64,000 bases of DNA from Halanaeroarchaeum sp. HSR-CO (GTDB lineage: Archaea; Halobacteriota; Halobacteria; Halobacteriales; Halobacteriaceae), in contig NZ_CP087724.1 of assembly GCF_024972755.1 (NCBI RefSeq), positions 496,001 to 560,000 on the forward strand, read 5' to 3'. The notes below the pieces were generated by a model. It made no database searches. It was not told the origin of the DNA and saw only the letters and a program-made list of their open reading frames with translations. Each line of letters starts with the position of its first letter. The first letter of the stretch is position 1. Positions 1 to 64,000 of this stretch are shown piece by piece. Both the position numbers and the translations under genes were made by a program.

Positions 1-449
1 GTGAGGTTGTCGTAGACGCTGACGAGGAACCCGACGTCCATCCCGGGGGCGAAGACGCTGGCCTGTTCGCACTCCGTCGTCGTCGCCCCGTCACCGCCGT
101 CGCCCCCGTCACCGTCTTCGGTCGGGGTGTCGCCTTCGGTGGTCGTCGTCTGACTGGTCACAGTGACGTTCGCTCCACCGTCACCGTCGCCGCCATCACC
201 GTCTCCGTCGTCACCGTCTCCGCCGTCGGAATCCGATCCGTCGTTCGAACCGGCTCCGTCGCCGTCGTTTGCTGCATCGCAGTCGGGGCTGACCGACGCA
301 CACCCCGCGAGGCCGACGGTCGCCCAGCCGGCGGCACCTGCGGCCATCATTCGACGACGGGACATCCCGGCCCCTTCGTCCCTGGCACCCCGATCCGCCG
401 ATTCGGTCGAAGGTCGATCTGCCGCCGTCTGCTCGTGTTCGTTACTCAT
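1..449 (-). CDS. Tat-exported lipoprotein, N-terminal part only
   Basis: The gene runs off the left edge; 149 codons are visible. The N-terminus is a 28-residue hydrophilic lead, then a twin-arginine stretch (SRRRMM), a hydrophobic segment and the lipobox LAGC, so the protein is probably exported folded and lipid-anchored outside the cell. After the cysteine comes a long low-complexity linker of Gly, Asp, Asn and Ser followed by a Thr run, the usual spacer of haloarchaeal surface lipoproteins. The functional domain (beginning FAPGMDVGFLVSVYDN) is cut, so its role cannot be named. A TATA-like element at 505-514 would give a leader of about 30 bases. Confidence 0.8.
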   Translation of the reverse strand, partial: MSNEHEQTAADRPSTESADRGARDEGAGMSRRRMMAAGAAGWATVGLAGCASVSPDCDAANDGDGAGSNDGSDSDGGDGDDGDGDGGDGDGGANVTVTSQTTTTEGDTPTEDGDGGDGGDGATTTECEQASVFAPGMDVGFLVSVYDNL

Positions 450-504
450 TCTCGTCTGCTCATCGGGTCCGGGAGTCCGTATACTCGTTCCTCAGAAATA
501 CAGT

Positions 505-514
505 CATTTATAAG
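505..514 (-). promoter_or_regulatory. TATA-like promoter of the Tat lipoprotein gene
   Basis: Read on the minus strand the site is CCTTATAAATG. It lies about 60 bases before the ATG at 449, implying a short leader. Confidence 0.45.
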
Positions 515-565
515 GAGTCGGCTTCTCCATCGCCGCACCCGTCCGTTCTGGCCTGGAGCCCACTC

Positions 566-572
566 TTATATA
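566..572 (+). promoter_or_regulatory. TATA box of nfo (leaderless)
   Basis: TTATATA starts 29 bases before the ATG of the endonuclease IV gene, the spacing expected for a leaderless haloarchaeal transcript. Confidence 0.6.
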
Positions 573-594
573 CGAGAGCGTCACACTTCGGACC

Positions 595-1437
595 ATGTTC
601 CGAATCGGAGCCCACGTCTCGATCAGCGGGGGCGTCGCGAAGGCGGTCGACCGCGAGCGGGAGGTCGGTGGTAACTGTGGACAGATATTCGTCGGGTCGC
701 CCCGTGGCTGGGCGGTCAGCGAGGTCGACGAGGACGACGCCGATGCCTTCGTCGAGGCCGCCGGTGCGCAGGACGTCGGCCCCTGGATCGTCCACGGGAC
801 GTACCTGGTGAACCTGGCGACGCCGAAAGACGACCTCGCGGCGAAGTCCCTCGATACCGTGCAGGCGGAACTCGACGCTGCCGCCGCGCTCGACATTCCC
901 TACTACGTCTTTCACCCCGGGGCCCACACCGGCGCCGGCGAGGAGACCGGCATCCAGAACGTCGGCGAGCGACTCTCCGAACTCGACGTCCCGGCGGGCG
1001 TCACGCTCCTGCTGGAGAACACGGCGGGGAAGGGAACGACGGTCGGCACCCACTTTGCGGACCTGGACCAGATGGTCGCGGTCTCCGCGCACGACTACGA
1101 CGACCTCGGCGTCTGCCTGGACACCTGCCACCTCTACGCCGCCGGCTACGACTTCACCACCGAGGCCGGCATGGCCGAGATGATCGAGGACCTCGACGCG
1201 ACGATCGGCGTCGAGAACGTCCACTACCTGCACCTCAACGACTCCAAACACCCGCTCGGTTCGGAGAAGGACGAACACGAGCACCTCGGCGAGGGCGAGA
1301 TCGGCGAGGAGGGCTTCCGGCGGTTCATCAACCACGCGGCGCTCCGCGAGAAACCGATGGTCCTCGAGACGCCCGAGGACGAGAAGGGGTACGCGTGGAA
1401 CGTCGAGAAGGCCCGCGAACTCCGCGACGAGGAGTGA
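595..1437 (+). CDS. nfo: Endonuclease IV (AP endonuclease)
   Basis: Deoxyribonuclease IV cuts the backbone 5' of abasic sites in base excision repair. The 280 residues match the family length. All nine zinc ligands of the Escherichia coli enzyme have visible counterparts: H67, H107, E141, D176, H179, H213, D226, H228 and E258, within the blocks HPGAHTGAG, LLENTAGKG, CLDTCHLYAAGYD and HLNDSKHPLGS. A fitting TATA box supports this start. The gene stands alone on the plus strand, converging on the nicotinate phosphoribosyltransferase gene. Confidence 0.95.
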   Translation: MFRIGAHVSISGGVAKAVDREREVGGNCGQIFVGSPRGWAVSEVDEDDADAFVEAAGAQDVGPWIVHGTYLVNLATPKDDLAAKSLDTVQAELDAAAALDIPYYVFHPGAHTGAGEETGIQNVGERLSELDVPAGVTLLLENTAGKGTTVGTHFADLDQMVAVSAHDYDDLGVCLDTCHLYAAGYDFTTEAGMAEMIEDLDATIGVENVHYLHLNDSKHPLGSEKDEHEHLGEGEIGEEGFRRFINHAALREKPMVLETPEDEKGYAWNVEKARELRDEE

Positions 1438-1462
1438 GCGGCCGACCGTCCGTTGGGCCGTC

Positions 1463-2836
1463 CTACCGGAGATAGCGGTCCTCCAGGTCGGCCCTGAGCG
1501 ATTCGGTCGTCTCCGCGAGCCCGTCGCTCACCGCGACGGGGTACTCGGTCGGGTCCCTGAGCGCCCGGACCCCCAGCGGCAGCGCCGCGACCTGCTCGGC
1601 CCGGCGTGCCCGGATTTCGTCAAGGTCCGGGAGCGAGTGGACACGCTCGCCGTCCTCGAACACGGTGACGAGTTGCTCCTCGCCCGGTCCCGGCTCCCCG
1701 CGAGCGGCGAGCACGTCTCGCTCGAACCCGTCGTCGGATTCGACGCGGCGCACGCTCTTCTGTCCGGGGTAGGACACCTTCCCCGTGGAGAGCTTCATCG
1801 ATGGGACGATCTCTCCGTTCTCCTCGACGGCGACGAGTTTGTACACCCCCTCCAGTTTCGGCGCGTCGGTACTCGTCACGAGCGCGGTCCCCGGACCGAA
1901 GCCGTCGCCGATGCCGCCGTCCTCGAAGAACTCGGCGATGGCGTACTCGTCCATGCCCGATGAGATGAAGACGTCCGTGTCGCCGACGATGGGGGCGACC
2001 TCCTTCGACAGCGCGGCGAGGTCACCGGAATCGAGGCGGACGCCGTCGAGGTCGACCCCGGCTTCCTCGGCGACGGTGACCGCCGTCTTCGTCCCGTTGA
2101 CCGTGTCGTACGTGTCGACGAGGAGGACGGCGTCGTCGCCGACGACCTCGACGAAGGCCTCGAATGACTCGTCCTCCGTCGGAAAGCTCTGGACCCAGGA
2201 ATGCGCCATCGTCCCGTACACCGGGACGTCGAAGGCCTCGCCGGCGGCGAGATTCGAGGTACCGTCGAAGCCGCCGAGGTAGGCCGCCCGCCCGGCTTTC
2301 ATCCCGGCGTCGGTCCCGTGAGCGCGTCGGGAACCGAAGTCGACGAGCGACTGATCCTCTCCCTCTCGGTCGACGACGTCGCGCATGCGAGCGGCCTTCG
2401 TCGCGATGAGACTCTGGTAGGCGATCTGGTTGATGACGACGGTCTCGAAGAGTTGTGCCTCCTCGATGGGAGCGGTCACCTCCAGCAGTGGCTCGTTGGG
2501 GAAGACGACAGTTCCCTCGGGGACCGCTCGGACCTCGCCGGAGAACGAGAAATCGGCGAGGAACTCGAGGAGGTCGTCGCTGACGTCCAGGTCGGCGAGA
2601 TAGGACAGCGCCCGTTCCTCGAACGACAGCGTCTCGAGATACGCGACGACCTGTTCGAGACCGGCGGCGACGACGTACCCCCGGTTCGGTGGGAGGGTCC
2701 GGAAGAACAGGCTGAACGTCGCCTCGGGGGTGTGATCGGCGGCCAGGTACCCCTCCATCATCCGGATCTCGTAGCGGTCGGTGAACAGTGCCAGTGTTTC
2801 GTCCGTAAGGTGACCGAACGTGGGCGTCGTTACCAT
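1463..2836 (-). CDS. pncB: Nicotinate phosphoribosyltransferase
   Basis: This enzyme converts nicotinate and PRPP to nicotinate mononucleotide in NAD salvage. The protein is 457 residues from the ATG at 2836; an in-frame ATG 39 bases upstream would add 13 unconserved residues. Family signatures are visible: an N-terminal LFTDRYEIRMMEGY block for substrate and dimer contacts, SRRAHGTDA (around 190), a YGTMAHSW block, DTYDTVNGT, and RLDSGDLAALS followed by VFISSGMDEY. It is divergently transcribed from the P5C dehydrogenase with 78 bases between the starts. Confidence 0.92.
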   Translation of the reverse strand: MVTTPTFGHLTDETLALFTDRYEIRMMEGYLAADHTPEATFSLFFRTLPPNRGYVVAAGLEQVVAYLETLSFEERALSYLADLDVSDDLLEFLADFSFSGEVRAVPEGTVVFPNEPLLEVTAPIEEAQLFETVVINQIAYQSLIATKAARMRDVVDREGEDQSLVDFGSRRAHGTDAGMKAGRAAYLGGFDGTSNLAAGEAFDVPVYGTMAHSWVQSFPTEDESFEAFVEVVGDDAVLLVDTYDTVNGTKTAVTVAEEAGVDLDGVRLDSGDLAALSKEVAPIVGDTDVFISSGMDEYAIAEFFEDGGIGDGFGPGTALVTSTDAPKLEGVYKLVAVEENGEIVPSMKLSTGKVSYPGQKSVRRVESDDGFERDVLAARGEPGPGEEQLVTVFEDGERVHSLPDLDEIRARRAEQVAALPLGVRALRDPTEYPVAVSDGLAETTESLRADLEDRYLR

Positions 2837-2883
2837 ATGGTACACGTCTCGAAGAAATGTTGTAATTCTACCCATTTACCAAC

Positions 2884-2889
2884 GTATAA
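2884..2889 (+). promoter_or_regulatory. TATA-like box of the P5C dehydrogenase gene
   Basis: GTATAAC lies about 30 bases before the ATG at 2915, consistent with a leaderless transcript in this divergent 78-bp promoter region. Confidence 0.45.
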
Positions 2890-2914
2890 CCGCCTGGCGA
2901 CCGTCCGTGGTAGC

Positions 2915-4516
2915 ATGGAGCCCGCCCCCTTCGAGAACGAACTCACGTTCCAGACGCACCGCGCCGAGGGTGCCGAGGAGTCGGTCCACGACCGGTACGA
3001 ATCCGCCGTCGAGTCGCTTCTGTACGACCTCGGTGACAGCCACCCGCTCCGCATCGGTGGCGAGGCGGTCGAGCGCGAAAAGACGTTCACCGTCACCAGC
3101 CCCGGCGACCACGACGAGCTCGTCGGCGAGTTCGCTGCCGGCGACGCCGACGCGGTCGAATCGGCCGTCGACGCCGCGAGCGCTGCCTTCGACGACTGGC
3201 GCGGGGACTGGGAGCGCCGCGTGGAGATCTTCCGGTCCGCTGCGGGGATCATGCGCGACCGGAAGTACGACCTCGCGGCGACGATGACGGTAGAGAACGG
3301 TAAAAACCGGACCGAGGCCCTCGCTGACGTCGACGAGGCTATCGACTTCCTCCGCTTTTACAGCCGCGAACTCGAGCGCAACGAGGGCTACGTCTACGAC
3401 ACCGGCGAACCGACGCCGGACCAGCACACCGGCAACCGACTCGTCCCGTACGGCGTCTTCGCCGTGGTCTCTCCGTTCAACTTCCCGCTGGCCATCCTGA
3501 CGGGCATGACCTCCGGGGCGTTGCTCGCGGGGAACACCGTCGTCGTCAAGCCGGCGAGCACCACCCCGCTCATCGCCCATCAGTTCGTGGACATCCTGGA
3601 AGAGGCCGGTATTCCGGACGGCGTCGTCAACCTCGTCACCGGCGGTGGTCGCGACGTCGGCCAGCCACTCGTCGAGCACGAAGACGTCGCTGGCGTCGCC
3701 TTCACCGGGTCGCGTGCGGTCGGCCTGGGGATCCAGGAGACGTTCTTCGAGTTGGGCAAGCGGGGCCCCGTCATCGCCGAACTCGGCGGGAAGAACCCGG
3801 TGATCGTGAGCGAGAACGCCGACCTCGAGAAGGCGGTCTCGGGGGTGCTGTGGGGTGCCTTCTCCTTCAGCGGCCAGAAGTGTTCGGCGACCTCGCGCGT
3901 CTACGTCGACGCGTCGCTGTACGACCGGTTCGTAACGGCCCTCGTCGAGGCGACCGAGGACCTCGAGATCGGCCGGCCCCGGGACCGCGAGACGGACGTC
4001 TCGCCGATCATCGACGACGGCGCCCTCGAGCGATACCGGGAGATCACGGACCAAGCGCGATCGGTCGGAACCGTCCGCACCGGTGGAACCGAGGTCGAAC
4101 GCGAGGATCTCCCCGACGGTCGTTACGTCGAACCGACCGTCGTGACCGACGTCCCACACGAGCACGAACTGGCCCGGGAGGAACATTTCCTCCCTTTCGT
4201 CACCGTCCACGAGGTCTCCGACTTCGAGGAGGCCCTCGAGAAGTCCAACGACAGCGACTACGGCCTCTGTGCCGGATTGTTCTCGGAGGACGGGAGCGAG
4301 GTCGAGGACTGGTTCGACGGCATCGAGGCCGGCATGTGCTACGTCAATCGGTCGCAGAGCGCGACGACGGGTGCACTCGTCCAGGCCCAGCCGTTCGGTG
4401 GCTGGAAGTTCTCCGGCACGACCGGGAAGTTCGCCGGCGGCTACTGGTACCTGCCGCAGTTCATGCGTGAACAGACCCGGACCGTCGTCGGTGACGTCGG
4501 CGACCCGACAGCGTAG
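2915..4516 (+). CDS. Aldehyde dehydrogenase, probable 1-pyrroline-5-carboxylate dehydrogenase
   Basis: This NAD(P)-dependent aldehyde dehydrogenase has 533 residues. The catalytic residues are visible: N189 in SPFNFP, E289 in AELGGKNP and nucleophile C323 in FSFSGQKCSATSR. The SGQKCSA context is characteristic of glutamate-semialdehyde (P5C) dehydrogenases in proline and arginine breakdown, and the long N-terminal extension before the Rossmann domain also fits that class. No proline dehydrogenase is next to it, so the exact substrate is inferred from motif alone. The reading frame stays open far upstream, but the promoter and the divergent pncB start favour 2915. Confidence 0.85.
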   Translation: MEPAPFENELTFQTHRAEGAEESVHDRYESAVESLLYDLGDSHPLRIGGEAVEREKTFTVTSPGDHDELVGEFAAGDADAVESAVDAASAAFDDWRGDWERRVEIFRSAAGIMRDRKYDLAATMTVENGKNRTEALADVDEAIDFLRFYSRELERNEGYVYDTGEPTPDQHTGNRLVPYGVFAVVSPFNFPLAILTGMTSGALLAGNTVVVKPASTTPLIAHQFVDILEEAGIPDGVVNLVTGGGRDVGQPLVEHEDVAGVAFTGSRAVGLGIQETFFELGKRGPVIAELGGKNPVIVSENADLEKAVSGVLWGAFSFSGQKCSATSRVYVDASLYDRFVTALVEATEDLEIGRPRDRETDVSPIIDDGALERYREITDQARSVGTVRTGGTEVEREDLPDGRYVEPTVVTDVPHEHELAREEHFLPFVTVHEVSDFEEALEKSNDSDYGLCAGLFSEDGSEVEDWFDGIEAGMCYVNRSQSATTGALVQAQPFGGWKFSGTTGKFAGGYWYLPQFMREQTRTVVGDVGDPTA

Positions 4517-4575
4517 CACGGCGCTCGCTCGACGCGGACAAACGGTGCCGATTTCGAAACCTAGTGTATCCGGGG

Positions 4576-4591
4576 GGCACAATATAGTGCC
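4576..4591. promoter_or_regulatory. Inverted repeat at the start of the ECF operon
   Basis: The sequence GGCAC-AATATA-GTGCC is a perfect 5-6-5 inverted repeat ending two bases before the ATG at 4594. A weak TATA-like GTGTATC lies at 4565-4571. The position over the transcription start suits a repressor operator; an RNA hairpin is the alternative. Confidence 0.4.
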
Positions 4592-4593
4592 GA

Positions 4594-5097
4594 ATGACGA
4601 ACGCTGACGGACCCAGACTCGACGCAACCGTGGTCGCGATGAGTGCCGTGGTCGCCGCCGCCGTTGCGGTCGCCACGATGGCGGTATCGATTCCGGTCGG
4701 GATCGGCTACCTCAATTTCGGCGAGATCGTCATCTACACTGCTGCTTTCCTCTTCGGGGACCTCGTGGGCGCGCTGGGCGGGGGCATCGGCGCCGCGGCG
4801 GCCGACGTCATCCTCGGTTACGCGATGTACGCTCCCATCACCCTGGTCGCGAAGGGGACCGAGGGCTTCGTGGTGGGCCGCCTCGCCGGCGCGTCGACAC
4901 GGAGCAAGGTGATCGCGGTTGCAGCTGGCGCCCCCTTCATGATCGTCGCGTACGTGTTGGCACGCGCCTACTTCGAGGGGATTCCGGCGGCTATCTTCCA
5001 GGAACTCCCCATCGACATCCTCCAGGCCGTGGTCGGGCTGCTCATCGCCCTGCCGCTCTCGCAGGCGCTTCAGTCGCGTCTCCCCGAACTCCAATGA
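4594..5097 (+). CDS. ECF transporter substrate-binding S component
   Basis: This 167-residue integral membrane protein has about five or six hydrophobic segments. It resembles the ECF-type S components of the PF07155 kind: a YLNFGEIVIYTAAFLFG block, a glycine-rich GDLVGALGGGIGAAAADVILGY stretch (split here by description only) and a following APITLVAKGTEGFVVG. S components capture a vitamin or metal and dock on the energising module encoded by the next three genes. The start of the first ATPase overlaps this stop (ATGA), so the operon is translationally coupled. The substrate cannot be told from sequence. Confidence 0.82.
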   Translation: MTNADGPRLDATVVAMSAVVAAAVAVATMAVSIPVGIGYLNFGEIVIYTAAFLFGDLVGALGGGIGAAAADVILGYAMYAPITLVAKGTEGFVVGRLAGASTRSKVIAVAAGAPFMIVAYVLARAYFEGIPAAIFQELPIDILQAVVGLLIALPLSQALQSRLPELQ

Positions 5098-5858
5098 GCC
5101 TGTTGGCCACCGATGCTCTCTCGGTCCGCACGACCACCGGCGCCGTGCTGCTCGATGGCGTCGACCTCTCGGTCGAGCGCGACGAGATGGTCGTGGTGGC
5201 CGGCCGTTCCGGCAGCGGGAAGACGACCCTGACGAAGGCAATCGGCGGGTTGCTCGATAGCCGTCCCAACATCGAAACGGCGGGCACGGTGTCCGGTCCC
5301 GAAAACGTGGGGTTTCTCTTCCAGAACCCGCGCACCCAGCTCGTCCGCCGTTCGGTCCGCCACGACGTCGCCTTCGACCTCGAGAACCAGGGCGTCCCTC
5401 GGGACGAGATGGAACGCCGTATCGAACAGTGGGCCGAGCGACTCGACGCGACACCCTTTCTCGACCGCGAGGTCGACGCTCTGTCACGGGGCGAGACTGC
5501 GGTCGTGGCCCTGCTGGGTGCGCTCGTCACGGAACCCGACCTCGTCGTGCTCGACGAGCCCCTGGCCCCGCTCGATGACCGAAACCGGAGACTCGTGCTC
5601 GACGCCATCGAGACCCTGCGAGACCACGGCAGTACGCTGCTCGTGACCGAACACGACCTTCGCGACGTCCTCCCGCTCGCCGACCGGGTGCTCGTCCTCG
5701 AAGAGGGGCGCGTGACCTCTGGTGGGTCGCCGTCGACACAGTTGGCGCGGCTGGCCGACCTGGGGATCACCCTCCCCTTCGCGACCCGGGTCGGTCTCGA
5801 ACGGGGCCAATCGCCCGAACGCCTTCCGCTTTCGACAGTATCCGCGAGGGACCGATGA
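5094..5858 (+). CDS. ecfA1: ECF transporter ATPase A
   Basis: First ATPase of the energy-coupling module, 254 residues. Walker A is GRSGSGKTT (about 37-45), the Q-loop is FLFQNPRTQL, the signature is the variant LSRGE instead of LSGGQ, Walker B is DLVVLDEPLAPLDD and the switch histidine sits in VTEHDL. It pairs with the next ATPase to form the heterodimer that drives EcfT and the S component. The signature change to LSRGE is shared in spirit by the partner (LSAGE). The gene overlaps its neighbours on both sides by four bases. Confidence 0.92.
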   Translation: MSLLATDALSVRTTTGAVLLDGVDLSVERDEMVVVAGRSGSGKTTLTKAIGGLLDSRPNIETAGTVSGPENVGFLFQNPRTQLVRRSVRHDVAFDLENQGVPRDEMERRIEQWAERLDATPFLDREVDALSRGETAVVALLGALVTEPDLVVLDEPLAPLDDRNRRLVLDAIETLRDHGSTLLVTEHDLRDVLPLADRVLVLEEGRVTSGGSPSTQLARLADLGITLPFATRVGLERGQSPERLPLSTVSARDR

Positions 5859-6613
5859 TCGACGTCCGGAAGCTCGTCTTCTCGTACGACGACGGGCCGC
5901 CTGCACTCGACGGGATCGACCTGCACGTCGGCGACGACGAGACCCTCGCGCTGATGGGGCCGAACGGTGCGGGGAAGACGACGCTGTTGAAGTGCATCGC
6001 GGGGCTGTACGAACCCGACGCCGGCGCCGTCGACATCGCGGGTGACGCCGTGGGCTTCGCCCCCGAGAATCCCGACGACGGTCTCTTCGCCGAATCGGTC
6101 GCGAAGGAGGTGGCGTTCTTTCCGAAGAATCGTGAACTCGACGTCGCGACCCGTGTCGAGGCTGCGCTCGCCGAGATGGACGTCGAACCCCTCCGCGAGC
6201 GGGTTCCACAGACCCTTTCGGCGGGCGAGAAGCGCCGGGTCTCGCTGGCCGCCGTCCTCGCCGGGAACCCGGCCGTCGTCGCCCTCGACGAACCGACGAG
6301 CGGGCTCGATTCCCACCACGTCGACGCCCTGGGCAATTCGATCGGTCGCCTCGACAGGACGGTCGTCCTGGCGACTCACGACGCTGATTTCGCGATGCAC
6401 CACGCGGACCGCGTCGCCATCGTCGATGACGGACGGATCGCTCAGACCGGGGCCGTGTCCGACATCCTCGCCGATCCCGCCTTCGACTTCGAGGCCGTCG
6501 GCATCCGGCCCCCTGGCGCGATTCGATTCGCACGGGGTCGCGGATGGGACGATCCAGCGCTGACGGTCACGGCGGCCGCAGCGCGACTCGACGCCGAGGA
6601 GCGGGAGGACTGA
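5855..6613 (+). CDS. ecfA2: ECF transporter ATPase A'
   Basis: Second ATPase of the ECF module, 252 residues. Walker A is GPNGAGKTT, the Q-loop region reads FAPENPDDGLF (Glu in place of Gln), the signature is LSAGEKRR, Walker B is VVALDEPTSGLD and the switch histidine lies in LATHDADF. These are the usual features of cobalt/vitamin-type ATPases. It overlaps the first ATPase by ATGA and is followed four bases later by ecfT, completing a group I ECF cassette. Confidence 0.92.
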   Translation: MIDVRKLVFSYDDGPPALDGIDLHVGDDETLALMGPNGAGKTTLLKCIAGLYEPDAGAVDIAGDAVGFAPENPDDGLFAESVAKEVAFFPKNRELDVATRVEAALAEMDVEPLRERVPQTLSAGEKRRVSLAAVLAGNPAVVALDEPTSGLDSHHVDALGNSIGRLDRTVVLATHDADFAMHHADRVAIVDDGRIAQTGAVSDILADPAFDFEAVGIRPPGAIRFARGRGWDDPALTVTAAAARLDAEERED

Positions 6614-6616
6614 CCG

Positions 6617-7369
6617 ATGTTCGCCCACGACGCACTCGACCCGCGCTCGAAACTCGCGCTGACGATGGCCGTCATCGTCGTCGCGGTGGCGGCGAGGACC
6701 TGGCTCCCGCTCGTGGGCCTGCTGGCGTTCGTCCTCGGCTTCGTCGCGCTCGGTCGGGGATACGGCCCGGTGGCGTGGGTCCGGTCCATCGGCCCGATCC
6801 TCTACTTGCTCCCCGTGTTGCTCGTGTTGAACACGCTCTTCTACGCCGGGGGCGAGTCCATCTGGACCGTGCCCGTCGCCGGCTATACGGTCGGGGTCAC
6901 CACGGGCGGGGTGGCGACGTCCGGTCTCATCGCATTGCGGCTCCTCGTCATCGCGGGGGTCGCGGCCTGGTTCGCCGCCACGACGGACGCCGAGCGGTTC
7001 GAAGCTGGCCTCGTCCATCTCGGGGTCCCCTGGTCGATGGCCTTCCTGCTCTCGCTCTCGATGCGACTGGTGCCGACGATGCGTCACCGGTTCACCGTCA
7101 TCGAGGAGGCCCAGCGCTCGCGGGGGTTGACCCTCGACGGTGGCGTCGTCGACGACGCGCGAGACCGTATCCCGATGTTCGTCCCCTTCCTCTCGGCTAT
7201 CATCCGGTACGGCTACGAACTCTCCGACGCCCTGACTGCCAGAGGATTCGACCGCATCGACCGTCGGACGTCGCTCGTCTCCGTGGAGCACGGCTCGGCG
7301 GATTATCTCGTGTATCTGCTCGCCATCGGCGTCGTCCTGGTGGGGCTGTTCGTGACGACCGTCTCCTGA
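6617..7369 (+). CDS. ecfT: ECF transporter transmembrane component T
   Basis: EcfT links the two ATPases to the S component. The 250-residue protein has an N-terminal DPRSKLALT block, several hydrophobic segments, and the two arginine-containing coupling motifs in the cytoplasmic helices: EEAQRSRGL (around 163-171) and LTARGFDR (around 207-214). These motifs contact the ATPase grooves. It is the last gene of the operon. Confidence 0.92.
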   Translation: MFAHDALDPRSKLALTMAVIVVAVAARTWLPLVGLLAFVLGFVALGRGYGPVAWVRSIGPILYLLPVLLVLNTLFYAGGESIWTVPVAGYTVGVTTGGVATSGLIALRLLVIAGVAAWFAATTDAERFEAGLVHLGVPWSMAFLLSLSMRLVPTMRHRFTVIEEAQRSRGLTLDGGVVDDARDRIPMFVPFLSAIIRYGYELSDALTARGFDRIDRRTSLVSVEHGSADYLVYLLAIGVVLVGLFVTTVS

Positions 7370-7565
7370 CGGTCGGCGCCGCGACCAGGGACGACTCCCA
7401 CGCGACCAGTCATATCAGCGAACGAATGTTTATGGGGACACGGGGACTATCTCGAACCACCTCGGGCTCGGACAACTCGTTCCATGAACGACGCCCTGAA
7501 ACAGTCTATATCGAGGGTATCGGCAGTTCGTAAGAGATTTGGGTGGCTTCCCCCTCAACCGTGCC

Positions 7566-7817
7566 ATGAACGGCCACCTCTCCTCGCACCTCCTCGCCAT
7601 CTTCGATGCGTTCGTCTCGCTCCTCGCGTCGGGTGCACTCACGGTCGCGGGCCTGCTCGCCGAGTGGGCAGGCGTCCAGAACCTGGTCGCCGGACAGGCG
7701 GCTATCGGTCTGTGGGAGGTCTGGATGGGCGGCGTGGCGTTGTTCGTCGGCCTGTATCTGGTCGGCTATGGCCGAGTGGTGCCGCGGATTCGTGCCGTCG
7801 GGAACGGTTCGGCGTAA
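7566..7817 (+). CDS. Small two-helix membrane protein, unknown
   Basis: An 83-residue protein starting MNGHLSSHLLAIFDAF, with two predicted membrane helices (about 8-30 and 45-65) and a short basic-acidic tail. It is not assigned to a named family. The 196 bases between ecfT and this start carry no gene I can support. It is followed 26 bases later by a GtrA-family gene in the same direction and may be co-transcribed with it. The ATG at 7566 is chosen over an upstream in-frame start because the leading residues there are not hydrophobic. Confidence 0.6.
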   Translation: MNGHLSSHLLAIFDAFVSLLASGALTVAGLLAEWAGVQNLVAGQAAIGLWEVWMGGVALFVGLYLVGYGRVVPRIRAVGNGSA

Positions 7818-7842
7818 TCGCGAAACGTGGGGTGACGTAAAC

Positions 7843-8271
7843 GTGATACGGTCCTATCTCCGCAATCTGGTCGAGGGCCCCATCGCCCCGCAACTCAGGA
7901 AGTTCGTCGTCGTCGGGACGGTCGCGTCCGGCGTCCAGCTGGTGTTCCTGTGGTTGTTCGTCGAGTACGGGGGCCTGAACTACCTCCTCGCGGCGGCCAT
8001 CTCCATCGAGATCACCATCCTCCTTCAGTACGTCCTCAACAACCGCTGGACCTTCGCCGCGATGAAGAACGTCGGCCGCACCGACTTCCTCTCGGGGCTC
8101 GTCAAGACGAACGTCGTCCGGGGCAGCGCCATCCCCATCCAGCTCGCCATCCTCTTCGCGCTGGTCTCCTGGGGGTCAGTCCCGTATCTGTACGCGAACG
8201 CCATCGCTATCATCCTCACCGGCATCTATCGGTTCGTCTTCGATGCACGGTGGACGTGGGGCGGGACTTGA
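7843..8271 (+). CDS. GtrA family membrane protein
   Basis: A 142-residue protein with four predicted membrane helices. The pattern is that of PF04138 (GtrA-like): an initial LRKFVVVGTVASGVQLVFLW helix, a helix ending in LQYVLNNRWTF, and a final helix ending FVFDARWTW. Family members are thought to help move polyprenyl-linked sugars across the membrane during glycan or teichoic-acid-like synthesis. The start is a GTG at 7843; the frame is open further upstream but overlaps the preceding gene. Confidence 0.82.
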   Translation: MIRSYLRNLVEGPIAPQLRKFVVVGTVASGVQLVFLWLFVEYGGLNYLLAAAISIEITILLQYVLNNRWTFAAMKNVGRTDFLSGLVKTNVVRGSAIPIQLAILFALVSWGSVPYLYANAIAIILTGIYRFVFDARWTWGGT

Positions 8272-8351
8272 CCGGTCCTCGGGCCGATCGTCGCCGACCC
8301 ACCGGCTCGTCACGTGCTACCAGTGTACAGGAGTACCGGCGAATAGTTCCC

Positions 8352-8358
8352 CTTATGT
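8352..8358 (+). promoter_or_regulatory. TATA-like box of the ferredoxin gene
   Basis: CTTATGT starts about 34 bases before the ATG at 8386, near the spacing expected for a leaderless or nearly leaderless transcript. Confidence 0.4.
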
Positions 8359-8385
8359 GTGATCGTTCGAAAACGACGAACTGCA

Positions 8386-8586
8386 ATGGCTCACGTCGAA
8401 GTCGACCAGGATACGTGTATCTCCGATCAAGTGTGTGCGGCCACGGCCCCGGACGTCTTCGAGATGGGTGCCGACGGCAAGGCATACGTCGTCGACGGCA
8501 TGGAAGAGGTCGAGGGCGCGGACCTCGAGATGGCCCGCGAAGCCGCGGCCGCGTGCCCCGTCGACGCCATCTCCATCGACGAATAA
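8386..8586 (+). CDS. Small [3Fe-4S]-type ferredoxin
   Basis: A 66-residue acidic ferredoxin for cytoplasmic electron transfer. The first ligand block is CISDQVCAATAP (C11, C17) and the last is ACPVDAI (C57). Compared with archaeal 4Fe-4S ferredoxins of the CxxDxxCxxxC type, the third cysteine position is alanine (A21). The three remaining cysteines follow the C-x5-C...CP layout of single [3Fe-4S] ferredoxins that often serve cytochromes P450. The gene is alone, so the partner is unknown. Confidence 0.85.
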   Translation: MAHVEVDQDTCISDQVCAATAPDVFEMGADGKAYVVDGMEEVEGADLEMAREAAAACPVDAISIDE

Positions 8587-8711
8587 TCGTCAGTTCGTCT
8601 CGAGCGGGCAGCCTGTCGGCATCTGCTGTCCGCGTTCTTCACCTCCAGCAGTCCTGGGGCTCCCTGGAGGCAAACCTTCACATCGGATGACAGCGTATCG
8701 ACAATAACGGT

Positions 8712-9473
8712 ATGAACACGCTGGCCTGGATTCTCCTCACCACGATCGGTATCAGTCTCACGGCCTGGGTCGGCGTCCTCGTGCTGTTCGTTCGCGAGTC
8801 ACTGCTCGACCGCCTCCTTCTCGTTCTGGTCGCGCTCGCGGCGGGGAGTCTCATCGGCGGCGCCTTCTTGCACCTCCTGCCCCGAGCCATCGAGGAGGTC
8901 GGGCCGGAGGCGTCGCTGCTCCCGCTGTTTCTCTGGGTCATCGGCGGCTTCTGTCTGTTCTACGTCCTCGAGCAGTTCATCCACTGGCACCACCACCACG
9001 GGACGACTCACGACCACGAACCGTTCTCCTACCTGGTCCTGGTCTCGGATACCCTGCACAACTTCATCGACGGTCTCGTCATCGCCGGTGCGTTCCTCGT
9101 GGACGTCCCTCTCGGGCTCGTGACGACCGCGGCCATCGCGCTCCACGAGATTCCCCAGGAGATCGGCGACTTCGGCGTGCTCGTCTACGGTGGATTCGGA
9201 CGCGTTCGGGCGCTCGTGTTGAACTACCTCTCTCAGGTCAGTGTCGTCGTCGGTGGCGTCGTGGGATTCGTCCTCGGTGGCATCGTCACCGACGTGGCCC
9301 CCATCCTGCTGGCGTTCGCCTCGGGGAACTTCATTTACATCGCGAGTTCGGACCTGATCCCGGAGATCAAACACGAGGAGGACACTGGCAAGGCCGCCCT
9401 GTACTTCGCCGTCTTCGTCCTCGGTATCGCGCTCATGCTCGGGATCAAACTTCTCCGCCACTCGGTCGGATGA
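8712..9473 (+). CDS. ZIP family divalent metal transporter
   Basis: A 253-residue protein with about eight helices. The family's two metal-binding helices are present: DTLHNFIDGLVIAG in helix IV and LHEIPQEIGDFGVL in helix V. A histidine-rich cytoplasmic loop (HWHHHHGTTHDH, about 96-107) precedes them. ZIP proteins import zinc, iron or other divalent metals. No regulator is beside it. Function is clear at family level, the metal is not. Confidence 0.92.
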   Translation: MNTLAWILLTTIGISLTAWVGVLVLFVRESLLDRLLLVLVALAAGSLIGGAFLHLLPRAIEEVGPEASLLPLFLWVIGGFCLFYVLEQFIHWHHHHGTTHDHEPFSYLVLVSDTLHNFIDGLVIAGAFLVDVPLGLVTTAAIALHEIPQEIGDFGVLVYGGFGRVRALVLNYLSQVSVVVGGVVGFVLGGIVTDVAPILLAFASGNFIYIASSDLIPEIKHEEDTGKAALYFAVFVLGIALMLGIKLLRHSVG

Positions 9474-9511
9474 CCGACACCACCCGACCAGGTGACATCC
9501 CGCCGTTGACA

Positions 9512-9517
9512 TTTAAG
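9512..9517 (+). promoter_or_regulatory. TATA box of the UspA gene
   Basis: TTTAAG lies 30 bases before the ATG at 9542, supporting that start and a leaderless transcript. Confidence 0.55.
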
Positions 9518-9541
9518 CGGCTCCGGGCCGAAGGTTCTCGT

Positions 9542-9991
9542 ATGCAGTACCTTGTTGCCGTCGACGGGTCAGAGGAGTCGGTGGAGGCGCTCGAACGGGC
9601 CATCGAGGTGGCCGAACCGGTCGGTGCGTCCATCACCCTCGTCCACGCGGTCAACCCCGACGTCTACGAGATCGGGGGCATGGAGCCCCTCGCGGGCCCC
9701 GGCGACGCCGACGATCGATTGCTCGTCGAGAGCGTCGAGTCCGCCGAGGATCGTGGCGCGGAGATCCTGGAGGAGGCCATGGACGTGGCAACCGATCACG
9801 GCGTCGACGTGGACGCCGACCTCCTCTACGGTCCCCCCGCAGAACAGATCGTGACGTATGCCGAGGACCACGACGTGGACGGTATCTACATCGGCCATCG
9901 GGGGATGTCGGACCGGCTGGAGGGGCTGCTCGGGAGCGTCGCCAAGACCGTCGTCGAGCGGGCGACGGTGCCGGTCACGGTCGTGCACTGA
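9542..9991 (+). CDS. Universal stress protein (UspA family)
   Basis: A 149-residue single-domain Usp with the N-terminal strand YLVAVDGSEES and the C-terminal nucleotide-binding pattern G-x-RG-x9-GS (GHRGMSDRLEGLLGS), so it is likely an ATP-binding Usp. An in-frame ATG upstream exists but the TATA box at 9512 favours 9542. It stands between the ZIP transporter and a DUF5518 gene with no obvious operon partner. Confidence 0.92.
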   Translation: MQYLVAVDGSEESVEALERAIEVAEPVGASITLVHAVNPDVYEIGGMEPLAGPGDADDRLLVESVESAEDRGAEILEEAMDVATDHGVDVDADLLYGPPAEQIVTYAEDHDVDGIYIGHRGMSDRLEGLLGSVAKTVVERATVPVTVVH

Positions 9992-10047
9992 GCGTCCAGT
10001 GGCGCCGATGCGGCGGGCTTTTCGGCCGTGAGCGCGAATTCCGTCGT

Positions 10048-10413
10048 ATGACAAACTGGCGTGCAGTCCTCATCGGCTTCGGCGTCGAGGTCCTCCTCGG
10101 CCTCCTCGCCACGGTCGCCCCCGGTATCGGCCACGCGGCCGCGGGTCTCATCGGCGGGTTCGTCGCTGGATACATCGCCGGCGGGTCGCTCGGGACGGGG
10201 GCCTGGCACGGGCTCCTGGCAGGGGCCCTGGGCGGCATCGTGATCTCGGTGTTCCTGGCAATCGCGGTCACGCTCGTGGGCAGCATCGGCGCCGGTCCAC
10301 TCGGCCCGCTCCTGGGCGGTGCGACGTTCCTCGTCGCGCTCGCGGTCGCGGTCCTGTTCGCCCTGGACAGCGCCATCGGCGGCCTCGTGGGCGCGGCAAT
10401 CAAATCGGCCTGA
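10048..10413 (+). CDS. DUF5518-like membrane protein
   Basis: A 121-residue protein with four glycine/alanine-rich membrane helices (FGVEVLLGLLATVAPGIG, GGFVAGYIAGG, and two more). Its layout, with the GGFVAGY-IAGG turn, matches the haloarchaeal DUF5518 family; a second member sits at 27861. The function is unknown. Confidence 0.75.
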   Translation: MTNWRAVLIGFGVEVLLGLLATVAPGIGHAAAGLIGGFVAGYIAGGSLGTGAWHGLLAGALGGIVISVFLAIAVTLVGSIGAGPLGPLLGGATFLVALAVAVLFALDSAIGGLVGAAIKSA

Positions 10414-10441
10414 GAATCAGTCGTCTCGGACGACGCCCGGA

Positions 10442-10993
10442 CTACTCTCTCACGTAGACGTTCCCCGCCATCCCGGCCGGTTCGTGCGGGATGCAGTAGT
10501 AGTGGTACCAGCCAGGCGTGTGAAAAGAGTGCGCGTATCGCTCGCCGGGGGCGATGGCGCCACCCCCGTTGAGTTCGTCGATGAACGACTGCACGGCGGT
10601 GAGTTCGTCGTCGAACTGGCCGGAGGCGAAGAAGGTCGCGCCGTCGGGGAGTCGTGGCACCCCACCGGCGTGGCTGGCGGCATCGCCGCCGTCGTGGCCG
10701 CCCGCTCCGAGCATGTCCTGGGCGTGGGGGTGGGCCCGCGTCGCGGCCGTCACCGTGTGGATGCGAGACCCCGTGTTCTCCCAGACGAGTGGTTCGCCAA
10801 CGCGGACTTCGACGGTCGGCACGTCCGGGGGGACCCAATCCGGTGCGTCGTCGGGTACCTCGATGGCCGACGCCGGGACGAAGCCGTTCGAGACCATCGC
10901 GACGTCGTAGCCGACGTCCGCCCGGCCCAGGCACCCGGCGAGAGCCGTCCCCATCGTGGCGGCACCCGTCGCCAGGAACGTACGGCGATCCAT
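10442..10993 (-). CDS. Halocyanin-like blue copper lipoprotein
   Basis: An exported cupredoxin that carries electrons at the outer face of the membrane. The Tat signal MDRRTFLATGAA ends in lipobox LAGC with C21. The type 1 copper ligands are visible: H79 in SRIHTVT, and C167, H170 and M175 in YYCIPHEPAGM. An insert of about 60 residues rich in His, Gly and Asp lies between strands. The ATG at 10993 is chosen because it starts the Tat signal. It is divergent from the heme A synthase gene (99 bases), which suggests a shared respiratory role. Confidence 0.9.
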   Translation of the reverse strand: MDRRTFLATGAATMGTALAGCLGRADVGYDVAMVSNGFVPASAIEVPDDAPDWVPPDVPTVEVRVGEPLVWENTGSRIHTVTAATRAHPHAQDMLGAGGHDGGDAASHAGGVPRLPDGATFFASGQFDDELTAVQSFIDELNGGGAIAPGERYAHSFHTPGWYHYYCIPHEPAGMAGNVYVRE

Positions 10994-11091
10994 ACCAGTG
11001 GCAGGTTCCACCGTGACAAAGCCCTTCGGTTCGGCGTGACGGGTGCCCCTTTCACGTGAGCCTAAGTAGGGTGGGTTGCTATCGAGTCACG

Positions 11092-11994
11092 ATGGTCTCG
11101 TTTGCGAACCGCCTGCCGCGCTGGACGCTCCTCGACCGGGTGGGTGGCTACCTGATCGACCACGCCAGGGGCGTCGCCCTCTTCACGGCCGGGCTCACCT
11201 TCTTCCTCGTCCTGCTGGGCGAGTTCACGGCCGCGACCGGGTCAGGCGCTACCTGTAACTACACCTATCCCGGGTGTGCCGGACAGCTCTCGCCCATCGG
11301 CTTGTCCATCCCGCAGTTCATCGAGTGGTTCCACCGGTTCGTGGCGATGTTCACCGGGTACGTCATCCTGGGGAACGCTCTCGTCCTCTGGCGGGCGTAC
11401 CCCGGGACGCGTATCTCCCGTGCCGCCTGGCTCGCCGCCCTGTTGCTCCCGTTCCAGGTCGTCGTCGGCGGCGTGACGGTCACCTTCGCGACGCTGTTTC
11501 CGGGCGGATACTCGCCGCCGGTCCAGTTGCTCCACTTCGTCGTGGCCTTCGCCATCTTCCTCTCGCTCGTGGCGGCACTCGTCTGGGTGGACCAGCGCAC
11601 AGGACGCGGCGCGAGCACCGAACGGCTGTATCTCCTCGCCGTCGCGGGGGTGGGGATCACCGGTATCCAGGCGGTGTTCGCCCGCGACCTGGTGTTCACG
11701 TTCTGGCCCTCGGTCCAGGCAGTCTATCACTTCCTGGGTCACCTCGCCGTCGCCGGATTCCTCGCCGCGGCGCTCTGGGCCCGCGAACTCGATACTATCG
11801 ATGCCGCCATCGTCGGGACCCTCGGCGCGACCATCGGGACGGGCAACGCGCTCTTCGTCATCGGCATCTTCATCATCACCCCCTCTATCGAGGTCGTGAC
11901 CTACGTCCTGTTGTTCGTCCAGCTCGTCGCGTTCGGGTGGCTCGTGTGGGTCGCCTCCCGCGCATCTCGCCGGCAGCCAGCAGCCCGACTGTAA
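11092..11994 (+). CDS. ctaA: Heme A synthase (CtaA/Cox15 family)
   Basis: Heme A synthase oxidises heme O to heme A for terminal oxidases. The 300-residue protein has eight helices. Two repeats carry the heme-binding histidines: EWFHRFVAM and QLLHFVVAF in the first half, and YHFLGHLAVAG in the second. A cysteine pair in the first external loop (GATCNYTYPGCAGQ) matches the redox pair of family members. The start at 11092 follows a CTAAGTA element about 31 bases upstream. Confidence 0.88.
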   Translation: MVSFANRLPRWTLLDRVGGYLIDHARGVALFTAGLTFFLVLLGEFTAATGSGATCNYTYPGCAGQLSPIGLSIPQFIEWFHRFVAMFTGYVILGNALVLWRAYPGTRISRAAWLAALLLPFQVVVGGVTVTFATLFPGGYSPPVQLLHFVVAFAIFLSLVAALVWVDQRTGRGASTERLYLLAVAGVGITGIQAVFARDLVFTFWPSVQAVYHFLGHLAVAGFLAAALWARELDTIDAAIVGTLGATIGTGNALFVIGIFIITPSIEVVTYVLLFVQLVAFGWLVWVASRASRRQPAARL

Positions 11995-12030
11995 CCGTCG
12001 ATACCAGCGACGGCGGTCGCTTTCTCGGCG

Positions 12031-12038
12031 TTTATGAT
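12031..12038 (+). promoter_or_regulatory. TATA box of the FAD-protein gene
   Basis: TTTATGAT starts 33 bases before the ATG at 12064 and supports that start over the earlier in-frame ATG at 12034, which lies within the element. Confidence 0.5.
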
Positions 12039-12063
12039 TCCGGCCCGATCAGTTCCCACCGTC

Positions 12064-12795
12064 ATGACCGAACCACAGTACGACGTCGCTATCGTCGGCG
12101 GCGGCGTCGCCGGCCGATCGGCCAGCATCTTCACCGCTCGTCACGACCTCGAGACCATCGTTCTCGACGCGGGTGCCCCGCTGCTCCGGCGCAACGCCCA
12201 CCTCGAGAACTATCCCGGCTTCCCGGCCGGCGTCAACGCCCGACTCCTGCTCGATTCGATGGCCGACCAGGCCGAACGGGCCGGTGCGACGCTTCGCGAG
12301 GCGACCGTGACCGATCTTCGAGAGACCGAGGACGGGTTCGCCATCGAGACCGCGGCGGGCGAGGAGTTCCGCGCGCGGCGGGCCATCGCGGCGACGAAGA
12401 CCGAGACCGGCTACCTGTCGGGGATCGAGGGCGTCGAGATCGTCGAGCGGGGGAAGTCTTTCGTCGCTGTCGACGAACGGGGACGGACCGGTGTCGAGGG
12501 CCTCTACGCCGCCGGTCGGCTCGCTGGAAAACCGCACCAGACCGTCGTCGCGGCGGGCCACGGCGCCGAGGTCGCGGTGACGCTGCTCGAGGCGGCCGAC
12601 GTGCCGTTCTATCACGACTGGGTCGCCCCGGAAGGCTACTTCACCGGTCGCGGTCGGGACGTCCCGCCGGGCGTCGAGGAGATCGACGACTCCGAACGGC
12701 TGGACCGCGAACGAGAGTCGCTGGAGTGGATGGCCGAGGCGTCCAGGGAACCGCACTCGGAGACACCGGACCAGCATCCGAGCGTCGAAAACTAG
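12064..12795 (+). CDS. Thioredoxin-reductase-like FAD protein lacking the NADPH domain
   Basis: A 243-residue flavoprotein. The N-terminal GGGVAGRSASIFTAR is the FAD-binding Rossmann motif; HLENYPGFPAGV and the C-terminal GLYAAGRLAG followed by VVAAGHGAEVAVTLL match the two FAD-domain halves of thioredoxin reductases. The roughly 120-residue NADPH domain with its second GxGxxA motif and the CxxC pair is absent: the chain goes directly from the first to the second FAD half near residue 115. It may use another electron donor. The substrate is unknown. Confidence 0.8.
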   Translation: MTEPQYDVAIVGGGVAGRSASIFTARHDLETIVLDAGAPLLRRNAHLENYPGFPAGVNARLLLDSMADQAERAGATLREATVTDLRETEDGFAIETAAGEEFRARRAIAATKTETGYLSGIEGVEIVERGKSFVAVDERGRTGVEGLYAAGRLAGKPHQTVVAAGHGAEVAVTLLEAADVPFYHDWVAPEGYFTGRGRDVPPGVEEIDDSERLDRERESLEWMAEASREPHSETPDQHPSVEN

Positions 12796-12822
12796 TCGTC
12801 GACGTCGCGGCTCGTTGCAAGC

Positions 12823-13158
12823 TCAGCGTTCCAGCCGACGCCGGCGCTCTTCGAACTCTTCTTCGGTCAGTTCGCCACGGGCGTACCGCTGCCGGAGCGT
12901 CTCCATCGCGGAATCCGTGCGATCGTCGCCGTGGTGGTCCGCGCCACCGCGATCGCCGGCCCAGTAGAGCAGGGCGAGGACGCCCCCGATCAGGAGTAGC
13001 GGCCAGAGGAACCCGCCGAACATTGTGCCTCCAGTCATGCCGTATCCCCCGCCACCCGGCATGCCGGGGCTACCGTAGGCGGCCACCGTTCTGACGGCGA
13101 GGACGGGGAGTCCCGCGAGTGCGAGGAAGACGAGCGTTCCGATCTGGGCTGCGCTCAT
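12823..13158 (-). CDS. SHOCT-domain membrane protein
   Basis: An 111-residue protein with two membrane helices (about 5-27 and 48-66), a glycine/methionine-rich loop between them, and a C-terminal SHOCT motif (LRQRYARGELTEEEFEERR). Such proteins are common in haloarchaea; the SHOCT segment probably mediates oligomerisation. A function beyond that is not known. Confidence 0.8.
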   Translation of the reverse strand: MSAAQIGTLVFLALAGLPVLAVRTVAAYGSPGMPGGGGYGMTGGTMFGGFLWPLLLIGGVLALLYWAGDRGGADHHGDDRTDSAMETLRQRYARGELTEEEFEERRRRLER

Positions 13159-13328
13159 AGTACAGCCGGGGTTTGGCCCGGGGAGGAATTACTCCCTTGG
13201 GCGTAAACGAACGGGTGAGGTTGCCCGAAACGGTTTCTAATCGGCTCTAATCGTTCACGAGCGCTCGGACCGTTCACACGTCCCGGATTCGGGCGAGCCG
13301 CCGGATTCGCCGGTCATTCGGCCGCCGT

Positions 13329-13913
13329 TCAGCGCCGCTCGAGCGAGAGAAATCGATAGCCGGCGACGAGGCCGACGAACACGACGGCCCCGGCGACACC
13401 GGCGACGAGGTCGACGAGGGTATCTACGAGGTAGAACTCGACCGTCCACCGGTACCAGAAGTCCTTGAACACGAACTCGTACACCTCGAAGCCACTCCCG
13501 AACGCGAGCACCGCCGGGACGAGCCATCGGAGGGCGTGCGTTTCCGTTGCTGGCTGATGGAAGGTCAGGTACAACAGTACGGCGACGCCGAAGCCACTCA
13601 GGGCGTGGGTGAGCAGGTCCCACCAGTGGAGGGTGGTGTAGACGTCGTACTGGATGCCGCCGAAGTGCATGACGGACACGATGACGGCGTAGAGGCCGAT
13701 TCCGGCCCAGTAGACCGTCTCACGGCCACCGGCCCGGAACCCGTCGGCGACCCGGCGGAGGAATACCACCGGCCAGCGGAGTGGCGCACCCGGAAATCCC
13801 CGCTCGGTCATCGCCCACACCGTGGCGACGACCGTCAGGACCAGGGAGACGACGAGGACGGCGAGATGTGCGGAGAGGTGCGGAGTGGAGGGCACGATAG
13901 GTTGGAAGGCCAC
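13329..13913 (-). CDS. Multi-pass membrane protein, DUF2238/YjdF-like
   Basis: A 194-residue protein with about five or six helices. The pattern WWDLLTHALSGFGVAVLLYL, then FGSGFEVYEF and DTLVDLVAGVAGA, resembles the YjdF/DUF2238 layout in which His, Glu and Asp lie in adjacent membrane segments. The assignment is by pattern only. It is followed downstream on the same strand by the SHOCT gene, 170 bases away, with no gene in that interval. Confidence 0.6.
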   Translation of the reverse strand: MAFQPIVPSTPHLSAHLAVLVVSLVLTVVATVWAMTERGFPGAPLRWPVVFLRRVADGFRAGGRETVYWAGIGLYAVIVSVMHFGGIQYDVYTTLHWWDLLTHALSGFGVAVLLYLTFHQPATETHALRWLVPAVLAFGSGFEVYEFVFKDFWYRWTVEFYLVDTLVDLVAGVAGAVVFVGLVAGYRFLSLERR

Positions 13914-13991
13914 AATCCGGTAAATTCCTTGTGGGCCGGTCGTCCGGTCGGCGGCGTCCGGACGGGGTCGGGTGGTGGGTCCGGCCCAGGG

Positions 13992-14966
13992 CTACGGGCG
14001 AAAGAACAGCAGGTACGCGAAGGAGTACGAGCCGGCGGCGAGCGTTACCGTCGCGAGTCCGGTGACGAGCGCGCGCAGCAGCCTGTCCCGGCGCCGGTGG
14101 TGTCTCCCGAGGAGCGTGAGGGTTCCCACGATGCCGAACGGCGCGAGCGTGAACCCCAGCCAGTGGGCATCGACCATCGTGGGGCGGGGGACGAACACCA
14201 TGACGAGTGGGTAGGCGAGACCGAGTGCCGCCAGCGGGTCGACTGCCCGTCGGAGCGAGACGCTGGTCACGCTCGCGAACGCAGCCACCCCGGCCCACAC
14301 CGTCACCAGTTCCACGAACGCGATACCCACGAGGTTCATCGTCGGGTCGGCGGCGAAGCGAACACTATCGGCCAGGAAGGTGACCTCGAAGGGGTAGAAC
14401 ACGGCGGGTGGCGTCGCCATGAAGACGTCTCCGAACGGGTGCGTGAGGAGGCCGACGAGCGCTCCACCGAGGATCGCTCGCACTCCGAGCGACGTGCGAC
14501 CCGCGACGACGAGGCCGAGGACGGTGGCCCCCAGCAGGACCAGCCCGATGGCGAGCATCTCGCTCGCTGCGCCGACGACTCGCGCCACCGAGACGAGGCC
14601 GACCGTCGCCACGAGACCGATTCCGATAGCCCCGAGTGATCCCGTCTTCGATCCAGCCCCCGCCGTCCGTCGAGCGTGGACGACGGCCGTGAGAACGACG
14701 GCGACGCCCACTCCACCGACGAGCGTGTGCGAGAGACCACGGTGGATGGCGGTCGAGGCGCTCCACAGGCCGTCCCAGGAGGCGGTCGCCGGTCCCCCGA
14801 GGCTGTCGGCGTAGGCGACCGCCGCCACGAGCAGGTCGAGATCCGGTAGTATCGCGCTTGCACCGGCCACGACACCGATAGCGAGGGCGGTCGCGTCGTT
14901 CGCGCCGAGACGGCGGGCCACCACGACCCCGATGGCGAACGCGGCGAACTCGTGACCGACGAACAT
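13992..14966 (-). CDS. Membrane-bound metal-dependent hydrolase (YdjM/DUF457 family)
   Basis: A 324-residue membrane protein. Conserved metal-site motifs of PF04307 are visible: GHEFAAFAIG at the N-terminus, ILPDLDLL around 40-47, HRGLSHTLV around 75-83 and LTHPFGDVF around 175-183. The His and Asp residues in these blocks resemble the active site of phospholipase C-like enzymes. It has about eight further helices. The substrate is unknown. Confidence 0.8.
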   Translation of the reverse strand: MFVGHEFAAFAIGVVVARRLGANDATALAIGVVAGASAILPDLDLLVAAVAYADSLGGPATASWDGLWSASTAIHRGLSHTLVGGVGVAVVLTAVVHARRTAGAGSKTGSLGAIGIGLVATVGLVSVARVVGAASEMLAIGLVLLGATVLGLVVAGRTSLGVRAILGGALVGLLTHPFGDVFMATPPAVFYPFEVTFLADSVRFAADPTMNLVGIAFVELVTVWAGVAAFASVTSVSLRRAVDPLAALGLAYPLVMVFVPRPTMVDAHWLGFTLAPFGIVGTLTLLGRHHRRRDRLLRALVTGLATVTLAAGSYSFAYLLFFRP

Positions 14967-15134
14967 CTATGCCCCCCTTCGCGGGGCGACGACGTGTGTG
15001 TTGTGGGTACCGTCCAACTCGTCGGGGTGGGGGGTGGGGCCAGGGGAGTGCAGGAGATTACCTCTGGTAGCCCCGATACCGGGGGAGAACCTTCATGATT
15101 GTTGGCATACAGGCTAGCGGAGTGTGTACCATAG

Positions 15135-15809
15135 ATGAGCATGGTGTACGTCAGATTCCGCCTCGACCATCCCATCTTCCGGGAGACCCTCCGACAGGTT
15201 CCCGAGGCGGAACTCCAGTGGGTGCGAAACACTCCCACGTCTACGGGGTCTCGACTCCTGTTCTGGGCGTCCGTCGAGGACGGTGACGCCTTCCGCCGGG
15301 CCGTGGCCGACGATCCGACTGTCGAGGAGGTAGTACGTACGATTCCGGTCGACGACCGCTACCTCTGCCAGGTCGAACTGACCGAGTCGGGTACCGACAC
15401 CGACCTCTATCCCATCCTCCTCGACACCGCGAGTGTGGTACGTGATGCCACCGTTACCGTCGATGGGTGGGACTGTCACTTCGGATTCGCCGATTCGGCA
15501 GCCATCGCCCGGTTTTTCGATACGGCTCGGGAGCAGGGGATCGACTTCGAGATCGACCGGGTGTACGAACCGCGGCGGAGCGACGACTTCGATACTGGAC
15601 TGACGGCTGCCCAGCGCGAGGCGCTCGTCACCGCGCTGGAACTGGGGTATTTCGAGGTGCCGCGAACGGAGGGACTCGAGACGCTGGGCGAAAAACTCGA
15701 TATCTCCGACACGGCGGCGTCCGAGCGGATCCGACGCGGGACCCGGTCGCTCATCACCAACGTCGTGCTTCCGGATATCGAGTCAGCGGACGAGCTATCG
15801 GGGCAATGA
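15135..15809 (+). CDS. HTH_10 family transcriptional regulator (bacterio-opsin activator type)
   Basis: A 224-residue haloarchaeal regulator. The N-terminal 150 residues form a sensor-like alpha/beta domain without a recognisable ligand motif. The C-terminal part is the HTH_10 domain (PF04967): LTAAQREALVTALELGYFEVPR, then LGEKLDISDTAASERIRRG as the helix-turn-helix. The start at 15135 is followed two codons later by another ATG (15141), which is equally possible. The target is unknown. Nothing is seen in the 168 bases upstream except its promoter region. Confidence 0.88.
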   Translation: MSMVYVRFRLDHPIFRETLRQVPEAELQWVRNTPTSTGSRLLFWASVEDGDAFRRAVADDPTVEEVVRTIPVDDRYLCQVELTESGTDTDLYPILLDTASVVRDATVTVDGWDCHFGFADSAAIARFFDTAREQGIDFEIDRVYEPRRSDDFDTGLTAAQREALVTALELGYFEVPRTEGLETLGEKLDISDTAASERIRRGTRSLITNVVLPDIESADELSGQ

Positions 15810-16078
15810 CCCGGAAAACGATGAGAATCCGAACCGGTGGGGCCGACACGGGGCCGGTACCGGTCGGTTCGTCTCGCGAGCATCCTCTCCTCCCGCGCTC
15901 CCCCAGCGTGGATTTCGGGTACAGCCACAACAAGCGGTTGCTTGAATCACGAGGGTGTTTACGTCAGTGACGACCGACGGTGGACTCTATTGGGTACGTC
16001 CCACCGCCGACGGTCGTGTTTCGCCGGCCGATCACGGAACCGCGACAATTTTCCCGCCGGTCGTGTCGAGTGGCCTCC
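15810..16078. other. Intergenic region, no gene seen
   Basis: This 269-bp stretch between convergent genes has no supported reading frame. It contains a rough inverted repeat around 15970-16018 (ACGACCG...CGGTCGT) that may act as a bidirectional terminator. Confidence 0.3.
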
Positions 16079-16732
16079 TCACCCCTGGTTGGTGAGTTCG
16101 TCGGTCGGGTAGATGCGATAGGTCCGTCCCTGTCGTTCGCGGCTGAGGAGGCCGCGCTTCTCCAGGTCGCTCACGGTCTGGCTCACCTTGCTCTTCGAGA
16201 AGTCGGCGCGGTCGCGGAGTGCGATCTGGGTCACCCCGGGCGATTCGATCACCGGTTCGAGGATCCGTCGTTCGTCCTCGGGGAGGACGTCCAGCACCGA
16301 CGGCCGGGACGACACCCCGGCCGACTCCTGCCCATTCGCTGTCGATTCGGAGTCGGCACCGTCATCCTGCTCCTCGGTCGTGGCGGTCTCGGACCCTGTT
16401 CCAGCGACGTTCTCGGCACCATCCACCACGCCATCGGTTGCGGTGTGTGCCGCCGACGGTGACCGTTCGAACCGCGGGGCGGTCTGTCGCGTCCTCTCCT
16501 CGCGAACGACGACGTACCCGACCCCGATGATCGCGACGACCGCGACGGTCCCGAAGAGGATCCAGATGGGGGAGGGACCGGTGGACATCGAGGTGGTCAT
16601 CATGCCGTTCATCATCATCCCCGAACTGGCCCGTTGGGACGCCTGCCAGGCCTGCCAGGAGGCGATGAGACCGGCGATGACGACCAGGGCGATGGCGCCA
16701 CCGACGACGACGTCGGCCGTCCGTCGTTTCAC
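16079..16732 (-). CDS. Membrane-anchored winged-helix regulator
   Basis: A 217-residue protein. Two N-terminal helices (about 7-30 and 55-75) enclose a methionine-rich external loop (SGMMMNGMMTTSMS). An acidic, Thr/Glu-rich linker follows, then a MarR-like winged helix at about 145-217 (ILEPVIESPGVTQIALRDRA, then KSKVSQTVSDLEKRGLL, wing YRIYPTDEL). A DNA-binding domain held at the membrane is common in haloarchaea. The Met-rich loop could sense copper or oxidants, but that is inference. Confidence 0.8.
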   Translation of the reverse strand: MKRRTADVVVGGAIALVVIAGLIASWQAWQASQRASSGMMMNGMMTTSMSTGPSPIWILFGTVAVVAIIGVGYVVVREERTRQTAPRFERSPSAAHTATDGVVDGAENVAGTGSETATTEEQDDGADSESTANGQESAGVSSRPSVLDVLPEDERRILEPVIESPGVTQIALRDRADFSKSKVSQTVSDLEKRGLLSRERQGRTYRIYPTDELTNQG

Positions 16733-16797
16733 TGTGTGCTACCTCGTTCTCCTTCAGTAGGCCGTCCCGCGGTTACAATGTGTCGGTCTGGCGTCGT

Positions 16798-17022
16798 TCA
16801 GGCGGTAACGAGTTCGGCGCTCTTTCCATCGCTGGTCTCCAGGAGCCCTTCCTGAAGGGCGGTCGTGATCTCCGTCTCGTCCCAGGTGGCGGTGCGCTGG
16901 ATCCGATCGCCGTCGTCGATCTCGAGGGTGACGCTGCCGTCCTCGTGGACCTCGCTGACCGTGAACGTCGCGTCGGTCTTGTCGAACAGTTCGTCGCCGG
17001 CGGTGAGCGCATGTTCTGGCAT
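16798..17022 (-). CDS. Small haloarchaeal protein, unknown
   Basis: A 74-residue protein starting MPEHALTAGDELFDKTDA. It appears to be a small beta-rich domain (FTVSEVHEDGSVTLEID, then RTATWDETEI) followed by a short helix. No family is recognised. The frame is open further upstream, but the ATG at 17022 begins the acidic, haloarchaeal-looking part. Confidence 0.65.
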   Translation of the reverse strand: MPEHALTAGDELFDKTDATFTVSEVHEDGSVTLEIDDGDRIQRTATWDETEITTALQEGLLETSDGKSAELVTA

Positions 17023-17153
17023 ACTGACAGCTACGCGCTCCGCCCACATACCGATTGCCACCGCCTCGGTTTCCGCCGCAAGCGGGCGCCCGCGAAGGGG
17101 CGAATCCCGCGGGCAGGCCAGCCGTTTCACCCCATGCGATCGTAGGATGGTCC

Positions 17154-19319
17154 ATGACCGATCCAACGGAGCGGAACCGCCTCGAGGACGAGGAGAGCCC
17201 GTACCTCCAGGCCCACGCCGACAATCCCGTCAACTGGCAGCCCTGGGACGACGCGGCTCTCGAGGCCGCACGCGAACGGGATGTTCCCATCTTTCTCAGC
17301 ATCGGCTACTCGTCGTGTCACTGGTGTCACGTCATGGCCGAGGAGTCCTTCGAGGACCCCGCCGTCGCCGAACGGTTGAACCGGGAGTTCGTGCCCATCA
17401 AGGTCGACCGCGAGGAGCGACCGGATATCGACAGCATCTACATGACCGTCTGTCGGCTGGTCTCCCAGGGTGGCTGTGGCTGGCCGCTGTCGGTCTGGCT
17501 CACCCCAGATGGCCGCCCCTTTTTCGTCGGGACGTACTTCCCGAACGAGGCACAACACGGCCGTCCGGCATTCGGTGACCTCCTCGACGATATCTCGGCG
17601 TCCTGGGAGACCGACCGTGACGACCTCGAAGCCCGGGCGGAGCAGTGGCTGGCGGCAGCGAAGGGTGAACTCGAAGACGTGCCGATTCCCTCGGAGAAGA
17701 CGCCCGGCAGCGACCTCCTCGAACGAGCCGCCGATTCGTTCGTCCAGCAAGCCGACCGAACCTACGGCGGATTCGGCCGGGGGCAGAAATTCCCCCAGGT
17801 CGGCCGACTCCTCGCCCTGGCGCGGGTCGCCGACCGGACCGGTGACGAGGAGGCGCGAGCGGTCCTAACGGAATCCCTCGATGCCATGGCCGAGGGCGGA
17901 CTCCGCGACCAGCTCGGGGGCGGCTTCCACCGCTACTGCGTCGATCGGAACTGGACGGTCCCGCACTTCGAGAAGATGCTCTACGACAACGCCGAGATTC
18001 CGCGGGCCTTCCTCGCCGGTTATCAGTTGACCGGCGAGGAGCGCTACGCCGACGTCGTCGCGGAGACCGTGGACTTCGTCGACCGCGAACTCCGGCACCC
18101 CGACGGTGGCTTCTACAGCACCCTCGACGCCAGGAGTCCCCCACCGGGCGACCGGGAAACCGAGGGACGTGGCGAGGAAGGGGTGTTCTACACGTGGACG
18201 CCCCAGTCGGTCACGGTAGCGATGGACGAGAAGGCCGCAATCGACGATTCAGACGCCGCGGCCGGAGTGCTCGCCGACCTGTTCTCGGCACGCTTTGGCG
18301 TGACCGAGACGGGGAACTTCGAGGGGCAGTCGGTTCTCACGCAGTCGACGTCCGTCGCGGAACTGGCGGACGACTTCGACCGCGACGAGGAGACGGTCGA
18401 GTCACTGCTGGCGGTGGCGGCGGGGCGGGCCCGCGCCGCACGGGACGACCGCCCACGGCCACCCCGCGACGAGAAGGTGCTGGCCGGCTGGAACGGCCTG
18501 CTGATCACCACGCTCGCCGAGGCCGCACTCACACTCGACGACGAGCGATACGCGAGGATGGGGACCCAGGCACTCGCATTCGTCCGCGACCACCTCTGGG
18601 ACGGCGAGACGCTCGCGCACCGCTACAAGGACGGCGACGTCACGGGAGAGGGCTACCTCGAGGACTACGCCTTCCTCGCCCGCGGCGCCCTCGCACTCCA
18701 CGGTGCGACCGGGGACCTCGAGCCGCTCGCCTTCGCGCTCGACCTGGGCCGAGCCATTCGGGACCGCTTCTGGGACGATGCCCAGGAGACGCTCTTCTTC
18801 ACGACCGAGCAGGGTGATGGGCTCCCGGTTCGGCCCCAGGAGGTCTCGGATCAGTCGACGCCCTCGAGTACCGGGGTCGCGGTCGCGGTGCTCTCGGCGC
18901 TCGACGCCTTCGACCCCGACGGCGGCTTCGCCTCGGTGGCCGAGCGCGTGCTCAGGACACACGCCGAATCGATACGGGAGGCCCCGGGTCAGTATTCGAC
19001 GCTGGCACTCGCAGCGGACGACCACGCACTGGGCCACCTCGAGGTGACGATTGCCGCCGAAACCATCCCCCGCGGGTGGCGGCAGATGCTTGGCGAGCAG
19101 TACGTCCAGGCCCGCTTGCTCACCCGGCGGCCCCCGGACGACGAGACGCTCGCCGAGTGGCTCGAAGCACTCTCACTCGACGAGGCACCGCCGATCTGGG
19201 CGGGTCGTGCGGCCCGAGACGGCCCGACCGCGTTCGTCTGCCGGCAGGCCTGTTCACCGCCGCTCCAGGAGGTGGCCCATATCCAAGAGTGGATCGACGA
19301 GTTCCGACCGGTCGGCTGA
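17154..19319 (+). CDS. DUF255 thioredoxin-fold protein (YyaL/SSP411 family)
   Basis: A 721-residue protein. The N-terminal DUF255 domain (about 1-165) is a thioredoxin fold with the motif GYSSCHWCHVM (C55, C58). The remainder is an alpha/alpha six-hairpin toroid like that of glycosidases and cellobiose epimerases, with blocks such as GGGFHRYCVD, LYDNAEIPRAFL and LAGWNGLLITTLAEA. The family occurs from bacteria to man (spermatogenesis-associated protein 20), yet its reaction is unproven. The ATG at 17154 starts the conserved NRLEDEESPYLQAHADNPVNW region. Confidence 0.92.
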   Translation: MTDPTERNRLEDEESPYLQAHADNPVNWQPWDDAALEAARERDVPIFLSIGYSSCHWCHVMAEESFEDPAVAERLNREFVPIKVDREERPDIDSIYMTVCRLVSQGGCGWPLSVWLTPDGRPFFVGTYFPNEAQHGRPAFGDLLDDISASWETDRDDLEARAEQWLAAAKGELEDVPIPSEKTPGSDLLERAADSFVQQADRTYGGFGRGQKFPQVGRLLALARVADRTGDEEARAVLTESLDAMAEGGLRDQLGGGFHRYCVDRNWTVPHFEKMLYDNAEIPRAFLAGYQLTGEERYADVVAETVDFVDRELRHPDGGFYSTLDARSPPPGDRETEGRGEEGVFYTWTPQSVTVAMDEKAAIDDSDAAAGVLADLFSARFGVTETGNFEGQSVLTQSTSVAELADDFDRDEETVESLLAVAAGRARAARDDRPRPPRDEKVLAGWNGLLITTLAEAALTLDDERYARMGTQALAFVRDHLWDGETLAHRYKDGDVTGEGYLEDYAFLARGALALHGATGDLEPLAFALDLGRAIRDRFWDDAQETLFFTTEQGDGLPVRPQEVSDQSTPSSTGVAVAVLSALDAFDPDGGFASVAERVLRTHAESIREAPGQYSTLALAADDHALGHLEVTIAAETIPRGWRQMLGEQYVQARLLTRRPPDDETLAEWLEALSLDEAPPIWAGRAARDGPTAFVCRQACSPPLQEVAHIQEWIDEFRPVG

Positions 19320-19348
19320 CGGGGACGGCCGGCCGACTGCCGACGCTC

Positions 19349-19672
19349 CTACCCGAACGTGACCGTCTTCGTCGACGATTCGACGATGTCGAGCAGGTCG
19401 TCCATCGTCGAGTGTGGTCTGAGGTCGGTCGGTTCGAGGTCGCGGGAGTCCATGCACGTCCCGCACGCGTCGAGTTCGCCACCGTTGCGCTGGTACTTGA
19501 TCATGGCTCCGTGAACGTTGACGCCGTCTCCTCGCAGGTCGGGGGCCTCGACGCCATCTCCCAGCAGGAAGGTCCGCACGTCGTGGCCAGCGTCCAGTGC
19601 GGTGTTCGCGAAGCGGAACCCGTTCCAGATCGTTCCGGGGTCGTTCGTCTCCACGATGATGCCGATCTCCAT
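19349..19672 (-). CDS. DsrE/DsrF-like sulfur-relay family protein
   Basis: A 107-residue single-domain protein of the DsrE fold (IGIIVETNDPGTIWNGFRFA, then DVRTFLLGDGVEAP). It has a cysteine pair, ACGTCMDSRDL (C69 and C72), where family members carry persulfide-bearing cysteines. It sits next to an MBL-fold hydrolase in the same direction, a frequent pairing in sulfur-handling loci. The specific partner is not known. Confidence 0.85.
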   Translation of the reverse strand: MEIGIIVETNDPGTIWNGFRFANTALDAGHDVRTFLLGDGVEAPDLRGDGVNVHGAMIKYQRNGGELDACGTCMDSRDLEPTDLRPHSTMDDLLDIVESSTKTVTFG

Positions 19673-19728
19673 GCTGGGCCGAACGGGGACGTCCCTGGAA
19701 GGTGTATCGGTCGTGGCGGACCCCTCTC

Positions 19729-20382
19729 CTATCTATCCATCGCGTCGATGGCCTCGACGAGCGTCGCTATCTCCGCCTCGCCGTCCTCGAGAACGTTCTG
19801 CCCGTGAGCCGTCAGTACCGTCTCGACGTCGTGGCCGCTGAGCAGGGAGACGCTCTCGAGAGTCTGGGCCGTGTCGGCGTTCAACTCGTCTGCCAGTGGC
19901 GCCAGTGCACCGGGCCAGTCCCCGTCCATGGCGAACGCGGAGTCGCTCCCACAGACCGCGTCACCCGCCAGGAGGACGTCCTCGTACAGGTAGGCCAGGT
20001 TGTCGGGGGTGTGGCCCGGAACCCCGATCGTCTCGAACCCCCAGTAGGTCTCGCCCGCCGCCATTTCGACGTCGTAGTGGACCCCCGCGTCGTCGAGGAA
20101 CTGGGTATCGCCGGCCGGAATCGCGACCGTCAGGTCGAACTGCTCCCTGAGGGCCGGGATCCCACCGAAGTGGTCGATATCGCCGTGCTCGGCGACGGCG
20201 ACGTCCACGTCGTGGTCTTCGAGCACCGCTCGCAGGTCGTCGGCCGTCGAGTCGTCGCCAGTCCCGAAGAGCACCGTCGCCTCGTCGGTCTCGACGATCG
20301 CGACCGAGAGTGGCTCCTCGATGTCTCCCCATCCCCACGGCAGGTCGTACGCGTACACGCCGTCTCGAATGTCCATGTCCAT
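19729..20382 (-). CDS. MBL-fold metallo-hydrolase
   Basis: A 217-residue metallo-beta-lactamase-fold protein. The metal motif is EHGDIDHFGG, an HxDxDH variant where classical members have HxHxDH; GHTPDN, LAGDAV and LTAHG supply the other ligands. The ATG at 20382 is chosen over the in-frame GTG at 20400 because a TTAAG element lies about 23 bases upstream. The substrate is unknown. Confidence 0.85.
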   Translation of the reverse strand: MDMDIRDGVYAYDLPWGWGDIEEPLSVAIVETDEATVLFGTGDDSTADDLRAVLEDHDVDVAVAEHGDIDHFGGIPALREQFDLTVAIPAGDTQFLDDAGVHYDVEMAAGETYWGFETIGVPGHTPDNLAYLYEDVLLAGDAVCGSDSAFAMDGDWPGALAPLADELNADTAQTLESVSLLSGHDVETVLTAHGQNVLEDGEAEIATLVEAIDAMDR

Positions 20383-20442
20383 ACATTGTCCCACCGACAC
20401 TTAACGACCCTCGTTCGGTGACGGGACGTCCACGCTCACCGT

Positions 20443-21582
20443 TCACAGCGAGACGCTGGCTGCGAGGTCGTCTTCGGTCCCGGCAGGGCCGCTCGCCGCG
20501 TGGATCAGGCTGGCGGTCAAGAGGATGACGCTCGCGGTGAGGAACGCGGAACTCAGTGGCGAGGCGGTGTCCATGAACGCCCAGTACACTGGCGTCGCCG
20601 CCGTACCGAAGACGGCGCTGACGACGCCGTACATCGCCGGGGCACAGCAACAACAGGCGGTCGCGCCGGTCGTCGTGAGCGAGCCGACGAGCGACCCCCG
20701 TAGAGAGAGGTCGCGGCCCGCCTGCCACTGGTCGGTGATGACGGCGGCGTTCAGGCCGACGAGCCCGCCGAGCACCCCGAAGAGGATGACCGTCCCGACC
20801 GAGACCATCCCCGCCAGGGGAATCGCCGGGACGAAGAACTCGATTGCCGGCCAGGTTACCAGCGGGTCGGCGACGGGGAACGCTTTGACGAATCCCTCAG
20901 TCGGGGTGTTGACGCCCGGGTCGGGGTTCACGGTCACCGTGCCGGCGGAGAACGCGACGACGACGGTCGTGAAGATGGCGGTACCCACGCCAACGCGGCG
21001 CGAGAACGAACTGTCGAAGGCCGACCGGAGGACCGGCTTGGCGTCTCGCCAGACGACGTAGCCGACGAGCAGCGGGAGGCTCACCACGATGACGTAGCCC
21101 AGTGGATTCGTGATGCCGTCGTTCGCGAAGGTGACTGGATAGACGATCCAGGCGCCGAGGAGTGTCCCCAGCGCGGCATATCGGGGGCGGTCCGGCCAGT
21201 AGCGTCGGGTGACGAGGAGACTGGCGATCATGACGGTGGTGCCGACGAGGAGACTCGCGAGCGGATAGAGGTGGTTCAACGACGGGCCGACGGTCGCCAC
21301 GACCTGGATCTCGACCAGGCCGATGGCACCGAGGCCGGCCACGACGAAGCCCACCAGCATCGCTGGGGCACCCCACCGTGTTGAAAGCATCCCGCGTGCG
21401 ATAGCGAGCGGAGAACCGGCGAGCAGGAGAAGCCCCAGGGCGAAGAGCCCGAGGAGCAGCCAGTGCGGCGTCCCCGCGTGGGTCGTCCCCGTGTGTGCCG
21501 ACGCGGCGGGGACGAGTGCGAGGCTTACCACACTCACGGCGCCGGTGAGTGCGATCACGGAATGGCTCGATTCGCTGTGCAT
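20443..21582 (-). CDS. Polytopic membrane protein with CCCC motif, possible metal-handling component
   Basis: A 379-residue protein with an N-terminal export signal ending near residue 30, a short His-containing external stretch (HTGTTHAGTPH), and about eight membrane helices. Helix 7 begins with four consecutive cysteines (C310-C313, TACCCCAPAMYG). No family is recognised. The frame is open for 102 codons upstream, but the ATG at 21582 starts the signal peptide. It is divergent, over 256 bp, from two Tat-exported proteins of DyP-like and P19-like type, which suggests a role in metal or redox transfer across the membrane. Confidence 0.65.
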   Translation of the reverse strand: MHSESSHSVIALTGAVSVVSLALVPAASAHTGTTHAGTPHWLLLGLFALGLLLLAGSPLAIARGMLSTRWGAPAMLVGFVVAGLGAIGLVEIQVVATVGPSLNHLYPLASLLVGTTVMIASLLVTRRYWPDRPRYAALGTLLGAWIVYPVTFANDGITNPLGYVIVVSLPLLVGYVVWRDAKPVLRSAFDSSFSRRVGVGTAIFTTVVVAFSAGTVTVNPDPGVNTPTEGFVKAFPVADPLVTWPAIEFFVPAIPLAGMVSVGTVILFGVLGGLVGLNAAVITDQWQAGRDLSLRGSLVGSLTTTGATACCCCAPAMYGVVSAVFGTAATPVYWAFMDTASPLSSAFLTASVILLTASLIHAASGPAGTEDDLAASVSL

Positions 21583-21838
21583 GGGGTCGGCTCGGCCGTC
21601 ACTTCGACCGGTCACGGTAACGGCGTTCTGGTGTGCGGTTCGAAGTGCCGAACGCGCTCCAGGACCGCCACGACCAGTTCTCGGCAATCGTCGCTGCTTC
21701 TCGCGCGCTTTCGCTCTGGTCGGGTGTCGGTAAAGGGCCCGTGCGCCGGATCGGACGACGCTCGGCGACGGGACCGCGAAGCCAGTATCGAGACTCGCAC
21801 CAGAACCCCCTTTTCTCGTCCGCTCCCAGTACGTGTAG

Positions 21839-23131
21839 ATGACGACCGGCGACAGCGTCGATGGGGTCTCCCGCCGCTCGTTCCTCAAGCGTGCCGTCGC
21901 GGTGGGCGGTGCCGTGGGGCTCTCGGCGTGCGTCGAACAGGAGGGGACGGTCGACGTCCCTCGTGGTCCCGAGGACCGCTCGTCGCTGCCGGCGCGTCAG
22001 CACGCCTGGAACGACGTGCTGGCGACCGACGACGCGGGGAACGTCCTGAACGCGCGCCACCACGTCCTCGTCCTGCTCTCCCTTCCCGAGCCCGGGCCAC
22101 CGACCGAGGAGATGCGGTCCACCGTCGCGTCGGCGTTTGGGAGTCTGGAACGTGCGTACGCCAGGAGCAACCGGGGACTCCTCTTCACGGTCGGGTACTC
22201 CCGTTCGTATTTCGACCGGTTCGACGATCCCCTCCCCGAAAGCGTCGACCTGCCCCACCCCGAACCCCTCGCGCCGTTCGAGAACCCGGAGATGGACGAC
22301 GCGGACGTTCTCGTGCACCTCGCGAGCGACCTGCCAGAGGTCGTGTTGCGGGCCGAGCAGGCGCTCCGCGGGAACAGTCGACGGATCAACGGCGTCGAGG
22401 TGACTGCGGGCGTGACAGACGTTCTCCAGTCCGTCGACCGGCGAACCGGTTTCGTGGGGGCTGGATTGCCCGCAGAACACACGGACGTCGCCGACGTCTC
22501 CGAGGGAGCCATTCCCGAGGAGGCGCCGTTCTTCATGGGATTCAAGTCCGGGTTCGAGAAGAACCAGGCCAGCGAGGACCGGGTGACCATCGAGTCCGGA
22601 CCGTTCGCCGGCGGGGCGACCGAACACCTCTCGACCATGTCCATCGACCTCGAACAGTGGTACGAACAGGACGACCGATACCAGCGGGTGGCCAAGATGT
22701 TCTGCCCGGGGCACGCCGAAGCAGGGACGGTCGAGGGCGTCGGCGAGAACCTCGGCACGTCGAGTAAGATGGACGACTGCGCCGATCCGAAAGCGGCCGC
22801 CCGGGAGTACGGAATCGCCGGCCACTCCCAGAAGATGCTCTCGGTTCGCGAGGACGATTCGCCCATCATCCTCCGGCGCGACTTCGACTCGACGGACGGC
22901 GACCGCCCCGGCCTGCACTTTCTCGCCCTCCAGGAGACCATCGACGACTTCGTCAGGACCCGGGCGGCGATGAACGGGACCGACGTCGCCGCCGAGACGG
23001 CGGTCGGGACGCGCACGAACAACGGCCTCCTCCAGTACATCGCGGTCCACCACCGAGGGAACTACCTCGTCCCACCGCGCTCCTTGCGCGCGCTCCCACC
23101 GGCGAACCCGGGGACGGAAGTGAGCCAGTGA
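21839..23131 (+). CDS. Tat-exported DyP-type-peroxidase-like protein
   Basis: A 430-residue protein with a Tat signal (SRRSFLKRAVAVGG) and lipobox-like LSAC (C31). The C-terminal half follows the DyP/EfeB peroxidase order: a GFKSG block at 234-238, AGHSQKM with a candidate proximal heme histidine H329, the ILRR pair (R346, R347) and PGLHFLALQETIDDF. In active DyP enzymes the GxxDG aspartate is catalytic; here it is serine (S237), so peroxidase activity may be lost. Haloarchaeal members may be annotated DUF7405 (from memory). It precedes a P19-like lipoprotein by 52 bases, likely one operon. Confidence 0.7.
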   Translation: MTTGDSVDGVSRRSFLKRAVAVGGAVGLSACVEQEGTVDVPRGPEDRSSLPARQHAWNDVLATDDAGNVLNARHHVLVLLSLPEPGPPTEEMRSTVASAFGSLERAYARSNRGLLFTVGYSRSYFDRFDDPLPESVDLPHPEPLAPFENPEMDDADVLVHLASDLPEVVLRAEQALRGNSRRINGVEVTAGVTDVLQSVDRRTGFVGAGLPAEHTDVADVSEGAIPEEAPFFMGFKSGFEKNQASEDRVTIESGPFAGGATEHLSTMSIDLEQWYEQDDRYQRVAKMFCPGHAEAGTVEGVGENLGTSSKMDDCADPKAAAREYGIAGHSQKMLSVREDDSPIILRRDFDSTDGDRPGLHFLALQETIDDFVRTRAAMNGTDVAAETAVGTRTNNGLLQYIAVHHRGNYLVPPRSLRALPPANPGTEVSQ

Positions 23132-23183
23132 CGCGAGGGAGGACGAACCGAGCCATCCACGCGATGAAGCCGGATCCGAACCA

Positions 23184-24281
23184 ATGACACGAGACAGCGA
23201 CCCCAGCCGGTCCGAACCGACGACGAATAGACGAACGTTTCTCGGCACGGTCGGGGCAGTCGGGACCGCCAGCCTCGCCGGCTGTTCGGACCTCCTCCAG
23301 TGGCAGTCGCCATATGCACCGCCGGTCGTCGAGGATCGACCCGATGCCGTCTATCATCCCACGCACACCGAGGAGATGGTGATGGCGGGGATGAAGAAGG
23401 CGGGACCGTACGGCTGTGCGCTCTCGTACGGGTATCCACACCGGTTCTGGCTGGTGACCGGGACGCGCACGGAACGCGTCTCGATCCGGGAGGACGATTC
23501 GGTCCACCTGATGGCCACGATCTGGGACCGGGCGTCCGGGATCGTCCTGCCCGACGCGAGTCCCGACGTGGAGATATCCGTCGGCGAAGAGACGGTCACA
23601 TCCCTCAACCCCTGGTCCATGCTCTCCCAGCAGATGGGCTTTCACTTCGGTGACAACGTCACTCTCCCAGGCGATGGGTCCTACGACGTCGAAATCGGGA
23701 TCGCACCGCCCTCGCTCCCCCGATCCGAGTCCATGCCCGACGCTCCCGACGAGCGGACGACCTGCTCGGTCGACTTCGAGTTCTCCCGGGCCGAACGCGA
23801 CGAACTATCGGTCACGGAGTTCCCGGACAGACAGGGCGACCCAGGTGCGGTGCCCGCGATGGACATGTCGATGACGCCGACGTCGACGGTGCCAACCATG
23901 GGAGACCTCCCCGGGCGGACGCTCGGGTCGGCCACGAGCGGGGACGCCGCCTTCACCGTAACGATCGTCGACGACGCCGCCCGATTCGGTGCGTCGGCGG
24001 ACCAGTCCTATCTGTCGGTGTCGCCGCGGACGCCACACAATCGGTTCGGACTCCCGTTCATGTCGCTCTCGGCGTCTCTGGACCGCGACGGCTCCGCCAC
24101 AGACGTCTCCCTCGACGCGGCCCTCGACCCGGCGCTCTCCCTCCATTACGGTGCGGTCGTCGCCGAACCGGTGACTGGCACCGACCTGACGGTCACCGTG
24201 GAGACGCCACCACAGGTATCCCGCCACGAGGGATACGAGACGGCATTCCTGGAGATGCCGCCGGTGGAGTTCACGCTGTAG
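23184..24281 (+). CDS. Tat lipoprotein with tandem P19-like iron-transport domains
   Basis: A 365-residue lipoprotein with Tat signal (TNRRTFLGTVG) and lipobox LAGC (C34). Residues 50-180 resemble the P19/Tp34 iron-transport fold: YPHRFWL, SVHLMATIWD, then MGFHFGDNVTLPGDGSYDVEI and IAPP. A methionine-rich linker (AMDMSM...TM, about 225-239) leads to a second, shorter repeat (TPHNRFGLPFM, LHYGAVVAEPV, TVETPPQ). H108, M110, H154, H285, M293 and H321 are candidate metal ligands. P19 proteins bind copper and assist periplasmic iron uptake. The metal here is unproven. Confidence 0.7.
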   Translation: MTRDSDPSRSEPTTNRRTFLGTVGAVGTASLAGCSDLLQWQSPYAPPVVEDRPDAVYHPTHTEEMVMAGMKKAGPYGCALSYGYPHRFWLVTGTRTERVSIREDDSVHLMATIWDRASGIVLPDASPDVEISVGEETVTSLNPWSMLSQQMGFHFGDNVTLPGDGSYDVEIGIAPPSLPRSESMPDAPDERTTCSVDFEFSRAERDELSVTEFPDRQGDPGAVPAMDMSMTPTSTVPTMGDLPGRTLGSATSGDAAFTVTIVDDAARFGASADQSYLSVSPRTPHNRFGLPFMSLSASLDRDGSATDVSLDAALDPALSLHYGAVVAEPVTGTDLTVTVETPPQVSRHEGYETAFLEMPPVEFTL

Positions 24282-24302
24282 GCCGCCACGACCGACAGGC
24301 GG

Positions 24303-25346
24303 CTATCGGTCGTCGGGCCCCGGGTCGCCAGTCCGATATCGCCGGCCCTGGGCAGACCCCTCGGCGACAACCAGCGAGTACTGTTCCATCTTGGTCAGGT
24401 AGGTTCGGAGCGTCCGCTTCGTTCGAGGCTCCTCGACGGTCTCCTCGTAGGCGTCGTAGAGGTCGCCCGGTGCGATCGGTTCGTCGCTCGCGATGACGTC
24501 GTAGAGGACGCGCTGGTGGTCGTTGAGTTTCTCGAGCAGTGTCCGCCTGACCCGTGTCTGCGCATCGCTGACCGCGTCGTCGACGATCGCCTCGGCGATC
24601 CCGTCTAGATCACGGCTCTCGGCCAACTGGGCCGCCGACCGGAGGACGGCGATGGCGTTGCGGGCGTTGCCGTCGGCCGCCCTGGCGATAGCCTCGAGTT
24701 CCGACCGACCGACGACGTCGGGTTGCAGCCCCTTCTGCGCGCGTTGTTCGAGGATCGAGACGAGCGCGTCGGTCCCGTAGCGGTCGAAGGACACGCGGGT
24801 CGCGGTCCGGAGACGACTCTGAAGTCGATCGTCGATGCCGGCGAGGACTTCGGCCTCCCCGTTCGAGATGAGCACCATCTCGACGTGTGGGAGTTCGTAG
24901 AGTTCGTAGAGGACGGCCGATTCAGCGAGCTGGTCCACCTCGTCCAGGATGACGACAACCGGGATATCGACCTCGCGAAGTCGTTCCAGCAGGTCGCTCG
25001 CCGACGACCGGTTGCGGATGGCCTCCGCGCTGTCCAGGCCGTCGAGGATCCGGAAGAGCACGCGGTACCGCGTGTAATCCGACCAGCAGTTGACGTACTG
25101 CGTCTCGATGTCGAGGACCCGCTCGCGCAGTTTTCCGAGGAGGTACTTCGCGCTGCACGTCTTGCCCGTCCCGCTCGGTCCGGTGAGGAGCAGTTCGGTG
25201 CCCGGGTCGCCCTCGACCACCGGCTTGAGCGCCGAGGCCATCAGGTTGAGCTCCGCGTCCCGGTGGTGCATGTCGCCCGGGACCCAGTCCTCCTGGAAGA
25301 CGCGCGCGTCGGCGACGACGGCTCCGCGGGTTCCGTCTCCGATCAC
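24303..25346 (-). CDS. Orc1/Cdc6 family AAA+ replication initiator (short paralogue)
   Basis: A 347-residue protein. Walker A is GPSGTGKT (56-63), Walker B is VVVILDEVDQ (about 130-139), sensor 1 is VLISNG and sensor 2 is DGNARNAIAVLR. A C-terminal winged helix of about 80 residues ends with LTKMEQYSLVVAEG. Haloarchaea carry many paralogues, and this one is shorter than the main origin-linked forms (about 400 residues). No origin-like repeats or A/T-rich unwinding region lie beside it, so it is probably an auxiliary copy. Confidence 0.88.
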   Translation of the reverse strand: MIGDGTRGAVVADARVFQEDWVPGDMHHRDAELNLMASALKPVVEGDPGTELLLTGPSGTGKTCSAKYLLGKLRERVLDIETQYVNCWSDYTRYRVLFRILDGLDSAEAIRNRSSASDLLERLREVDIPVVVILDEVDQLAESAVLYELYELPHVEMVLISNGEAEVLAGIDDRLQSRLRTATRVSFDRYGTDALVSILEQRAQKGLQPDVVGRSELEAIARAADGNARNAIAVLRSAAQLAESRDLDGIAEAIVDDAVSDAQTRVRRTLLEKLNDHQRVLYDVIASDEPIAPGDLYDAYEETVEEPRTKRTLRTYLTKMEQYSLVVAEGSAQGRRYRTGDPGPDDR

Positions 25347-25427
25347 GGCCGGGTTTCGTCCCGAGCGATGAAAGCGGTTGTGGCGGGTCGGCGCTTTGGG
25401 GCAGGGTCCGCTGCTGGCGACCGGGCC

Positions 25428-25682
25428 TCACCCCTCGATCCAGCCGAGCGTGTCGCCGGGCGCGCAGACCTGGTCCTCGCTGATCCCGATCTCGACGAGG
25501 GTGCCGTCTGCCGGAGCGGGGACGTCGATATCTACTTTCTCCACCTGGATGGTGCAGAGCGTCTCGCCCTCGGTGACCGATGCCCCTTCGGTGACGAACC
25601 AGTCGACGAGGACTGCTTCGGCCTCGTCGGTGTCCTCGGGCCAGACGGCATCCGGGGTGACGGCGGTCCGTTCGCCGCTCAT
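25428..25682 (-). CDS. Free-standing lipoyl (biotinyl/lipoyl-like) domain protein
   Basis: An 84-residue protein that is a single lipoyl domain. K49 in VEKVDIDVPAP is the expected lipoylation site, and GDTLGWIEG closes the fold. It overlaps the E1 beta gene by ATGA and is last in the operon. E2 proteins normally fuse this domain to a peripheral-subunit-binding and a 25-kDa acyltransferase domain, neither of which is present. It presumably carries the acyl group of the E1 to a partner encoded elsewhere. Confidence 0.85.
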   Translation of the reverse strand: MSGERTAVTPDAVWPEDTDEAEAVLVDWFVTEGASVTEGETLCTIQVEKVDIDVPAPADGTLVEIGISEDQVCAPGDTLGWIEG

Positions 25683-26698
25683 GGCGACAGCGAGCGGACC
25701 GGATCGAGCGACCGGATCGTCTGAACGATGTCGTCGGTTCCCGGCAGCACCTCGTTCTCCAGCGGCCGGGCGTACGGGATCGGAACGTCTGGTATCGCCA
25801 GTCGTTTGACGCCCTCGAGGTCCTCGAGTGCGGCCTCGGCGACTCGCGCGGTGATCTCGCCGGTGACTCCGAACGACTGGTAGTCCTCGTCGACGACGAC
25901 CAGGTTGCCGGTCTTCCTGACCGACTCCAGGATCGTCTCCGTGTCGAGGGGGACGAGCGTCCGCAGGTCGATGACCTCGACGTCGACCTCGTCGGCCAGT
26001 TCTTCCGCCGCCTCCAGTGCCCGGTGGACGTGCAGACCGAGGGTGACCACGGTCACGTCGTCGCCCTCGCGTTTCACATCGGCGCTGCCGAACGGGATGG
26101 TGTAGTCCTCCTCGGGGACCGGCGTCTTCGGGCCGTCGGGGGCCGGCATCCAGCCGAGTCCCATGAGCCGTTTGTGGAACATGTACACGACGGGGTCGTC
26201 GTCGCGGATGGCGTTGTGCATGAGGCCCTTCGCGTCGTAGGCCGTGCTCGGTACGACGACCTTCATGCCGGGCAGGTGGGCGAAGGTGCCGTAGAGGGTC
26301 TGGGAGTGCTGGGCCGCGTCGTTGTAGGTCCCCCCGACGGCGGTCATGAGCGTCATCGGGACGGAGACGTTTCCGCCGCTCATGTAGGTGTTCTTCGCCA
26401 TGTTGTTGTAGATCTGATCCATCGCGACGCCGAAGAAGTCGGCGAACATCAACTCGACGATGGGCCGCATGCCGGACTGAGCGGCACCCACGCCGGCCCC
26501 GATGAACGCCGTCTCCGAGATGGGGACGTCCATGACCCGATCGTAACCGAACTCCTCGCGGAGGCCGGTCGTGCTGTCGAAGATGCCCTCGTAATCGGCG
26601 ACGTCCTCGCCCATCACGAAGACCTCCTCGTTTTCGCGCATCTCGTGGGCGATGGCGTCGACCATCGCTCTGCTCATCGTGCGTTCGCGATCGGTCAT
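25679..26698 (-). CDS. 2-oxoacid dehydrogenase E1 component, beta subunit
   Basis: A 339-residue transketolase-like beta subunit: MGEDVADYEGIFDSTTGL, DVPISETAFIGAGVGAA, ELMFADFFGVAMDQI, then a C-terminal domain with VVVDEDYQSFGVTGEI. It forms the thiamine diphosphate site with the alpha subunit whose stop it overlaps by ATGA. The sequence resembles acetoin- and pyruvate-dehydrogenase subunits; haloarchaea often keep several such operons without a proven substrate. Confidence 0.9.
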   Translation of the reverse strand: MTDRERTMSRAMVDAIAHEMRENEEVFVMGEDVADYEGIFDSTTGLREEFGYDRVMDVPISETAFIGAGVGAAQSGMRPIVELMFADFFGVAMDQIYNNMAKNTYMSGGNVSVPMTLMTAVGGTYNDAAQHSQTLYGTFAHLPGMKVVVPSTAYDAKGLMHNAIRDDDPVVYMFHKRLMGLGWMPAPDGPKTPVPEEDYTIPFGSADVKREGDDVTVVTLGLHVHRALEAAEELADEVDVEVIDLRTLVPLDTETILESVRKTGNLVVVDEDYQSFGVTGEITARVAEAALEDLEGVKRLAIPDVPIPYARPLENEVLPGTDDIVQTIRSLDPVRSLSP

Positions 26699-27732
26699 TG
26701 GGTTTCACCTCCGTCGGTCGCCGGTTCGGCGTCCGTGACCCCGGACGGCGGGTTGGTGAAGACGTCCTCGTAGGCAGCGTCGGGTTCGGGTTCGGGCTGA
26801 TCTTTCGCCCAGGCGATAGCGTCGTCGACGCGCTCCTGGGCGTCGGTCCTGATCGAGTCCCGTTCGTCGGCGGTAATTCCGGCGTCCTCCATGGTCGCCT
26901 CGAGTCGTTCGATCGAATCGCGCATTTGTGCGGCCTCTTTATCCTCTTCGGGGCGGTACGCCTCCGCGTCGCCCATGAAATGACCCATCCGGCGGTGCAC
27001 CTGTACCTCCAGGATGCTCGGTCCGTTGTCGTCACGGGCACGTCCGATGGCTTCCCGTGCGGCCTCGAACACTTCGACGGCGTCGTCGTGTCCCACGCGT
27101 TCGTGGGGGATGTCGTGACCCTCTCCACGCCGGGAGCCGTCCTGGACGTCGGTGATGCGCTCTTTCGGCATGCTTATCGCCCAGTCGTTGTCTTCGATGA
27201 CGAAGACCACGGGCAGGTCCTGGACCTTCGCGAGGTTGAGCGATTCGAGGAAGGCACCCTGGTCGATGGCGCCCTCCCCGAGGAAGGCAACGGCGATGTC
27301 GTCCGTGTTCCGCTTCTTCGCTGCCAGCGCAGCCCCGACGGCAGGTGGGACACCCTGTGCGATGATCCCACTGCAGGCGAAGTTCACGTCGGGGTCGAAC
27401 AGGTGCATGTGCCCGCCTTTCCCCTTTCCGAGGCCGGTCTCTCGCCCGAATATCTCCGCCGTCATCCGATCCAGGTCGACGCCCTTCGCGATGGCCACGT
27501 GATGGGGCCGGTGCGGTGCGGTGACCGTGTCACTGTCGCGAAGATGTGACACGACGCCGGCAGCCGACGATTCGTGCCCCGCTGCGAGGTGCAACTCGCC
27601 GGGGATCGGGCCGGCCGAGATATCGAACGCCGGCTGTTTGCCCTCGAGATACTCCTCCTGGAGTCGTTCCTCGTAGTATCTGGCCGTTACCATCCACTCG
27701 TACATCTGTCGTAGCTGTCGTTCTGTTGGCAT
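26695..27732 (-). CDS. 2-oxoacid dehydrogenase E1 component, alpha subunit
   Basis: A 345-residue alpha subunit with the thiamine diphosphate motif GEGAIDQGAFLESLNLA...VIEDNDWAIS and the preceding GRETGLGKGKGGHMHLFD. It catalyses decarboxylation of a 2-oxoacid and transfer of the acyl group to lipoyl. The ATG at 27732 is preferred over an upstream start that would lie in the promoter: TTTATGG is 40 bases and CTTATC 27 bases upstream. First gene of the E1 alpha-E1 beta-lipoyl operon. Confidence 0.9.
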   Translation of the reverse strand: MPTERQLRQMYEWMVTARYYEERLQEEYLEGKQPAFDISAGPIPGELHLAAGHESSAAGVVSHLRDSDTVTAPHRPHHVAIAKGVDLDRMTAEIFGRETGLGKGKGGHMHLFDPDVNFACSGIIAQGVPPAVGAALAAKKRNTDDIAVAFLGEGAIDQGAFLESLNLAKVQDLPVVFVIEDNDWAISMPKERITDVQDGSRRGEGHDIPHERVGHDDAVEVFEAAREAIGRARDDNGPSILEVQVHRRMGHFMGDAEAYRPEEDKEAAQMRDSIERLEATMEDAGITADERDSIRTDAQERVDDAIAWAKDQPEPEPDAAYEDVFTNPPSGVTDAEPATDGGETQ

Positions 27733-27860
27733 CGCAACCCACGCCCAATAGTTGATAAGCTGACACCATAAACGTATCAATCAGTCTACCATCTTACTGT
27801 TCTGACAATGAAACGAACCTGGCCCGAACGTTCATCCGAATCCGGGACGAATCACGGACC

Positions 27861-28217
27861 ATGGCACGAGACGACACCCTCCTCAACGCCCTGATCGGTG
27901 CCATCGTCAGCGTGGTCCTCGCCTTCCTGCCCTTCTCGACCGTCCTCGGTGGCGGTGTCGCGGGCTATCTCCAGGGTGGGGACCGCTCGGAAGGACTCCG
28001 GATCGGCGCGTACGCCGGTGCCATCGCGGCGATACCGTTGCTCATCGGGATGGTACTCTTCGGCGGTATCTTCTTCCTCGGCGCCCTCTTCGAACCGAGC
28101 GCCGCCCTCGGGTTCGTGTTCGTCTTCTTCGCTCTGGGGGTCGGCCTGGTGTACACCGTAGGATTGAGTGCGATCGGCGGCTATCTGGGCGCGTACATCG
28201 CAGAAGAGTACCGTTAG
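27861..28217 (+). CDS. DUF5518-like membrane protein
   Basis: A 118-residue protein with four membrane helices. The GGGVAGYLQGGDRSEGLRIG turn parallels the GGFVAGYIAGG turn of the protein at 10048, so both are probably DUF5518. The end overlaps the end of the response regulator by four bases. Function unknown. Confidence 0.75.
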   Translation: MARDDTLLNALIGAIVSVVLAFLPFSTVLGGGVAGYLQGGDRSEGLRIGAYAGAIAAIPLLIGMVLFGGIFFLGALFEPSAALGFVFVFFALGVGLVYTVGLSAIGGYLGAYIAEEYR

Positions 28218-28768
28218 AGGTTCTTGAACGCCGAGATGAAGTCCTCGTCGACGGTCAACTGCTCGTCCATCTGCTCTTCGACCGCGTCGAGTTCCTCGAG
28301 GAGCGTTTCGTACTCCTCGCTCTCCGTGAGTTCGGAGGCGGGTTTCGACGTCTCGAGAGCCGCCTTCTTCGCGGCGAGCGAGTAGTAGTGCTGAACGTCT
28401 TCGTCGTACTGTTTCCGGTTCAGGAGGTCGTCGACGATGGCCTCGAGGTCCTCGCGCGACACCGGTTTCGTGAGGTAGTCGTCGAAGCCCATCTCGAGGA
28501 CGTCGAAGTCGGGATCGATCGCAGTCACCATCGCCACCCGGATCCCGAATCCCCGCTCTCGCATCTCCTGGAGGAGTTCGTCGCCGGAGAGGTTGGGCAT
28601 CCGCCTGTCGAGGAGGGCCACGTCGACCGAATCGTCCAGTTGTTCGAGCGCCTCTGCCCCCGAGTTGGCCGTTCGAACCTCGTAACTGCCCTCGAGCCAC
28701 GCCTCGAACAGCGCGGTGATGTTGGTCTCGTCGTCGACGAGCAGCACGGTGTCCTTCGTATCGGACAT
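28214..28768 (-). CDS. HalX-domain response regulator
   Basis: A 184-residue response regulator. The receiver domain has acidic pocket D12/D13, phospho-acceptor D54 in ALLDRRMP, T82 and K101 in DYLTKPVS. The C-terminal HalX domain (PF08663, about 115-184) is an acidic helical segment, LNRKQYDEDVQHYYSLAAKK and beyond, found only in haloarchaea. There is no DNA-binding domain, so it probably passes signals to other proteins. No histidine kinase is adjacent. A TATA-like TTTTATAATGG at about 28831-28841 lies some 65 bases upstream. Confidence 0.9.
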   Translation of the reverse strand: MSDTKDTVLLVDDETNITALFEAWLEGSYEVRTANSGAEALEQLDDSVDVALLDRRMPNLSGDELLQEMRERGFGIRVAMVTAIDPDFDVLEMGFDDYLTKPVSREDLEAIVDDLLNRKQYDEDVQHYYSLAAKKAALETSKPASELTESEEYETLLEELDAVEEQMDEQLTVDEDFISAFKNL

Positions 28769-28882
28769 GCTAAATTACCCCGTTGCCGCGGTCCCTTCGC
28801 ACCATCTGCTGTGCGGTGCTTTTCGTGTATCCATTATAAAACCTCCTACGTGCTCTCTTGGACAGTATTTCCGGCGCCGAAG

Positions 28883-28889
28883 GCTTATA
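28883..28889 (+). promoter_or_regulatory. TATA box of the ACT-hom operon
   Basis: CTTATAG lies about 25 bases before the ATG at 28909, matching a leaderless transcript. Confidence 0.55.
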
Positions 28890-28908
28890 GCGCCGCGACC
28901 ACCGACGA

Positions 28909-29445
28909 ATGGGTATGGACGACGAACCCGGAGGGCCACGGCAGGCCCACACGGTCCGGCTCGAACTCACCGACGAGCCGGGCGAACTCCTGCGGGCGCT
29001 CGAACCGATCGCCGACCGAGGGGGGAACCTGCTCAGCATCTTCCACGAGCGCGGATCGCTCACGCCACGGGGACGGATTCCCGTCGAGATCGACCTGGAG
29101 GCGACAGCTCACCAGTTCGAGACGATCATCGACGCACTCCGCGACCAGGGGGTCAACGTCATCCAGGCGGGTACTGAACGCTACGCCGAGGAGGTGACGC
29201 TTCTCCTGGTCGGCCACCTCATCGATACGGACCTCTCCGACACCATCGAGCGCATCGAGGAGAACGCCCACGTCTCGGTGATCGACCTCTCCCTGTCGGG
29301 CGAGGTGGGAACCGACCACGTGAGTACTGCCCGGATTCGACTCGCCACCGAGGCCGGCCGGATCGAGGATGCCATCGGGAACGTCCGGGGGGTCGCTGCC
29401 GCGAAGGACCTTCGGGTCATCGAACCGCTCGTGGGGGAGGCCTGA
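28909..29445 (+). CDS. ACT-domain amino-acid-binding regulator, partner of homoserine dehydrogenase
   Basis: A 178-residue protein with two ACT-like units: VRLELTDEPGELLRALEPIADRGGNLLSI (described in parts: a ligand-binding DEPGELL turn) at about 15-45 and a second half around 95-170. In bacteria the ACT module is fused to homoserine dehydrogenase and mediates feedback by threonine; here it is a separate gene two bases before hom. The start at 28909 fits the TATA box; a second ATG at 28915 is possible. Confidence 0.85.
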   Translation: MGMDDEPGGPRQAHTVRLELTDEPGELLRALEPIADRGGNLLSIFHERGSLTPRGRIPVEIDLEATAHQFETIIDALRDQGVNVIQAGTERYAEEVTLLLVGHLIDTDLSDTIERIEENAHVSVIDLSLSGEVGTDHVSTARIRLATEAGRIEDAIGNVRGVAAAKDLRVIEPLVGEA

Positions 29446-29447
29446 CG

Positions 29448-30389
29448 ATGCGGCTCGCAATCATGGGTGCCGGCGCGGTCGGCCGCTCGGTCGCCGAACT
29501 CGCCCCCGAGTACGGTCACGACGTCGTCGGCATCGCCGACTCCGGTGGTAGCGTGGTCGACGAGAACGGACTCTCCATCGGCGACGTCTTCGCGACCAAA
29601 GACGAGACCGGAACGGTCGGGACGGCCGATTCTGCAGCCGTCCTCCAGGCCGATTACGACGTGCTGGTCGAGGCGACGCCGACGACCCTCGGCGACGCCG
29701 AGCCAGGCTTTGGCAACCTCGTCACTGCACTCGACCGTGATCGGCACGTCGTCCTCGCCAACAAGGGCCCCGTCGCCGAACGGTACGACGAGGTGATGGC
29801 TCTCGCCGCCGAGTCGGCGGGCGAGGTCCGATTCGAGGCGACGGTCGGCGGTGCCATTCCAGCCATTGCCACCATCGAAGGTGTCGGCCCGTCACGGGTG
29901 ACCGCGGTTCGGGGCGTCCTGAATGGAACCGCGAACTTCATCCTCACGCGCATGGCGAAGGAGGGGCTCTCCTACGAACACGTTCTCGCGGAGGCCCAGG
30001 ACCTCGGCGTGGCGGAGGCCGATCCGTCCTTCGACGTCGAGGGGACCGATGCCGCACTCAAGGGAGTCATCGTGGCGAACGTCCTCGACGGCGGCGATTA
30101 CACGCTGGAGGACGCGACGGTCGAGGGCATCACCGAGTTGCCGACGAGTGCGCTCGATTTGGCTGCGGAGGACGGGCGCACCGTTCGCCTCATCGTCGAG
30201 GTCACCGATGACGGCGTCCACGTCGGCCCCCGTCTCGTCCCCGAACACGACACCCTGGCCGTCTCTGGAACGATGAACATCGTCCAGCTCGAGACCGAAC
30301 ACGCTGGCCGCCTCAACATCAGCGGTCGAGGGGCCGGCGGGCCCGAGACGGCGAGCGCCGTGCTTGCCGACGTCGACCGCCTGGACTGA
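29448..30389 (+). CDS. hom: Homoserine dehydrogenase
   Basis: This enzyme reduces aspartate semialdehyde to homoserine, on the way to threonine and methionine. The 313-residue protein starts with the Rossmann motif IMGAGAVGRS and has NKGPVA, GGAIPAI, GVLNGTANFIL and the signature EAQDLGVAEADPSFDVEG-DAALK. There is no C-terminal ACT domain; the adjacent ACT gene presumably supplies it. Confidence 0.93.
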   Translation: MRLAIMGAGAVGRSVAELAPEYGHDVVGIADSGGSVVDENGLSIGDVFATKDETGTVGTADSAAVLQADYDVLVEATPTTLGDAEPGFGNLVTALDRDRHVVLANKGPVAERYDEVMALAAESAGEVRFEATVGGAIPAIATIEGVGPSRVTAVRGVLNGTANFILTRMAKEGLSYEHVLAEAQDLGVAEADPSFDVEGTDAALKGVIVANVLDGGDYTLEDATVEGITELPTSALDLAAEDGRTVRLIVEVTDDGVHVGPRLVPEHDTLAVSGTMNIVQLETEHAGRLNISGRGAGGPETASAVLADVDRLD

Positions 30390-30513
30390 CCCGGTACGCC
30401 GCCACGACTGACACCTGTTCGGACCGCCCGCGCTCGCCCGGGCCGGTTCGCACGAGCCTCTCTCACAAACCGCAAGACGGCGTCGGGTTCGCTCTCAGCG
30501 GGTTTCGAAATGG

Positions 30514-30521
30514 TTTTAATA
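30514..30521 (+). promoter_or_regulatory. Promoter of tuf-rpsJ
   Basis: TTTTAATA preceded by a CGAAA-type BRE lies 60 bases before the tuf ATG, giving a leader of about 30 bases. This is among the best TATA boxes in the window, as expected for a highly expressed gene. Confidence 0.6.
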
Positions 30522-30573
30522 CTAACTGCCGAAGGAAACCCACAGAGCGCGTCTACAGCGCGAATATCACACC

Positions 30574-31839
30574 ATGAGCGACAAACCGCACCAGAACTTG
30601 GCCATTATCGGCCACGTCGACCACGGAAAGAGTACGCTCGTGGGTCGACTCCTCTTCGAGACGGGGAGCGTCCCCGAGCACGTCATCGAACAGTATCGCG
30701 AAGAAGCCGAAGAGAAGGGTAAGGGCGGCTTCGAGTTCGCCTACGTCATGGACAACCTGGCCGAAGAGCGCGAGCGCGGTGTCACCATCGACATCGCCCA
30801 CCAGGAGTTCGAGACGGACACCTACTACTTCACCATCGTCGACACTCCGGGCCACCGCGACTTCGTGAAGAACATGATCACGGGCGCGTCGCAGGCTGAC
30901 AACGCCGTACTCGTCGTCGCGGCGGACGACGGCGTCCAGCCGCAGACCCGTGAGCACGTCTTCCTCGCTCGCACCCTCGGTATCGAGGAACTCATCGTCG
31001 GCGTCAACAAGATGGACCTCGTCGACTACGAGCAGAACACCTACGACGAAGTCGTCGAAGAGGTAAAGGGCCTGTTCAAGCAGGTCGCGTTCAACACGGA
31101 CGACGCCAGCTTCATCCCCATCTCCGCGTTCGAGGGCGACAACGTCTCCGACCACTCGGAGAACACGCCCTGGTACGACGGCGAGACGGTCCTCGAGGCA
31201 CTCAACAGCCTGCCCGAGGTCTCGCCGCCGACCGACGCACCGTTGCGCCTCCCGATCCAGGACGTCTACACCATCTCCGGCATCGGGACGGTCCCGGTCG
31301 GACGTATCGAGACGGGCATGATGCACCCGGGTGACAACGTCTCCTTCCAGCCCTCCGACGTGGGTGGCGAAGTGAAGACGATCGAAATGCACCACGAGGA
31401 GGTCCCCGAGGCCGGCCCCGGCGACAACGTCGGGTTCAACGTCCGCGGCATCGGCAAGGACGACATCCGCCGCGGCGACGTCGTCGGCCCCGCCGACGAC
31501 CCGCCCAAGGTCGCCGAGACGTTCACGGCCCAGATGGTCGTCATGCAGCACCCCTCGGTTATCACCGCTGGCTACACGCCGGTCTTCCACGCCCACACGG
31601 CACAGGTCGCGTGTACCATCGAGGCCATCGACCAGAAGATCAACCCGTCCACTGGCGAGGTCGAGGAGGAGAACCCCGACTTCATCCAGTCCGGTGACGC
31701 CGCCGTCGTCACCGTGCGCCCGCAGAAGCCCCTCTCCATCGAGCCGTCCTCGGAGATCCCCGAACTCGGCTCCTTCGCGGTGCGTGACATGGGCCAGACC
31801 ATCGCCGCCGGGAAGGTCCTGGACGTCACCGAAGCCTAA
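30574..31839 (+). CDS. tuf: Translation elongation factor 1-alpha
   Basis: The GTPase that brings aminoacyl-tRNA to the ribosome. The 421 residues include GHVDHGKST (13-21), [19 protein letters not shown] and the beta-barrel domains II and III. It is followed three bases later by rpsJ, the classic archaeal tuf-rpsJ pair. A decayed copy of the tuf end and rpsJ start lies at 36898-37042. Confidence 0.98.
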
Positions 31840-31842
31840 TCC

Positions 31843-32151
31843 ATGCAACAAGCACGTGTTCGGCTCGCCGGCGTGAGCCCCGGAGACCTCGACGATATCA
31901 CCGCGGACGTCCGGGAGATCGCCGAGAAGACGGGCGTCAACATGAGCGGGCCGGTCCCGCTCCCGACGAAGACCCTCGAGGTCCCGGCCCGCAAGTCGCC
32001 GGACGGCGAGGGAACCGCCACGTGGGAACACTGGGAGATGCGCGTCCACAAGCGTCTGATCGACATCGACGCCGACGAACGCGCCCTCCGCCAGCTCATG
32101 CGAATTCAGGTCCCGAACGACGTCTCCATCGAGATCGTCCTCGAGGACTAG
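31843..32151 (+). CDS. rpsJ: 30S ribosomal protein S10 (uS10)
   Basis: A 102-residue ribosomal protein with the block [33 protein letters not shown] and the end [13 protein letters not shown], matching archaeal uS10 in length and pattern. Co-transcribed with tuf. Confidence 0.97.
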
Positions 32152-32195
32152 CAACGCGCTCGACGCTCCCCGTCTTTCGACCGAAACAGAACACA

Positions 32196-32203
32196 CAAAT
32201 ACA
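32196..32203 (+). promoter_or_regulatory. Promoter element of tRNA-Ala
   Basis: CAAATACA lies about 28 bases before the first tRNA base, suitable for a TATA/A-box. Confidence 0.4.
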
Positions 32204-32225
32204 GCAGGCAGATAGTGCCTGATGC

Positions 32226-32297
32226 GGGCTCGTAGATCAGTGGCAGATCGCTTCCTTCGCAAGGAAGAGGCCCTGGGTTCAAATCCCAGCGAGTCCA
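32226..32297 (+). tRNA. tRNA-Ala (anticodon CGC)
   Basis: The sequence folds as a cloverleaf. The acceptor GGGCTCG pairs with CGAGTCC and has the G3-U70 wobble that marks alanine tRNAs. The anticodon stem CTTCC/GGAAG holds loop TTCGCAA, anticodon CGC, reading GCG codons. The T arm is CTGGG-TTCAAAT-CCCAG. The discriminator is A, with no encoded CCA. There is no intron. Confidence 0.95.
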
Positions 32298-32302
32298 TGG
32301 AC

Positions 32303-32308
32303 TTTTTT
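32303..32308 (+). terminator. T-tract after tRNA-Ala
   Basis: A run of six T, five bases after the tRNA, is a typical archaeal terminator. Confidence 0.5.
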
Positions 32309-32383
32309 ACTCGTCGGGTTTCCTCGCTCACTTCGTTCGCTGCGGGAACCCTCCTCGCAAAAACCTCCACTAAAAACCCGCAG

Positions 32384-32409
32384 CCGCGAGCCTGCGGCTC
32401 GCGGGCCGC
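32384..32409. repeat. GC-rich hairpin downstream of tRNA-Ala
   Basis: GCCGCGAGCC-TGC-GGCTCGCGG forms a strong stem-loop. It may be a transcription-blocking structure in the interval between tRNA and htpX. Confidence 0.4.
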
Positions 32410-32500
32410 GCACCGTCTAGTGCGTACCGCTCCGTAACGTGGCCTCGAAATTTCGTCTTCGTACCGCGGGAATCGGCCCGTTTTGGAGGTCGTGTGAACG

Positions 32501-32640
32501 ATGCGAATCCGAACTGACGGCGACTATGCGCATCGGTAGGCCGTCATTGAGGAAGCAGCGGAGAAGCTGGCGTAAATCAGACGCTGGCGATGCTACTCGA
32601 TCCGGTCGATCGTCGGTATCGTGCGTGGATGAGAACGGAC
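32501..32640 (+). pseudogene. Decayed small haloarchaeal gene (DUF7692-like)
   Basis: From the ATG at 32501 the translation is MRIRTDGDYAHR, then an amber stop (32537-32539), then AVIEEAAEKL. One base appears lost near 32570; in the next frame the text continues GVNQTLAMLLD. The joined reading resembles small haloarchaeal proteins that start MRIRTDGDYAHR and continue with EAAE-LGVNQT (DUF7692 family, from memory). A stop plus a frameshift within 75 bases indicates a broken gene. The rest of the 440-bp interval between tRNA and htpX holds no other gene. Confidence 0.5.
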
Positions 32641-32741
32641 GTGTCGCTCCTCGCCGTGATTTCATGCTGGCGACGATCCACGGCCCCGACGCCATCGCCC
32701 GGTTCACCAACGTTTTGTGTCGTCAGAGGATATGGCGTGAC

Positions 32742-33566
32742 ATGCGACACGTAGGCCTGAAGGCCCGAATGGCGCTCGTCGGGTCGATCCTGTTCGCCTT
32801 CTACGCTATCGCCGCCGTGGTCGTCATGGGCGTGTTCGGCTGGCCGCTCTGGCTCGTGCTGCTCGGAAGCGTCGCGTTCGTCGGCGTGCAGTACAAGGTC
32901 GGCAAGTGGGCTGCACTCCGGAGCGTGGGCGCCGAGGACCTGTCCGAGACGCAACACCCGGAACTCCACGACCGCGTCGAGTCGCTCGCCGCGGACATGG
33001 GCATCGAGAAACCCCGTCTCATGATCGCGCGGATGGGCGTCCCCAACGCGTTCGCCGTCGGTCGCAAGGGTGCCGGCACGGTCGTCGTCTCCGAGGAACT
33101 CCTGCAGACGCTCACGCTCCAGGAGGTCGAGGGCGTACTCGCCCACGAACTGGCGCACGTCCGCAATCGCGACGTCGTGATGATGGTGCTGGGCCAGGGC
33201 GTGGCCTCCATCGTCGCCATCGTCGCCCAGTGGGCGGTCTTGCTGACCGGCGACAACGACCTCGCGGACTTCTTCCTCGCGCTGGTCGTCGGCCAGGTCG
33301 TCCAGTTGCTCGTGATGGTGTTCGTCTTCGCCATCTCGCGGTACCGGGAGTACGTCGCCGACCGCGACGCCGCGGCCGTGATTGGTGGCGGCGAACCCCT
33401 CGCGTCAGCCCTCGAGAAGATCAGCCACGGGTCCGAGCGGGCCCGCGACTCGGCGGTCGACGCGCAGGTCAACGCGCTATGTATCTTCGGCGAGGAACGC
33501 GGGCTGGCTCGACTGTTCGCGACCCATCCGCCGGTCGAGAAGCGCATCGAACGCCTCCGGAGCTAG
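32742..33566 (+). CDS. htpX: HtpX-like M48 membrane zinc metalloprotease
   Basis: A 274-residue protease for membrane-protein quality control. Two N-terminal helices (10-30, 34-52), then the zinc motif HELAH (H135, E136, H139), two more helices, and the third-ligand region SRYREYVADRDAA. The frame is open upstream into the decayed gene, but the ATG at 32742 begins the conserved MRHVGLKARM. It is followed seven bases later by a small membrane protein. Confidence 0.93.
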   Translation: MRHVGLKARMALVGSILFAFYAIAAVVVMGVFGWPLWLVLLGSVAFVGVQYKVGKWAALRSVGAEDLSETQHPELHDRVESLAADMGIEKPRLMIARMGVPNAFAVGRKGAGTVVVSEELLQTLTLQEVEGVLAHELAHVRNRDVVMMVLGQGVASIVAIVAQWAVLLTGDNDLADFFLALVVGQVVQLLVMVFVFAISRYREYVADRDAAAVIGGGEPLASALEKISHGSERARDSAVDAQVNALCIFGEERGLARLFATHPPVEKRIERLRS

Positions 33567-33573
33567 CCAGCCG

Positions 33574-33816
33574 ATGGCCGAGTTTCGAACCCTTCTCGCG
33601 GCCGTCCTCGGTGTCGGTCTCGGTGCGCTGTTCGTCGTCTATCCCGAGGCCATCGTGCGGATCCAGACCGCCGGTAAACTCCCACACGATCGAGGCAGCG
33701 ACTACGGGACCGATTCGCGGTCGTCGAACCGCGTCCGATGGGCGATCCGACTGTTGGGCGTCGGCGCGCTGATTGCCGGCGTCTACTTCGGTGCGGTCGC
33801 CGTCGGCGTCGCGTGA
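33574..33816 (+). CDS. Small membrane protein next to htpX, unknown
   Basis: An 80-residue protein with an N-terminal helix (LLAAVLGVGLGALFVVYPEAI) and a C-terminal helix (LLGVGALIAGVYFGAVAV), separated by a polar loop. It probably shares a transcript with htpX. No family is recognised. Confidence 0.7.
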   Translation: MAEFRTLLAAVLGVGLGALFVVYPEAIVRIQTAGKLPHDRGSDYGTDSRSSNRVRWAIRLLGVGALIAGVYFGAVAVGVA

Positions 33817-33835
33817 GTCGACGGAGCCGTCGCTC

Positions 33836-34120
33836 TCAGACGGCCCCTTCGCGCACCATCTCGATGGCGTCGACGGGGCAGATATTCGCGCAGACGCCAC
33901 ACCCCTTGCAGTAGTCGAAGTCTATGTTCAGGTCGGTGTCGAAGGCGCTGTCCGGGCAGTACGTGTAACACTCACCGCACTCGATGCAGGCGTCGTGGTC
34001 GAGTTCGGGGCGGTGGGTGCGCCACGCGCCGGTTTTGCCCGCGGCCGCCTCGGTCGGTTGGCTGGCCGCGACCAGCAGTTCGTCGACCTCGGTGTCGATG
34101 TCGGTGTCGAATGCTCCCAT
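33836..34120 (-). CDS. porD: 2-oxoacid:ferredoxin oxidoreductase delta subunit (2x[4Fe-4S])
   Basis: A 94-residue ferredoxin-like subunit with two complete CxxCxxCxxxCP clusters: [12 protein letters not shown] and [12 protein letters not shown]. It transfers electrons from the beta subunit to external ferredoxin. Last gene of the B-A-G-D operon; three bases separate it from the gamma gene. Confidence 0.9.
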
Positions 34121-34123
34121 ATA

Positions 34124-34675
34124 TTACTCCTCCGTGGCGTCGTCGTAGGCCGCACGTGCGGCCGAGGCGTTCGTCGAACCGAATGCTTCGCCGATGACGT
34201 CCGTGAGCGTCTCCAGGGTCACCAGGTCGGTGCGAGCGACCGCGCCGAGGATCGGCGTGTTGACGATGGCCGACCCGTCGGCCTGGAGACCGTGGTCCTG
34301 GGCGATCGTCGTCGCGTCCACCCTGACCAGTCGTCCGGGGACGTCGAACTGCTCGGGATCGGTGGTGTTCGCGACGACGACACCGTCTTCGGCGAGCCCC
34401 TCGGTGACCGACTCGACGTCGACCAGCGAGTCGTCGAGGACGATGACGACGTCGGGCCGGGCGACCTGGCTGTACAGTTTGATCGGCTCCGTGGAGAGGC
34501 GATTGTACGAGGTGACTGGTGCGCCACGCCGCTCGGCCCCGTAGAAACTGAAGGCGGTCGCCTCCTTCCCGTCGCGGAAGGCGGCCGCCGCGAGCAGTTG
34601 ACTCGCGGTCATGCCGCCCTGGCCGCCGCGGCTGTGCCAGCGAATCTCCGTGACGTCGAGTGCGTCGGTGCTCAT
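34124..34675 (-). CDS. porG: 2-oxoacid:ferredoxin oxidoreductase gamma subunit
   Basis: A 183-residue gamma subunit (PF01558) with the starting motif EIRWHSRGGQGGMTASQLLA that is typical of PorG, and a later PDVVIVLDDSLV stretch. In two-subunit haloarchaeal enzymes this domain is fused to alpha. Here it is separate, as in the four-subunit enzymes of hyperthermophiles and methanogens. It overlaps the alpha gene by ATGA. Confidence 0.9.
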   Translation of the reverse strand: MSTDALDVTEIRWHSRGGQGGMTASQLLAAAAFRDGKEATAFSFYGAERRGAPVTSYNRLSTEPIKLYSQVARPDVVIVLDDSLVDVESVTEGLAEDGVVVANTTDPEQFDVPGRLVRVDATTIAQDHGLQADGSAIVNTPILGAVARTDLVTLETLTDVIGEAFGSTNASAARAAYDDATEE

Positions 34676-35844
34676 TGGATCTCACCTCCGAACCACGCGG
34701 TCTCGCCGGGTTCGGCCTGCCGAACGATGCGGGCCATGTCCTCGTAGTCGACGCTCTGGCCACCGATACCGGCGATGACCGAGGCGACAGGGCGGTCGAG
34801 CGCCATCACGACGTCCCGGGTCAAAATGCCGCCCCGGCCGAAGGACGTCGATCTGTCGAGGACGACCGGGGTCGCGTCGCCGACGGCGGCGGCGAACTCG
34901 TCCTCGGGGAACGGCGTGTACAGTATTGGCCGGACGACCCCGGCGTCGACGCCGTCCTCCTCGCGGAGGAGGTCCGCGGCCACCTCGGCCTCGCGTGCCA
35001 TCGTTCCGAGACCGACGATGACGACGTCGGCATCGTCGGTGCGGTAGGTGTACACGAGGTCGTACTCGCGCCCGGTGACGTCGGCCAGGTCGTCGAGGGC
35101 GCCCCGGGTGGCGTCCGGGACGGCCGCCATGGCGTCCATCATCCGTCTGCGGAACCGCCAGAAATCCTCGCCGCCGGTCATCGCCCCGTAGCCGCGCGGA
35201 TTCTCGACGTCGAGTTCGTGAGGAATCGATATCTCGCCGAGGTACTCGTGGGCCGCGGTCTCCGAGACGAGTTCGAGTGGCTGCATCGTGTGTGCGAGCG
35301 TGAACCCGTCGAGGTTCACCATCGCCGGCAACATGACGTCCTCGTTCTCGGCGATCCGGTAGGCGGCGAGCGTGAGGTCGTAGGCCTCCTGGACGCTCGC
35401 CGCGAACACCTGCGACCAGCCGGCGTCGCGCTGGGACAACGCGTCCGTGTGCGACCCCCAGATGTTCCAGGGCGGCCCGAGCGCCCGGTTGGCGATGGCC
35501 ATGACGACCGGGAGGCGGGCACCGGCCGTCCACCACACCATCTCGCTCATGTAGAGGAGGCCCTGGCTGGCGGTCGCGGTGAACGTCCGACTGCCGGCCT
35601 GTGCCGCACCCATGACCGCCGAGAGCGCTGAGTGCTCGCTCTCGACGCGCGAGAACGACGCGTCGAGTTCGCCCGTCTCGACGTACTCGGCGATGGATTC
35701 GACGATCTCGGTCTGTGGCGTGATGGGGTAGGCAGACACGACGTCCACGCCCGCGTCGCGGACGGCCCGGGCGACCGCTCCCGTTCCGGAGAGGATCTCG
35801 GTCCCCGCGGGCCGCTCGGCAGGTCGGTCGAGGTCGGCGCTCAT
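34672..35844 (-). CDS. porA: 2-oxoacid:ferredoxin oxidoreductase alpha subunit
   Basis: A 390-residue alpha subunit with the start LSGTGAVARAVRDAGVDVVSAYPITPQTEI, SFSRVESEHSALSAVMGAA and SQGLLYMSE, all typical of PorA. It shapes the substrate pocket next to the thiamine diphosphate in beta. The TPQT rather than VxPITP-GS motif and the length fit pyruvate-type enzymes, but 2-oxoisovalerate cannot be excluded. It overlaps beta by ATGA. Confidence 0.9.
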   Translation of the reverse strand: MSADLDRPAERPAGTEILSGTGAVARAVRDAGVDVVSAYPITPQTEIVESIAEYVETGELDASFSRVESEHSALSAVMGAAQAGSRTFTATASQGLLYMSEMVWWTAGARLPVVMAIANRALGPPWNIWGSHTDALSQRDAGWSQVFAASVQEAYDLTLAAYRIAENEDVMLPAMVNLDGFTLAHTMQPLELVSETAAHEYLGEISIPHELDVENPRGYGAMTGGEDFWRFRRRMMDAMAAVPDATRGALDDLADVTGREYDLVYTYRTDDADVVIVGLGTMAREAEVAADLLREEDGVDAGVVRPILYTPFPEDEFAAAVGDATPVVLDRSTSFGRGGILTRDVVMALDRPVASVIAGIGGQSVDYEDMARIVRQAEPGETAWFGGEIQ

Positions 35845-36740
35845 CGTGGCGATACCTCCCGATCGGTGAACTGACCGAAGTACTCGATGTTCTGCGCTGC
35901 TTGCTCTTCGAGCGCCTCGACGTCCGCGTCCGTCGCGGTGTCGAACCGTCCCTGTCCTTCGACGTACTCGGCGACGGGATCGGGGTTTCGGAAGGCGGAG
36001 ACGCTCGGGTTGTTGAGCGTGTACTCACCCCCGCGTTCGCGCTCGAACAGCACCCACAGGGCACTCGAGACGGCAGTGCGCGCTACCTCGACCGTCTCGT
36101 CGGTGTCGATGCGCCACCCGGGCGGACAGGGCGCGTGCAGGTGCAGAAACGAGATGCCGTCGGCCGCCAGCCCCTTCTCGGCCTTGCGACGGAGGCCCGG
36201 CACGAAGCCGGGCGACGCGGTCGCCATGTACGCGGGGTCGTGTGCAGAGACGATCTCGTCGATGTCCTTCTGTCGACCGATGCGACCGGTCGGCGTCGTC
36301 GTGGTCTGTGCGCCGCCGGGCGTCCGCCCGGACTTCTGGAAGCCGGTGTTCGAGTACGCCTCGTTGTCGTAGAGGACGTACAGGATGTCATCGTCGCGAT
36401 CGAGTGCGCCCGACAGCGACGCCAGGCCGATGTCGGTCGACCCACCGTCACCCGCAACGACGATGACGTTGGTGTCCTCGTCTTGCTGTTCGTACGCCTG
36501 TCTAAGGCCACTCGCGGTGCTCGCGGACGCCGCAAACGCCGTGTTCACGACGGGGACGTCGAAGGCCGTGTACGGATACACGCCCTGGACGACGCTCGCA
36601 CAGGAGGCCGGGATAACGAGCGTGCTGTCCTCACCCGCCTCCTCGAGGAGGTGTCGGACGCCGAGAATCATCCCGCATCCCGAACAGGCGGGGTGCCCGT
36701 CGTTGATCTGCTGGCCGGTGTCTTCGCCAGTCCATGACAT
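35841..36740 (-). CDS. porB: 2-oxoacid:ferredoxin oxidoreductase beta subunit
   Basis: A 300-residue beta subunit. The N-terminal CSGCG (C19, C22) begins the [4Fe-4S] site, and GDGGSTDIGLASLSGAL followed by LYDNEAYSNTG is the thiamine diphosphate motif. GRTPGGAQTTTTPTG is the usual PorB loop. The start at 36740 is chosen over an ATG 36 bases upstream because the conserved SWTGEDTGQQINDGHPACSGCG region begins here. First gene of the operon, with a leader of about 90 bases. Confidence 0.92.
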   Translation of the reverse strand: MSWTGEDTGQQINDGHPACSGCGMILGVRHLLEEAGEDSTLVIPASCASVVQGVYPYTAFDVPVVNTAFAASASTASGLRQAYEQQDEDTNVIVVAGDGGSTDIGLASLSGALDRDDDILYVLYDNEAYSNTGFQKSGRTPGGAQTTTTPTGRIGRQKDIDEIVSAHDPAYMATASPGFVPGLRRKAEKGLAADGISFLHLHAPCPPGWRIDTDETVEVARTAVSSALWVLFERERGGEYTLNNPSVSAFRNPDPVAEYVEGQGRFDTATDADVEALEEQAAQNIEYFGQFTDREVSPR

Positions 36741-36783
36741 GATATTGTGTAACGTCTCCCTGTTTGTCGTCGTCAATCTCTCA

Positions 36784-36805
36784 GCCGTACTGTCTTACAG
36801 ACGGC
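36784..36805. promoter_or_regulatory. Inverted repeat in the por leader
   Basis: GCCGT-a-CTGT-CTT-ACAG-ACGGC is a near-perfect inverted repeat with one bulged base, 45-65 bases before porB. Two copies of CTGTTTG(C/T)CGTC flank it at 36760-36771 and 36809-36820. They could be an operator or an RNA hairpin of the leader. Confidence 0.4.
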
Positions 36806-36844
36806 CCACTGTTTGCCGTCATCTCCTACGTACGTACACCCTTT

Positions 36845-36854
36845 TGCATAATTT
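36845..36854 (-). promoter_or_regulatory. TATA-like element of the por operon
   Basis: On the minus strand the sequence is AAATTATGCA, about 105-115 bases before porB. It would place the transcript start near 36825, beside the palindrome TACGTACGTA (36828-36837). Confidence 0.4.
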
Positions 36855-36897
36855 GTGGTAAAACTTACCGATTTTCCGTCGGTCAGTGGGTGGGATG

Positions 36898-37042
36898 AAC
36901 TGGCGGGGCGGTTGCGGAGGAGAACCTCGAGGTCATCCAGTCCGATGGGCCGCCGGGACGGTCCCGAACGTCACCGACGGTCAATCCATGCAACGAGCGT
37001 GTGCGCGGCTCGCCGACGTGAGCCCCGAAGACCTCGACGATA
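36898..37042 (+). pseudogene. Degraded copy of the tuf 3' end and rpsJ 5' end
   Basis: Within this stretch GGAGGAGAACCTCGAGGTCA (tuf: GGAGGAGAACCCCGACTTCA), ATCCAGTCCG, then GAACGTCACCGACGGTCAATCC and CATGCAACGAGCG align in order with tuf codons near 31660-31700, the tuf end and the rpsJ start. The rpsJ-like part reads MQRACARLADVSPEDLDD against [18 protein letters not shown]. The tuf part has lost over 80 bases, and the similarity ends at 37042. It cannot make either protein. Confidence 0.75.
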
Positions 37043-37140
37043 CGCCGAATCGTCGCTACTGCCCAATTCGGTTTCGTCGGTTCAGCGGTGAATCGATTGG
37101 CGCGATGCGTTCGAGAACCTGGCACCTGTGGCGTCGCTGT

Positions 37141-37527
37141 TCATCTGAGCAGGTCTCGAATGACTCGAACCCCGCTCGCGAGTTCCTGACCGACAGCCGC
37201 GAGAAGGCCGAGAACTCGAACCTGCGCCGGAGCGGTTCCCGCCCAACGCGACACCGGACCGGCCGGAGCGTCTGCGCCGACTGCGAACACCGTCCGATCG
37301 CGAGCCCGAATTTCGACGGTAAGATCACTCGTGGCCAACAGCGCGGATATCCCTTCGACCCTTCTTCGGGAGAGCCCACCCTTCGCTCGGGAGAGGGCCC
37401 CGAGCGAGGGGAAATCGACGAATAGCCGATCGCCGGTCGATCGCACGTCGATGCGAGCCGTTCCGACCGTGATTTCGAGGTCCGTCGTCACCGTCAGCGG
37501 CGCGCGAGGCTTCGGTGTTTCAGTCAC
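37141..37527 (-). CDS. Unrecognised protein
   Basis: A 128-residue protein starting at a GTG at 37527, whose codon overlaps the stop region of the 73-residue gene upstream by eight bases, so translation is probably coupled. It looks beta-rich at first (LTVTTDLEITVGTARIDVRS), then helical with hydrophobic stretches (VRVLGLLAAVGQELASGVRV). No family is recognised. The gene lies in an AT-richer patch between the tuf/rpsJ relic and the palindromic control region. Confidence 0.55.
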   Translation of the reverse strand: MTETPKPRAPLTVTTDLEITVGTARIDVRSTGDRLFVDFPSLGALSRAKGGLSRRRVEGISALLATSDLTVEIRARDRTVFAVGADAPAGPVSRWAGTAPAQVRVLGLLAAVGQELASGVRVIRDLLR

Positions 37528-37741
37528 GCTCGCGAGTCGTGATACTGACAGTCCCGTCGATTTGCCAGGGGGTGTGTTCTGCGTCCTCGCCGACTTTATT
37601 GGGTACTTGAATCTCCATGTCTTCGAACTCGTAAACGATCTCTGCATGGCGGCCCGTTAGCCGTTCGTAGAGTCCCATCGCCAGGTCAGACCATTCAGAT
37701 GGTTCTTCGATTTTCTCCGCTTCGGCCGTTGTTTCGGACAT
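37520..37741 (-). CDS. Unrecognised small acidic protein
   Basis: A 73-residue acidic protein starting MSETTAEAEKIEEPSEWSD. A predicted helix (LAMGLYERLTGRHA) is followed by a beta segment (EIVYEFEDMEIQVPN) and a further strand (GTVSITTRE). No family is recognised. It is the first of a two-gene unit, with two perfect 12-bp palindromes within 50 bases of its start. Confidence 0.6.
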   Translation of the reverse strand: MSETTAEAEKIEEPSEWSDLAMGLYERLTGRHAEIVYEFEDMEIQVPNKVGEDAEHTPWQIDGTVSITTRERD

Positions 37742-37764
37742 AGTCTTCGTAACGTAGGGCCTGC

Positions 37765-37790
37765 AGTCATATGACTCCTTGGATATCCAA
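37765..37790. promoter_or_regulatory. Two adjacent perfect 12-bp palindromes
   Basis: AGTCATATGACT (37765-37776) and TTGGATATCCAA (37779-37790) are separated by two bases and lie 24-49 bases before the ATG at 37741. A third palindrome, CAAATATTTG (37875-37884), lies before the divergent gene at 37917. This arrangement suggests dimeric-repressor operators. Confidence 0.45.
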
Positions 37791-37884
37791 CAAATCTGTC
37801 ATCGCGCGATGGGCCAGACCTTGGTCGGTCAGGTCCTCGAAGGGATCGCGCCCGGAGGAAAACAACCATAGATTCAAATATTTG

Positions 37885-37895
37885 GATATACTAAT
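37885..37895 (+). promoter_or_regulatory. TATA-like box of the gene at 37917
   Basis: GATATACTAAT lies about 22-32 bases before the ATG, fitting a leaderless start. Confidence 0.45.
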
Positions 37896-37916
37896 ATCGT
37901 CTAGAGCCGAACACTG

Positions 37917-38480
37917 ATGCCGCCATCCAACCACGCAGCCGACACGGAGGTACAGTTTTCCGGACGGACCAGGAGTAGCGACGACGTCTCGACGGTCGAT
38001 ACCGAACTCGTCGTGACCAGGGACTGCGTTCGCGCTCGTCCGCTCGAGGGAGTGGATAGCGACTCCGCCCTGGACTTCTCGATTTCGCTCGCGGAGGTCA
38101 CCGCCTTACGGTGTGAGGGACTGCTCTGTCGTACCGTCTCCCTGGAAACGGAGAGCGAAGAAGTCCGAATTCCGACCGACGAACTGGACGAACTCGCCTT
38201 TCGCAACGCGGTCCTCGCGGCGACGGATCTGGAGAACTCGTGCACGCGTCTGGGCTTGGGCCAGTATGGGATCTGTCTCTGTGGGCCGGGAACATACGCC
38301 GGGTGCCTGCTTACTGTCGGCGGGCTGGGAATGATTCTCTCGGTAATCGGTGCCACTCTCGGGGCCGTCGTGGGCGGGGCTGGCGTAGCGTTGCTGGCCG
38401 TTATCTTCCTCGCCCGGTCGATCTCGAAGTGGCGTGGGGCAAACGTCTGGGAGCGCCCCGGAGCGGGGACCGCAGCGTAA
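37917..38480 (+). CDS. Membrane protein of unknown function
   Basis: A 187-residue protein. The first 120 residues form a hydrophilic, probably beta-rich domain (TELVVTRDCVRARPLEGVDS, then SLETESEEVRIPTDELDELAF). A cysteine-containing segment (LGQYGICLCGPGTYAGCLL) leads into two C-terminal helices (about 133-172). No family is recognised. It is divergent from the 73-residue gene over a 175-bp region full of palindromes. Confidence 0.65.
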   Translation: MPPSNHAADTEVQFSGRTRSSDDVSTVDTELVVTRDCVRARPLEGVDSDSALDFSISLAEVTALRCEGLLCRTVSLETESEEVRIPTDELDELAFRNAVLAATDLENSCTRLGLGQYGICLCGPGTYAGCLLTVGGLGMILSVIGATLGAVVGGAGVALLAVIFLARSISKWRGANVWERPGAGTAA

Positions 38481-38499
38481 CCGGCCGCACCGTTCCGTT

Positions 38500-38808
38500 C
38501 TACTCGTCCATCTGATCGCGGATGACGCCCTGGATGACTTCGATGCCGTCGATGATCCTGTCGTCGGCGATGGAGTAGAAGTTCCGCACACCGTCCCGTT
38601 CGCGGGTGAGCATCCCCTGATCACGCATGATCTTCAGGTGCTGGGAGAGTGTCGACTGGGGGATGTCGGTCTTCTCTTCGATCGTCGAGACCGAGTATGC
38701 CTCCCCGGACTTGAGCAGGTCCAGGATCTTCAGCCGATTCGCGTTCGCACAGATGCCACAGTACTCTGCGTGAGCCTCGTAGAACGCGTCGCTTTCGAGT
38801 TCGCTCAT
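38500..38808 (-). CDS. ArsR-family winged-helix regulator
   Basis: A 102-residue repressor. The N-terminal helix has YCGICANANRLKILDLL with two cysteines at the start of the domain, then YSVSTIEEKTDIPQSTLSQHLKIMRDQGMLTRERDG as the helix-turn-helix and wing. The start at 38808 excludes 64 unconserved upstream codons. It is divergent from a TauE/SafE transporter unit and probably controls it, with the cysteine pair as a candidate thiol or metal sensor. Confidence 0.88.
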   Translation of the reverse strand: MSELESDAFYEAHAEYCGICANANRLKILDLLKSGEAYSVSTIEEKTDIPQSTLSQHLKIMRDQGMLTRERDGVRNFYSIADDRIIDGIEVIQGVIRDQMDE

Positions 38809-38949
38809 GGCGGTCCTAGGATCACTCGCTGTAAAGAAGATTCGCTCGCTACTGCACGGACGCCGCCCACCGTCGCGGTGGACCCGCCGTCGTCCCTCTC
38901 GACCGCCGAATTCGACCCGGATTTCACCCCGTACCTTCCTCCTGCTTAT

Positions 38950-38962
38950 GGATAGGTTATCC
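38950..38962. promoter_or_regulatory. Inverted repeat upstream of the TauE unit
   Basis: GGATA-GGT-TATCC, 5-3-5, about 140 bases after the ArsR start and 120 before the DUF7512-like gene. It is a candidate operator. Confidence 0.35.
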
Positions 38963-39021
38963 GGTGGTACCGACGATATGGTATTGTGCAGTATTCCCAA
39001 AAGTGTTATCTGCCGTGGTCG

Positions 39022-39035
39022 GATACCGAGGTATC
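39022..39035. promoter_or_regulatory. Perfect inverted repeat upstream of the TauE unit
   Basis: GATACC-GA-GGTATC, a 6-2-6 repeat, 47 bases before the ATG at 39082. It shares the GATA half-site with the repeat at 38950 and may be the ArsR operator. Confidence 0.45.
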
Positions 39036-39081
39036 AGTAGAACATGACCACGAGTCGACTTCACTGCGGGGCCGCTCGCGA

Positions 39082-39231
39082 ATGATCGACCTCGCATCGA
39101 CGATCGAATTCCTCCGATCGGTGTCTCCAGTCGCCTTCGTTCTCGGCGAGGCGCTCGTCCTCTACGGCGTGACCGGCGTCCTCTTCGATCGGACCGGGTC
39201 CACCGTCAAAGCCGCGATCAAAGCGGAGTGA
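39082..39231 (+). CDS. Small DUF7512-like protein
   Basis: A 49-residue peptide starting MIDLASTIEFLRSVSPVAF, one membrane helix (VAFVLGEALVLYGVTGVLF) and a short basic tail. Such peptides stand before TauE transporters in haloarchaea (DUF7512, from memory). Its stop overlaps the transporter start (GTGA), so they are coupled. Confidence 0.7.
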   Translation: MIDLASTIEFLRSVSPVAFVLGEALVLYGVTGVLFDRTGSTVKAAIKAE

Positions 39232-40223
39232 CGATGGTCGGCGGGGTCTCTACGCTCTCCATCGTGGGCTTTGGTCTCTTCGGCGTGCTCGTGGGCGTCA
39301 TCTTCGGATACTTCGGCATGGGATCGTTCATGGTGACGCCGACGCTGCTGGTGTTCGGCTACGACGCGACAGTCGCCGTCGGGAGTGGACTCGCCTTCGT
39401 CTTCGGTACGGCCGTCATCGCGACGCTGAAACACCGGGAGATGGGCCAGGTCGATTACACGCTCGGGATCGTCACGATCGTCGGAACGACGATCGGCATT
39501 GAGGTCGGCAAACGGGGGCTGCTTTACTTCCGGTCGATCGGCCTCGCCGACGGAATCGTGACGGCTGCGTACGTCCTGTTACTCGGGGGCGTGGGGGCGA
39601 TGGTCATCCTGGAGGCGCTGGGCGAGGGTTCCTCGGGCGACGACGGCGACGGTACGGGGCGGTTGCCATGGGTCCCCACGCTCGGGATGCGGCCCTGTCT
39701 GTCGCTGCGCGGCGGCGTGAACATCTCCGCGTGGACACTCGTTCCCCTGACGTTTCTGACCGGGTTGCCCGCCGGGCTTCTCGGGATCGGTGGCGGATTC
39801 ATCCGGGTGCCGGCGTTGACCTATCTGGTCGGCGTGACCATGCCGATCGCCGTCGGCACGAGCGTCTTCGCCATCATGGTCTCCGGCGGCATCGGGAGTC
39901 TCTCCTGGGCGCAGGCCGGCGGCGTCGAACTCGCGGTCGTCGCGCCCCTGCTGCTCGGGAGTGCGTTCGGCGCGCGGCTGGGGTCGGCCGTGACGGACCT
40001 CGTCGACGCCGAGACCGGTCGGCTGTACTTCGGGGTCATGTTGTTGTTCGGCGCGGTCGCCGTCGCGGTGCGACAGGTCGGGATCCGACTCGACGTGCCA
40101 GCACTCAGGGTGCTGGGCGTCGCGTTGATCGTCGGCTCCGCGGCCGTTGTCACGGGAACGGTGCTCTATTCGGGGATTCAAGCGGTGCGCCAGCCTCCGG
40201 AGGTGTCACCGTCGGCGGAGTGA
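39228..40223 (+). CDS. TauE/SafE family sulfite/organosulfonate exporter-like permease
   Basis: A 331-residue permease with about eight helices. The paired family motifs are visible: GVIFGYFGMGSFMVTP in the first half and AGLLGIGGGFIRVPAL in the second, with VGTSVFAIM after it. A hydrophilic loop rich in Gly and Asp (GEGSSGDDGDGTG) separates the halves. The GTG at 39228 overlaps the previous stop; an ATG at 39234 is also possible. Sulfur-compound export is the usual proposal; the substrate is unproven. Confidence 0.88.
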   Translation: MTMVGGVSTLSIVGFGLFGVLVGVIFGYFGMGSFMVTPTLLVFGYDATVAVGSGLAFVFGTAVIATLKHREMGQVDYTLGIVTIVGTTIGIEVGKRGLLYFRSIGLADGIVTAAYVLLLGGVGAMVILEALGEGSSGDDGDGTGRLPWVPTLGMRPCLSLRGGVNISAWTLVPLTFLTGLPAGLLGIGGGFIRVPALTYLVGVTMPIAVGTSVFAIMVSGGIGSLSWAQAGGVELAVVAPLLLGSAFGARLGSAVTDLVDAETGRLYFGVMLLFGAVAVAVRQVGIRLDVPALRVLGVALIVGSAAVVTGTVLYSGIQAVRQPPEVSPSAE

Positions 40224-40280
40224 ACCGGCGATAGGTGTCACTCTCAAAACAATTAATCGGGTGGGCGCCGTGTGGGTGGT

Positions 40281-40610
40281 ATGGCCGACGAAATCACCGA
40301 CATCGACGAACTACCGTCGACGCCCCGTGACCTCGCCGACACTCACCCGGACGTGTGGGCGGCGTACACCGACCTCGGCAGGGCGACCGCGGACGCGGGC
40401 CCGATCGACGGGGAGGAAAAACGGCTCGTCAAGCTCGCGCTGGCGGTCGCCGCCGAATCGGAGGGTGCGGTCCATTCGCACGTGCGTCGCGCACTTGACG
40501 AAGGGATTTCCCCCGAGGCGCTCCGACAGGTCGCGATCCTCGCGATCCCGACCATCGGGTTTCCGGCGGCGATGGCCGCGCTGAGCTGGATCGACGACCT
40601 GGCCGAGTAA
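40281..40610 (+). CDS. Carboxymuconolactone-decarboxylase-like protein without CxxC
   Basis: A 109-residue all-helical AhpD/CMD-fold protein. The central helix reads AESEGAVHSHVRRALDEGISPEALRQVAI. The two redox cysteines of AhpD-type members are absent (Gly/Val/Ser), so a thiol peroxidase role is unlikely. The histidine pair is kept. Start ATG at 40281. Function unknown. Confidence 0.85.
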   Translation: MADEITDIDELPSTPRDLADTHPDVWAAYTDLGRATADAGPIDGEEKRLVKLALAVAAESEGAVHSHVRRALDEGISPEALRQVAILAIPTIGFPAAMAALSWIDDLAE

Positions 40611-40682
40611 CGACTACGGGCCCGGCGGATAGCCCGTTCCGCGGCCGAGAACGTCTTGCCCACGCGGCCCCGACGCCACGAT

Positions 40683-41255
40683 ATGGATCGCCCCACCAGT
40701 CCGACGATCGACCTCCTCCTCGTCTTCGGCGTGGTCTACGCGATCCAGCTGATCGCGGGTGCGTTCGGCATCGGGTCGGTCTGGTTCGCCCTCGCCACCC
40801 CGCTCGTCCGCCCCTGGACCCTCGTCACCACCGTCTACGCCCACGCCAGCATCCAGCACCTCGTGACCAACGCCGTCTCCCTCGCCCTCGTCGGGTTCGC
40901 CCTCGAACGATTCACTACACGATTCCGCTTTCACGCTTTCGTCCTCGCCACCGGCAGTCTCGCGGCCCTCGCGGAAGTTCTCGTCGCTGGCGTCCTCGGT
41001 CGGACCGTCGCGGTCCTCGGCGCGAGCGGGGCCATCCTCGCTCTCTTCGGCTACGTGCTCACGGGCAACCGTCTCGTCGACGGACTCTTTTCCCGGCTCC
41101 ACCTCGGCCACCGGACGAAACTCGCACTAATCGTCGCTGCAGCAGTGGTCGTGACCCTCGCCACGGCCGAGCGCGGCGTGGCACTGATCGCCCACTCCAC
41201 CGGCTTCGCGATGGGCATCGTCGCCGGACGGTATCGCTTGCTCCGGGTCGACTGA
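40683..41255 (+). CDS. Rhomboid family intramembrane serine protease
   Basis: A 190-residue rhomboid with six helices. N63 is in [14 protein letters not shown], the nucleophile S115 in [11 protein letters not shown] and H171 in [11 protein letters not shown]. These form the Ser-His dyad and oxyanion site. Six-helix haloarchaeal rhomboids cleave substrates inside the membrane. The ATG at 40683 fits the first helix. Confidence 0.9.
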
Positions 41256-41322
41256 GTCGACACAAGCGGGGGTTGCTACCACATCTGAAGGAGTTATACG
41301 GCCCCGCACCGAGGTCCGACCC

Positions 41323-43071
41323 ATGAACCAGCAGTCCCCGAACGACGCCGAGGGGCGGATGCACCACGACAAGGACCCCAGTCTCCCCTCGAACGACGTC
41401 ACCGAGGGCGTCGAACGCGCCCCACACCGGGCGATGTTCCGCGCGATGGGCTACGACGACGAGGACTTCGCCGCGCCGATGATCGGCATCGCGAACCCCG
41501 CGGCCGACATCACCCCGTGCAACGTCCACCTCGACCAGGTGGCCGAATCGGCTTACGACGGCATCGACGAGGCCGAGGGCATGCCAATCGAATTCGGCAC
41601 CATCACCATTTCCGACGCCATCTCGATGGGGACCGAGGGGATGAAGGCCTCGCTCATCTCCCGGGAAGTGATCGCGGACTCCGTCGAGCTGGTCTCCTTC
41701 GGCGAACGGATGGACGGGCTGGTCACCATCGGTGGGTGCGATAAGAACTTGCCCGGGATGATGATGGCCGCCATCCGGACCGACCTCCCCTCGGTGTTCC
41801 TCTATGGCGGGTCCATCATGCCCGGACGGCACGACGGCCGAGAGGTCACCATCCAGAACGTCTTCGAGGGGGTCGGCGCGGTCGCCTCGGGCGACATGAG
41901 CGTGGACGAACTCGGCGAGATGGAGCGGACCGCCTGTCCGGGCGCGGGCGCCTGCGGCGGGATGTTCACCGCCAACACGATGGCGTCGATCAGCGAGGCC
42001 ATCGGGCTGGCGCCCCTGGGGAGTGCGAGCCCGCCCGCGGAGTCCGAGGGGCGCTACGACGTGGCGAGACGTGCTGGCGAACTCGCCGTCGAGGTGGTCG
42101 GGGCGGACCGCCGTCCCTCCGATATCCTCTCGAAGGAATCCTTCGAGAACGCCATCGCAGTTCAGGTCGCACTCGGCGGGTCGACGAACGGCGTCCTGCA
42201 CGTGTTAGCGCTTGCCGCGGAGGCAGACGTAGCCCTCGATTTGGCGGACTTCGATCGCATCTCGAATCGAACCCCGAAGATCGCGAATCTCCAACCAGGC
42301 GGCTACCGCGTGATGAACGACCTCCACGAGGTCGGCGGCGTGCCGGTCGTCCTTCGACGCCTCCTCGAGGGCGGCTACGTCCACGGCGACGCCATGACCG
42401 TCACCGGCCGCACCATCGCCGAAGAACTGGCACGACTCGACCTCCCCGCCGACGAGGCAATCGACGTCGAGTATCTCTACGACGTCGACGACCCGCTCCA
42501 CGAGGAGGGCGCGATCAAGATCCTCTCCGGGAATCTCGCTCCCGACGGCTCGGTCCTGAAGGTAACGGCCGACGACGAACTCTTCCACGAGGGGCCGGCC
42601 CGCATCTTCGAGAACGAGGCGGACGCCATGGCGTACGTTCAGGCTGGCGACATCGAGTCCGGGGACGTCATCGTCATCCGCAACGAGGGCCCCCGAGGCG
42701 GGCCGGGCATGCGCGAGATGCTGGGCGTCACGGCGGCGGTCGTCGGCCAGGGCCACGAGGACGACGTGGCGCTCATAACCGACGGTCGCTTCTCCGGGGC
42801 GACTCGCGGCCCCATGATCGGCCACGTCGCGCCGGAGGCCGCCACTGGCGGCCCCATCGCCGCGCTCGAAGACGGCGATCGTATCACCGTGGACGTCCCG
42901 AACCGCGAACTCTCGGTTGCACTCGACGACGCGGAAATCGACGCCCGCCTCGCCGATGCCCCCGACTTCGAACCACCCTACGACGGCGGCGTCCTCCGCA
43001 AGTACGGGGACGCCTTCGACTCAGCAGCGAACGGCGCCGTCACGAATCCAGCAGTGAAACGAGACGAGTGA
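41323..43071 (+). CDS. ilvD: Dihydroxy-acid dehydratase
   Basis: An iron-sulfur dehydratase of isoleucine and valine synthesis. The 582-residue protein has the cluster-binding cysteines in [11 protein letters not shown] (C66), [13 protein letters not shown] and [15 protein letters not shown], and the C-terminal [15 protein letters not shown] and [15 protein letters not shown]. It is about 20 residues longer at the N-terminus than many bacterial forms. No other ilv gene is adjacent. Confidence 0.96.
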
Positions 43072-43158
43072 TTCGACGGCCTCCGCCGCGCTGATGTAAC
43101 TCCTTCTGTTCACGTGTGTCCCATACAGTGAAGGGGCTCCATCCAAAATATAGTGGGT

Positions 43159-43533
43159 ATGAGTAGCAAACCGGAGTCCGGGTCCGAGACGAACCCCATC
43201 GAGTTCACCGAGACGGCACTCGCGGAGGCACGGGCGGCGATGGCGGCGGCGTCCCTCGACCCCGAGGAGAACGGTCTGCGCGTCATGGCACGGGAGAAGA
43301 ACTGCGACTGTGGCTCGCTGTCCTACGGGATGCGCTTCGAGTCCGAACCCGCCGAAGAGGACCGGGTGAGTAGCTACGATGGGCTTCAGGTGTTCGTCGA
43401 CCCCGAGAGCTACGAGTACGTGGAGGGGGCGACGGTGGACTACGTCTCTGAGACAGGTCGCGCGGGCTTCACCGTCGATCCACCAGTCGCCAAGACCGGC
43501 GGTGGCTGTGGCTGCGGCGGCCATCACCACTGA
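43159..43533 (+). CDS. HesB/IscA-like A-type iron-sulfur carrier
   Basis: A 124-residue protein with the A-type fold (IEFTETALAEARAAMAA, then GLRVMAREKNCDCGSLSYGM). Cysteines are in NCDCG and in the C-terminal GGGCGCGGHHH, which ends in a histidine cluster. It differs from canonical IscA, whose first cysteine is single and central, so it may bind metal differently. It follows ilvD, itself an iron-sulfur enzyme, by 87 bases. An in-frame GTG at 43153 is possible. Confidence 0.75.
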   Translation: MSSKPESGSETNPIEFTETALAEARAAMAAASLDPEENGLRVMAREKNCDCGSLSYGMRFESEPAEEDRVSSYDGLQVFVDPESYEYVEGATVDYVSETGRAGFTVDPPVAKTGGGCGCGGHHH

Positions 43534-43600
43534 TCGAGCCGTCGATACCATCCCACAGTTTTCGGGTCATTCCGGTCACCGCCACGGACACCACTGTCGT

Positions 43601-44476
43601 TCAGTCGAGTCCCACGTGCTCGGGACCCGGCACCTCGCGGTTGGCCAACCGGTCGGCACCGTAGACGACGACCAGGAGGACGGCCGTGGCCACCAGCGGG
43701 ATGGCACCGGTCGCCTCGGCGAGGAAGGTGAGCCACGGGTCCGGAATCCCGTCCTGGGTGAGCGTGGCGAGGTCCGCGGGGTGATAGAGCCCCATCGCGT
43801 TGATGCCGGCGTGGAAGACGGCGACCGCCAGGACGCTCCCGCCACTGCTGTTGTACATCCACGTCCAGAGGATCGATCCCGCGAAGATGGTGACTCCCCA
43901 GAGGAGCTGCTGGGAGAGCGACCAGCCACCGTGGGTCGTCGTGGCGTTCAACAGGAGCGGGAGGTGCCACAGCGCCCAGGCACCTCCAACCGCGAAACTG
44001 GCGGCGAGCGCGCTGTATCTCTCCTGGAGGACGGGGAGCATGAACCCGCGCCACCCGAGTTCCTCCTGACCGCCACCCCACACGGTGCCCCAGGCCAGTA
44101 CGAACAGCAGGACGAGCGGTGAGGGAAACGTTCCAAAGTCGACCGGCCCACCGGCGAGCACGTAGATGGCACTTCCAACCGCGAGGATGACGACCGGGAG
44201 GCCGAACGCCACCAGCCACCACCGTGTACCGATACGCCACGCGAAAATCTGCGATATCCACGTCCGGAGCGACCCGCCACTGGCCCAGACGACGACCGCC
44301 GCCCCGACGGGCGGCCCGAACGCGCCGAATCCGATCAGGATAGAGTGCGTCCACGACGCCTCCATCCCGGAGACGGCGAGGAGTCCCTGTATCGTCCAGG
44401 TGAACGCGTACGTCACGATAAGAAAGCCAGCGATCCGGTGCCGGTCGATCCAGGTCGTGACGGTCCCGTTCGGCAT
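43601..44476 (-). CDS. CPBP family intramembrane metalloprotease (CAAX protease type)
   Basis: A 291-residue membrane protein with eight helices. The ABI/CPBP motifs are present: E138, E139 and R143 in GGGQEELGWRGF, H171 in LWHLPLLL, and FHAGIN near 218. These bind the metal and perform proteolysis. An AT-rich element, ATATTATTATC on the minus strand (about 44498-44508), lies 22-32 bases upstream. Confidence 0.9.
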   Translation of the reverse strand: MPNGTVTTWIDRHRIAGFLIVTYAFTWTIQGLLAVSGMEASWTHSILIGFGAFGPPVGAAVVVWASGGSLRTWISQIFAWRIGTRWWLVAFGLPVVILAVGSAIYVLAGGPVDFGTFPSPLVLLFVLAWGTVWGGGQEELGWRGFMLPVLQERYSALAASFAVGGAWALWHLPLLLNATTTHGGWSLSQQLLWGVTIFAGSILWTWMYNSSGGSVLAVAVFHAGINAMGLYHPADLATLTQDGIPDPWLTFLAEATGAIPLVATAVLLVVVYGADRLANREVPGPEHVGLD

Positions 44477-44497
44477 ACGTCCACCTACGTCGTGAGT

Positions 44498-44508
44498 GAT
44501 AATAATAT
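44498..44508 (-). promoter_or_regulatory. TATA-like box of the CPBP protease gene
   Basis: GATATTATTAT on the minus strand, with leaderless spacing to the ATG at 44476. Confidence 0.5.
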
Positions 44509-44561
44509 CTCTGTGACAATTTCCGGGCCGGCACCCGTGGCGCCACGCTGTCCGGTTCGTC

Positions 44562-44918
44562 TCAGACGGTATCGCGGTCGGTGTAGGTGTGCCGCGTCTC
44601 GATCAACCCCGCCTCGTCGAAGGTGAAAAAATCCGCGAAGCCCAGGCTGACGCCCTCGCCGTCCTGGCGTCCGGTGAACGTCCCTCGGGTCGCGACCCCC
44701 GATTCGTCGTGCACGAGAGCGTGGAGTTCGTGGTTGCCCTCCGTGAGTGGTCGCTCATCGCGGTAGAACCGATCGAGTTCCTCGCGACCCTCGAGTCGGT
44801 TCTGTCCCGGCCGCTCGTAGACCGCGTCCGGGGCGAACAGTGCCACCAGGCCGTCGATATCCTCCGCGTCGACGCGGTCGTAGTACGATCGAACCACGTC
44901 GGCTGGTGTTTCGGGCAT
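44562..44918 (-). CDS. SnoaL-like (NTF2-fold) protein
   Basis: A 118-residue cone-shaped NTF2-fold domain: VVRSYYDRVDAEDIDGLVALFAPDAVYERPG, then a GREELDRFYRDER helix and GFADFFTFDEAGLIETRHTYTD. Members act as small hydrolases/isomerases or ligand-binding proteins. The substrate is unknown. Confidence 0.85.
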   Translation of the reverse strand: MPETPADVVRSYYDRVDAEDIDGLVALFAPDAVYERPGQNRLEGREELDRFYRDERPLTEGNHELHALVHDESGVATRGTFTGRQDGEGVSLGFADFFTFDEAGLIETRHTYTDRDTV

Positions 44919-44950
44919 GGAAATGGCTTCACCGTGCCCGCGGAAAATTG

Positions 44951-45022
44951 CACCGGCGACCCCGTTGCACGGTGCGGTCGACCAACCACCGGCGACCCCG
45001 TTGGACGGTGCGGTCGATCAAC
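44951..45022. repeat. 36-bp tandem direct repeat, two copies
   Basis: The unit CACCGGCGACCCCGTTG(C/G)ACGGTGCGGTCGA(C/T)CAAC occurs at 44951-44986 and 44987-45022 with two mismatches. It begins 33 bases before the SnoaL-like gene (minus strand). Confidence 0.85.
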
Positions 45023-45224
45023 GCGATTCAATCCGCTGGGCGTTCCAGAACACTGAGTATTCTGGGCAGATACAGTGAAACGCCGTGGCCGATTCCACTT
45101 CGCGGGTTCACACCACCCCGTCGTCCATCGGTCTACGGCACCGCTTGCTATGCCGGACGGCTACCAGTTAGTGTCTCGTCTTCCGAACCGGAATACATAC
45201 TAACGTCGTTCGCCTAGAGGTCAA

Positions 45225-45242
45225 ATGGCCCGCAAGGGCCAT
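45225..45242. repeat. Perfect hairpin, 7-bp stem with GCAA loop
   Basis: ATGGCCC-GCAA-GGGCCAT forms a perfect stem-loop about 70 bases after the stop of the beta-helix gene (minus strand). A transcript-end structure is likely. Confidence 0.45.
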
Positions 45243-45313
45243 GGTCCACATCCGTTCTCTCCTCCCCCTGGGTGTGGACTTCCCGGACGGCAACTGCGAC
45301 TGTCTCCGCTCTA

Positions 45314-48300
45314 TCAGCGACTCGCGAGTACGTAGGCGATGGCTGTGGCGAGTGTCCAGAACGCTCCGGCAGCGACGGCCAGCCGCCAGAGACCGTCCCC
45401 GACGATCAGTCCACCGACGGCCCAGATCACGACACCCCCGATAGCGAACCCGTGGACGATCCGTCCGTCGTAGGGGGGATTACGCTGCCGAAGTGTCAAC
45501 CACATGCCGTAGGTCCCGAGCACCACCCCCACCAGATAGGAGAGGCCGCCGAGGACGGCGAGGACGGTTCCGAGCAGCCCCGAGTCTTCCGGTTCCGGTT
45601 GCCCCGTCGTGGTGACCGGTGCCGTCGTCGCCGTGGTGGTCTCCTCCGGCTCCACGGGTTCGACGGTCACGGTCGCTGCCCCCTCGCTATCGATGCCCAG
45701 TTCGTCCTCGACGGCGAGTCGGGTCGTCACCGCCGATTCGGGCATGGTGAACGAGTGGGTGGCGGCCGGTCTCGACCGGGCCGTTCCATCGACGACGAAG
45801 TGATATCGAGCGATCGTCCCGTTCGGGGCGGTCGATCGGCTGCCGTCGAGGGTGACGGTCTCGTTCGGGACCGCCTCGGCGGGCGCCGAGAGCGCGGGCT
45901 GGGGCCGTTCGTACCGGTCGCCGTTCGCCTCGGTGGCGTACGGGACGAAGTCGACCCAGCCCGCTCGCGTCACGATCGGATCGCCGGTCCCCGACGGCAG
46001 TATCGAGTCGTGGAACGGACCGGTCTCAGCACCCCAGTACGTTCGCTCGGCGGAGACCGTCCGGACGTTCTCGACCAGCAATCGCGCGGTCGTGTTGGTG
46101 TCGATGAGCGGCGCCACGTCGACCGTCAGGCCGCGCGGGTGGTCGTACACGTCGTTCTCGGCGAGGGTCACGCCCGCGGTTTCGCGGGTCGACAGCGCGA
46201 CGCCCGTCGGGATGTCACCGAGGATGGACGCCACCGGCAGGGCGGCCGCCTCCTGGTACCGGGTGTGCCCCTGGCCGTCGGTCCGGAGGACCACCGCTAT
46301 CTCGGGGTTCGGGCCGACGCTGGCCAGTTGCACGTCGATACGGGGGTCCGAGACGAGGTCGTCCAGGGAGACGTGGCTGCCGCCGCGGTCGACGACCACG
46401 CCCGCCGACCCCTCGGTGACGCTGATCGCGGTTCCGGGTTCGACGTCGTCCAGTGGGACCGCACTCGCGTGGGCGTTCGTATTGTACACGATGTCGTTCT
46501 CGGAGACGTTCGCCCGGAGTGCCCCCGCAACGTGTATCCCGTAGTTGTTCGCGGCCACGACGCTCTCCGTGACGTCGACCGATCCGCCGTGTGTCAGCGG
46601 GCTGGTGACGGCGATACCCGCCCCGGCGTTGTTCGCGAACTGACTATCGGCGACCGTCAGGCCATGGGCGACGAGGTCGGTCCGGACCGACACGCCGTGA
46701 CCGCCGTTATCCACGACGGTAGTGTTCCGGATCGAGAGGTCCCTGGCGGAGGCGTACGTCCGGATAGCCAGGCCATCGCCGGCGTTCCCGCTAACGGCGG
46801 TCTCGGCGATGGAGACCGACTCGAGTCGCCGGGTACGGACCCACAGTCCGTCGCCGTCGTTGTCGGCGATCCGGTTGTCTGCGACCGTGACGCCGTGGAT
46901 CCCGTCCGTCGCCAGTCGGATCCCTCCCTCGCCGTTCGTCACGAGTTCGTTCGAGGACACCGACCCGCCACTCAGTCGACCTCGGTCTGCGTCGACGTCG
47001 ATGCCGTACCGGTCGTTGTCCGCGAACTCGTTGCGCTCGACCGTCATACCGAGCGAGGCGCGTGCCCTGGAGCCCGACTGGCGGATGGCGAGACCGCTCT
47101 CGCTCTCGGTGACGGCGTTGCTCGCAACCGTCAGGTGGCCAAGCCGGTCGCGCACCGCCACGCGGATGCCGGCGTCCCCGGCACTGATCTGGTTTCCGTG
47201 GAGGCGAGCGTCGATGGTCCGGCCTCGGAGGTGGACGCCCGCCCCGTCGACCGCGTCGAAACGGTTGTTCGCCAGCCGGAGGCGGGAGAGCTCGTCCGCG
47301 TCCACGCGGACGCCCGCACCGCCGATCCCCTCGAAGGTCGTCTCCCGGACCGACAGCGACTCGACGGCCGTCGGCGTCACTACGTCGGTATCGGCGTGGT
47401 CACTCGAGATACCGCCGATAGTGAGCGGCGCGTGGACGCCGTCCGCGAGTTGTGAGACGCCGTCCCTGTCGGCGGCGACGTCGACCCGGTAGATCCCTCG
47501 CGTCTCGGGATTCCCGACTCCGTCGACCGCGAGAACCAGCCGTTCGTCACCCTCGATCGTGACTGCGCGTGACAGGTCGATGGCTATCCTGCCGTCGGTG
47601 GCAGTGACGGCCCCGACGTGCTGGGTCAGCGACCGCTCGATGGCGCCATCCTCGTCGGTATCGACGCCGAACCGCTGGATGGCGCCCGCATCGACGCTCG
47701 AGACGTCACCGTGCTCGCCGTAGGAGAGTCGGAGTTCGTTCGTGGTCACCTCGACGCCGGGTTCCAGCGTCAGGGTATGCCGGGCCCGTTCGCCGACCAC
47801 GTTCGAACTCGTCCCGAGCGAGATGGCTTCCAGGGACCCGGACGCCGGGGTCGCGGCGATCCCGTGCCCGCCGACGTTCGCGAACGTCGAGTCCTCGACG
47901 TCGACCTCGGGGATGCTCGTCACGTCAGTGACGGCGAGACCGTGGTTTGCGACGTTTCGGACGGTCACGTCGTGTATCGAGAGGTCGCCGGCGTCGCTCG
48001 CGACGGTGATACCGACGCGAGCGTCCTGGACGGTCGTGTTCGAGAGCGAGAGCGTCGAGTCCGCCGCCCCCTCGTAGCGGAGCGTCGACCATCGCGCGGC
48101 CGTGGACGCTCCGGGGGTCATGCGTATCGTGACTGGCGAAGCGACCGTTCCGTTCGCGACGAGCGATCCCGCGACGGTTATCGTTCGGCCGTCGGCGACC
48201 TGCACCTCGGTCCCCGGTTCGACCGTGAGGGTTGCGCCGTCCTGTACGTCGACGTCTCGAATCACTCGATAGGGGCCTGCTTCGGGCGTCCAGGTGGTGT

Positions 48301-48439
48301 CTCCCGTGACGTCCCCCTCGATGAAGGTCACGTCGGCACCATCGTCGGCACCCGCGACGGCGGTCATACCGGCCGCTGCAGCGGTCACCACACCGACGAG
48401 GAGGACGACCGTGAGGAGACGACGGTTAACCGGTTGCAT
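45314..48439 (-). CDS. Large surface protein, right-handed beta-helix (NosD-like) with C-terminal membrane anchor
   Basis: A 1041-residue protein. A signal peptide (about 1-30, NRRLLTVVLLVGVVTAAAAG) is followed by hundreds of residues of parallel beta-helix repeats, with recurring units such as GDAGIRV, NRIADNDGDGLWVR and NSQFANNAGAGIAV. Near residue 870 is a PKD/Ig-like segment (AVPNETVTLDGSRST), then a Thr-rich linker (ETTTATTAPVTTT) and three to four C-terminal membrane helices. It is likely anchored at the cell surface; such helices bind or cleave polysaccharides, but no catalytic residues are obvious. The ATG at 48439 starts the signal. Confidence 0.85.
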   Translation of the reverse strand: MQPVNRRLLTVVLLVGVVTAAAAGMTAVAGADDGADVTFIEGDVTGDTTWTPEAGPYRVIRDVDVQDGATLTVEPGTEVQVADGRTITVAGSLVANGTVASPVTIRMTPGASTAARWSTLRYEGAADSTLSLSNTTVQDARVGITVASDAGDLSIHDVTVRNVANHGLAVTDVTSIPEVDVEDSTFANVGGHGIAATPASGSLEAISLGTSSNVVGERARHTLTLEPGVEVTTNELRLSYGEHGDVSSVDAGAIQRFGVDTDEDGAIERSLTQHVGAVTATDGRIAIDLSRAVTIEGDERLVLAVDGVGNPETRGIYRVDVAADRDGVSQLADGVHAPLTIGGISSDHADTDVVTPTAVESLSVRETTFEGIGGAGVRVDADELSRLRLANNRFDAVDGAGVHLRGRTIDARLHGNQISAGDAGIRVAVRDRLGHLTVASNAVTESESGLAIRQSGSRARASLGMTVERNEFADNDRYGIDVDADRGRLSGGSVSSNELVTNGEGGIRLATDGIHGVTVADNRIADNDGDGLWVRTRRLESVSIAETAVSGNAGDGLAIRTYASARDLSIRNTTVVDNGGHGVSVRTDLVAHGLTVADSQFANNAGAGIAVTSPLTHGGSVDVTESVVAANNYGIHVAGALRANVSENDIVYNTNAHASAVPLDDVEPGTAISVTEGSAGVVVDRGGSHVSLDDLVSDPRIDVQLASVGPNPEIAVVLRTDGQGHTRYQEAAALPVASILGDIPTGVALSTRETAGVTLAENDVYDHPRGLTVDVAPLIDTNTTARLLVENVRTVSAERTYWGAETGPFHDSILPSGTGDPIVTRAGWVDFVPYATEANGDRYERPQPALSAPAEAVPNETVTLDGSRSTAPNGTIARYHFVVDGTARSRPAATHSFTMPESAVTTRLAVEDELGIDSEGAATVTVEPVEPEETTTATTAPVTTTGQPEPEDSGLLGTVLAVLGGLSYLVGVVLGTYGMWLTLRQRNPPYDGRIVHGFAIGGVVIWAVGGLIVGDGLWRLAVAAGAFWTLATAIAYVLASR

Positions 48440-48562
48440 ACGGGTAGCTACCTGGCTGTAGATACCTAACGACCGACCGCACTCATCAAAAAGGTAGCGA
48501 CCGTCTCCGCGTCCGGCACTCGCCGGCCCGATTCGGTCCGATACCGTCCAGTAGCCGACACG

Positions 48563-48568
48563 TTTATC
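48563..48568 (+). promoter_or_regulatory. TATA box of the MscS gene
   Basis: TTTATC, 29 bases before the ATG at 48592. Confidence 0.55.
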
Positions 48569-48591
48569 CACCGTTCAGACGAGTTTCTGAC

Positions 48592-49170
48592 ATGATCGCG
48601 ACAGTCGGACCGTTTGCTCTGGTGGCTGGCGTCGTCCGGGCCGTCGATACCTTCGTCGCTTCGGTCCTCGAGGCGCTCCCATCGATCATGGCGGCGGTCG
48701 CGTTCCTGCTGGTCGCAGCCGTGGGAATCACCGGCATTCGGGCGCTCACCCGGCGGGCCATCGACGCGACCCTCCCGTCCGAGGAGGACCTCGTCGTGGA
48801 TCTCGGGGTCCTCGTCGTCACGATCTTCCTCTGGTTCGGCGCGGTGCTCGTCGTCCTCGACATCCTCGGGATGGGCGAGATCGCCGCGAGTCTGGGGACC
48901 GCGACTGGGTTCATCGCGCTGGGTATCTCCTACGCCCTCTCGAACGTCGTCGCCGACACGGTGTCCGGTGTCTACCTCCTGCGCGACCCGGATTTCGAGG
49001 TCGGCGATCAGGTGACGACGGCCTCGGTGACCGGCACCGTCGCCAGCATCGGCCTGCGGAAGACGCGCCTGGAGACCGACGACGGGGAACGGGTCGTTCT
49101 GGCGAACGCCGACGTCGACGAGAAGTGGCGTCGGCTGGACTCCGCCCCGATCGTCGACGAGATGGACTGA
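48592..49170 (+). CDS. MscS-family mechanosensitive channel
   Basis: A 192-residue small-conductance channel protein. Three helices come first, then the pore/beta transition: ASLGTATGFIALGISYALSNVVADTVSGVYLL and the beta-domain start DPDFEVGDQVTTASVTGTVASIGLRKTRL. It is shorter than bacterial MscS (286) because the C-terminal alpha/beta domain is missing, as in other archaeal minimal forms. Confidence 0.88.
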   Translation: MIATVGPFALVAGVVRAVDTFVASVLEALPSIMAAVAFLLVAAVGITGIRALTRRAIDATLPSEEDLVVDLGVLVVTIFLWFGAVLVVLDILGMGEIAASLGTATGFIALGISYALSNVVADTVSGVYLLRDPDFEVGDQVTTASVTGTVASIGLRKTRLETDDGERVVLANADVDEKWRRLDSAPIVDEMD

Positions 49171-49323
49171 CGACGACGATTCCGTCGAAATCCTCGTCCC
49201 CCGTCCCGTGCCTCTCGGCCGCTCAGTCAGTGGTGCGTGAGCGCGTCCCGCGGCATACAAGGAATTGGGCATCCATAATAGGACATAGTGTATCAAACCA
49301 TGACGGCTTATACAGAAAGACAT

Positions 49324-49331
49324 TTATTTTA
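49324..49331 (+). promoter_or_regulatory. TATA box of the zinc-ribbon microprotein
   Basis: TTATTTTA, about 30 bases before the ATG at 49354. It supports that this short gene is expressed. Confidence 0.5.
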
Positions 49332-49353
49332 GGGCCTCGCAGCATCAGGTGTC

Positions 49354-49446
49354 ATGAACTGCAACCGCTGCGGCGCGACGATGGTACCGATCCAGAGCCA
49401 ATCCATGTGTCCGGAGTGCGGCCAGTCCGCACCCGAATCCCACTGA
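49354..49446 (+). CDS. Zinc-ribbon microprotein, 30 residues
   Basis: The reading frame gives MNCNRCGATMVPIQSQ, then SMCPECGQSAPESH. Two CxxC pairs (C3/C6 and C19/C22) make a minimal zinc ribbon. A TATA box with leaderless spacing is present. Haloarchaea have many such zinc-finger microproteins, several with regulatory effects on metabolism and biofilm. No partner is indicated. Confidence 0.7.
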   Translation: MNCNRCGATMVPIQSQSMCPECGQSAPESH

Positions 49447-49611
49447 CTGGCGCCACTGAACCAGTAGTCACCTCGTGCGGACCGGGCCGCCAGTCACCCG
49501 GTCCACTTCCGCTTTTTCACGTCCCAGCGCGGGCCGTACGCTGTGCCCGCACTTTCACTTTCACTCCGCGTCTGGCTCGGGTCTTTTCGGTCGCAGTCCG
49601 TGTCCCTGGAT

Positions 49612-49911
49612 ATGGACGAACAGACGGACGTCGAAGGAAGTAGCAGCGTCGGCAGCTATCGTGATCGCATCGCCGACACGTGGGCTGACACGGACCCGTT
49701 GGTCCTGGCCTTCGAGGGCGAGGGGATGCCGGTCGTCGCCGAGGTGGACGGCGAACTGCGCTATCTGTCGTACAACATCGTGCGGCCGCGCCGGGTGGGC
49801 GACGACGACCTGGCGAAGTTCATCGCGCTCCGAGGTGAACCCCGGGTGCTCCCGCTGTCGGACCATCCGGCTGGTTACGAACCGCGACTCCTGCGTCTCC
49901 GCGCGGTCTGA
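49612..49911 (+). CDS. Haloarchaeal protein of unknown function
   Basis: A 99-residue acidic protein with a compact alpha/beta pattern (PLVLAFEGEGMPVVAEVDGELRYLSYNIVRP in parts, then DDDLAKFIALRGEPRVLPL). No family is recognised. The ATG at 49612 is chosen because the residues before it are not acidic. Its stop overlaps that of the following minus-strand microgene. Confidence 0.65.
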   Translation: MDEQTDVEGSSSVGSYRDRIADTWADTDPLVLAFEGEGMPVVAEVDGELRYLSYNIVRPRRVGDDDLAKFIALRGEPRVLPLSDHPAGYEPRLLRLRAV

Positions 49912-50034
49912 TCACTCCTCGTCGTCTGCTGAACCGACACCCGATTCGCGGTCGGCGGGGCCCTCGACGTTCTCCGCGAGGTTCTCCGCCAGTTCGTTCG
50001 CCTGCTCTCGGAGGGATGGTTCGTCGTCTGTCAT
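49912..50034 (-). CDS. 40-residue acidic microprotein
   Basis: The frame reads MTDDEPSLREQANELAENLA, then ENVEGPADRESGVGSADDEE. It is an amphipathic helix with a disordered acidic tail, a common type in haloarchaea. It lies tail to tail with the preceding gene and upstream of none on its strand; the codon pattern is haloarchaeal. Function unknown. Confidence 0.55.
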   Translation of the reverse strand: MTDDEPSLREQANELAENLAENVEGPADRESGVGSADDEE

Positions 50035-50102
50035 CGACGGGGGCTACGGTCGAACGCTATTTCAATCGCGGGGTATCGGGCCCCTCGACCGACCAGCCCC
50101 GC

Positions 50103-51086
50103 TCAGAGCCAGTCCTTGCGGTGGAAGTACGCGATCATGACGCCCGCGATTCCCGCCATCCCGAGGAGGGCCGCCGGATAGCCGAACGTCCACGTCAGTT
50201 CGGGCATGTTGTAGGGACTCGCCTCGAAGTTCATCCCGTAGAGGCCCGCGACGAAGGTCAGAGGGAGGACGATGGTCGCCACGACGGTGAGCGTCTTCAT
50301 CACCTCGTTGGTGGACGTCGACAGGGAGTTGAGGTAGATGTCCCGCGTGCCGGTGACGAGGTCGCGGTAGGTCTCGACCAGTTCGACGAGCTGGATCAGG
50401 TGGTCGGCGACGTCCCGGAAATACTTCTCCGTCTCCGCCTGGACGAACTCCGGGTCGCCGCGGGCCAGCGTGGAGAGCGCGTCCCGGGTCGGCCAGAGCA
50501 GCCGGCGCACCGAGAGCAGGTCGCGGCGGAGTTCGTTGATCTGCTCGAGCGTCGTCGAATCGGGTGAGGCGATGGCCTGCTCCTCGACGACCTCTATCTG
50601 GGATTCGATTTCGTCGAGGATATCGAAGTACTCGTCGACGATGGCGTCGACGACGCGCGAGGCGGTGAAATCCGGCCCCCTGGTCAGGAGGCGTCGTTCG
50701 CCCTGGACGACCCGGTCCCAGATCCGCTGGACGGCGGTCGATTCGCGCTCGCCGATGGTCACGAGCCAGTCCGCCCCTACGAACAGTCCCACCGCGCCGA
50801 CGCGGAGTTCCTCCACGAAGCTCACGTCGCCACCCCGGAGCCGCGCGGTCTTGACCAGGATGACGGTGTGATCGTCGAACTCCTCGACCTTGGGGCGCCC
50901 GTCACCCTCGGTGACGTCCTCGAGGGACAGCGGATGGAGGCCGAACGCCGATTCGAGGGTCGCCCGCTCGTCCGGTGTCGGATCGACCACGCGGACCCAG
51001 GTGGTACCGTCCGCCCGTTTGGCCGCGAGTGGGTCGTCGAAGGACGCCGTCCCGTCGTCTCTGTACACCACCGTCTGGATTGTCAT
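50103..51086 (-). CDS. corA: CorA-family magnesium/cobalt channel
   Basis: A 327-residue cation channel. The cytoplasmic funnel domain is followed by two C-terminal helices with the selectivity motif YGMNF (284-288). A pentamer is expected. The gene overlaps a 55-residue membrane microprotein gene by ATGA. Confidence 0.93.
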   Translation of the reverse strand: MTIQTVVYRDDGTASFDDPLAAKRADGTTWVRVVDPTPDERATLESAFGLHPLSLEDVTEGDGRPKVEEFDDHTVILVKTARLRGGDVSFVEELRVGAVGLFVGADWLVTIGERESTAVQRIWDRVVQGERRLLTRGPDFTASRVVDAIVDEYFDILDEIESQIEVVEEQAIASPDSTTLEQINELRRDLLSVRRLLWPTRDALSTLARGDPEFVQAETEKYFRDVADHLIQLVELVETYRDLVTGTRDIYLNSLSTSTNEVMKTLTVVATIVLPLTFVAGLYGMNFEASPYNMPELTWTFGYPAALLGMAGIAGVMIAYFHRKDWL

Positions 51087-51250
51087 CCACGATCACCCCA
51101 GTCGTCACCGATGACGAGCAACGTGATCCCCACCATCGCGAGCGTGACCGAGAAGGCTCGCCCCGGGTAGTCGACGACGAGGCCGAGAACGTAGCCACCG
51201 ATGCCGACGAGCGTGCTGACCAGACCGAGGCGCATCGGGCGACCGTGCAT
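51083..51250 (-). CDS. 55-residue membrane microprotein co-translated with CorA
   Basis: The frame starts MHGRPMRLGLVSTLVGIGGY and ends with VIGDDWGDRG. It has two short helices (about 8-27, 35-47). The stop overlaps the corA start (ATGA), so both are in one operon and probably work together. No family is recognised. Confidence 0.65.
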   Translation of the reverse strand: MHGRPMRLGLVSTLVGIGGYVLGLVVDYPGRAFSVTLAMVGITLLVIGDDWGDRG

Positions 51251-51304
51251 ACCACCGTCTCGCGGCCCACTCCCAAAAATCGTCCCCCCAGGACAGCAGT
51301 CCCG

Positions 51305-51784
51305 TCAGTCGACCCGTTCGCCCTGGTAGGACCCGTCGTACAGCCCCTCGTGGTCCGCGGCGGCGAGGACCAGCTGGGCCACCCTCGCTCCCCGCTCCAG
51401 TTCGATGTCGTGGTGGACCTGGAGTAACCCTTCGCCGCGACCGGTGTAGCCGGCGTCCCAGACGGCGGTGTTGAGCATCGCCGAGTTACGCATCAACGAG
51501 GAGCGCGGGAGGATGAAGCCCACGTGCTCCTCGGGGATTGACACCGTCTCCGCGTACTGGAGGACGTAGCCCCCCGGGGTGAGGTAGTAGGTCTCGCGCT
51601 CGTCGTCGCGCTCGTCCAGATTGACGGTCTGTCGTTCCCCGATGGCGGTCCCGTCCCGGGAGATGTAGCCCGGTTCGCGCTGTTCGAGGATCCAGTCGAG
51701 CGTGAGGTCGACGCCGTTGGGCTGTATTTGTTGTTCGCCGACGCCGTCGAGGTGGTCGGCGACGAATGCCCCGCTTCTGAACAT
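51305..51784 (-). CDS. dUTPase/dCTP deaminase-family enzyme
   Basis: A 159-residue protein of the dCTP deaminase/dUTPase superfamily: QIQPNGVDLTLD at the start, PGGYVLQYAETVSIPEEHVGF, RSSLMRNSAMLNTAVWDAGY and the C-terminal GSYQGERVD. The shorter archaeal members are annotated as dUTP diphosphatase. It keeps uracil out of DNA. Whether it deaminates dCTP cannot be decided from the motif. Confidence 0.88.
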   Translation of the reverse strand: MFRSGAFVADHLDGVGEQQIQPNGVDLTLDWILEQREPGYISRDGTAIGERQTVNLDERDDERETYYLTPGGYVLQYAETVSIPEEHVGFILPRSSLMRNSAMLNTAVWDAGYTGRGEGLLQVHHDIELERGARVAQLVLAAADHEGLYDGSYQGERVD

Positions 51785-51810
51785 CGATTGATGGGCGGTG
51801 ACCGACGGTC

Positions 51811-53013
51811 CTATGCGTTTTCATTCGAGGCGGATCCCGTATTGGATCGGTGTAGCCGGACGACGACGACCGTTCCTCGTGGGTCGCCGGTCCGGATCGA
51901 TATCGACCCGTTCGACTGCTGGACGATCAGTCGGACGAGCCAGAGACCCAGTCCGGAACCGTGGTTGACGGGATCGACGTCGTCCGGTCCCCGGAGCGGT
52001 TCCGCTTCCGTTTCCGGAATGCCTGGGCCGTCGTCGGCGACCCGGACGCCGACGTTGTCGTCGTCCTCGTCGACTGTCACCGTGACCGTCGGATCCGGCC
52101 GATCGGCGTGTTCGATCGCATTTCGGACGAGTTCCTCCAGGGCGAATCGTAGGTGTGAAATTGCCGACACGGTGATCGGTTCGGTGCCGTTCAGCTCGAT
52201 AGTGGCGTTCGGGTGGCTCCGACGAACGTCCGCGACGAGCGTTGCAAGCGCTGATCCGAGGTCGATTCGCTGGAGCTGGGTGTGCCCGTGCAGGATCGCC
52301 TCCATGCGTTGTGCCTCTCGGCTCAACCGGACGAGTGAGGACGCCTCCTCCTGGATGATATCGAGTGCGGGATAGCACCGTTCTATATCGGGCAGGGTGT
52401 CCGCGTAGCCGCTGATGATGTTGAGGGAGTTGCGGAGATTGTGGCGGAGGACGCGTTGGAGGACCGCCGTGTGGCGTGCCTGCTCGAGTCGCTGAATCTG
52501 GGCGCCCATCCACGCGGCGACGAATTGGACGAACGACCGGAGTTCCGTCGACGGCGACTCGCGATCGGGATCCACGTCGCCAAGACACAGCGTCCCGTAG
52601 AGGTTGCCGTCGACGCGAACCGGGACTCCGACGTACACCTCGAAGCCAAATGCCTGGTAAGCGGGGTCATCACGGCCCACGTCGTGACCGGCCCGGATAA
52701 CGGTCAGTCCCGGTTCTCCAGCCACCGTGAACCGGCAGTACGAATTCGATAACGAGTCGGTTCGCCCTTCGTCGACCGCTTCGACCCCGAGTTCGTCGTT
52801 GACGACTCGGAACTGCTGTCGTCCATCGTCGATGTGTGCAAGGTAGGCGAGCGGGAATCCCGACCGATCGGTCAGGATCTCCAGGCCCCGCCGGATTCCC
52901 GATTCGAATCCGTACTCGGGGGAGGATTTGACGTCCACGAGTTCCATCGCAGCGCTCCAGTTCCCGTGGAGACGGGGACACTCTCGATCTTCGAGCGTGC
53001 GCTGTTCATCCAT
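51811..53013 (-). CDS. Sensor histidine kinase with GAF domain
   Basis: A 400-residue cytoplasmic kinase. The GAF domain (about 30-175) contains TDRSGFPLAYLAHID and YVGVPVRVDGNLYGTLCLGD. H191 in LRHNLRNSLNIISGY is the phosphorylated histidine (HisKA). The ATPase domain has N-box ELVRNAIEHAD, G1 VADDGPGIPE and G2 GSGLGLWLV. No membrane helix is present. Its start overlaps the end of the chemotaxis-transducer gene by eight bases, so it may relay that signal. Confidence 0.9.
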   Translation of the reverse strand: MDEQRTLEDRECPRLHGNWSAAMELVDVKSSPEYGFESGIRRGLEILTDRSGFPLAYLAHIDDGRQQFRVVNDELGVEAVDEGRTDSLSNSYCRFTVAGEPGLTVIRAGHDVGRDDPAYQAFGFEVYVGVPVRVDGNLYGTLCLGDVDPDRESPSTELRSFVQFVAAWMGAQIQRLEQARHTAVLQRVLRHNLRNSLNIISGYADTLPDIERCYPALDIIQEEASSLVRLSREAQRMEAILHGHTQLQRIDLGSALATLVADVRRSHPNATIELNGTEPITVSAISHLRFALEELVRNAIEHADRPDPTVTVTVDEDDDNVGVRVADDGPGIPETEAEPLRGPDDVDPVNHGSGLGLWLVRLIVQQSNGSISIRTGDPRGTVVVVRLHRSNTGSASNENA

Positions 53014-54451
53014 CGTCGTCCGTCGAGAACTGGTCGAGTGCGGTATCGATCCGCTGGATCATCGCGGACTCCTCCTCGTTCATCCCGGCGATCTGTTCGG
53101 CTTCCTCGGCGATCTCCGCGGCTTTCTCCGCGGACTGGTCGATCGTCGCCGCGATCTCCTCGGTGCTCGCGGCCTGGTCGTCGGCGGCGTCCGAGAGTTC
53201 TTCGACGCTGTTGGCGACCTCGGCGACGTCTGCTGCGATCGCTTCGAGGGTGTCCAACGAACCGGTGATCTGCTCGCGGCTTCGATCGAAGGTGTGGGTC
53301 ATCGATTCGATGCTCTCGGTCGTCTCCGCCGACTGTCGTTGGATCTCGCCGATCCGCGATTCGATCTCCGCCGCGTTGTCCTGGGTCTGTTCGGCGAGCT
53401 GTTTGACTTCGTTCGCGACGACTTCGAACCCGCCACCGTCTTCGTCCACCCGCGCGGCTTCGATGTTCGCGTTCAGCGCCAGCAGGTTCGTCTGATCGGC
53501 GATGTCGTCGATGAGCTCGACGAACTCCCCGATCTCTCCGATCGCATCGTGGAGGGCGGCGATCTGCTGGTTGACGTCGTCGATCGACGTGGCGACGGCG
53601 TCCATCATCTCGAGCGCCTCCTCGGCGTCTCCCTGTCCCTCGCTCGCGCGCTCGGCGATCGTCGACACGCGGTCGTTGACGTCCTGGGTGCTCGCGGCGA
53701 CTTCTTCGACCGTCGCGGAGAGCCCCGAGATCTCGTCGGCGACGGTCGAGATCTCGTGGGACTGTTCGTCCGACAGTTCGGAAATCTCTTGGGTGCTCTC
53801 CACGACCGCCGAGGAGACCTCGACGAGTTCGGCCACCGACGCCTCGATGTCCCCGACGACGTCCTGGATCGTCGCGACCAGGTCGTTCAGCGATTCGCCC
53901 ATCTCCAGATAGTAGTCCTCCAGGTCGGCGACGTCCATCCTGGCGTCGAGGTCACCGTCCTGGATCCGTTCGGAGAGCCCTTCCGCGTCCGTGACGATAC
54001 GCTTGATCTCCGTGTAATCCCGGAAGCTCTCGCTGATGGCGACGACGTTGCCCGAGTCGTCCTCGATTGGCTCGGCGATGACCTCTACCTGGTAGACCTC
54101 GCCGTCGTAGGCTTCTTTCGGGACTTCCACCGTGACGCTATCAGCGTCATCGTCGACGAGTTGCTTGAGCGTGCAATTTTCGGTGCCACAGACGTCGTCG
54201 TTCGAAAACTGGTCGTAGCAGTGGAGCCCCTGGTTGTTCATCGTCTCCGCGTCGATTCCACCCATCTCTTCCATCCGGGAGTTCTCCATCAGCACCTCGA
54301 AATCCGGACTGAGTACGCGCATCGGGATCCCGGCGGATTCGATCACCTTCTCGACGTTCTCTTCGAGGAATGCCCGGAGTTCGGCCTCCGAGTACTCGCC
54401 CTGGGTGCTGATCGACTGCGCGAGCGAGTCGCTGACCGACCCCGTACTCAT
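53006..54451 (-). CDS. Soluble methyl-accepting chemotaxis transducer with PAS domain
   Basis: A 481-residue transducer. Residues 35-160 are a PAS domain with C78, C88 and C93 (LHCYDQF...DVCGTENCTL). The C-terminal signalling domain has the hairpin tip DQTNLLALNANIEAAR followed by DEDGGGFEVVANEVKQLAEQT. There are no membrane helices and no HAMP is obvious. It is likely a cytoplasmic Htr that senses redox or a small ligand through the cysteine-bearing PAS. The histidine kinase overlaps it by eight bases. Confidence 0.92.
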   Translation of the reverse strand: MSTGSVSDSLAQSISTQGEYSEAELRAFLEENVEKVIESAGIPMRVLSPDFEVLMENSRMEEMGGIDAETMNNQGLHCYDQFSNDDVCGTENCTLKQLVDDDADSVTVEVPKEAYDGEVYQVEVIAEPIEDDSGNVVAISESFRDYTEIKRIVTDAEGLSERIQDGDLDARMDVADLEDYYLEMGESLNDLVATIQDVVGDIEASVAELVEVSSAVVESTQEISELSDEQSHEISTVADEISGLSATVEEVAASTQDVNDRVSTIAERASEGQGDAEEALEMMDAVATSIDDVNQQIAALHDAIGEIGEFVELIDDIADQTNLLALNANIEAARVDEDGGGFEVVANEVKQLAEQTQDNAAEIESRIGEIQRQSAETTESIESMTHTFDRSREQITGSLDTLEAIAADVAEVANSVEELSDAADDQAASTEEIAATIDQSAEKAAEIAEEAEQIAGMNEEESAMIQRIDTALDQFSTDDDG

Positions 54452-54725
54452 CTGGAATCACCGTCCGAGCGCTCGAAATCGCCCGTCACTCGCTGGATCG
54501 TGCTCGTTCGATCACACATTATCGCCTGATGGGTACAGTTACCTTCAAAAGTTTTACCCATATCCCCACGCCAGTACAAGACTCTCGCCGCAGTCGGCGC
54601 TTCGTTCGCCTCCGATTTTCCCTCCGATACTCCAGGTCATCGGGCTGTATGACCCTCGATACCACGTCGTAGCTTCGTGGGGTTCGTCCGTGACCCTCTT
54701 GTCCGCCCCGACCGAAGACAGGACC

Positions 54726-55217
54726 GTGACGACCGTCTCTCCCGCGGACGCCATCGCGATCAGACAGGCGGCCCGTGCGGACATGCTGGAGATCCTCCGC
54801 GTCGAGCGAGCGGCGTTCGCCCACCCCTGGGGGACGGAGGCATTCGAGCAGTTCCTCGGCCAGCCGGGCTTTTTGGTCGCCGAGGCGCGAACCGACGACG
54901 ACCTGCTCGACGCCGAGGTCGTCGGCCACGTCGTCGCGACTGGCGTCCGGGTGAACGGACAGCCGATGGGCCACGTGAAGGACCTCGCGGTGGCGCCCGA
55001 CCGAGAGGGTGAGGGCATCGGGTCCGAACTGCTCGAAGGGGCGCTGTCGGTCCTCGAAGAGCACGGCCTCTTCACGGTTCGTCTCGAGGTCAGGGAGAGC
55101 AACGAACGAGCCATCGCACTCTACGAACGACACGACTTCTCCCCGGTACGGACCTATCCCGGCTACTACCCCGACGGCGAGGACGCGTTGATCCTCCACG
55201 CTCGCCGTGGACCGTGA
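54726..55217 (+). CDS. rimI: GNAT acetyltransferase, RimI-type
   Basis: A 163-residue N-acetyltransferase. The acetyl-CoA motif is VAPDREGEGIGSELLEGAL, with VRLEVRESNERAIALYERHDF and the terminal YYPDGEDALILH. It resembles archaeal N-terminal protein acetyltransferases. The start is uncertain: GTG at 54726 is chosen, but GTG at 54690 is possible. The 274 bases between it and the divergent transducer hold only promoters. Confidence 0.88.
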   Translation: MTTVSPADAIAIRQAARADMLEILRVERAAFAHPWGTEAFEQFLGQPGFLVAEARTDDDLLDAEVVGHVVATGVRVNGQPMGHVKDLAVAPDREGEGIGSELLEGALSVLEEHGLFTVRLEVRESNERAIALYERHDFSPVRTYPGYYPDGEDALILHARRGP

Positions 55218-55249
55218 TACGTTTTACCGCGGCGCGCCTTCCTGACGGC

Positions 55250-55600
55250 ATGGGATACGCCTGTCCGGTCTGCGAGGAACCACAGGTCGACGCCGAACAC
55301 CTGGCGAACCACCTCGCGTTCACGGCCATGATTCACGGCGACGGCCACGAATCCTGGCTCGACGAGCGCGTCGAGGACTGGGGTGCGATGAACCCGGAGA
55401 CGCTCGGACCGCTCGTCGCCGAGCACGCCGAGACGGTCGACGTCGACGCGCCCGAGCCGGAACACGATCACGGCACCCGTGGCTCGGCCGCCATCGAGCA
55501 ACGGACGAACCTCGACGCCATGTCCGCCGACGACCGCGCGGTCCTGGAGGAGGCTCGCGAGTTGACCCGACAGATGCTCGAGGACTCCGAAAGCGAGTAG
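55250..55600 (+). CDS. DUF5810 family protein
   Basis: A 116-residue protein starting GYACPVCEEPQVDAEHLANHL, a zinc-finger-like CxxC...H...H pattern (C5, C8). A helical acidic C-terminus follows. It is followed 24 bases later by a DUF5809 gene; the two stand together in haloarchaea. Function unknown. Confidence 0.82.
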   Translation: MGYACPVCEEPQVDAEHLANHLAFTAMIHGDGHESWLDERVEDWGAMNPETLGPLVAEHAETVDVDAPEPEHDHGTRGSAAIEQRTNLDAMSADDRAVLEEARELTRQMLEDSESE

Positions 55601-55624
55601 AACCCCCGACACCGACGACTGCAT

Positions 55625-56059
55625 ATGGAGACCCGGGGATTGCTGGACCCAGAGACGGCAGCGGCGGCCCGCGAGCAGTACGAGACGCTCGGTCCGGCCG
55701 CCCAGACCGTGACCAAGGAGGTCGCGAAGTCGATGGACTTCGACCGGGAGGAGTACCGGGAGCGCGTCACGACCGACGTCGTCGGTACCGCACGCGACGC
55801 CCTCTTCGCCTCGTTGCTCGAAGTCACCCTCGGCACGCGCGAGGAGTACGAGGCGTGGCTCGACGACCACCCCGACCTCGACGCCCACGAGGAGGGCAAC
55901 GAGAACGTCGACCGCGTCGCCTGGCATCCGGTCCCCTTCGAGGGGGTCGTCGCCGCCGTGACCTATCAGCAGGAACCGGATGCGGCCGTCGGCACGCTCC
56001 AGCGCCAGGCATTCGGCCGGCACTACCGCACCCTTTTTAGCGACAACGGCGAGGGATAA
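55625..56059 (+). CDS. DUF5809 family protein
   Basis: A 144-residue haloarchaeal protein: METRGLLDPETAAAAREQYE, then TKEVAKSMDFDREEYRERV and HPVPFEGVVAAVTYQQEP. Partner of the DUF5810 gene upstream. Function unknown. Confidence 0.82.
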   Translation: METRGLLDPETAAAAREQYETLGPAAQTVTKEVAKSMDFDREEYRERVTTDVVGTARDALFASLLEVTLGTREEYEAWLDDHPDLDAHEEGNENVDRVAWHPVPFEGVVAAVTYQQEPDAAVGTLQRQAFGRHYRTLFSDNGEG

Positions 56060-56091
56060 GGCCATAGTACTCGACGGTCCATCGTCCAGCC

Positions 56092-56625
56092 ATGACGGAT
56101 ACGGCGTGGTCGGTCCGCGAATCGGTGACCGAGTACGAGACCGGCTGGTACGACGGCGGGTACGACCTGGTCGAACAGCCCGACGGCTCCACCAAGCGCT
56201 ACTACTGGGCCGATCTCCCGGCGGCGGTCGTGGTCGTGGCCATCGACGGCGACGAGGTCCTGTTCGTCGAGCAGTACCGACCGACGATCCGTGACCACTG
56301 TCTCGAACTGCCCGCGGGGATCGTCGAGGACGGCGAGGACTACGAGACCGCCGGCGCCCGCGAACTCCGCGAGGAGACGGGCTTTACGGCCGACTCGGTC
56401 ACGCACCTCCAGACGGTCGACGTCGCGACGGGCGTGCTGCGACACGAGCGGGGCTACGTCGTCGCGACGGACCTGCGGCCCGGCGAGCGCGACCTGGACC
56501 GAAACGAGTTCCTCTCCGTCACGCGGGTTCCCAGGGCGGACGCCGTGGAGGTCGCCCGCACGGAGCCGGCGAACGACGCCACCCTCGAGGGTCTGCTCGT
56601 CGCCGCGACCGATGGCTACCTCTGA
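56092..56625 (+). CDS. NUDIX hydrolase, ADP-ribose-pyrophosphatase type
   Basis: A 177-residue NUDIX enzyme. The box runs GIVEDGEDYETAGARELREETGF, matching Gx5Ex7REUxEExGU. The preceding LPAAVVVVAIDGDEVLFVEQYRP is typical of ADP-ribose pyrophosphatases. The exact nucleotide substrate is unknown. Confidence 0.88.
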   Translation: MTDTAWSVRESVTEYETGWYDGGYDLVEQPDGSTKRYYWADLPAAVVVVAIDGDEVLFVEQYRPTIRDHCLELPAGIVEDGEDYETAGARELREETGFTADSVTHLQTVDVATGVLRHERGYVVATDLRPGERDLDRNEFLSVTRVPRADAVEVARTEPANDATLEGLLVAATDGYL

Positions 56626-56715
56626 GTCGACGATTGGACCGTCCCGCGCGGGTCACGCGCCGACAGCGACCCCCGCGGTCGGGGTGCTTTAGTCCGCGGC
56701 CCACCGAGTGCGGCC

Positions 56716-57039
56716 ATGGTCGAGGAGATCTCTCCCGGGGAGCTCGCGTCGCTACGCGAGTCGGGAGCGGACCTGCGGATCGTCGACATTCGAACGAAGC
56801 CGGCCTTCGACCGGGGCCACATCCCGGGCAGCGAGCACATGCCGATGCACTCGCTGAGCGAGTACGTCCCGGAGCTCGACGGGGCCGAGACCGTCGTTAC
56901 GGTCTGTCCACACGGACAGGCCAGCAAGCAGGCAGTCCGCCTCATCGTCTCCTACGAAGGGATCGACGCCGAGACGCGCGTGGCCTCGCTCGAGGGTGGC
57001 CTGGAGGCGTGGGACGGCGACCTCGAGCCAAGCGAGTGA
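56716..57039 (+). CDS. Rhodanese-like sulfurtransferase
   Basis: A 107-residue single rhodanese domain. The catalytic cysteine C64 is in VCPHGQAS, and DIRTKPAFDRGHIPGSEHMP is the usual N-terminal motif. It may transfer sulfane sulfur to thiol acceptors. Confidence 0.9.
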   Translation: MVEEISPGELASLRESGADLRIVDIRTKPAFDRGHIPGSEHMPMHSLSEYVPELDGAETVVTVCPHGQASKQAVRLIVSYEGIDAETRVASLEGGLEAWDGDLEPSE

Positions 57040-57087
57040 CCGACGAGACGGTGATCGTGCGTCGCAATCGCGTCGGTGGAAAATCGG

Positions 57088-57381
57088 TCAGGCGACGTTG
57101 AACCCGCGATCGCGGAGGAAATCCTCCACGCGGCCGAGATGGTTCCCCTGGAGTTCGATCTCGCCGTCGTCGACGGTTCCTCCGCAGGCGAGTTTCGATT
57201 TCAGATCCGAGGACAGCGAACTCAGATCGACGTCGTCCGGATCGAACCCCTCGATGACGGTGACCTCTTTTCCGTAGCGGCGCTCGTCGATGCGGATCGT
57301 GATCTCCTGGGACTCTTTGGCGACGTCTTCACAGACGCAGAGTTCCTCGGGCAATCCGCACGTCGAGCAGACTTCCGACAT
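57088..57381 (-). CDS. Translation initiation factor aIF1 (SUI1)
   Basis: A 97-residue SUI1-domain protein. The start [19 protein letters not shown] has a zinc-binding cysteine pattern characteristic of archaeal aIF1, followed by the SUI1 fold ([33 protein letters not shown]). It ensures start-codon fidelity. Confidence 0.93.
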
Positions 57382-57523
57382 TACGCCGAGTGCTACGAAA
57401 GCAATCTATTAAACACTGTCGCAACCCCGAATCGAGCGCCGTCGTCGCCCTCGCCGAGAGCGAGCCCCATCGCTGCGCTCGTCCCGCTGACAGTGGGTTT
57501 CGGGCCGCGCTCGCACGGTTCTG

Positions 57524-57826
57524 TCACAGTTCGCTCCAATTTTTACATTCCGGGCAGACGAGCGCCCCGTTCTGTCGCCACCGACGTTCCACGACCTCCC
57601 CGCACGTGGGGCACTCCTCCCCATCCGGCGTCCACTCACTCGTGGTGACGAGTGACGGAGGGTCCTCGCCTGCTACCCGCTCGTCGCTCACCTCGGTTTC
57701 ACCGTCCTCGGCAGCATCTTCGGTCGCCCCCTCACCGTCCGTATCCTCGGTGGCCGCCCCTCTCGCGGCGAAAGCGTCGAGTCTCGCGTCCCGTGTCACG
57801 GACGCCGATTGCACCCCGGGGCTCAT
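57524..57826 (-). CDS. Acidic protein with C-terminal zinc ribbon (DUF7573-like)
   Basis: A 100-residue protein. An acidic, disordered N-terminal half (Glu/Asp/Thr) precedes a zinc ribbon ECPTCGEVVERRW...LVCPECKNW, with two CxxC pairs. It starts at 57826, or at the GTG at 57799 (TRDARLDAFAARG), where the conserved part begins. Function unknown. Resembles DUF7573 (from memory). Confidence 0.7.
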   Translation of the reverse strand: MSPGVQSASVTRDARLDAFAARGAATEDTDGEGATEDAAEDGETEVSDERVAGEDPPSLVTTSEWTPDGEECPTCGEVVERRWRQNGALVCPECKNWSEL

Positions 57827-57871
57827 AATCGTCCCGGAGGGTCTAAGGTACCTCAGGAAACACTGTCAGGC

Positions 57872-58048
57872 ATGGTCTGGATCATCGACAACCTGGTAGA
57901 GGTCGTGAGCCTCTTCATCGGCGTCGCCGGAAACGACCCCGTCGCGCCGCTCCTGCTGCTCGCTTCAGTCGGCGTCCTGACGGTCGCCCTGGGCGTGTTC
58001 GGTGTGTCAGCGGCCGGCGGTATCCTCTCGGTGCTCGCCGGTAACTAA
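57872..58048 (+). CDS. 58-residue membrane protein, unknown
   Basis: Two hydrophobic helices (VWIIDNLVEVVSLFIGVAG and LLLLASVGVLTVALGVFG) are separated by DPVAP. The stop overlaps that of the Mer-like gene. No family is recognised. Confidence 0.65.
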   Translation: MVWIIDNLVEVVSLFIGVAGNDPVAPLLLLASVGVLTVALGVFGVSAAGGILSVLAGN

Positions 58049-59028
58049 CGATTCTCCGCGACGCGGTCGAACGCGTCGGCGGCCAATTCGATAGCGGCCG
58101 CCCTGTCGGGGCCCAGCGGCGCGCCGACGACGATGCTATCCGCGTGTTCCAGGAGCGCCTCGAACCGATTCGCGACCGTCTCGACGCGACCGGCCACACT
58201 GAAGGCGTCGAGCATCGGGTCCGTCACGGCCTCGAAGGCCGCATCGAAGCGGCCGGCTTCGACGGCCTCGCCGATGGCCGTCGCCGCCTCCACCTCGATG
58301 CCGTGCCGATCGAGGACGCGTTCGTCCGCACCACCGGCGATGAAGGCGACCGGGGGACGCGCTGCTTCACGTGCCGCCGCCTCGTCTTCCGCGACGCTGA
58401 CGCTCGCGTACACCGCGACGTCCGGGTCGGCGAGCGATGGATCGCGGTCGTCGGCGCCCTCCGCCACCCGATCGCTCGACCAGGCGACGTCCGTGGGGTG
58501 TGAGGCGTTGACCAGGACTCCATCGGCGTACTTGCCGGCCATCCGAAGCATGTGTGGGCCCTGGGCGCCGACGTAGACCGGGACGTCGCCCACGTCGTAG
58601 TTCAACCCGGCGTCCCGGACGGTGAACGTGCCGTCGTGGTCCACGCGCTCGCCAGCGAAGAGGCGCCGAGCGACTCGCATCGTCTCGAGGACCCGCCGGA
58701 GCGGTCGCTCTCGGTCGATCCCGAGGTTCCGCAGGGTCGACCGGTCGCCGGCGCCCACGCCGAAGACGGCCCGATCGTCGCTCGACTCGGCGAGCGTCGC
58801 GACCTGCGAGGTCAGTTTCACCGGGTGGGTCTCGTAGGGGTTCGCGACGCCGGGGCCGAGACGAACCCGGTCCGTCTCCGCGGCGAGGCGCGCCAGCGTC
58901 TGGAACGGGTCCCGGTTGTTGTAATGCGAGGAGACGAACACGGTGTCGAACCCCTCGCCCTCCGCGCGACGGCCGAGCTCGACCACCTCGTCGACGGGAA
59001 TCTCGGGCGTCAGTTCAATGCCCTGCAT
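58045..59028 (-). CDS. F420-dependent LLM-class oxidoreductase, Mer-like
   Basis: A 327-residue TIM-barrel oxidoreductase of the luciferase-like (LLM) class: ELTPEIPVDEVVELGRRAEGEGFDTVFVSSHY, RVRLGPGVANPYETHPVK, GAGDRSTLRNLGI and YVGAQGPHMLRMAGKYADGVL. This is the pattern of methylenetetrahydromethanopterin reductase and its haloarchaeal relatives. The start at 59028 overlaps the CofE stop by 14 bases, tying it to F420 synthesis. Confidence 0.88.
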   Translation of the reverse strand: MQGIELTPEIPVDEVVELGRRAEGEGFDTVFVSSHYNNRDPFQTLARLAAETDRVRLGPGVANPYETHPVKLTSQVATLAESSDDRAVFGVGAGDRSTLRNLGIDRERPLRRVLETMRVARRLFAGERVDHDGTFTVRDAGLNYDVGDVPVYVGAQGPHMLRMAGKYADGVLVNASHPTDVAWSSDRVAEGADDRDPSLADPDVAVYASVSVAEDEAAAREAARPPVAFIAGGADERVLDRHGIEVEAATAIGEAVEAGRFDAAFEAVTDPMLDAFSVAGRVETVANRFEALLEHADSIVVGAPLGPDRAAAIELAADAFDRVAENR

Positions 59029-59776
59029 ACGACCACTCCTCGAGGGCCTGGCGGACGAAGTCGGTCTCCGGTTCTCGAAACAGCGTCGCCGACCCATCGA
59101 ACCCGTCGAAATCGAATCCCCGCACGACGGCGACGGGATTCCCCCCGTCGCCCTCGCCCGTGACGAGGTTCGCGGTGGCGGCGAGTTCGTCGACGATGGC
59201 CTCGACCGTCGCTTCGAGTTCGCGACCGTCGCGGTCGGTCTCGCCCCGCCAATCGCGGGTCGCGGGCAGTCCCGACCAGCCGATGGCGACGCCACGTTGC
59301 CCGATCCGGAACGGTCGTCCCGAGGTATCGGTCACGACGACTGCGACCTCCGCATCGACGGCCTCGCGGAGTCGCGCAGCGCTCGCCTGGGGGTCTTCGG
59401 GCAGCAAAAGGAGTTCGGCACCGCCCGTGTTCGACCGGTCGATGCCCGCATTGACCCCGACGTGGCCGAACTGCGTCACGGCCAGGACGAACGGACTCGT
59501 CAGCAGGAGGTCCGCGGACTCCTCGAGTATCGCCTGGGCGAACCGCGGGTCCTTCTGTTCGTCGGTGGCGGCCGCGATTCCGTCGGCGATCTCGACGGCT
59601 CGCTCGCCCGGGTCGAAGTCGGCGAGGTCGGCCGTCCGCCCCTCCGCCTTCGAGACGATCGTGCTGGCGACGAGTACGACGTCGCCATCGGACAGGTCGG
59701 CGCGCTCGGCGAGGAGGGCGCCTAGGTCGTCACCCGGTCGTATCTCGGGGAGGTCCGGGACTGCGAAGGCCTGCAT
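59015..59776 (-). CDS. cofE: Coenzyme F420-0:L-glutamate ligase
   Basis: CofE adds gamma-linked glutamate to F420-0 with GTP. The 253-residue protein has FAVPDLPEIRPGDDLGALLA, VVLVASTIVSKAEGR, GVNAGIDRSNT, VVVTDTSGRPFRIGQRGVAIG and the C-terminal GNPVAVVRG. The upstream frame (99 codons) is unconserved and ATG 59776 begins the family. A TATA-like CTTTTAGG lies about 31 bases upstream. It is first in an operon with the F420-dependent reductase. Confidence 0.93.
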   Translation of the reverse strand: MQAFAVPDLPEIRPGDDLGALLAERADLSDGDVVLVASTIVSKAEGRTADLADFDPGERAVEIADGIAAATDEQKDPRFAQAILEESADLLLTSPFVLAVTQFGHVGVNAGIDRSNTGGAELLLLPEDPQASAARLREAVDAEVAVVVTDTSGRPFRIGQRGVAIGWSGLPATRDWRGETDRDGRELEATVEAIVDELAATANLVTGEGDGGNPVAVVRGFDFDGFDGSATLFREPETDFVRQALEEWSYAGH

Positions 59777-59956
59777 GCTCACCAGTTGTCGTCGGTCGCC
59801 TAAAAGGTCGACCGGTACCGGAGATGGGTGTCCCGGTGGTGGAGTGTCGGGGACGGACGTCGTCCTGCGACGATTGCTGGCGGTACCACCGTACGACCGG
59901 TTCCCACCACCCGCCCATCCCAAAGAAGCAAATCCTCCGCCCCAGTCAGTGTCCCC

Positions 59957-61225
59957 ATGGACGAAACGCGGGTCGTCACGGTCTTCTTGCGGCACGAGGC
60001 CGACGTCCTCCTGTTCCGGCGAAGCGACGCCGTCGGCTCCTACTCCGGTCGCTGGGGCGCGGTCGCCGGCCACGCCGAGGGATCACCGGATGCGAAAGCG
60101 CTCGAAGAGATCGAAGAAGAGACGGGCCTCGAACCGGCCGAGGTCTCGTTCGTCCGCCGCGGCGAACGCTTCTCGGTCGAGGACGAGTCCCGCGGAACGC
60201 GCTGGATCGTCACCCCCTACCTGTTCGACGCGGCGCACCGCGACGTGGTTCCGAACGAGGAGACGACGGCGGTGGAGTGGGCGCCGCCGACGGCGATCTT
60301 GCGCCGCGAAACGGTGCCCGACCTGTGGGAATCCTACTGGCGCGTCGCCCCGACGGTCGAGACGGTTCGCGCCGACGACGAGCACGGGTCGGCGTACGTC
60401 TCGTTGCGGTCGCTGGAGGTCCTTCGCGATGCCGCCGCCCTCGGTGTCGAGGGGAGCGGGGCGGACTGGGACCACCTGGCGAAGACCGCGCAGGGCCTCC
60501 TGGACGCGCGGCCGACGATGGCGGCCGTCCGCAATCGGGTCAACCGCGTCATGGCCGTCGCGAGCGCCGACAGGTCCCCGGAGGCGGTCGAACGAGCGGC
60601 CGGCGATGCCATCGAGGCGGCGCTGGCCGCTGACCGGCGGGCCGCGGAGACGGCGTGTGAACACGTCGCGGGCGAACGCGTCGTCACGCTCTCCCGGTCG
60701 GGGACGGTCCTGGAGGCGTTCCGTGCCGGGGCTCCAGAGACGGTCACCGTCGCGGAATCTCGGCCGGGTGGGGAGGGCGTCTCGGTCGCCGAGGAACTCG
60801 CCGCGGCGGGCCACGAGGTCACGCTTACGACCGACGCCAATCTCCCGGGCGTGGTCGACGATGCGACCCTGTGTCTGTTCGGCGCCGATACCGTCCTCCC
60901 GGACGGCGCGGTCGTGAACAAGGTCGGGAGCCGAGCGCTCGCACTGGCGGCCAGGGATTCCGGGGTCCCCTGTCTCGCCGTCTGTTCGAGCGACAAGATC
61001 GCTCCCGACGAGCGCGTCGGTATCGAGCCCGCGGATCCAGCGACCCTGTACGAGGGAGACGCCCCCGTGACCGTGGCGAATCCTACCTTCGAACGCGTTC
61101 CGGAGCGATTGCTCGATGGCGTCGTGACCGAGGCGGGCGTCCTCGATGCCGGCCAGATCGAGTCGATGGCGACCGTCCACGCCGCTCGCTCGCGATGGTC
61201 GCTCGATGCCCCGTCCGAGGAGTAA
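59957..61225 (+). CDS. NUDIX-eIF2B-like fusion protein
   Basis: A 422-residue two-domain protein. Residues 1-130 are a NUDIX domain (GRWGAVAGHAEGSPDAKALEEIEEETGL). Residues about 175-420 are an eIF2B-alpha/ribose-1,5-bisphosphate-isomerase-like domain: TLSRSGTVLEAF, VAESRPGGEGVSVAEEL, LFGADTVLPDGAVVNKVGSRALAL and YEGDAPVTVANPTFERVP. Such fusions may clear damaged nucleotides or act in the nucleotide-ribose pathway of archaea. The exact reaction is unproven. The frame is open upstream but ATG 59957 begins the NUDIX fold. Confidence 0.85.
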   Translation: MDETRVVTVFLRHEADVLLFRRSDAVGSYSGRWGAVAGHAEGSPDAKALEEIEEETGLEPAEVSFVRRGERFSVEDESRGTRWIVTPYLFDAAHRDVVPNEETTAVEWAPPTAILRRETVPDLWESYWRVAPTVETVRADDEHGSAYVSLRSLEVLRDAAALGVEGSGADWDHLAKTAQGLLDARPTMAAVRNRVNRVMAVASADRSPEAVERAAGDAIEAALAADRRAAETACEHVAGERVVTLSRSGTVLEAFRAGAPETVTVAESRPGGEGVSVAEELAAAGHEVTLTTDANLPGVVDDATLCLFGADTVLPDGAVVNKVGSRALALAARDSGVPCLAVCSSDKIAPDERVGIEPADPATLYEGDAPVTVANPTFERVPERLLDGVVTEAGVLDAGQIESMATVHAARSRWSLDAPSEE

Positions 61226-61374
61226 CCCATTTGGCGACCGGGCGGGTAGACTCGACGGGGCGACGGTGACGAAGCGTTACCCCCACCGAGCCCCGTGTGA
61301 CGAGGGATTTTCCCCGAGTCGCCCCATCTTCCGCTGCCACAATCTTCAATCGGGAGCGCTGAGTACGGGGCGCC

Positions 61375-62307
61375 ATGGCTCCCGACATCGAGCACCTGGG
61401 CATCCACGAGAGCGTCTCTGCGGTCTTCCCACCCGAAGTACTGATGCAGGACCTCGCCGATACCGGCCCGACCGTCTCCGTCGTCGGTGACGACGAGATC
61501 GCAGACCTCGAGGCGGTGGTCACCTTCGCCCATCTCGACGCGTACGTCGAGCACCTCGACTGGATCCACTCGATCCAGGCGGGCTACGACCGCTTCCCGC
61601 TCGACGACCTCCGCGAGAACGACGTACTCTTGACGAACAGTACCGGCATCCACGGCGAGGCGGTCGGCGAGACCGTGGTGGGGCTCATGGCATCCATCGC
61701 GCGGCGTCTGTTCACTTACGTCGAAGCGCAGTCCGACAACGAGTGGGATGCACCGCCCTGGGACGAGCCATTCACCCTCTTCGGCGAGGCGGTCTGTGTG
61801 GTCGGCCTGGGGACCCTCGGGCAAGGGGTCGCCCAGCGAGCGGCCGGCTTCGACATGGACGTCACCGGCGTCCGGCGGACGCCGACCCGGGTCTCCCACG
61901 TTCCAGAGGTCTACACGCCGAGCGAACTCCACGAGGCCATCGAGGACGCCCGGTTCGTCGTCCTGACCGTCCCCCTCACGGATGCGACGGCGGGCATGTT
62001 CGGCCCCGAGGAGTTCGAGGCGATGCGCGAGGACGCCTATCTGGTCAACGTCGCCCGCGGGTCGGTCGTCCAGGAGGACGCCCTCGTCGAGGCACTCGAG
62101 GCGGGGAACATAGCGGGTGCCGCACTCGACGTCTTCGAGGAGGAGCCGCTTCCCCGCGAGTCGCCGCTCTGGGACATGGACGAGGTGCTCGTCACCCCAC
62201 ACGTCGCCGCCCGGAAGCGTGGGTACTACGAGGACATCGCTCGCCTCGTCCGGGAGAATCTCCGACTGATCGGCGCGGACGAGGGCCCGGTCAACCGTAT
62301 AGTCTGA
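61375..62307 (+). CDS. D-2-hydroxyacid dehydrogenase
   Basis: A 310-residue NAD(P)-dependent dehydrogenase of the phosphoglycerate/formate-dehydrogenase family. The nucleotide motif is VVGLGTLGQGVAQRAAGFDM. VNVARGSVVQEDAL contains the catalytic arginine, EEPLP the glutamate and TPHVAA the histidine. The 148 bases upstream carry no gene. Confidence 0.92.
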   Translation: MAPDIEHLGIHESVSAVFPPEVLMQDLADTGPTVSVVGDDEIADLEAVVTFAHLDAYVEHLDWIHSIQAGYDRFPLDDLRENDVLLTNSTGIHGEAVGETVVGLMASIARRLFTYVEAQSDNEWDAPPWDEPFTLFGEAVCVVGLGTLGQGVAQRAAGFDMDVTGVRRTPTRVSHVPEVYTPSELHEAIEDARFVVLTVPLTDATAGMFGPEEFEAMREDAYLVNVARGSVVQEDALVEALEAGNIAGAALDVFEEEPLPRESPLWDMDEVLVTPHVAARKRGYYEDIARLVRENLRLIGADEGPVNRIV

Positions 62308-62319
62308 TCCGGATTCCGA

Positions 62320-62628
62320 TCACTCGACCGGATCGCTCGGTGGTTCAGTCGTCCGCCCGTCGGGATCCGTCTCCGTCGGTTCCGTCTCCCCAGTTTCCAC
62401 GGTCTCCGCCTCGGGTTCGGTTCCTTCGGCGACTGCTGCGGATCGGTCCGTGAGTTCTCGGATGACCTGCACCCGACGATAGGGGACGAACAGGCGGTCC
62501 TGCTCGCGTTCGATCCAGATGCCGGTGTCGTAGTACATGATATCGGCCGTGTGAACCGGCGAGGTGAGGTCGAGGGGCAATCCCTCGGTGTCGAGGTACA
62601 CCTCGTAGGTCGGCAGGGATTCTGACAT
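62320..62628 (-). CDS. Haloarchaeal protein of unknown function
   Basis: A 102-residue protein. The first 60 residues form a beta-rich domain (YEVYLDTEGLPLDLTSPVHT, IWIEREQDRLFVPYRRVQVI); the rest is a disordered acidic Thr/Glu/Pro tail. No family is recognised. It converges with the D-2-hydroxyacid dehydrogenase. Confidence 0.65.
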   Translation of the reverse strand: MSESLPTYEVYLDTEGLPLDLTSPVHTADIMYYDTGIWIEREQDRLFVPYRRVQVIRELTDRSAAVAEGTEPEAETVETGETEPTETDPDGRTTEPPSDPVE

Positions 62629-62690
62629 CGGTATCGCCGCCTAACTGTTGGCATTCCAACAGCATAACCCTGGCCCCGTCGGGCGTCGGG

Positions 62691-63314
62691 TCAGTCCGAG
62701 AAGAACTTCTTCAGGTCGTCCCGCTTCGCGGCGTCGAGGTGGTCGTTGACGGCCGCCTCGAGGGACGTGATCTGGCCACGTTTGGCGGTCATGGGAGCGA
62801 TGGTGTCACGCCACTGGGTCCAGGGTGGGAGCAGGCCGAAGCGGTCCGCGATCTCGTTCAGGCGCTCGTCGCGGTCGTCGACCTTGTCCATCTTGTTGAC
62901 GGCGATCACCGGCGGGATGTCCAGGTCCCTGAGCAGGTAGTAGAACTCTACGTCGTGGGGGATCTCGTCCTCCCCGGAGTGACGATCGATGATGTCCACC
63001 GCGCTCTTCCCGTCGAGAACGATCACGCCGACGAGGATGTTCTCGGCGTACCGCTCCAGGTATCGGACGACGTCGGTCTTGATCTGCTCGCGGCGCTCCT
63101 CCGGAACGCCCGACATGAACCCGAAGCCCGGGAGGTCGGTGATGACGAAGTCCTCGCTCGCCCAGTCGTAGTGATTGGGCTCGCGGGTCACCCCTGGTTT
63201 CCGACCCGCGTCGAACGAGTGGCCCGTCAACTCCCGCATGAGCGTGGACTTGCCGACGTTCGACCTGCCGACGAGGACCACCTCCGCCTCGCGGTCCGGG
63301 CGCGTCTCGAACAT
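62691..63314 (-). CDS. engB: EngB-type GTPase
   Basis: A 207-residue GTPase. G1 is GRSNVGKST (16-24), G3 is DLPGFG, G4 is NKMD. Bacterial EngB (YihA) assists large-subunit ribosome assembly and the archaeal role is presumed similar. The nearest upstream gene on its strand is not in the window. Confidence 0.93.
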
Positions 63315-63566
63315 ACCGGTCGTATCCGCCCAGCGACTTTACGGGTTTCGCGACGGTTCGACCCACTCTGCAGACGAGGGTTCAAATAGCATGGCCGGCC
63401 CACCCCGGACCGTGACGTGACCGAGACGGCGGGTCGCCCGAGCGAAATCGGCGACACAGCGACCCGTCGCCGCCGTTAGTGTCGTCTGTTCGCCAGTGAC
63501 GCCGAGCGCTCCGCCATGCCCCCTCGCGCCTGAACGTTTTTGGGGTCGTGCTGTGAACGGACAGGA

Positions 63567-64000
63567 GTGCGACTCCTCCAAGTCACGATCCCCACCGGCA
63601 AACGGGAGACGGTGTTACGGGTGCTGGAGGACTACGAGATCGACTACGTCGTCACCGAGGAGACGAGCCACCGCGGCTACACCGCCATCGTCTACTTCCC
63701 GCTTCCCTCGGCGGCCGTCCAGGACGTCCTCGACGACCTCCAGGACGCCGGGCTCTCCGACGAAGCGTACACGGTCGTCATGGCTGCCGAGACGGTCGTC
63801 TCCCGGAAATTCGACAAGTTACAGAAACGGTACGAGGAGGACGAAGACAACGGCGAGCAGGTCGCCCGCGAGGAGCTTCGAGCTACCGCCGAGGACCTCG
63901 TCCGGTCGGTGCCGACCTACGTCATCCTCACGGTGGTCAGTGCGGTCATCGCGACGGTGGGCCTCCTTCTCGACTCGCCGGCGGTCGTCGTCGGCTCGAT
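63567..64000 (+). CDS. TIGR00341/DUF389 membrane protein, N-terminal part
   Basis: The gene starts at the GTG at 63567 and runs off the right edge (144 codons visible). A soluble ACT-like domain (LLQVTIPTGKRETVLRVLEDYEIDYVVTEE in parts) is followed by a helix with LVRSVPTYVILTVVSAVIATVGLLLDSPAVVVGS, which begins the DUF389 membrane domain. Function unknown. The 252 bases between engB and this gene hold no other supported gene. Confidence 0.85.
   Translation, partial: MRLLQVTIPTGKRETVLRVLEDYEIDYVVTEETSHRGYTAIVYFPLPSAAVQDVLDDLQDAGLSDEAYTVVMAAETVVSRKFDKLQKRYEEDEDNGEQVAREELRATAEDLVRSVPTYVILTVVSAVIATVGLLLDSPAVVVGS

Follow-up and report, generated by a model that had tools for sequence, protein, structure and literature searches.

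The cassette described here lies in a 64,000-nucleotide window (the whole stretch of DNA analyzed) of the Halanaeroarchaeum sp. HSR-CO genome and raises the question of which metal it serves. It is built from the parts of bacterial iron-uptake systems, is widespread in haloarchaea and uncharacterized, and has a previously undescribed membrane protein with four consecutive cysteines (CCCC) in the place of the usual iron permease. We give a probability of roughly one-half to the reading that it is a haloarchaeal extracytoplasmic module for capturing or handling a soft metal, with copper as the likeliest candidate, and that it probably supplies or protects the heme-copper respiratory chain. None of the papers listed in a literature search names DUF7405 or DUF7350, the families represented in its two exported proteins. 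The module bears on how haloarchaea import copper for their cupredoxins and oxidases, for which a genome survey of Hfx. mediterranei yielded only a CopD-domain candidate and nonspecific routes (PMC9240420); a CopD search of the HSR-CO genome gave no match.

As an earlier note on this DNA had described, the CCCC gene (P0001) is divergent from two genes coding for Tat-exported proteins (P0002 and P0003; Table 1), the latter pair being separated by 52 nt. An upstream TTG at 21888, taken from a mechanical list of open reading frames, was rejected as the P0001 start in favor of the ATG at 21582. P0002 and P0003 are probably Tat lipoproteins, because in each sequence a Tat motif is followed by an apparent lipobox.

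Table 1. Features of the cassette; nucleotide positions are those of the window, and residues are those of the named protein.
Feature	Position	Strand	Remarks
P0001, CCCC membrane protein	21582-20443 (20443..21582)	-	ATG start, 379 aa
CCCC codons, residues 310-313 of P0001	20644-20655	-	3/4 Cys invariant across relatives
P0002, DUF7405 (PF24152), Tat, DyP-peroxidase fold, apparent lipobox	21839-23131	+	430 aa, SRRSFLK...LSAC
P0003, tandem P19-like, Tat, apparent lipobox	23184-24281	+	365 aa, NRRTFLG...LAGC
P0003 domain 1	residues about 55-205		H108, M110, M146, M151, H154
P0003 domain 2 (DUF7350)	residues 241-364		H321, H348
CCCC gene promoter element TTCGAACCGCACACCAGAACGCCGTTA	21618..21644	-	first A of ACCAGAAC 50 nt before ATG
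DUF7405 gene promoter element TCGAGACTCGCACCAGAAC, then TATA-like CCCCCTTTTC	21788..21806	+	

P0002 had been judged DyP-like, and structure prediction bears this out: its AlphaFold (AF2) model (pLDDT 89) has the dimeric ferredoxin-like DyP fold, and the top 50 PDB matches are all DyPs (best E 8e-17, TM [target] ~0.7). Like EfeB, a class I Tat-exported DyP of the EfeUOB system, P0002 is located beside a metal-binding surface protein, and the proximal His (H329) and distal Arg (R347) of EfeB have their counterparts in P0002 at H329 and R346, each kept in 46/46 sequences. It differs from EfeB and other DyPs in having an apparent lipobox, in sharing only about 13 to 16% identity with them in structural alignments, and in lacking the catalytic Asp of the GXXDG motif, which is Ser237 in P0002 (GFKSG) and is absent from all 46 DUF7405 sequences (Ser in 30, Ala in 14, Asn in 1, and Gly in 1). 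The cassette departs from EfeUOB in that the partner of P0002 is P19-like rather than EfeO and there is no EfeU. P0002, probably lipid-anchored, may bind heme through His329 and, without the peroxidase Asp, would be a redox partner or heme handler rather than a classical peroxidase. It shares a purely functional resemblance, drawn from the literature, with DtpA of Streptomyces lividans, a Tat-exported DyP that acts in copper handling by oxidizing Cu+ (PMC8197335), although DtpA, unlike P0002, has no known P19 partner.

P0003 has two P19-like domains, as had been proposed: it matches PF10634 above cut-off, its profile matches FtrA (E 4e-6) and aligns with real P19s by hhalign (96%, E 4e-9), and the two halves of the protein are homologous (96.5%, E 9e-10). 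The domain is homologous to those of P19, FetP, and FtrA (PF10634), components of ferrous-iron systems such as FetMP and FtrABCD, and domain 1 keeps the equivalents of their copper ligands H108, M146, and H154 in 46/46 sequences. P0003 differs from these proteins in fusing two domains in one probable Tat lipoprotein and in missing the C-terminal His, the fourth P19 copper ligand, from domain 1, its putative equivalent being H348 of domain 2 (hhalign 52.6%). The bacterial P19 two-domain unit is a homodimer, and one P0003 chain may form such a unit by itself. A further difference is at the acidic iron patch, which in Campylobacter jejuni P19 consists of Glu44, Asp46, and Asp92 (PMC9174327) and corresponds to M110, T112, and M151 of P0003. 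The patch is absent from 46/46 P0003 relatives, all of which have Met at the first and third positions, with no Asp among the residues listed for the 46 sequences at the second. P0003 relatives are also Met-rich (3.5% versus a background of 1.5%; p 3e-22), with conserved MxM motifs. P0003, probably lipid-anchored, could be pictured as binding copper through His108, Met110, Met146, Met151, and His154 of domain 1, possibly completed by His348 of domain 2.

An FTR1-type permease with the REXXE motif had been noted as missing from this locus, and the absence extends much further, with no FTR1-family member (PF03239) in any of 141 haloarchaeal genomes, including this one, in searches whose controls were positive; a hidden FTR1-type permease is thus rejected, and the cassette is without the FTR1 partner of FetMP and FtrABCD. 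The suggestion that this is an archaeal version working with another kind of membrane protein is supported as well. DUF7405 and DUF7350 are themselves tightly associated, with both present in 120 of the 141 genomes (about 85%), neither in 17, and only 4 discordant (Fisher p about 2e-18), and DUF7350 is immediately adjacent at 33 of 50 DUF7405 loci. The co-occurrence of all three genes, which the earlier note proposed as a check, holds for this pair and not for the CCCC gene, relatives of which are found in 20/141 genomes and adjoin the pair in about 12. The CCCC protein is ruled out as the general permease of the module, because it is absent from most genomes having the pair; among the recurrent neighbors of the pair no universal permease partner was found, with a C2 ten-TM protein (C2-permease), MFS, and ABC proteins varying.

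These data bear on whether the cassette is an archaeal EfeUOB/P19-type iron-uptake system, with the tandem P19 and the DyP making Fe(II) or heme iron ready for a non-FTR1 permease. Both P0002 and P0003 are homologous to iron-system components, Pfam labels the P19 half "Fe2+ transport," and a replacement permease is conceivable since haloarchaea lack FTR1. Retention of the copper site is also compatible with iron, because the characterized P19 systems, according to titles referenced in PMC10783030, all transport iron and need the copper site to do so. Nonetheless, the iron analogy drawn by the earlier note is weakened by the loss of the P19 acidic patch and its substitution by Met, by the missing DyP catalytic Asp, and by the gene islands and promoter element described below. 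FeoB is already present in this genome, and the main text of a study of the Hfx. volcanii iron-starvation proteome lists siderophore transporters and no such protein, leaving DUF7405 and DUF7350 unnamed (PMC11349517). Iron uptake is unlikely, although it is the most probable of the alternatives.

P0001, the CCCC protein, begins with a signal peptide ending in AxA followed by His30, and has about nine TM helices and one extracytoplasmic-looking beta segment (231-261); His30 and a CxCC-x-P motif (C310, C312, C313, and P315) are invariant across 54 sequences. Its AF2 model (pLDDT 84; 58 to 75 around residues 291-330) has no fold match in the PDB at E<=0.001, the best hits being GPCR noise, and no Pfam or NCBIfam family, MerT and MerC included, was matched. 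The MerT/MerC mercury transporters are similar in having adjacent membrane-helix Cys residues followed by Pro, and in three genomes CCCC relatives have MerA-like neighbors (L171, L174, and L182, with MerA [TIGR02053] above cut-off shown for L171 only), whereas the CCCC gene in the window has no mer context. However, MerT and MerC have three to four TM helices, neither sequence family nor fold is shared, and the CCCC family is confined to Halobacteria. Where present, the CCCC protein may pass metal through a thiolate site in the CxCC-P helix. Its proposed role would resemble that of the copper importers CcoA, CopD, and YcnJ in providing copper entry for oxidases, with both transport and its direction being part of the proposal, although P0001 has no fold match to known transporters, lacks a CopD domain, and has the different CxCC-P motif.

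CCCC relatives are found in mercury, copper/multicopper oxidase, P1B ATPase, and CDF gene islands, which argues against iron and raises the alternative that the cassette senses or sequesters excess Cu, Hg, or Zn/Cd at the surface, with the CCCC protein as an exporter or detoxification transporter. Some of these neighborhoods carry Zn/Cd-type rather than copper ATPases, and an HTH protein neighboring the module resembles ArsR/SmtB metalloregulators, below cut-off. Such heavy-metal defence is improbable, as the DUF7405/DUF7350 pair is near-universal in haloarchaea, unlike typical resistance genes, and the promoter element in this genome is tied to a respiratory oxidase and not to resistance genes.

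This new element, TTCGA-N7-ACCAGAAY, precedes genes of all three families (CCCC, DUF7405, and DUF7350) and is present upstream of 49/140 leading module genes but only 5/923 others (Fisher 3e-41). It is located mostly 38 to 40 nt before the start, and at the DUF7405 gene here the first A of ACCAGAAC precedes the ATG by 40 nt. Apart from the cassette, this genome has a single intergenic copy with the correct spacing, many exact matches of the shorter element within coding sequence having been discarded. That copy precedes the cytochrome c oxidase operon, a further reason why the iron analogy is weakened. Three genes flanking the operon, those for C2-permease, DUF7471, and HTH_HVO_0163, also adjoin CCCC-DUF7405-DUF7350 in Halobacterium-like genomes; a heme O synthase gene is likewise found at its flank.

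A shared element and shared gene types are also what might be expected if the cassette acts in oxidase maturation or heme handling, with P0002 carrying heme and P0003 loading copper into heme-copper oxidases at the cell exterior, so that no import step is needed. The C2-permease is next to cox in 6 genomes, and P0002 and P0003 are apparently surface anchored. The strong link is, however, confined to this genome, the element not being found at the COX I loci of 29 other genomes and cox genes present in only 4/60 module neighborhoods, and haloarchaeal SCO proteins already deliver copper to oxidases (PMC9240420); we regard this explanation as very unlikely.

Returning to the copper module, its genes would all be switched on together via the shared element. 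This reading is favored by the Met substitutions and kept copper ligands of P0003, the gene islands around CCCC relatives, the shared element with its copy before the oxidase operon, the presence of FeoB but no CopD match in this genome, and the precedent of DtpA. Against it stand the Zn/Cd-type ATPases beside some CCCC relatives, the lack of the element at the 29 other COX I loci, and the rarity of cox genes in module neighborhoods. In its most specific and tentative form, which is possible but less likely than not, the CCCC protein would be the first of a new class of soft-metal (copper) transporters that use thiolates, have an undescribed fold, and are confined to haloarchaea. It would act with an iron-to-copper tandem P19 and a DyP-fold protein without the peroxidase acid in a regulon that supplies copper to the heme-copper respiratory chain, under the new promoter element. 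If the copper reading is true, a near-universal haloarchaeal copper module would be named, an iron-binding P19 would have been turned to another metal by a few substitutions and a fusion, and functions would be suggested for DUF7405, DUF7350, and the CCCC family. The cis-element would also be available for finding the regulon. That HTH_HVO_0163 is the regulator of the element is only a guess, because the family is present in 49/49 genomes tested, with the module present or absent.

All three genes described in the earlier note as a candidate surface metal uptake cassette are present at 20443-24281 of the window, in a haloarchaeal genome. P0001, the membrane protein with four consecutive cysteines (CCCC), is transcribed leftward, away from P0002 and P0003, which are separated by 52 nt. 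Both of these have an N-terminal twin-arginine motif and a lipobox-like Cys (LSAC and LAGC, respectively) and are thus probably lipoproteins exported by Tat and anchored in the membrane. The MBL-fold and Orc1/Cdc6 genes on either side look unrelated to the trio.

Coordinates of the features discussed; L numbers are loci from haloarchaeal genomes, and other positions are those of the window
Feature	Position	Strand	Detail
P0001, CCCC membrane protein	20443-21582	-	379 aa; start at 21582
P0002, DUF7405 protein	21839-23131	+	430 aa
P0003, DUF7350 protein	23184-24281	+	365 aa
MBL-fold protein	20382-19729		flanking gene
Orc1/Cdc6 protein	25346-24303		flanking gene
Element of CCCC gene	21618-21644	-	
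Element of DUF7405 gene	21788-21806	+	
Element at cytochrome c oxidase operon	L362:9692-9718		
Fused palindrome	L108, L109, L172, L248, L250, L251		intergenic regions
C2 family members	L362:7675-8940; L091:7883-9265; L108:4190-5509	-; -; +	
DUF7410-like zinc-finger membrane proteins	L121:4579-4842; L292:4168-4431; L362:7421-7678	+; -; -	
Cohesin-like surface protein	L102:4609-5355	-	relatives in nine other loci

Fold and homology results bear out the description of the exported proteins as DyP plus tandem P19. P0002 is a DUF7405 member (PF24152, E 2e-153), and its AlphaFold model, built from a 46-sequence alignment (pLDDT 89), agrees with a DyP assignment, its best 50 PDB matches all being DyP-type peroxidases, including EfeB (lowest E, 8e-17). 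By an hhalign alignment to Escherichia coli EfeB, all 46 sequences keep both the distal Arg (R346; EfeB R347) and the His proximal to the putative heme (H329), and none has the GXXDG Asp (EfeB D235), which is replaced by Ser, Ala, Asn, or Gly. Some DyPs depend critically on that Asp and others on the distal Arg (PMC8197335), and the activity of P0002 is therefore not predictable. P0003 matches PF10634 (P19) above its cut-off as well as DUF7350, and its family profile matches FtrA (E 4e-6). Its first half aligns with real P19 proteins at 96% (E 4e-9), the second more weakly (52.6%, E 1e-4), and a half-to-half alignment gives 96.5% (E 9e-10).

The earlier note likened the cassette to bacterial iron systems, and the archaeal DyP/P19 counterpart with a different membrane partner stands, but iron is the less likely metal. 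In Campylobacter jejuni P19, the presumed iron site is an acidic patch (Glu3, Glu44, Asp46, and Asp92) next to a copper site (PMC9174327). P0003 retains the copper-ligand equivalents H108, M146, and H154, invariant in 46 haloarchaeal sequences, whereas the acidic Glu44, Asp46, and Asp92 are gone: Met occupies the Glu44 position (M110) and the Asp92 region (M151) in 46/46, and the Asp46 position has Thr, Ser, Val, Ala, or Ile. The final P19 His has no counterpart in the first half; it aligns to invariant H348 of the second. Met makes up 3.5% of the family, versus 1.5% in neighboring genes (p 3e-22); MxM motifs are conserved at 65/67 and 226/228, and some members have long Met repeats. Such a sequence pattern would be expected if the protein handles copper, not iron, and iron is less likely for the cassette than copper or another soft metal. 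A requirement for a copper site in iron transport has itself been reported for bacterial P19 proteins (title of a reference in PMC10783030). FTR1 was found in 0/141 haloarchaeal genomes by a search positive in E. coli and Bacillus subtilis; in the window's genome FeoB is present and no CopD was detected.

Co-occurrence of the trio, a check named in the earlier note, holds for the DUF7405-DUF7350 pair (120 of 141 genomes), but CCCC relatives occur in only 20 of the 141; the trio is a lineage-specific version of a near-universal pair. DUF7350 is present in 124/145 genomes of class Halobacteria and DUF7405 in 124/141; over the 141 genomes common to the two presence tables, 17 have neither and 4 have DUF7405 only (Fisher p about 2e-18). 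DUF7350 lies within the fetched neighborhood of 40/50 DUF7405 loci, immediately adjacent at 33, and phylum-wide is confined to Halobacteria (28/37 class members versus 0/180 others). All three genes are missing from the same-genus genome searched (G093), so gain or loss of the cassette has occurred within the genus. In one genome group (10 loci), the gene after DUF7350 encodes a surface protein (about 220-290 aa) with weak resemblance to cohesin.

P0001 matches no Pfam family above cut-off and no NCBIfam family, and its AF2 model (pLDDT 84, weaker at 291-330) has no PDB fold match at E<=0.001. The genome_contigs collection (85,000 species) yielded 67 relatives, every one haloarchaeal. Among the positions invariant in 54 sequences are C310, C312, C313, P315, and H30, the last immediately following a signal-peptide-like AxA. 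The relatives occur in three gene contexts. The TACCCCAP type adjoins DUF7405/DUF7350 in the window's genome and Halobacterium-like genomes, and the CTCGCCGP type lies in islands with P1B ATPases, CDF, multicopper oxidase, cupredoxin-like, and cytochrome-bd-like genes. At three loci (L171, L174, and L182), the TACCCCGP type adjoins MerA-like reductases (passing the MerA cut-off at L171), a 78-79-aa CC membrane protein, and an ArsR-like regulator, and is a candidate haloarchaeal mercury transporter. The simplest common reading is that the family is a candidate thiophilic-metal transporter.

Comparison of divergent intergenic regions revealed a new conserved promoter element at about -39, TTCGA-N7-ACCAGAAY with a TATA-like T run downstream, common to DUF7405, DUF7350, and CCCC genes and, in the window's genome, the cytochrome c oxidase operon. 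When only its ACCAGAAY part is scored, no more than 150 nt from leading genes, it precedes 23/55 DUF7405, 14/35 DUF7350, and 12/50 CCCC genes, versus 5/923 other genes at the same loci (Fisher 3e-41); in 39 cases, the distance from the first A of ACCAGAAY to the start codon is 38-40 nt. A strict scan of 49 haloarchaeal genomes gave 20 distinct sites, about 15 before module (DUF7405, DUF7350, and CCCC) genes; the two matches in the window's genome precede the CCCC gene and cytochrome c oxidase subunit I (1,889.7 kb). In Halobacterium-like genomes, two divergent elements are fused into one long palindrome centered on TCGAATTCGA.

The oxidase locus (L362, outside the window) codes for COX I-III, a Rieske protein, a cytochrome-b-like protein, and heme O synthase, surrounded by genes for a C2 ten-TM protein, DUF7471, and an HTH_HVO_0163 regulator, types that also flank CCCC-DUF7405-DUF7350 in other genomes (L108 and L109). 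C2 genes lie beside COX I in 6 genomes, and cox genes occur in 4/60 module neighborhoods. No copy of the element was detected upstream of COX I in 29 other genomes, and the possible oxidase link therefore rests mainly on gene neighborhoods and the window's genome. C2 itself is a Pfam-less family with a conserved His that recurs beside DUF7405/DUF7350 and cytochrome oxidase. Among small DUF7410-like zinc-finger membrane proteins, two have the same promoter element and a third lies by the oxidase locus.
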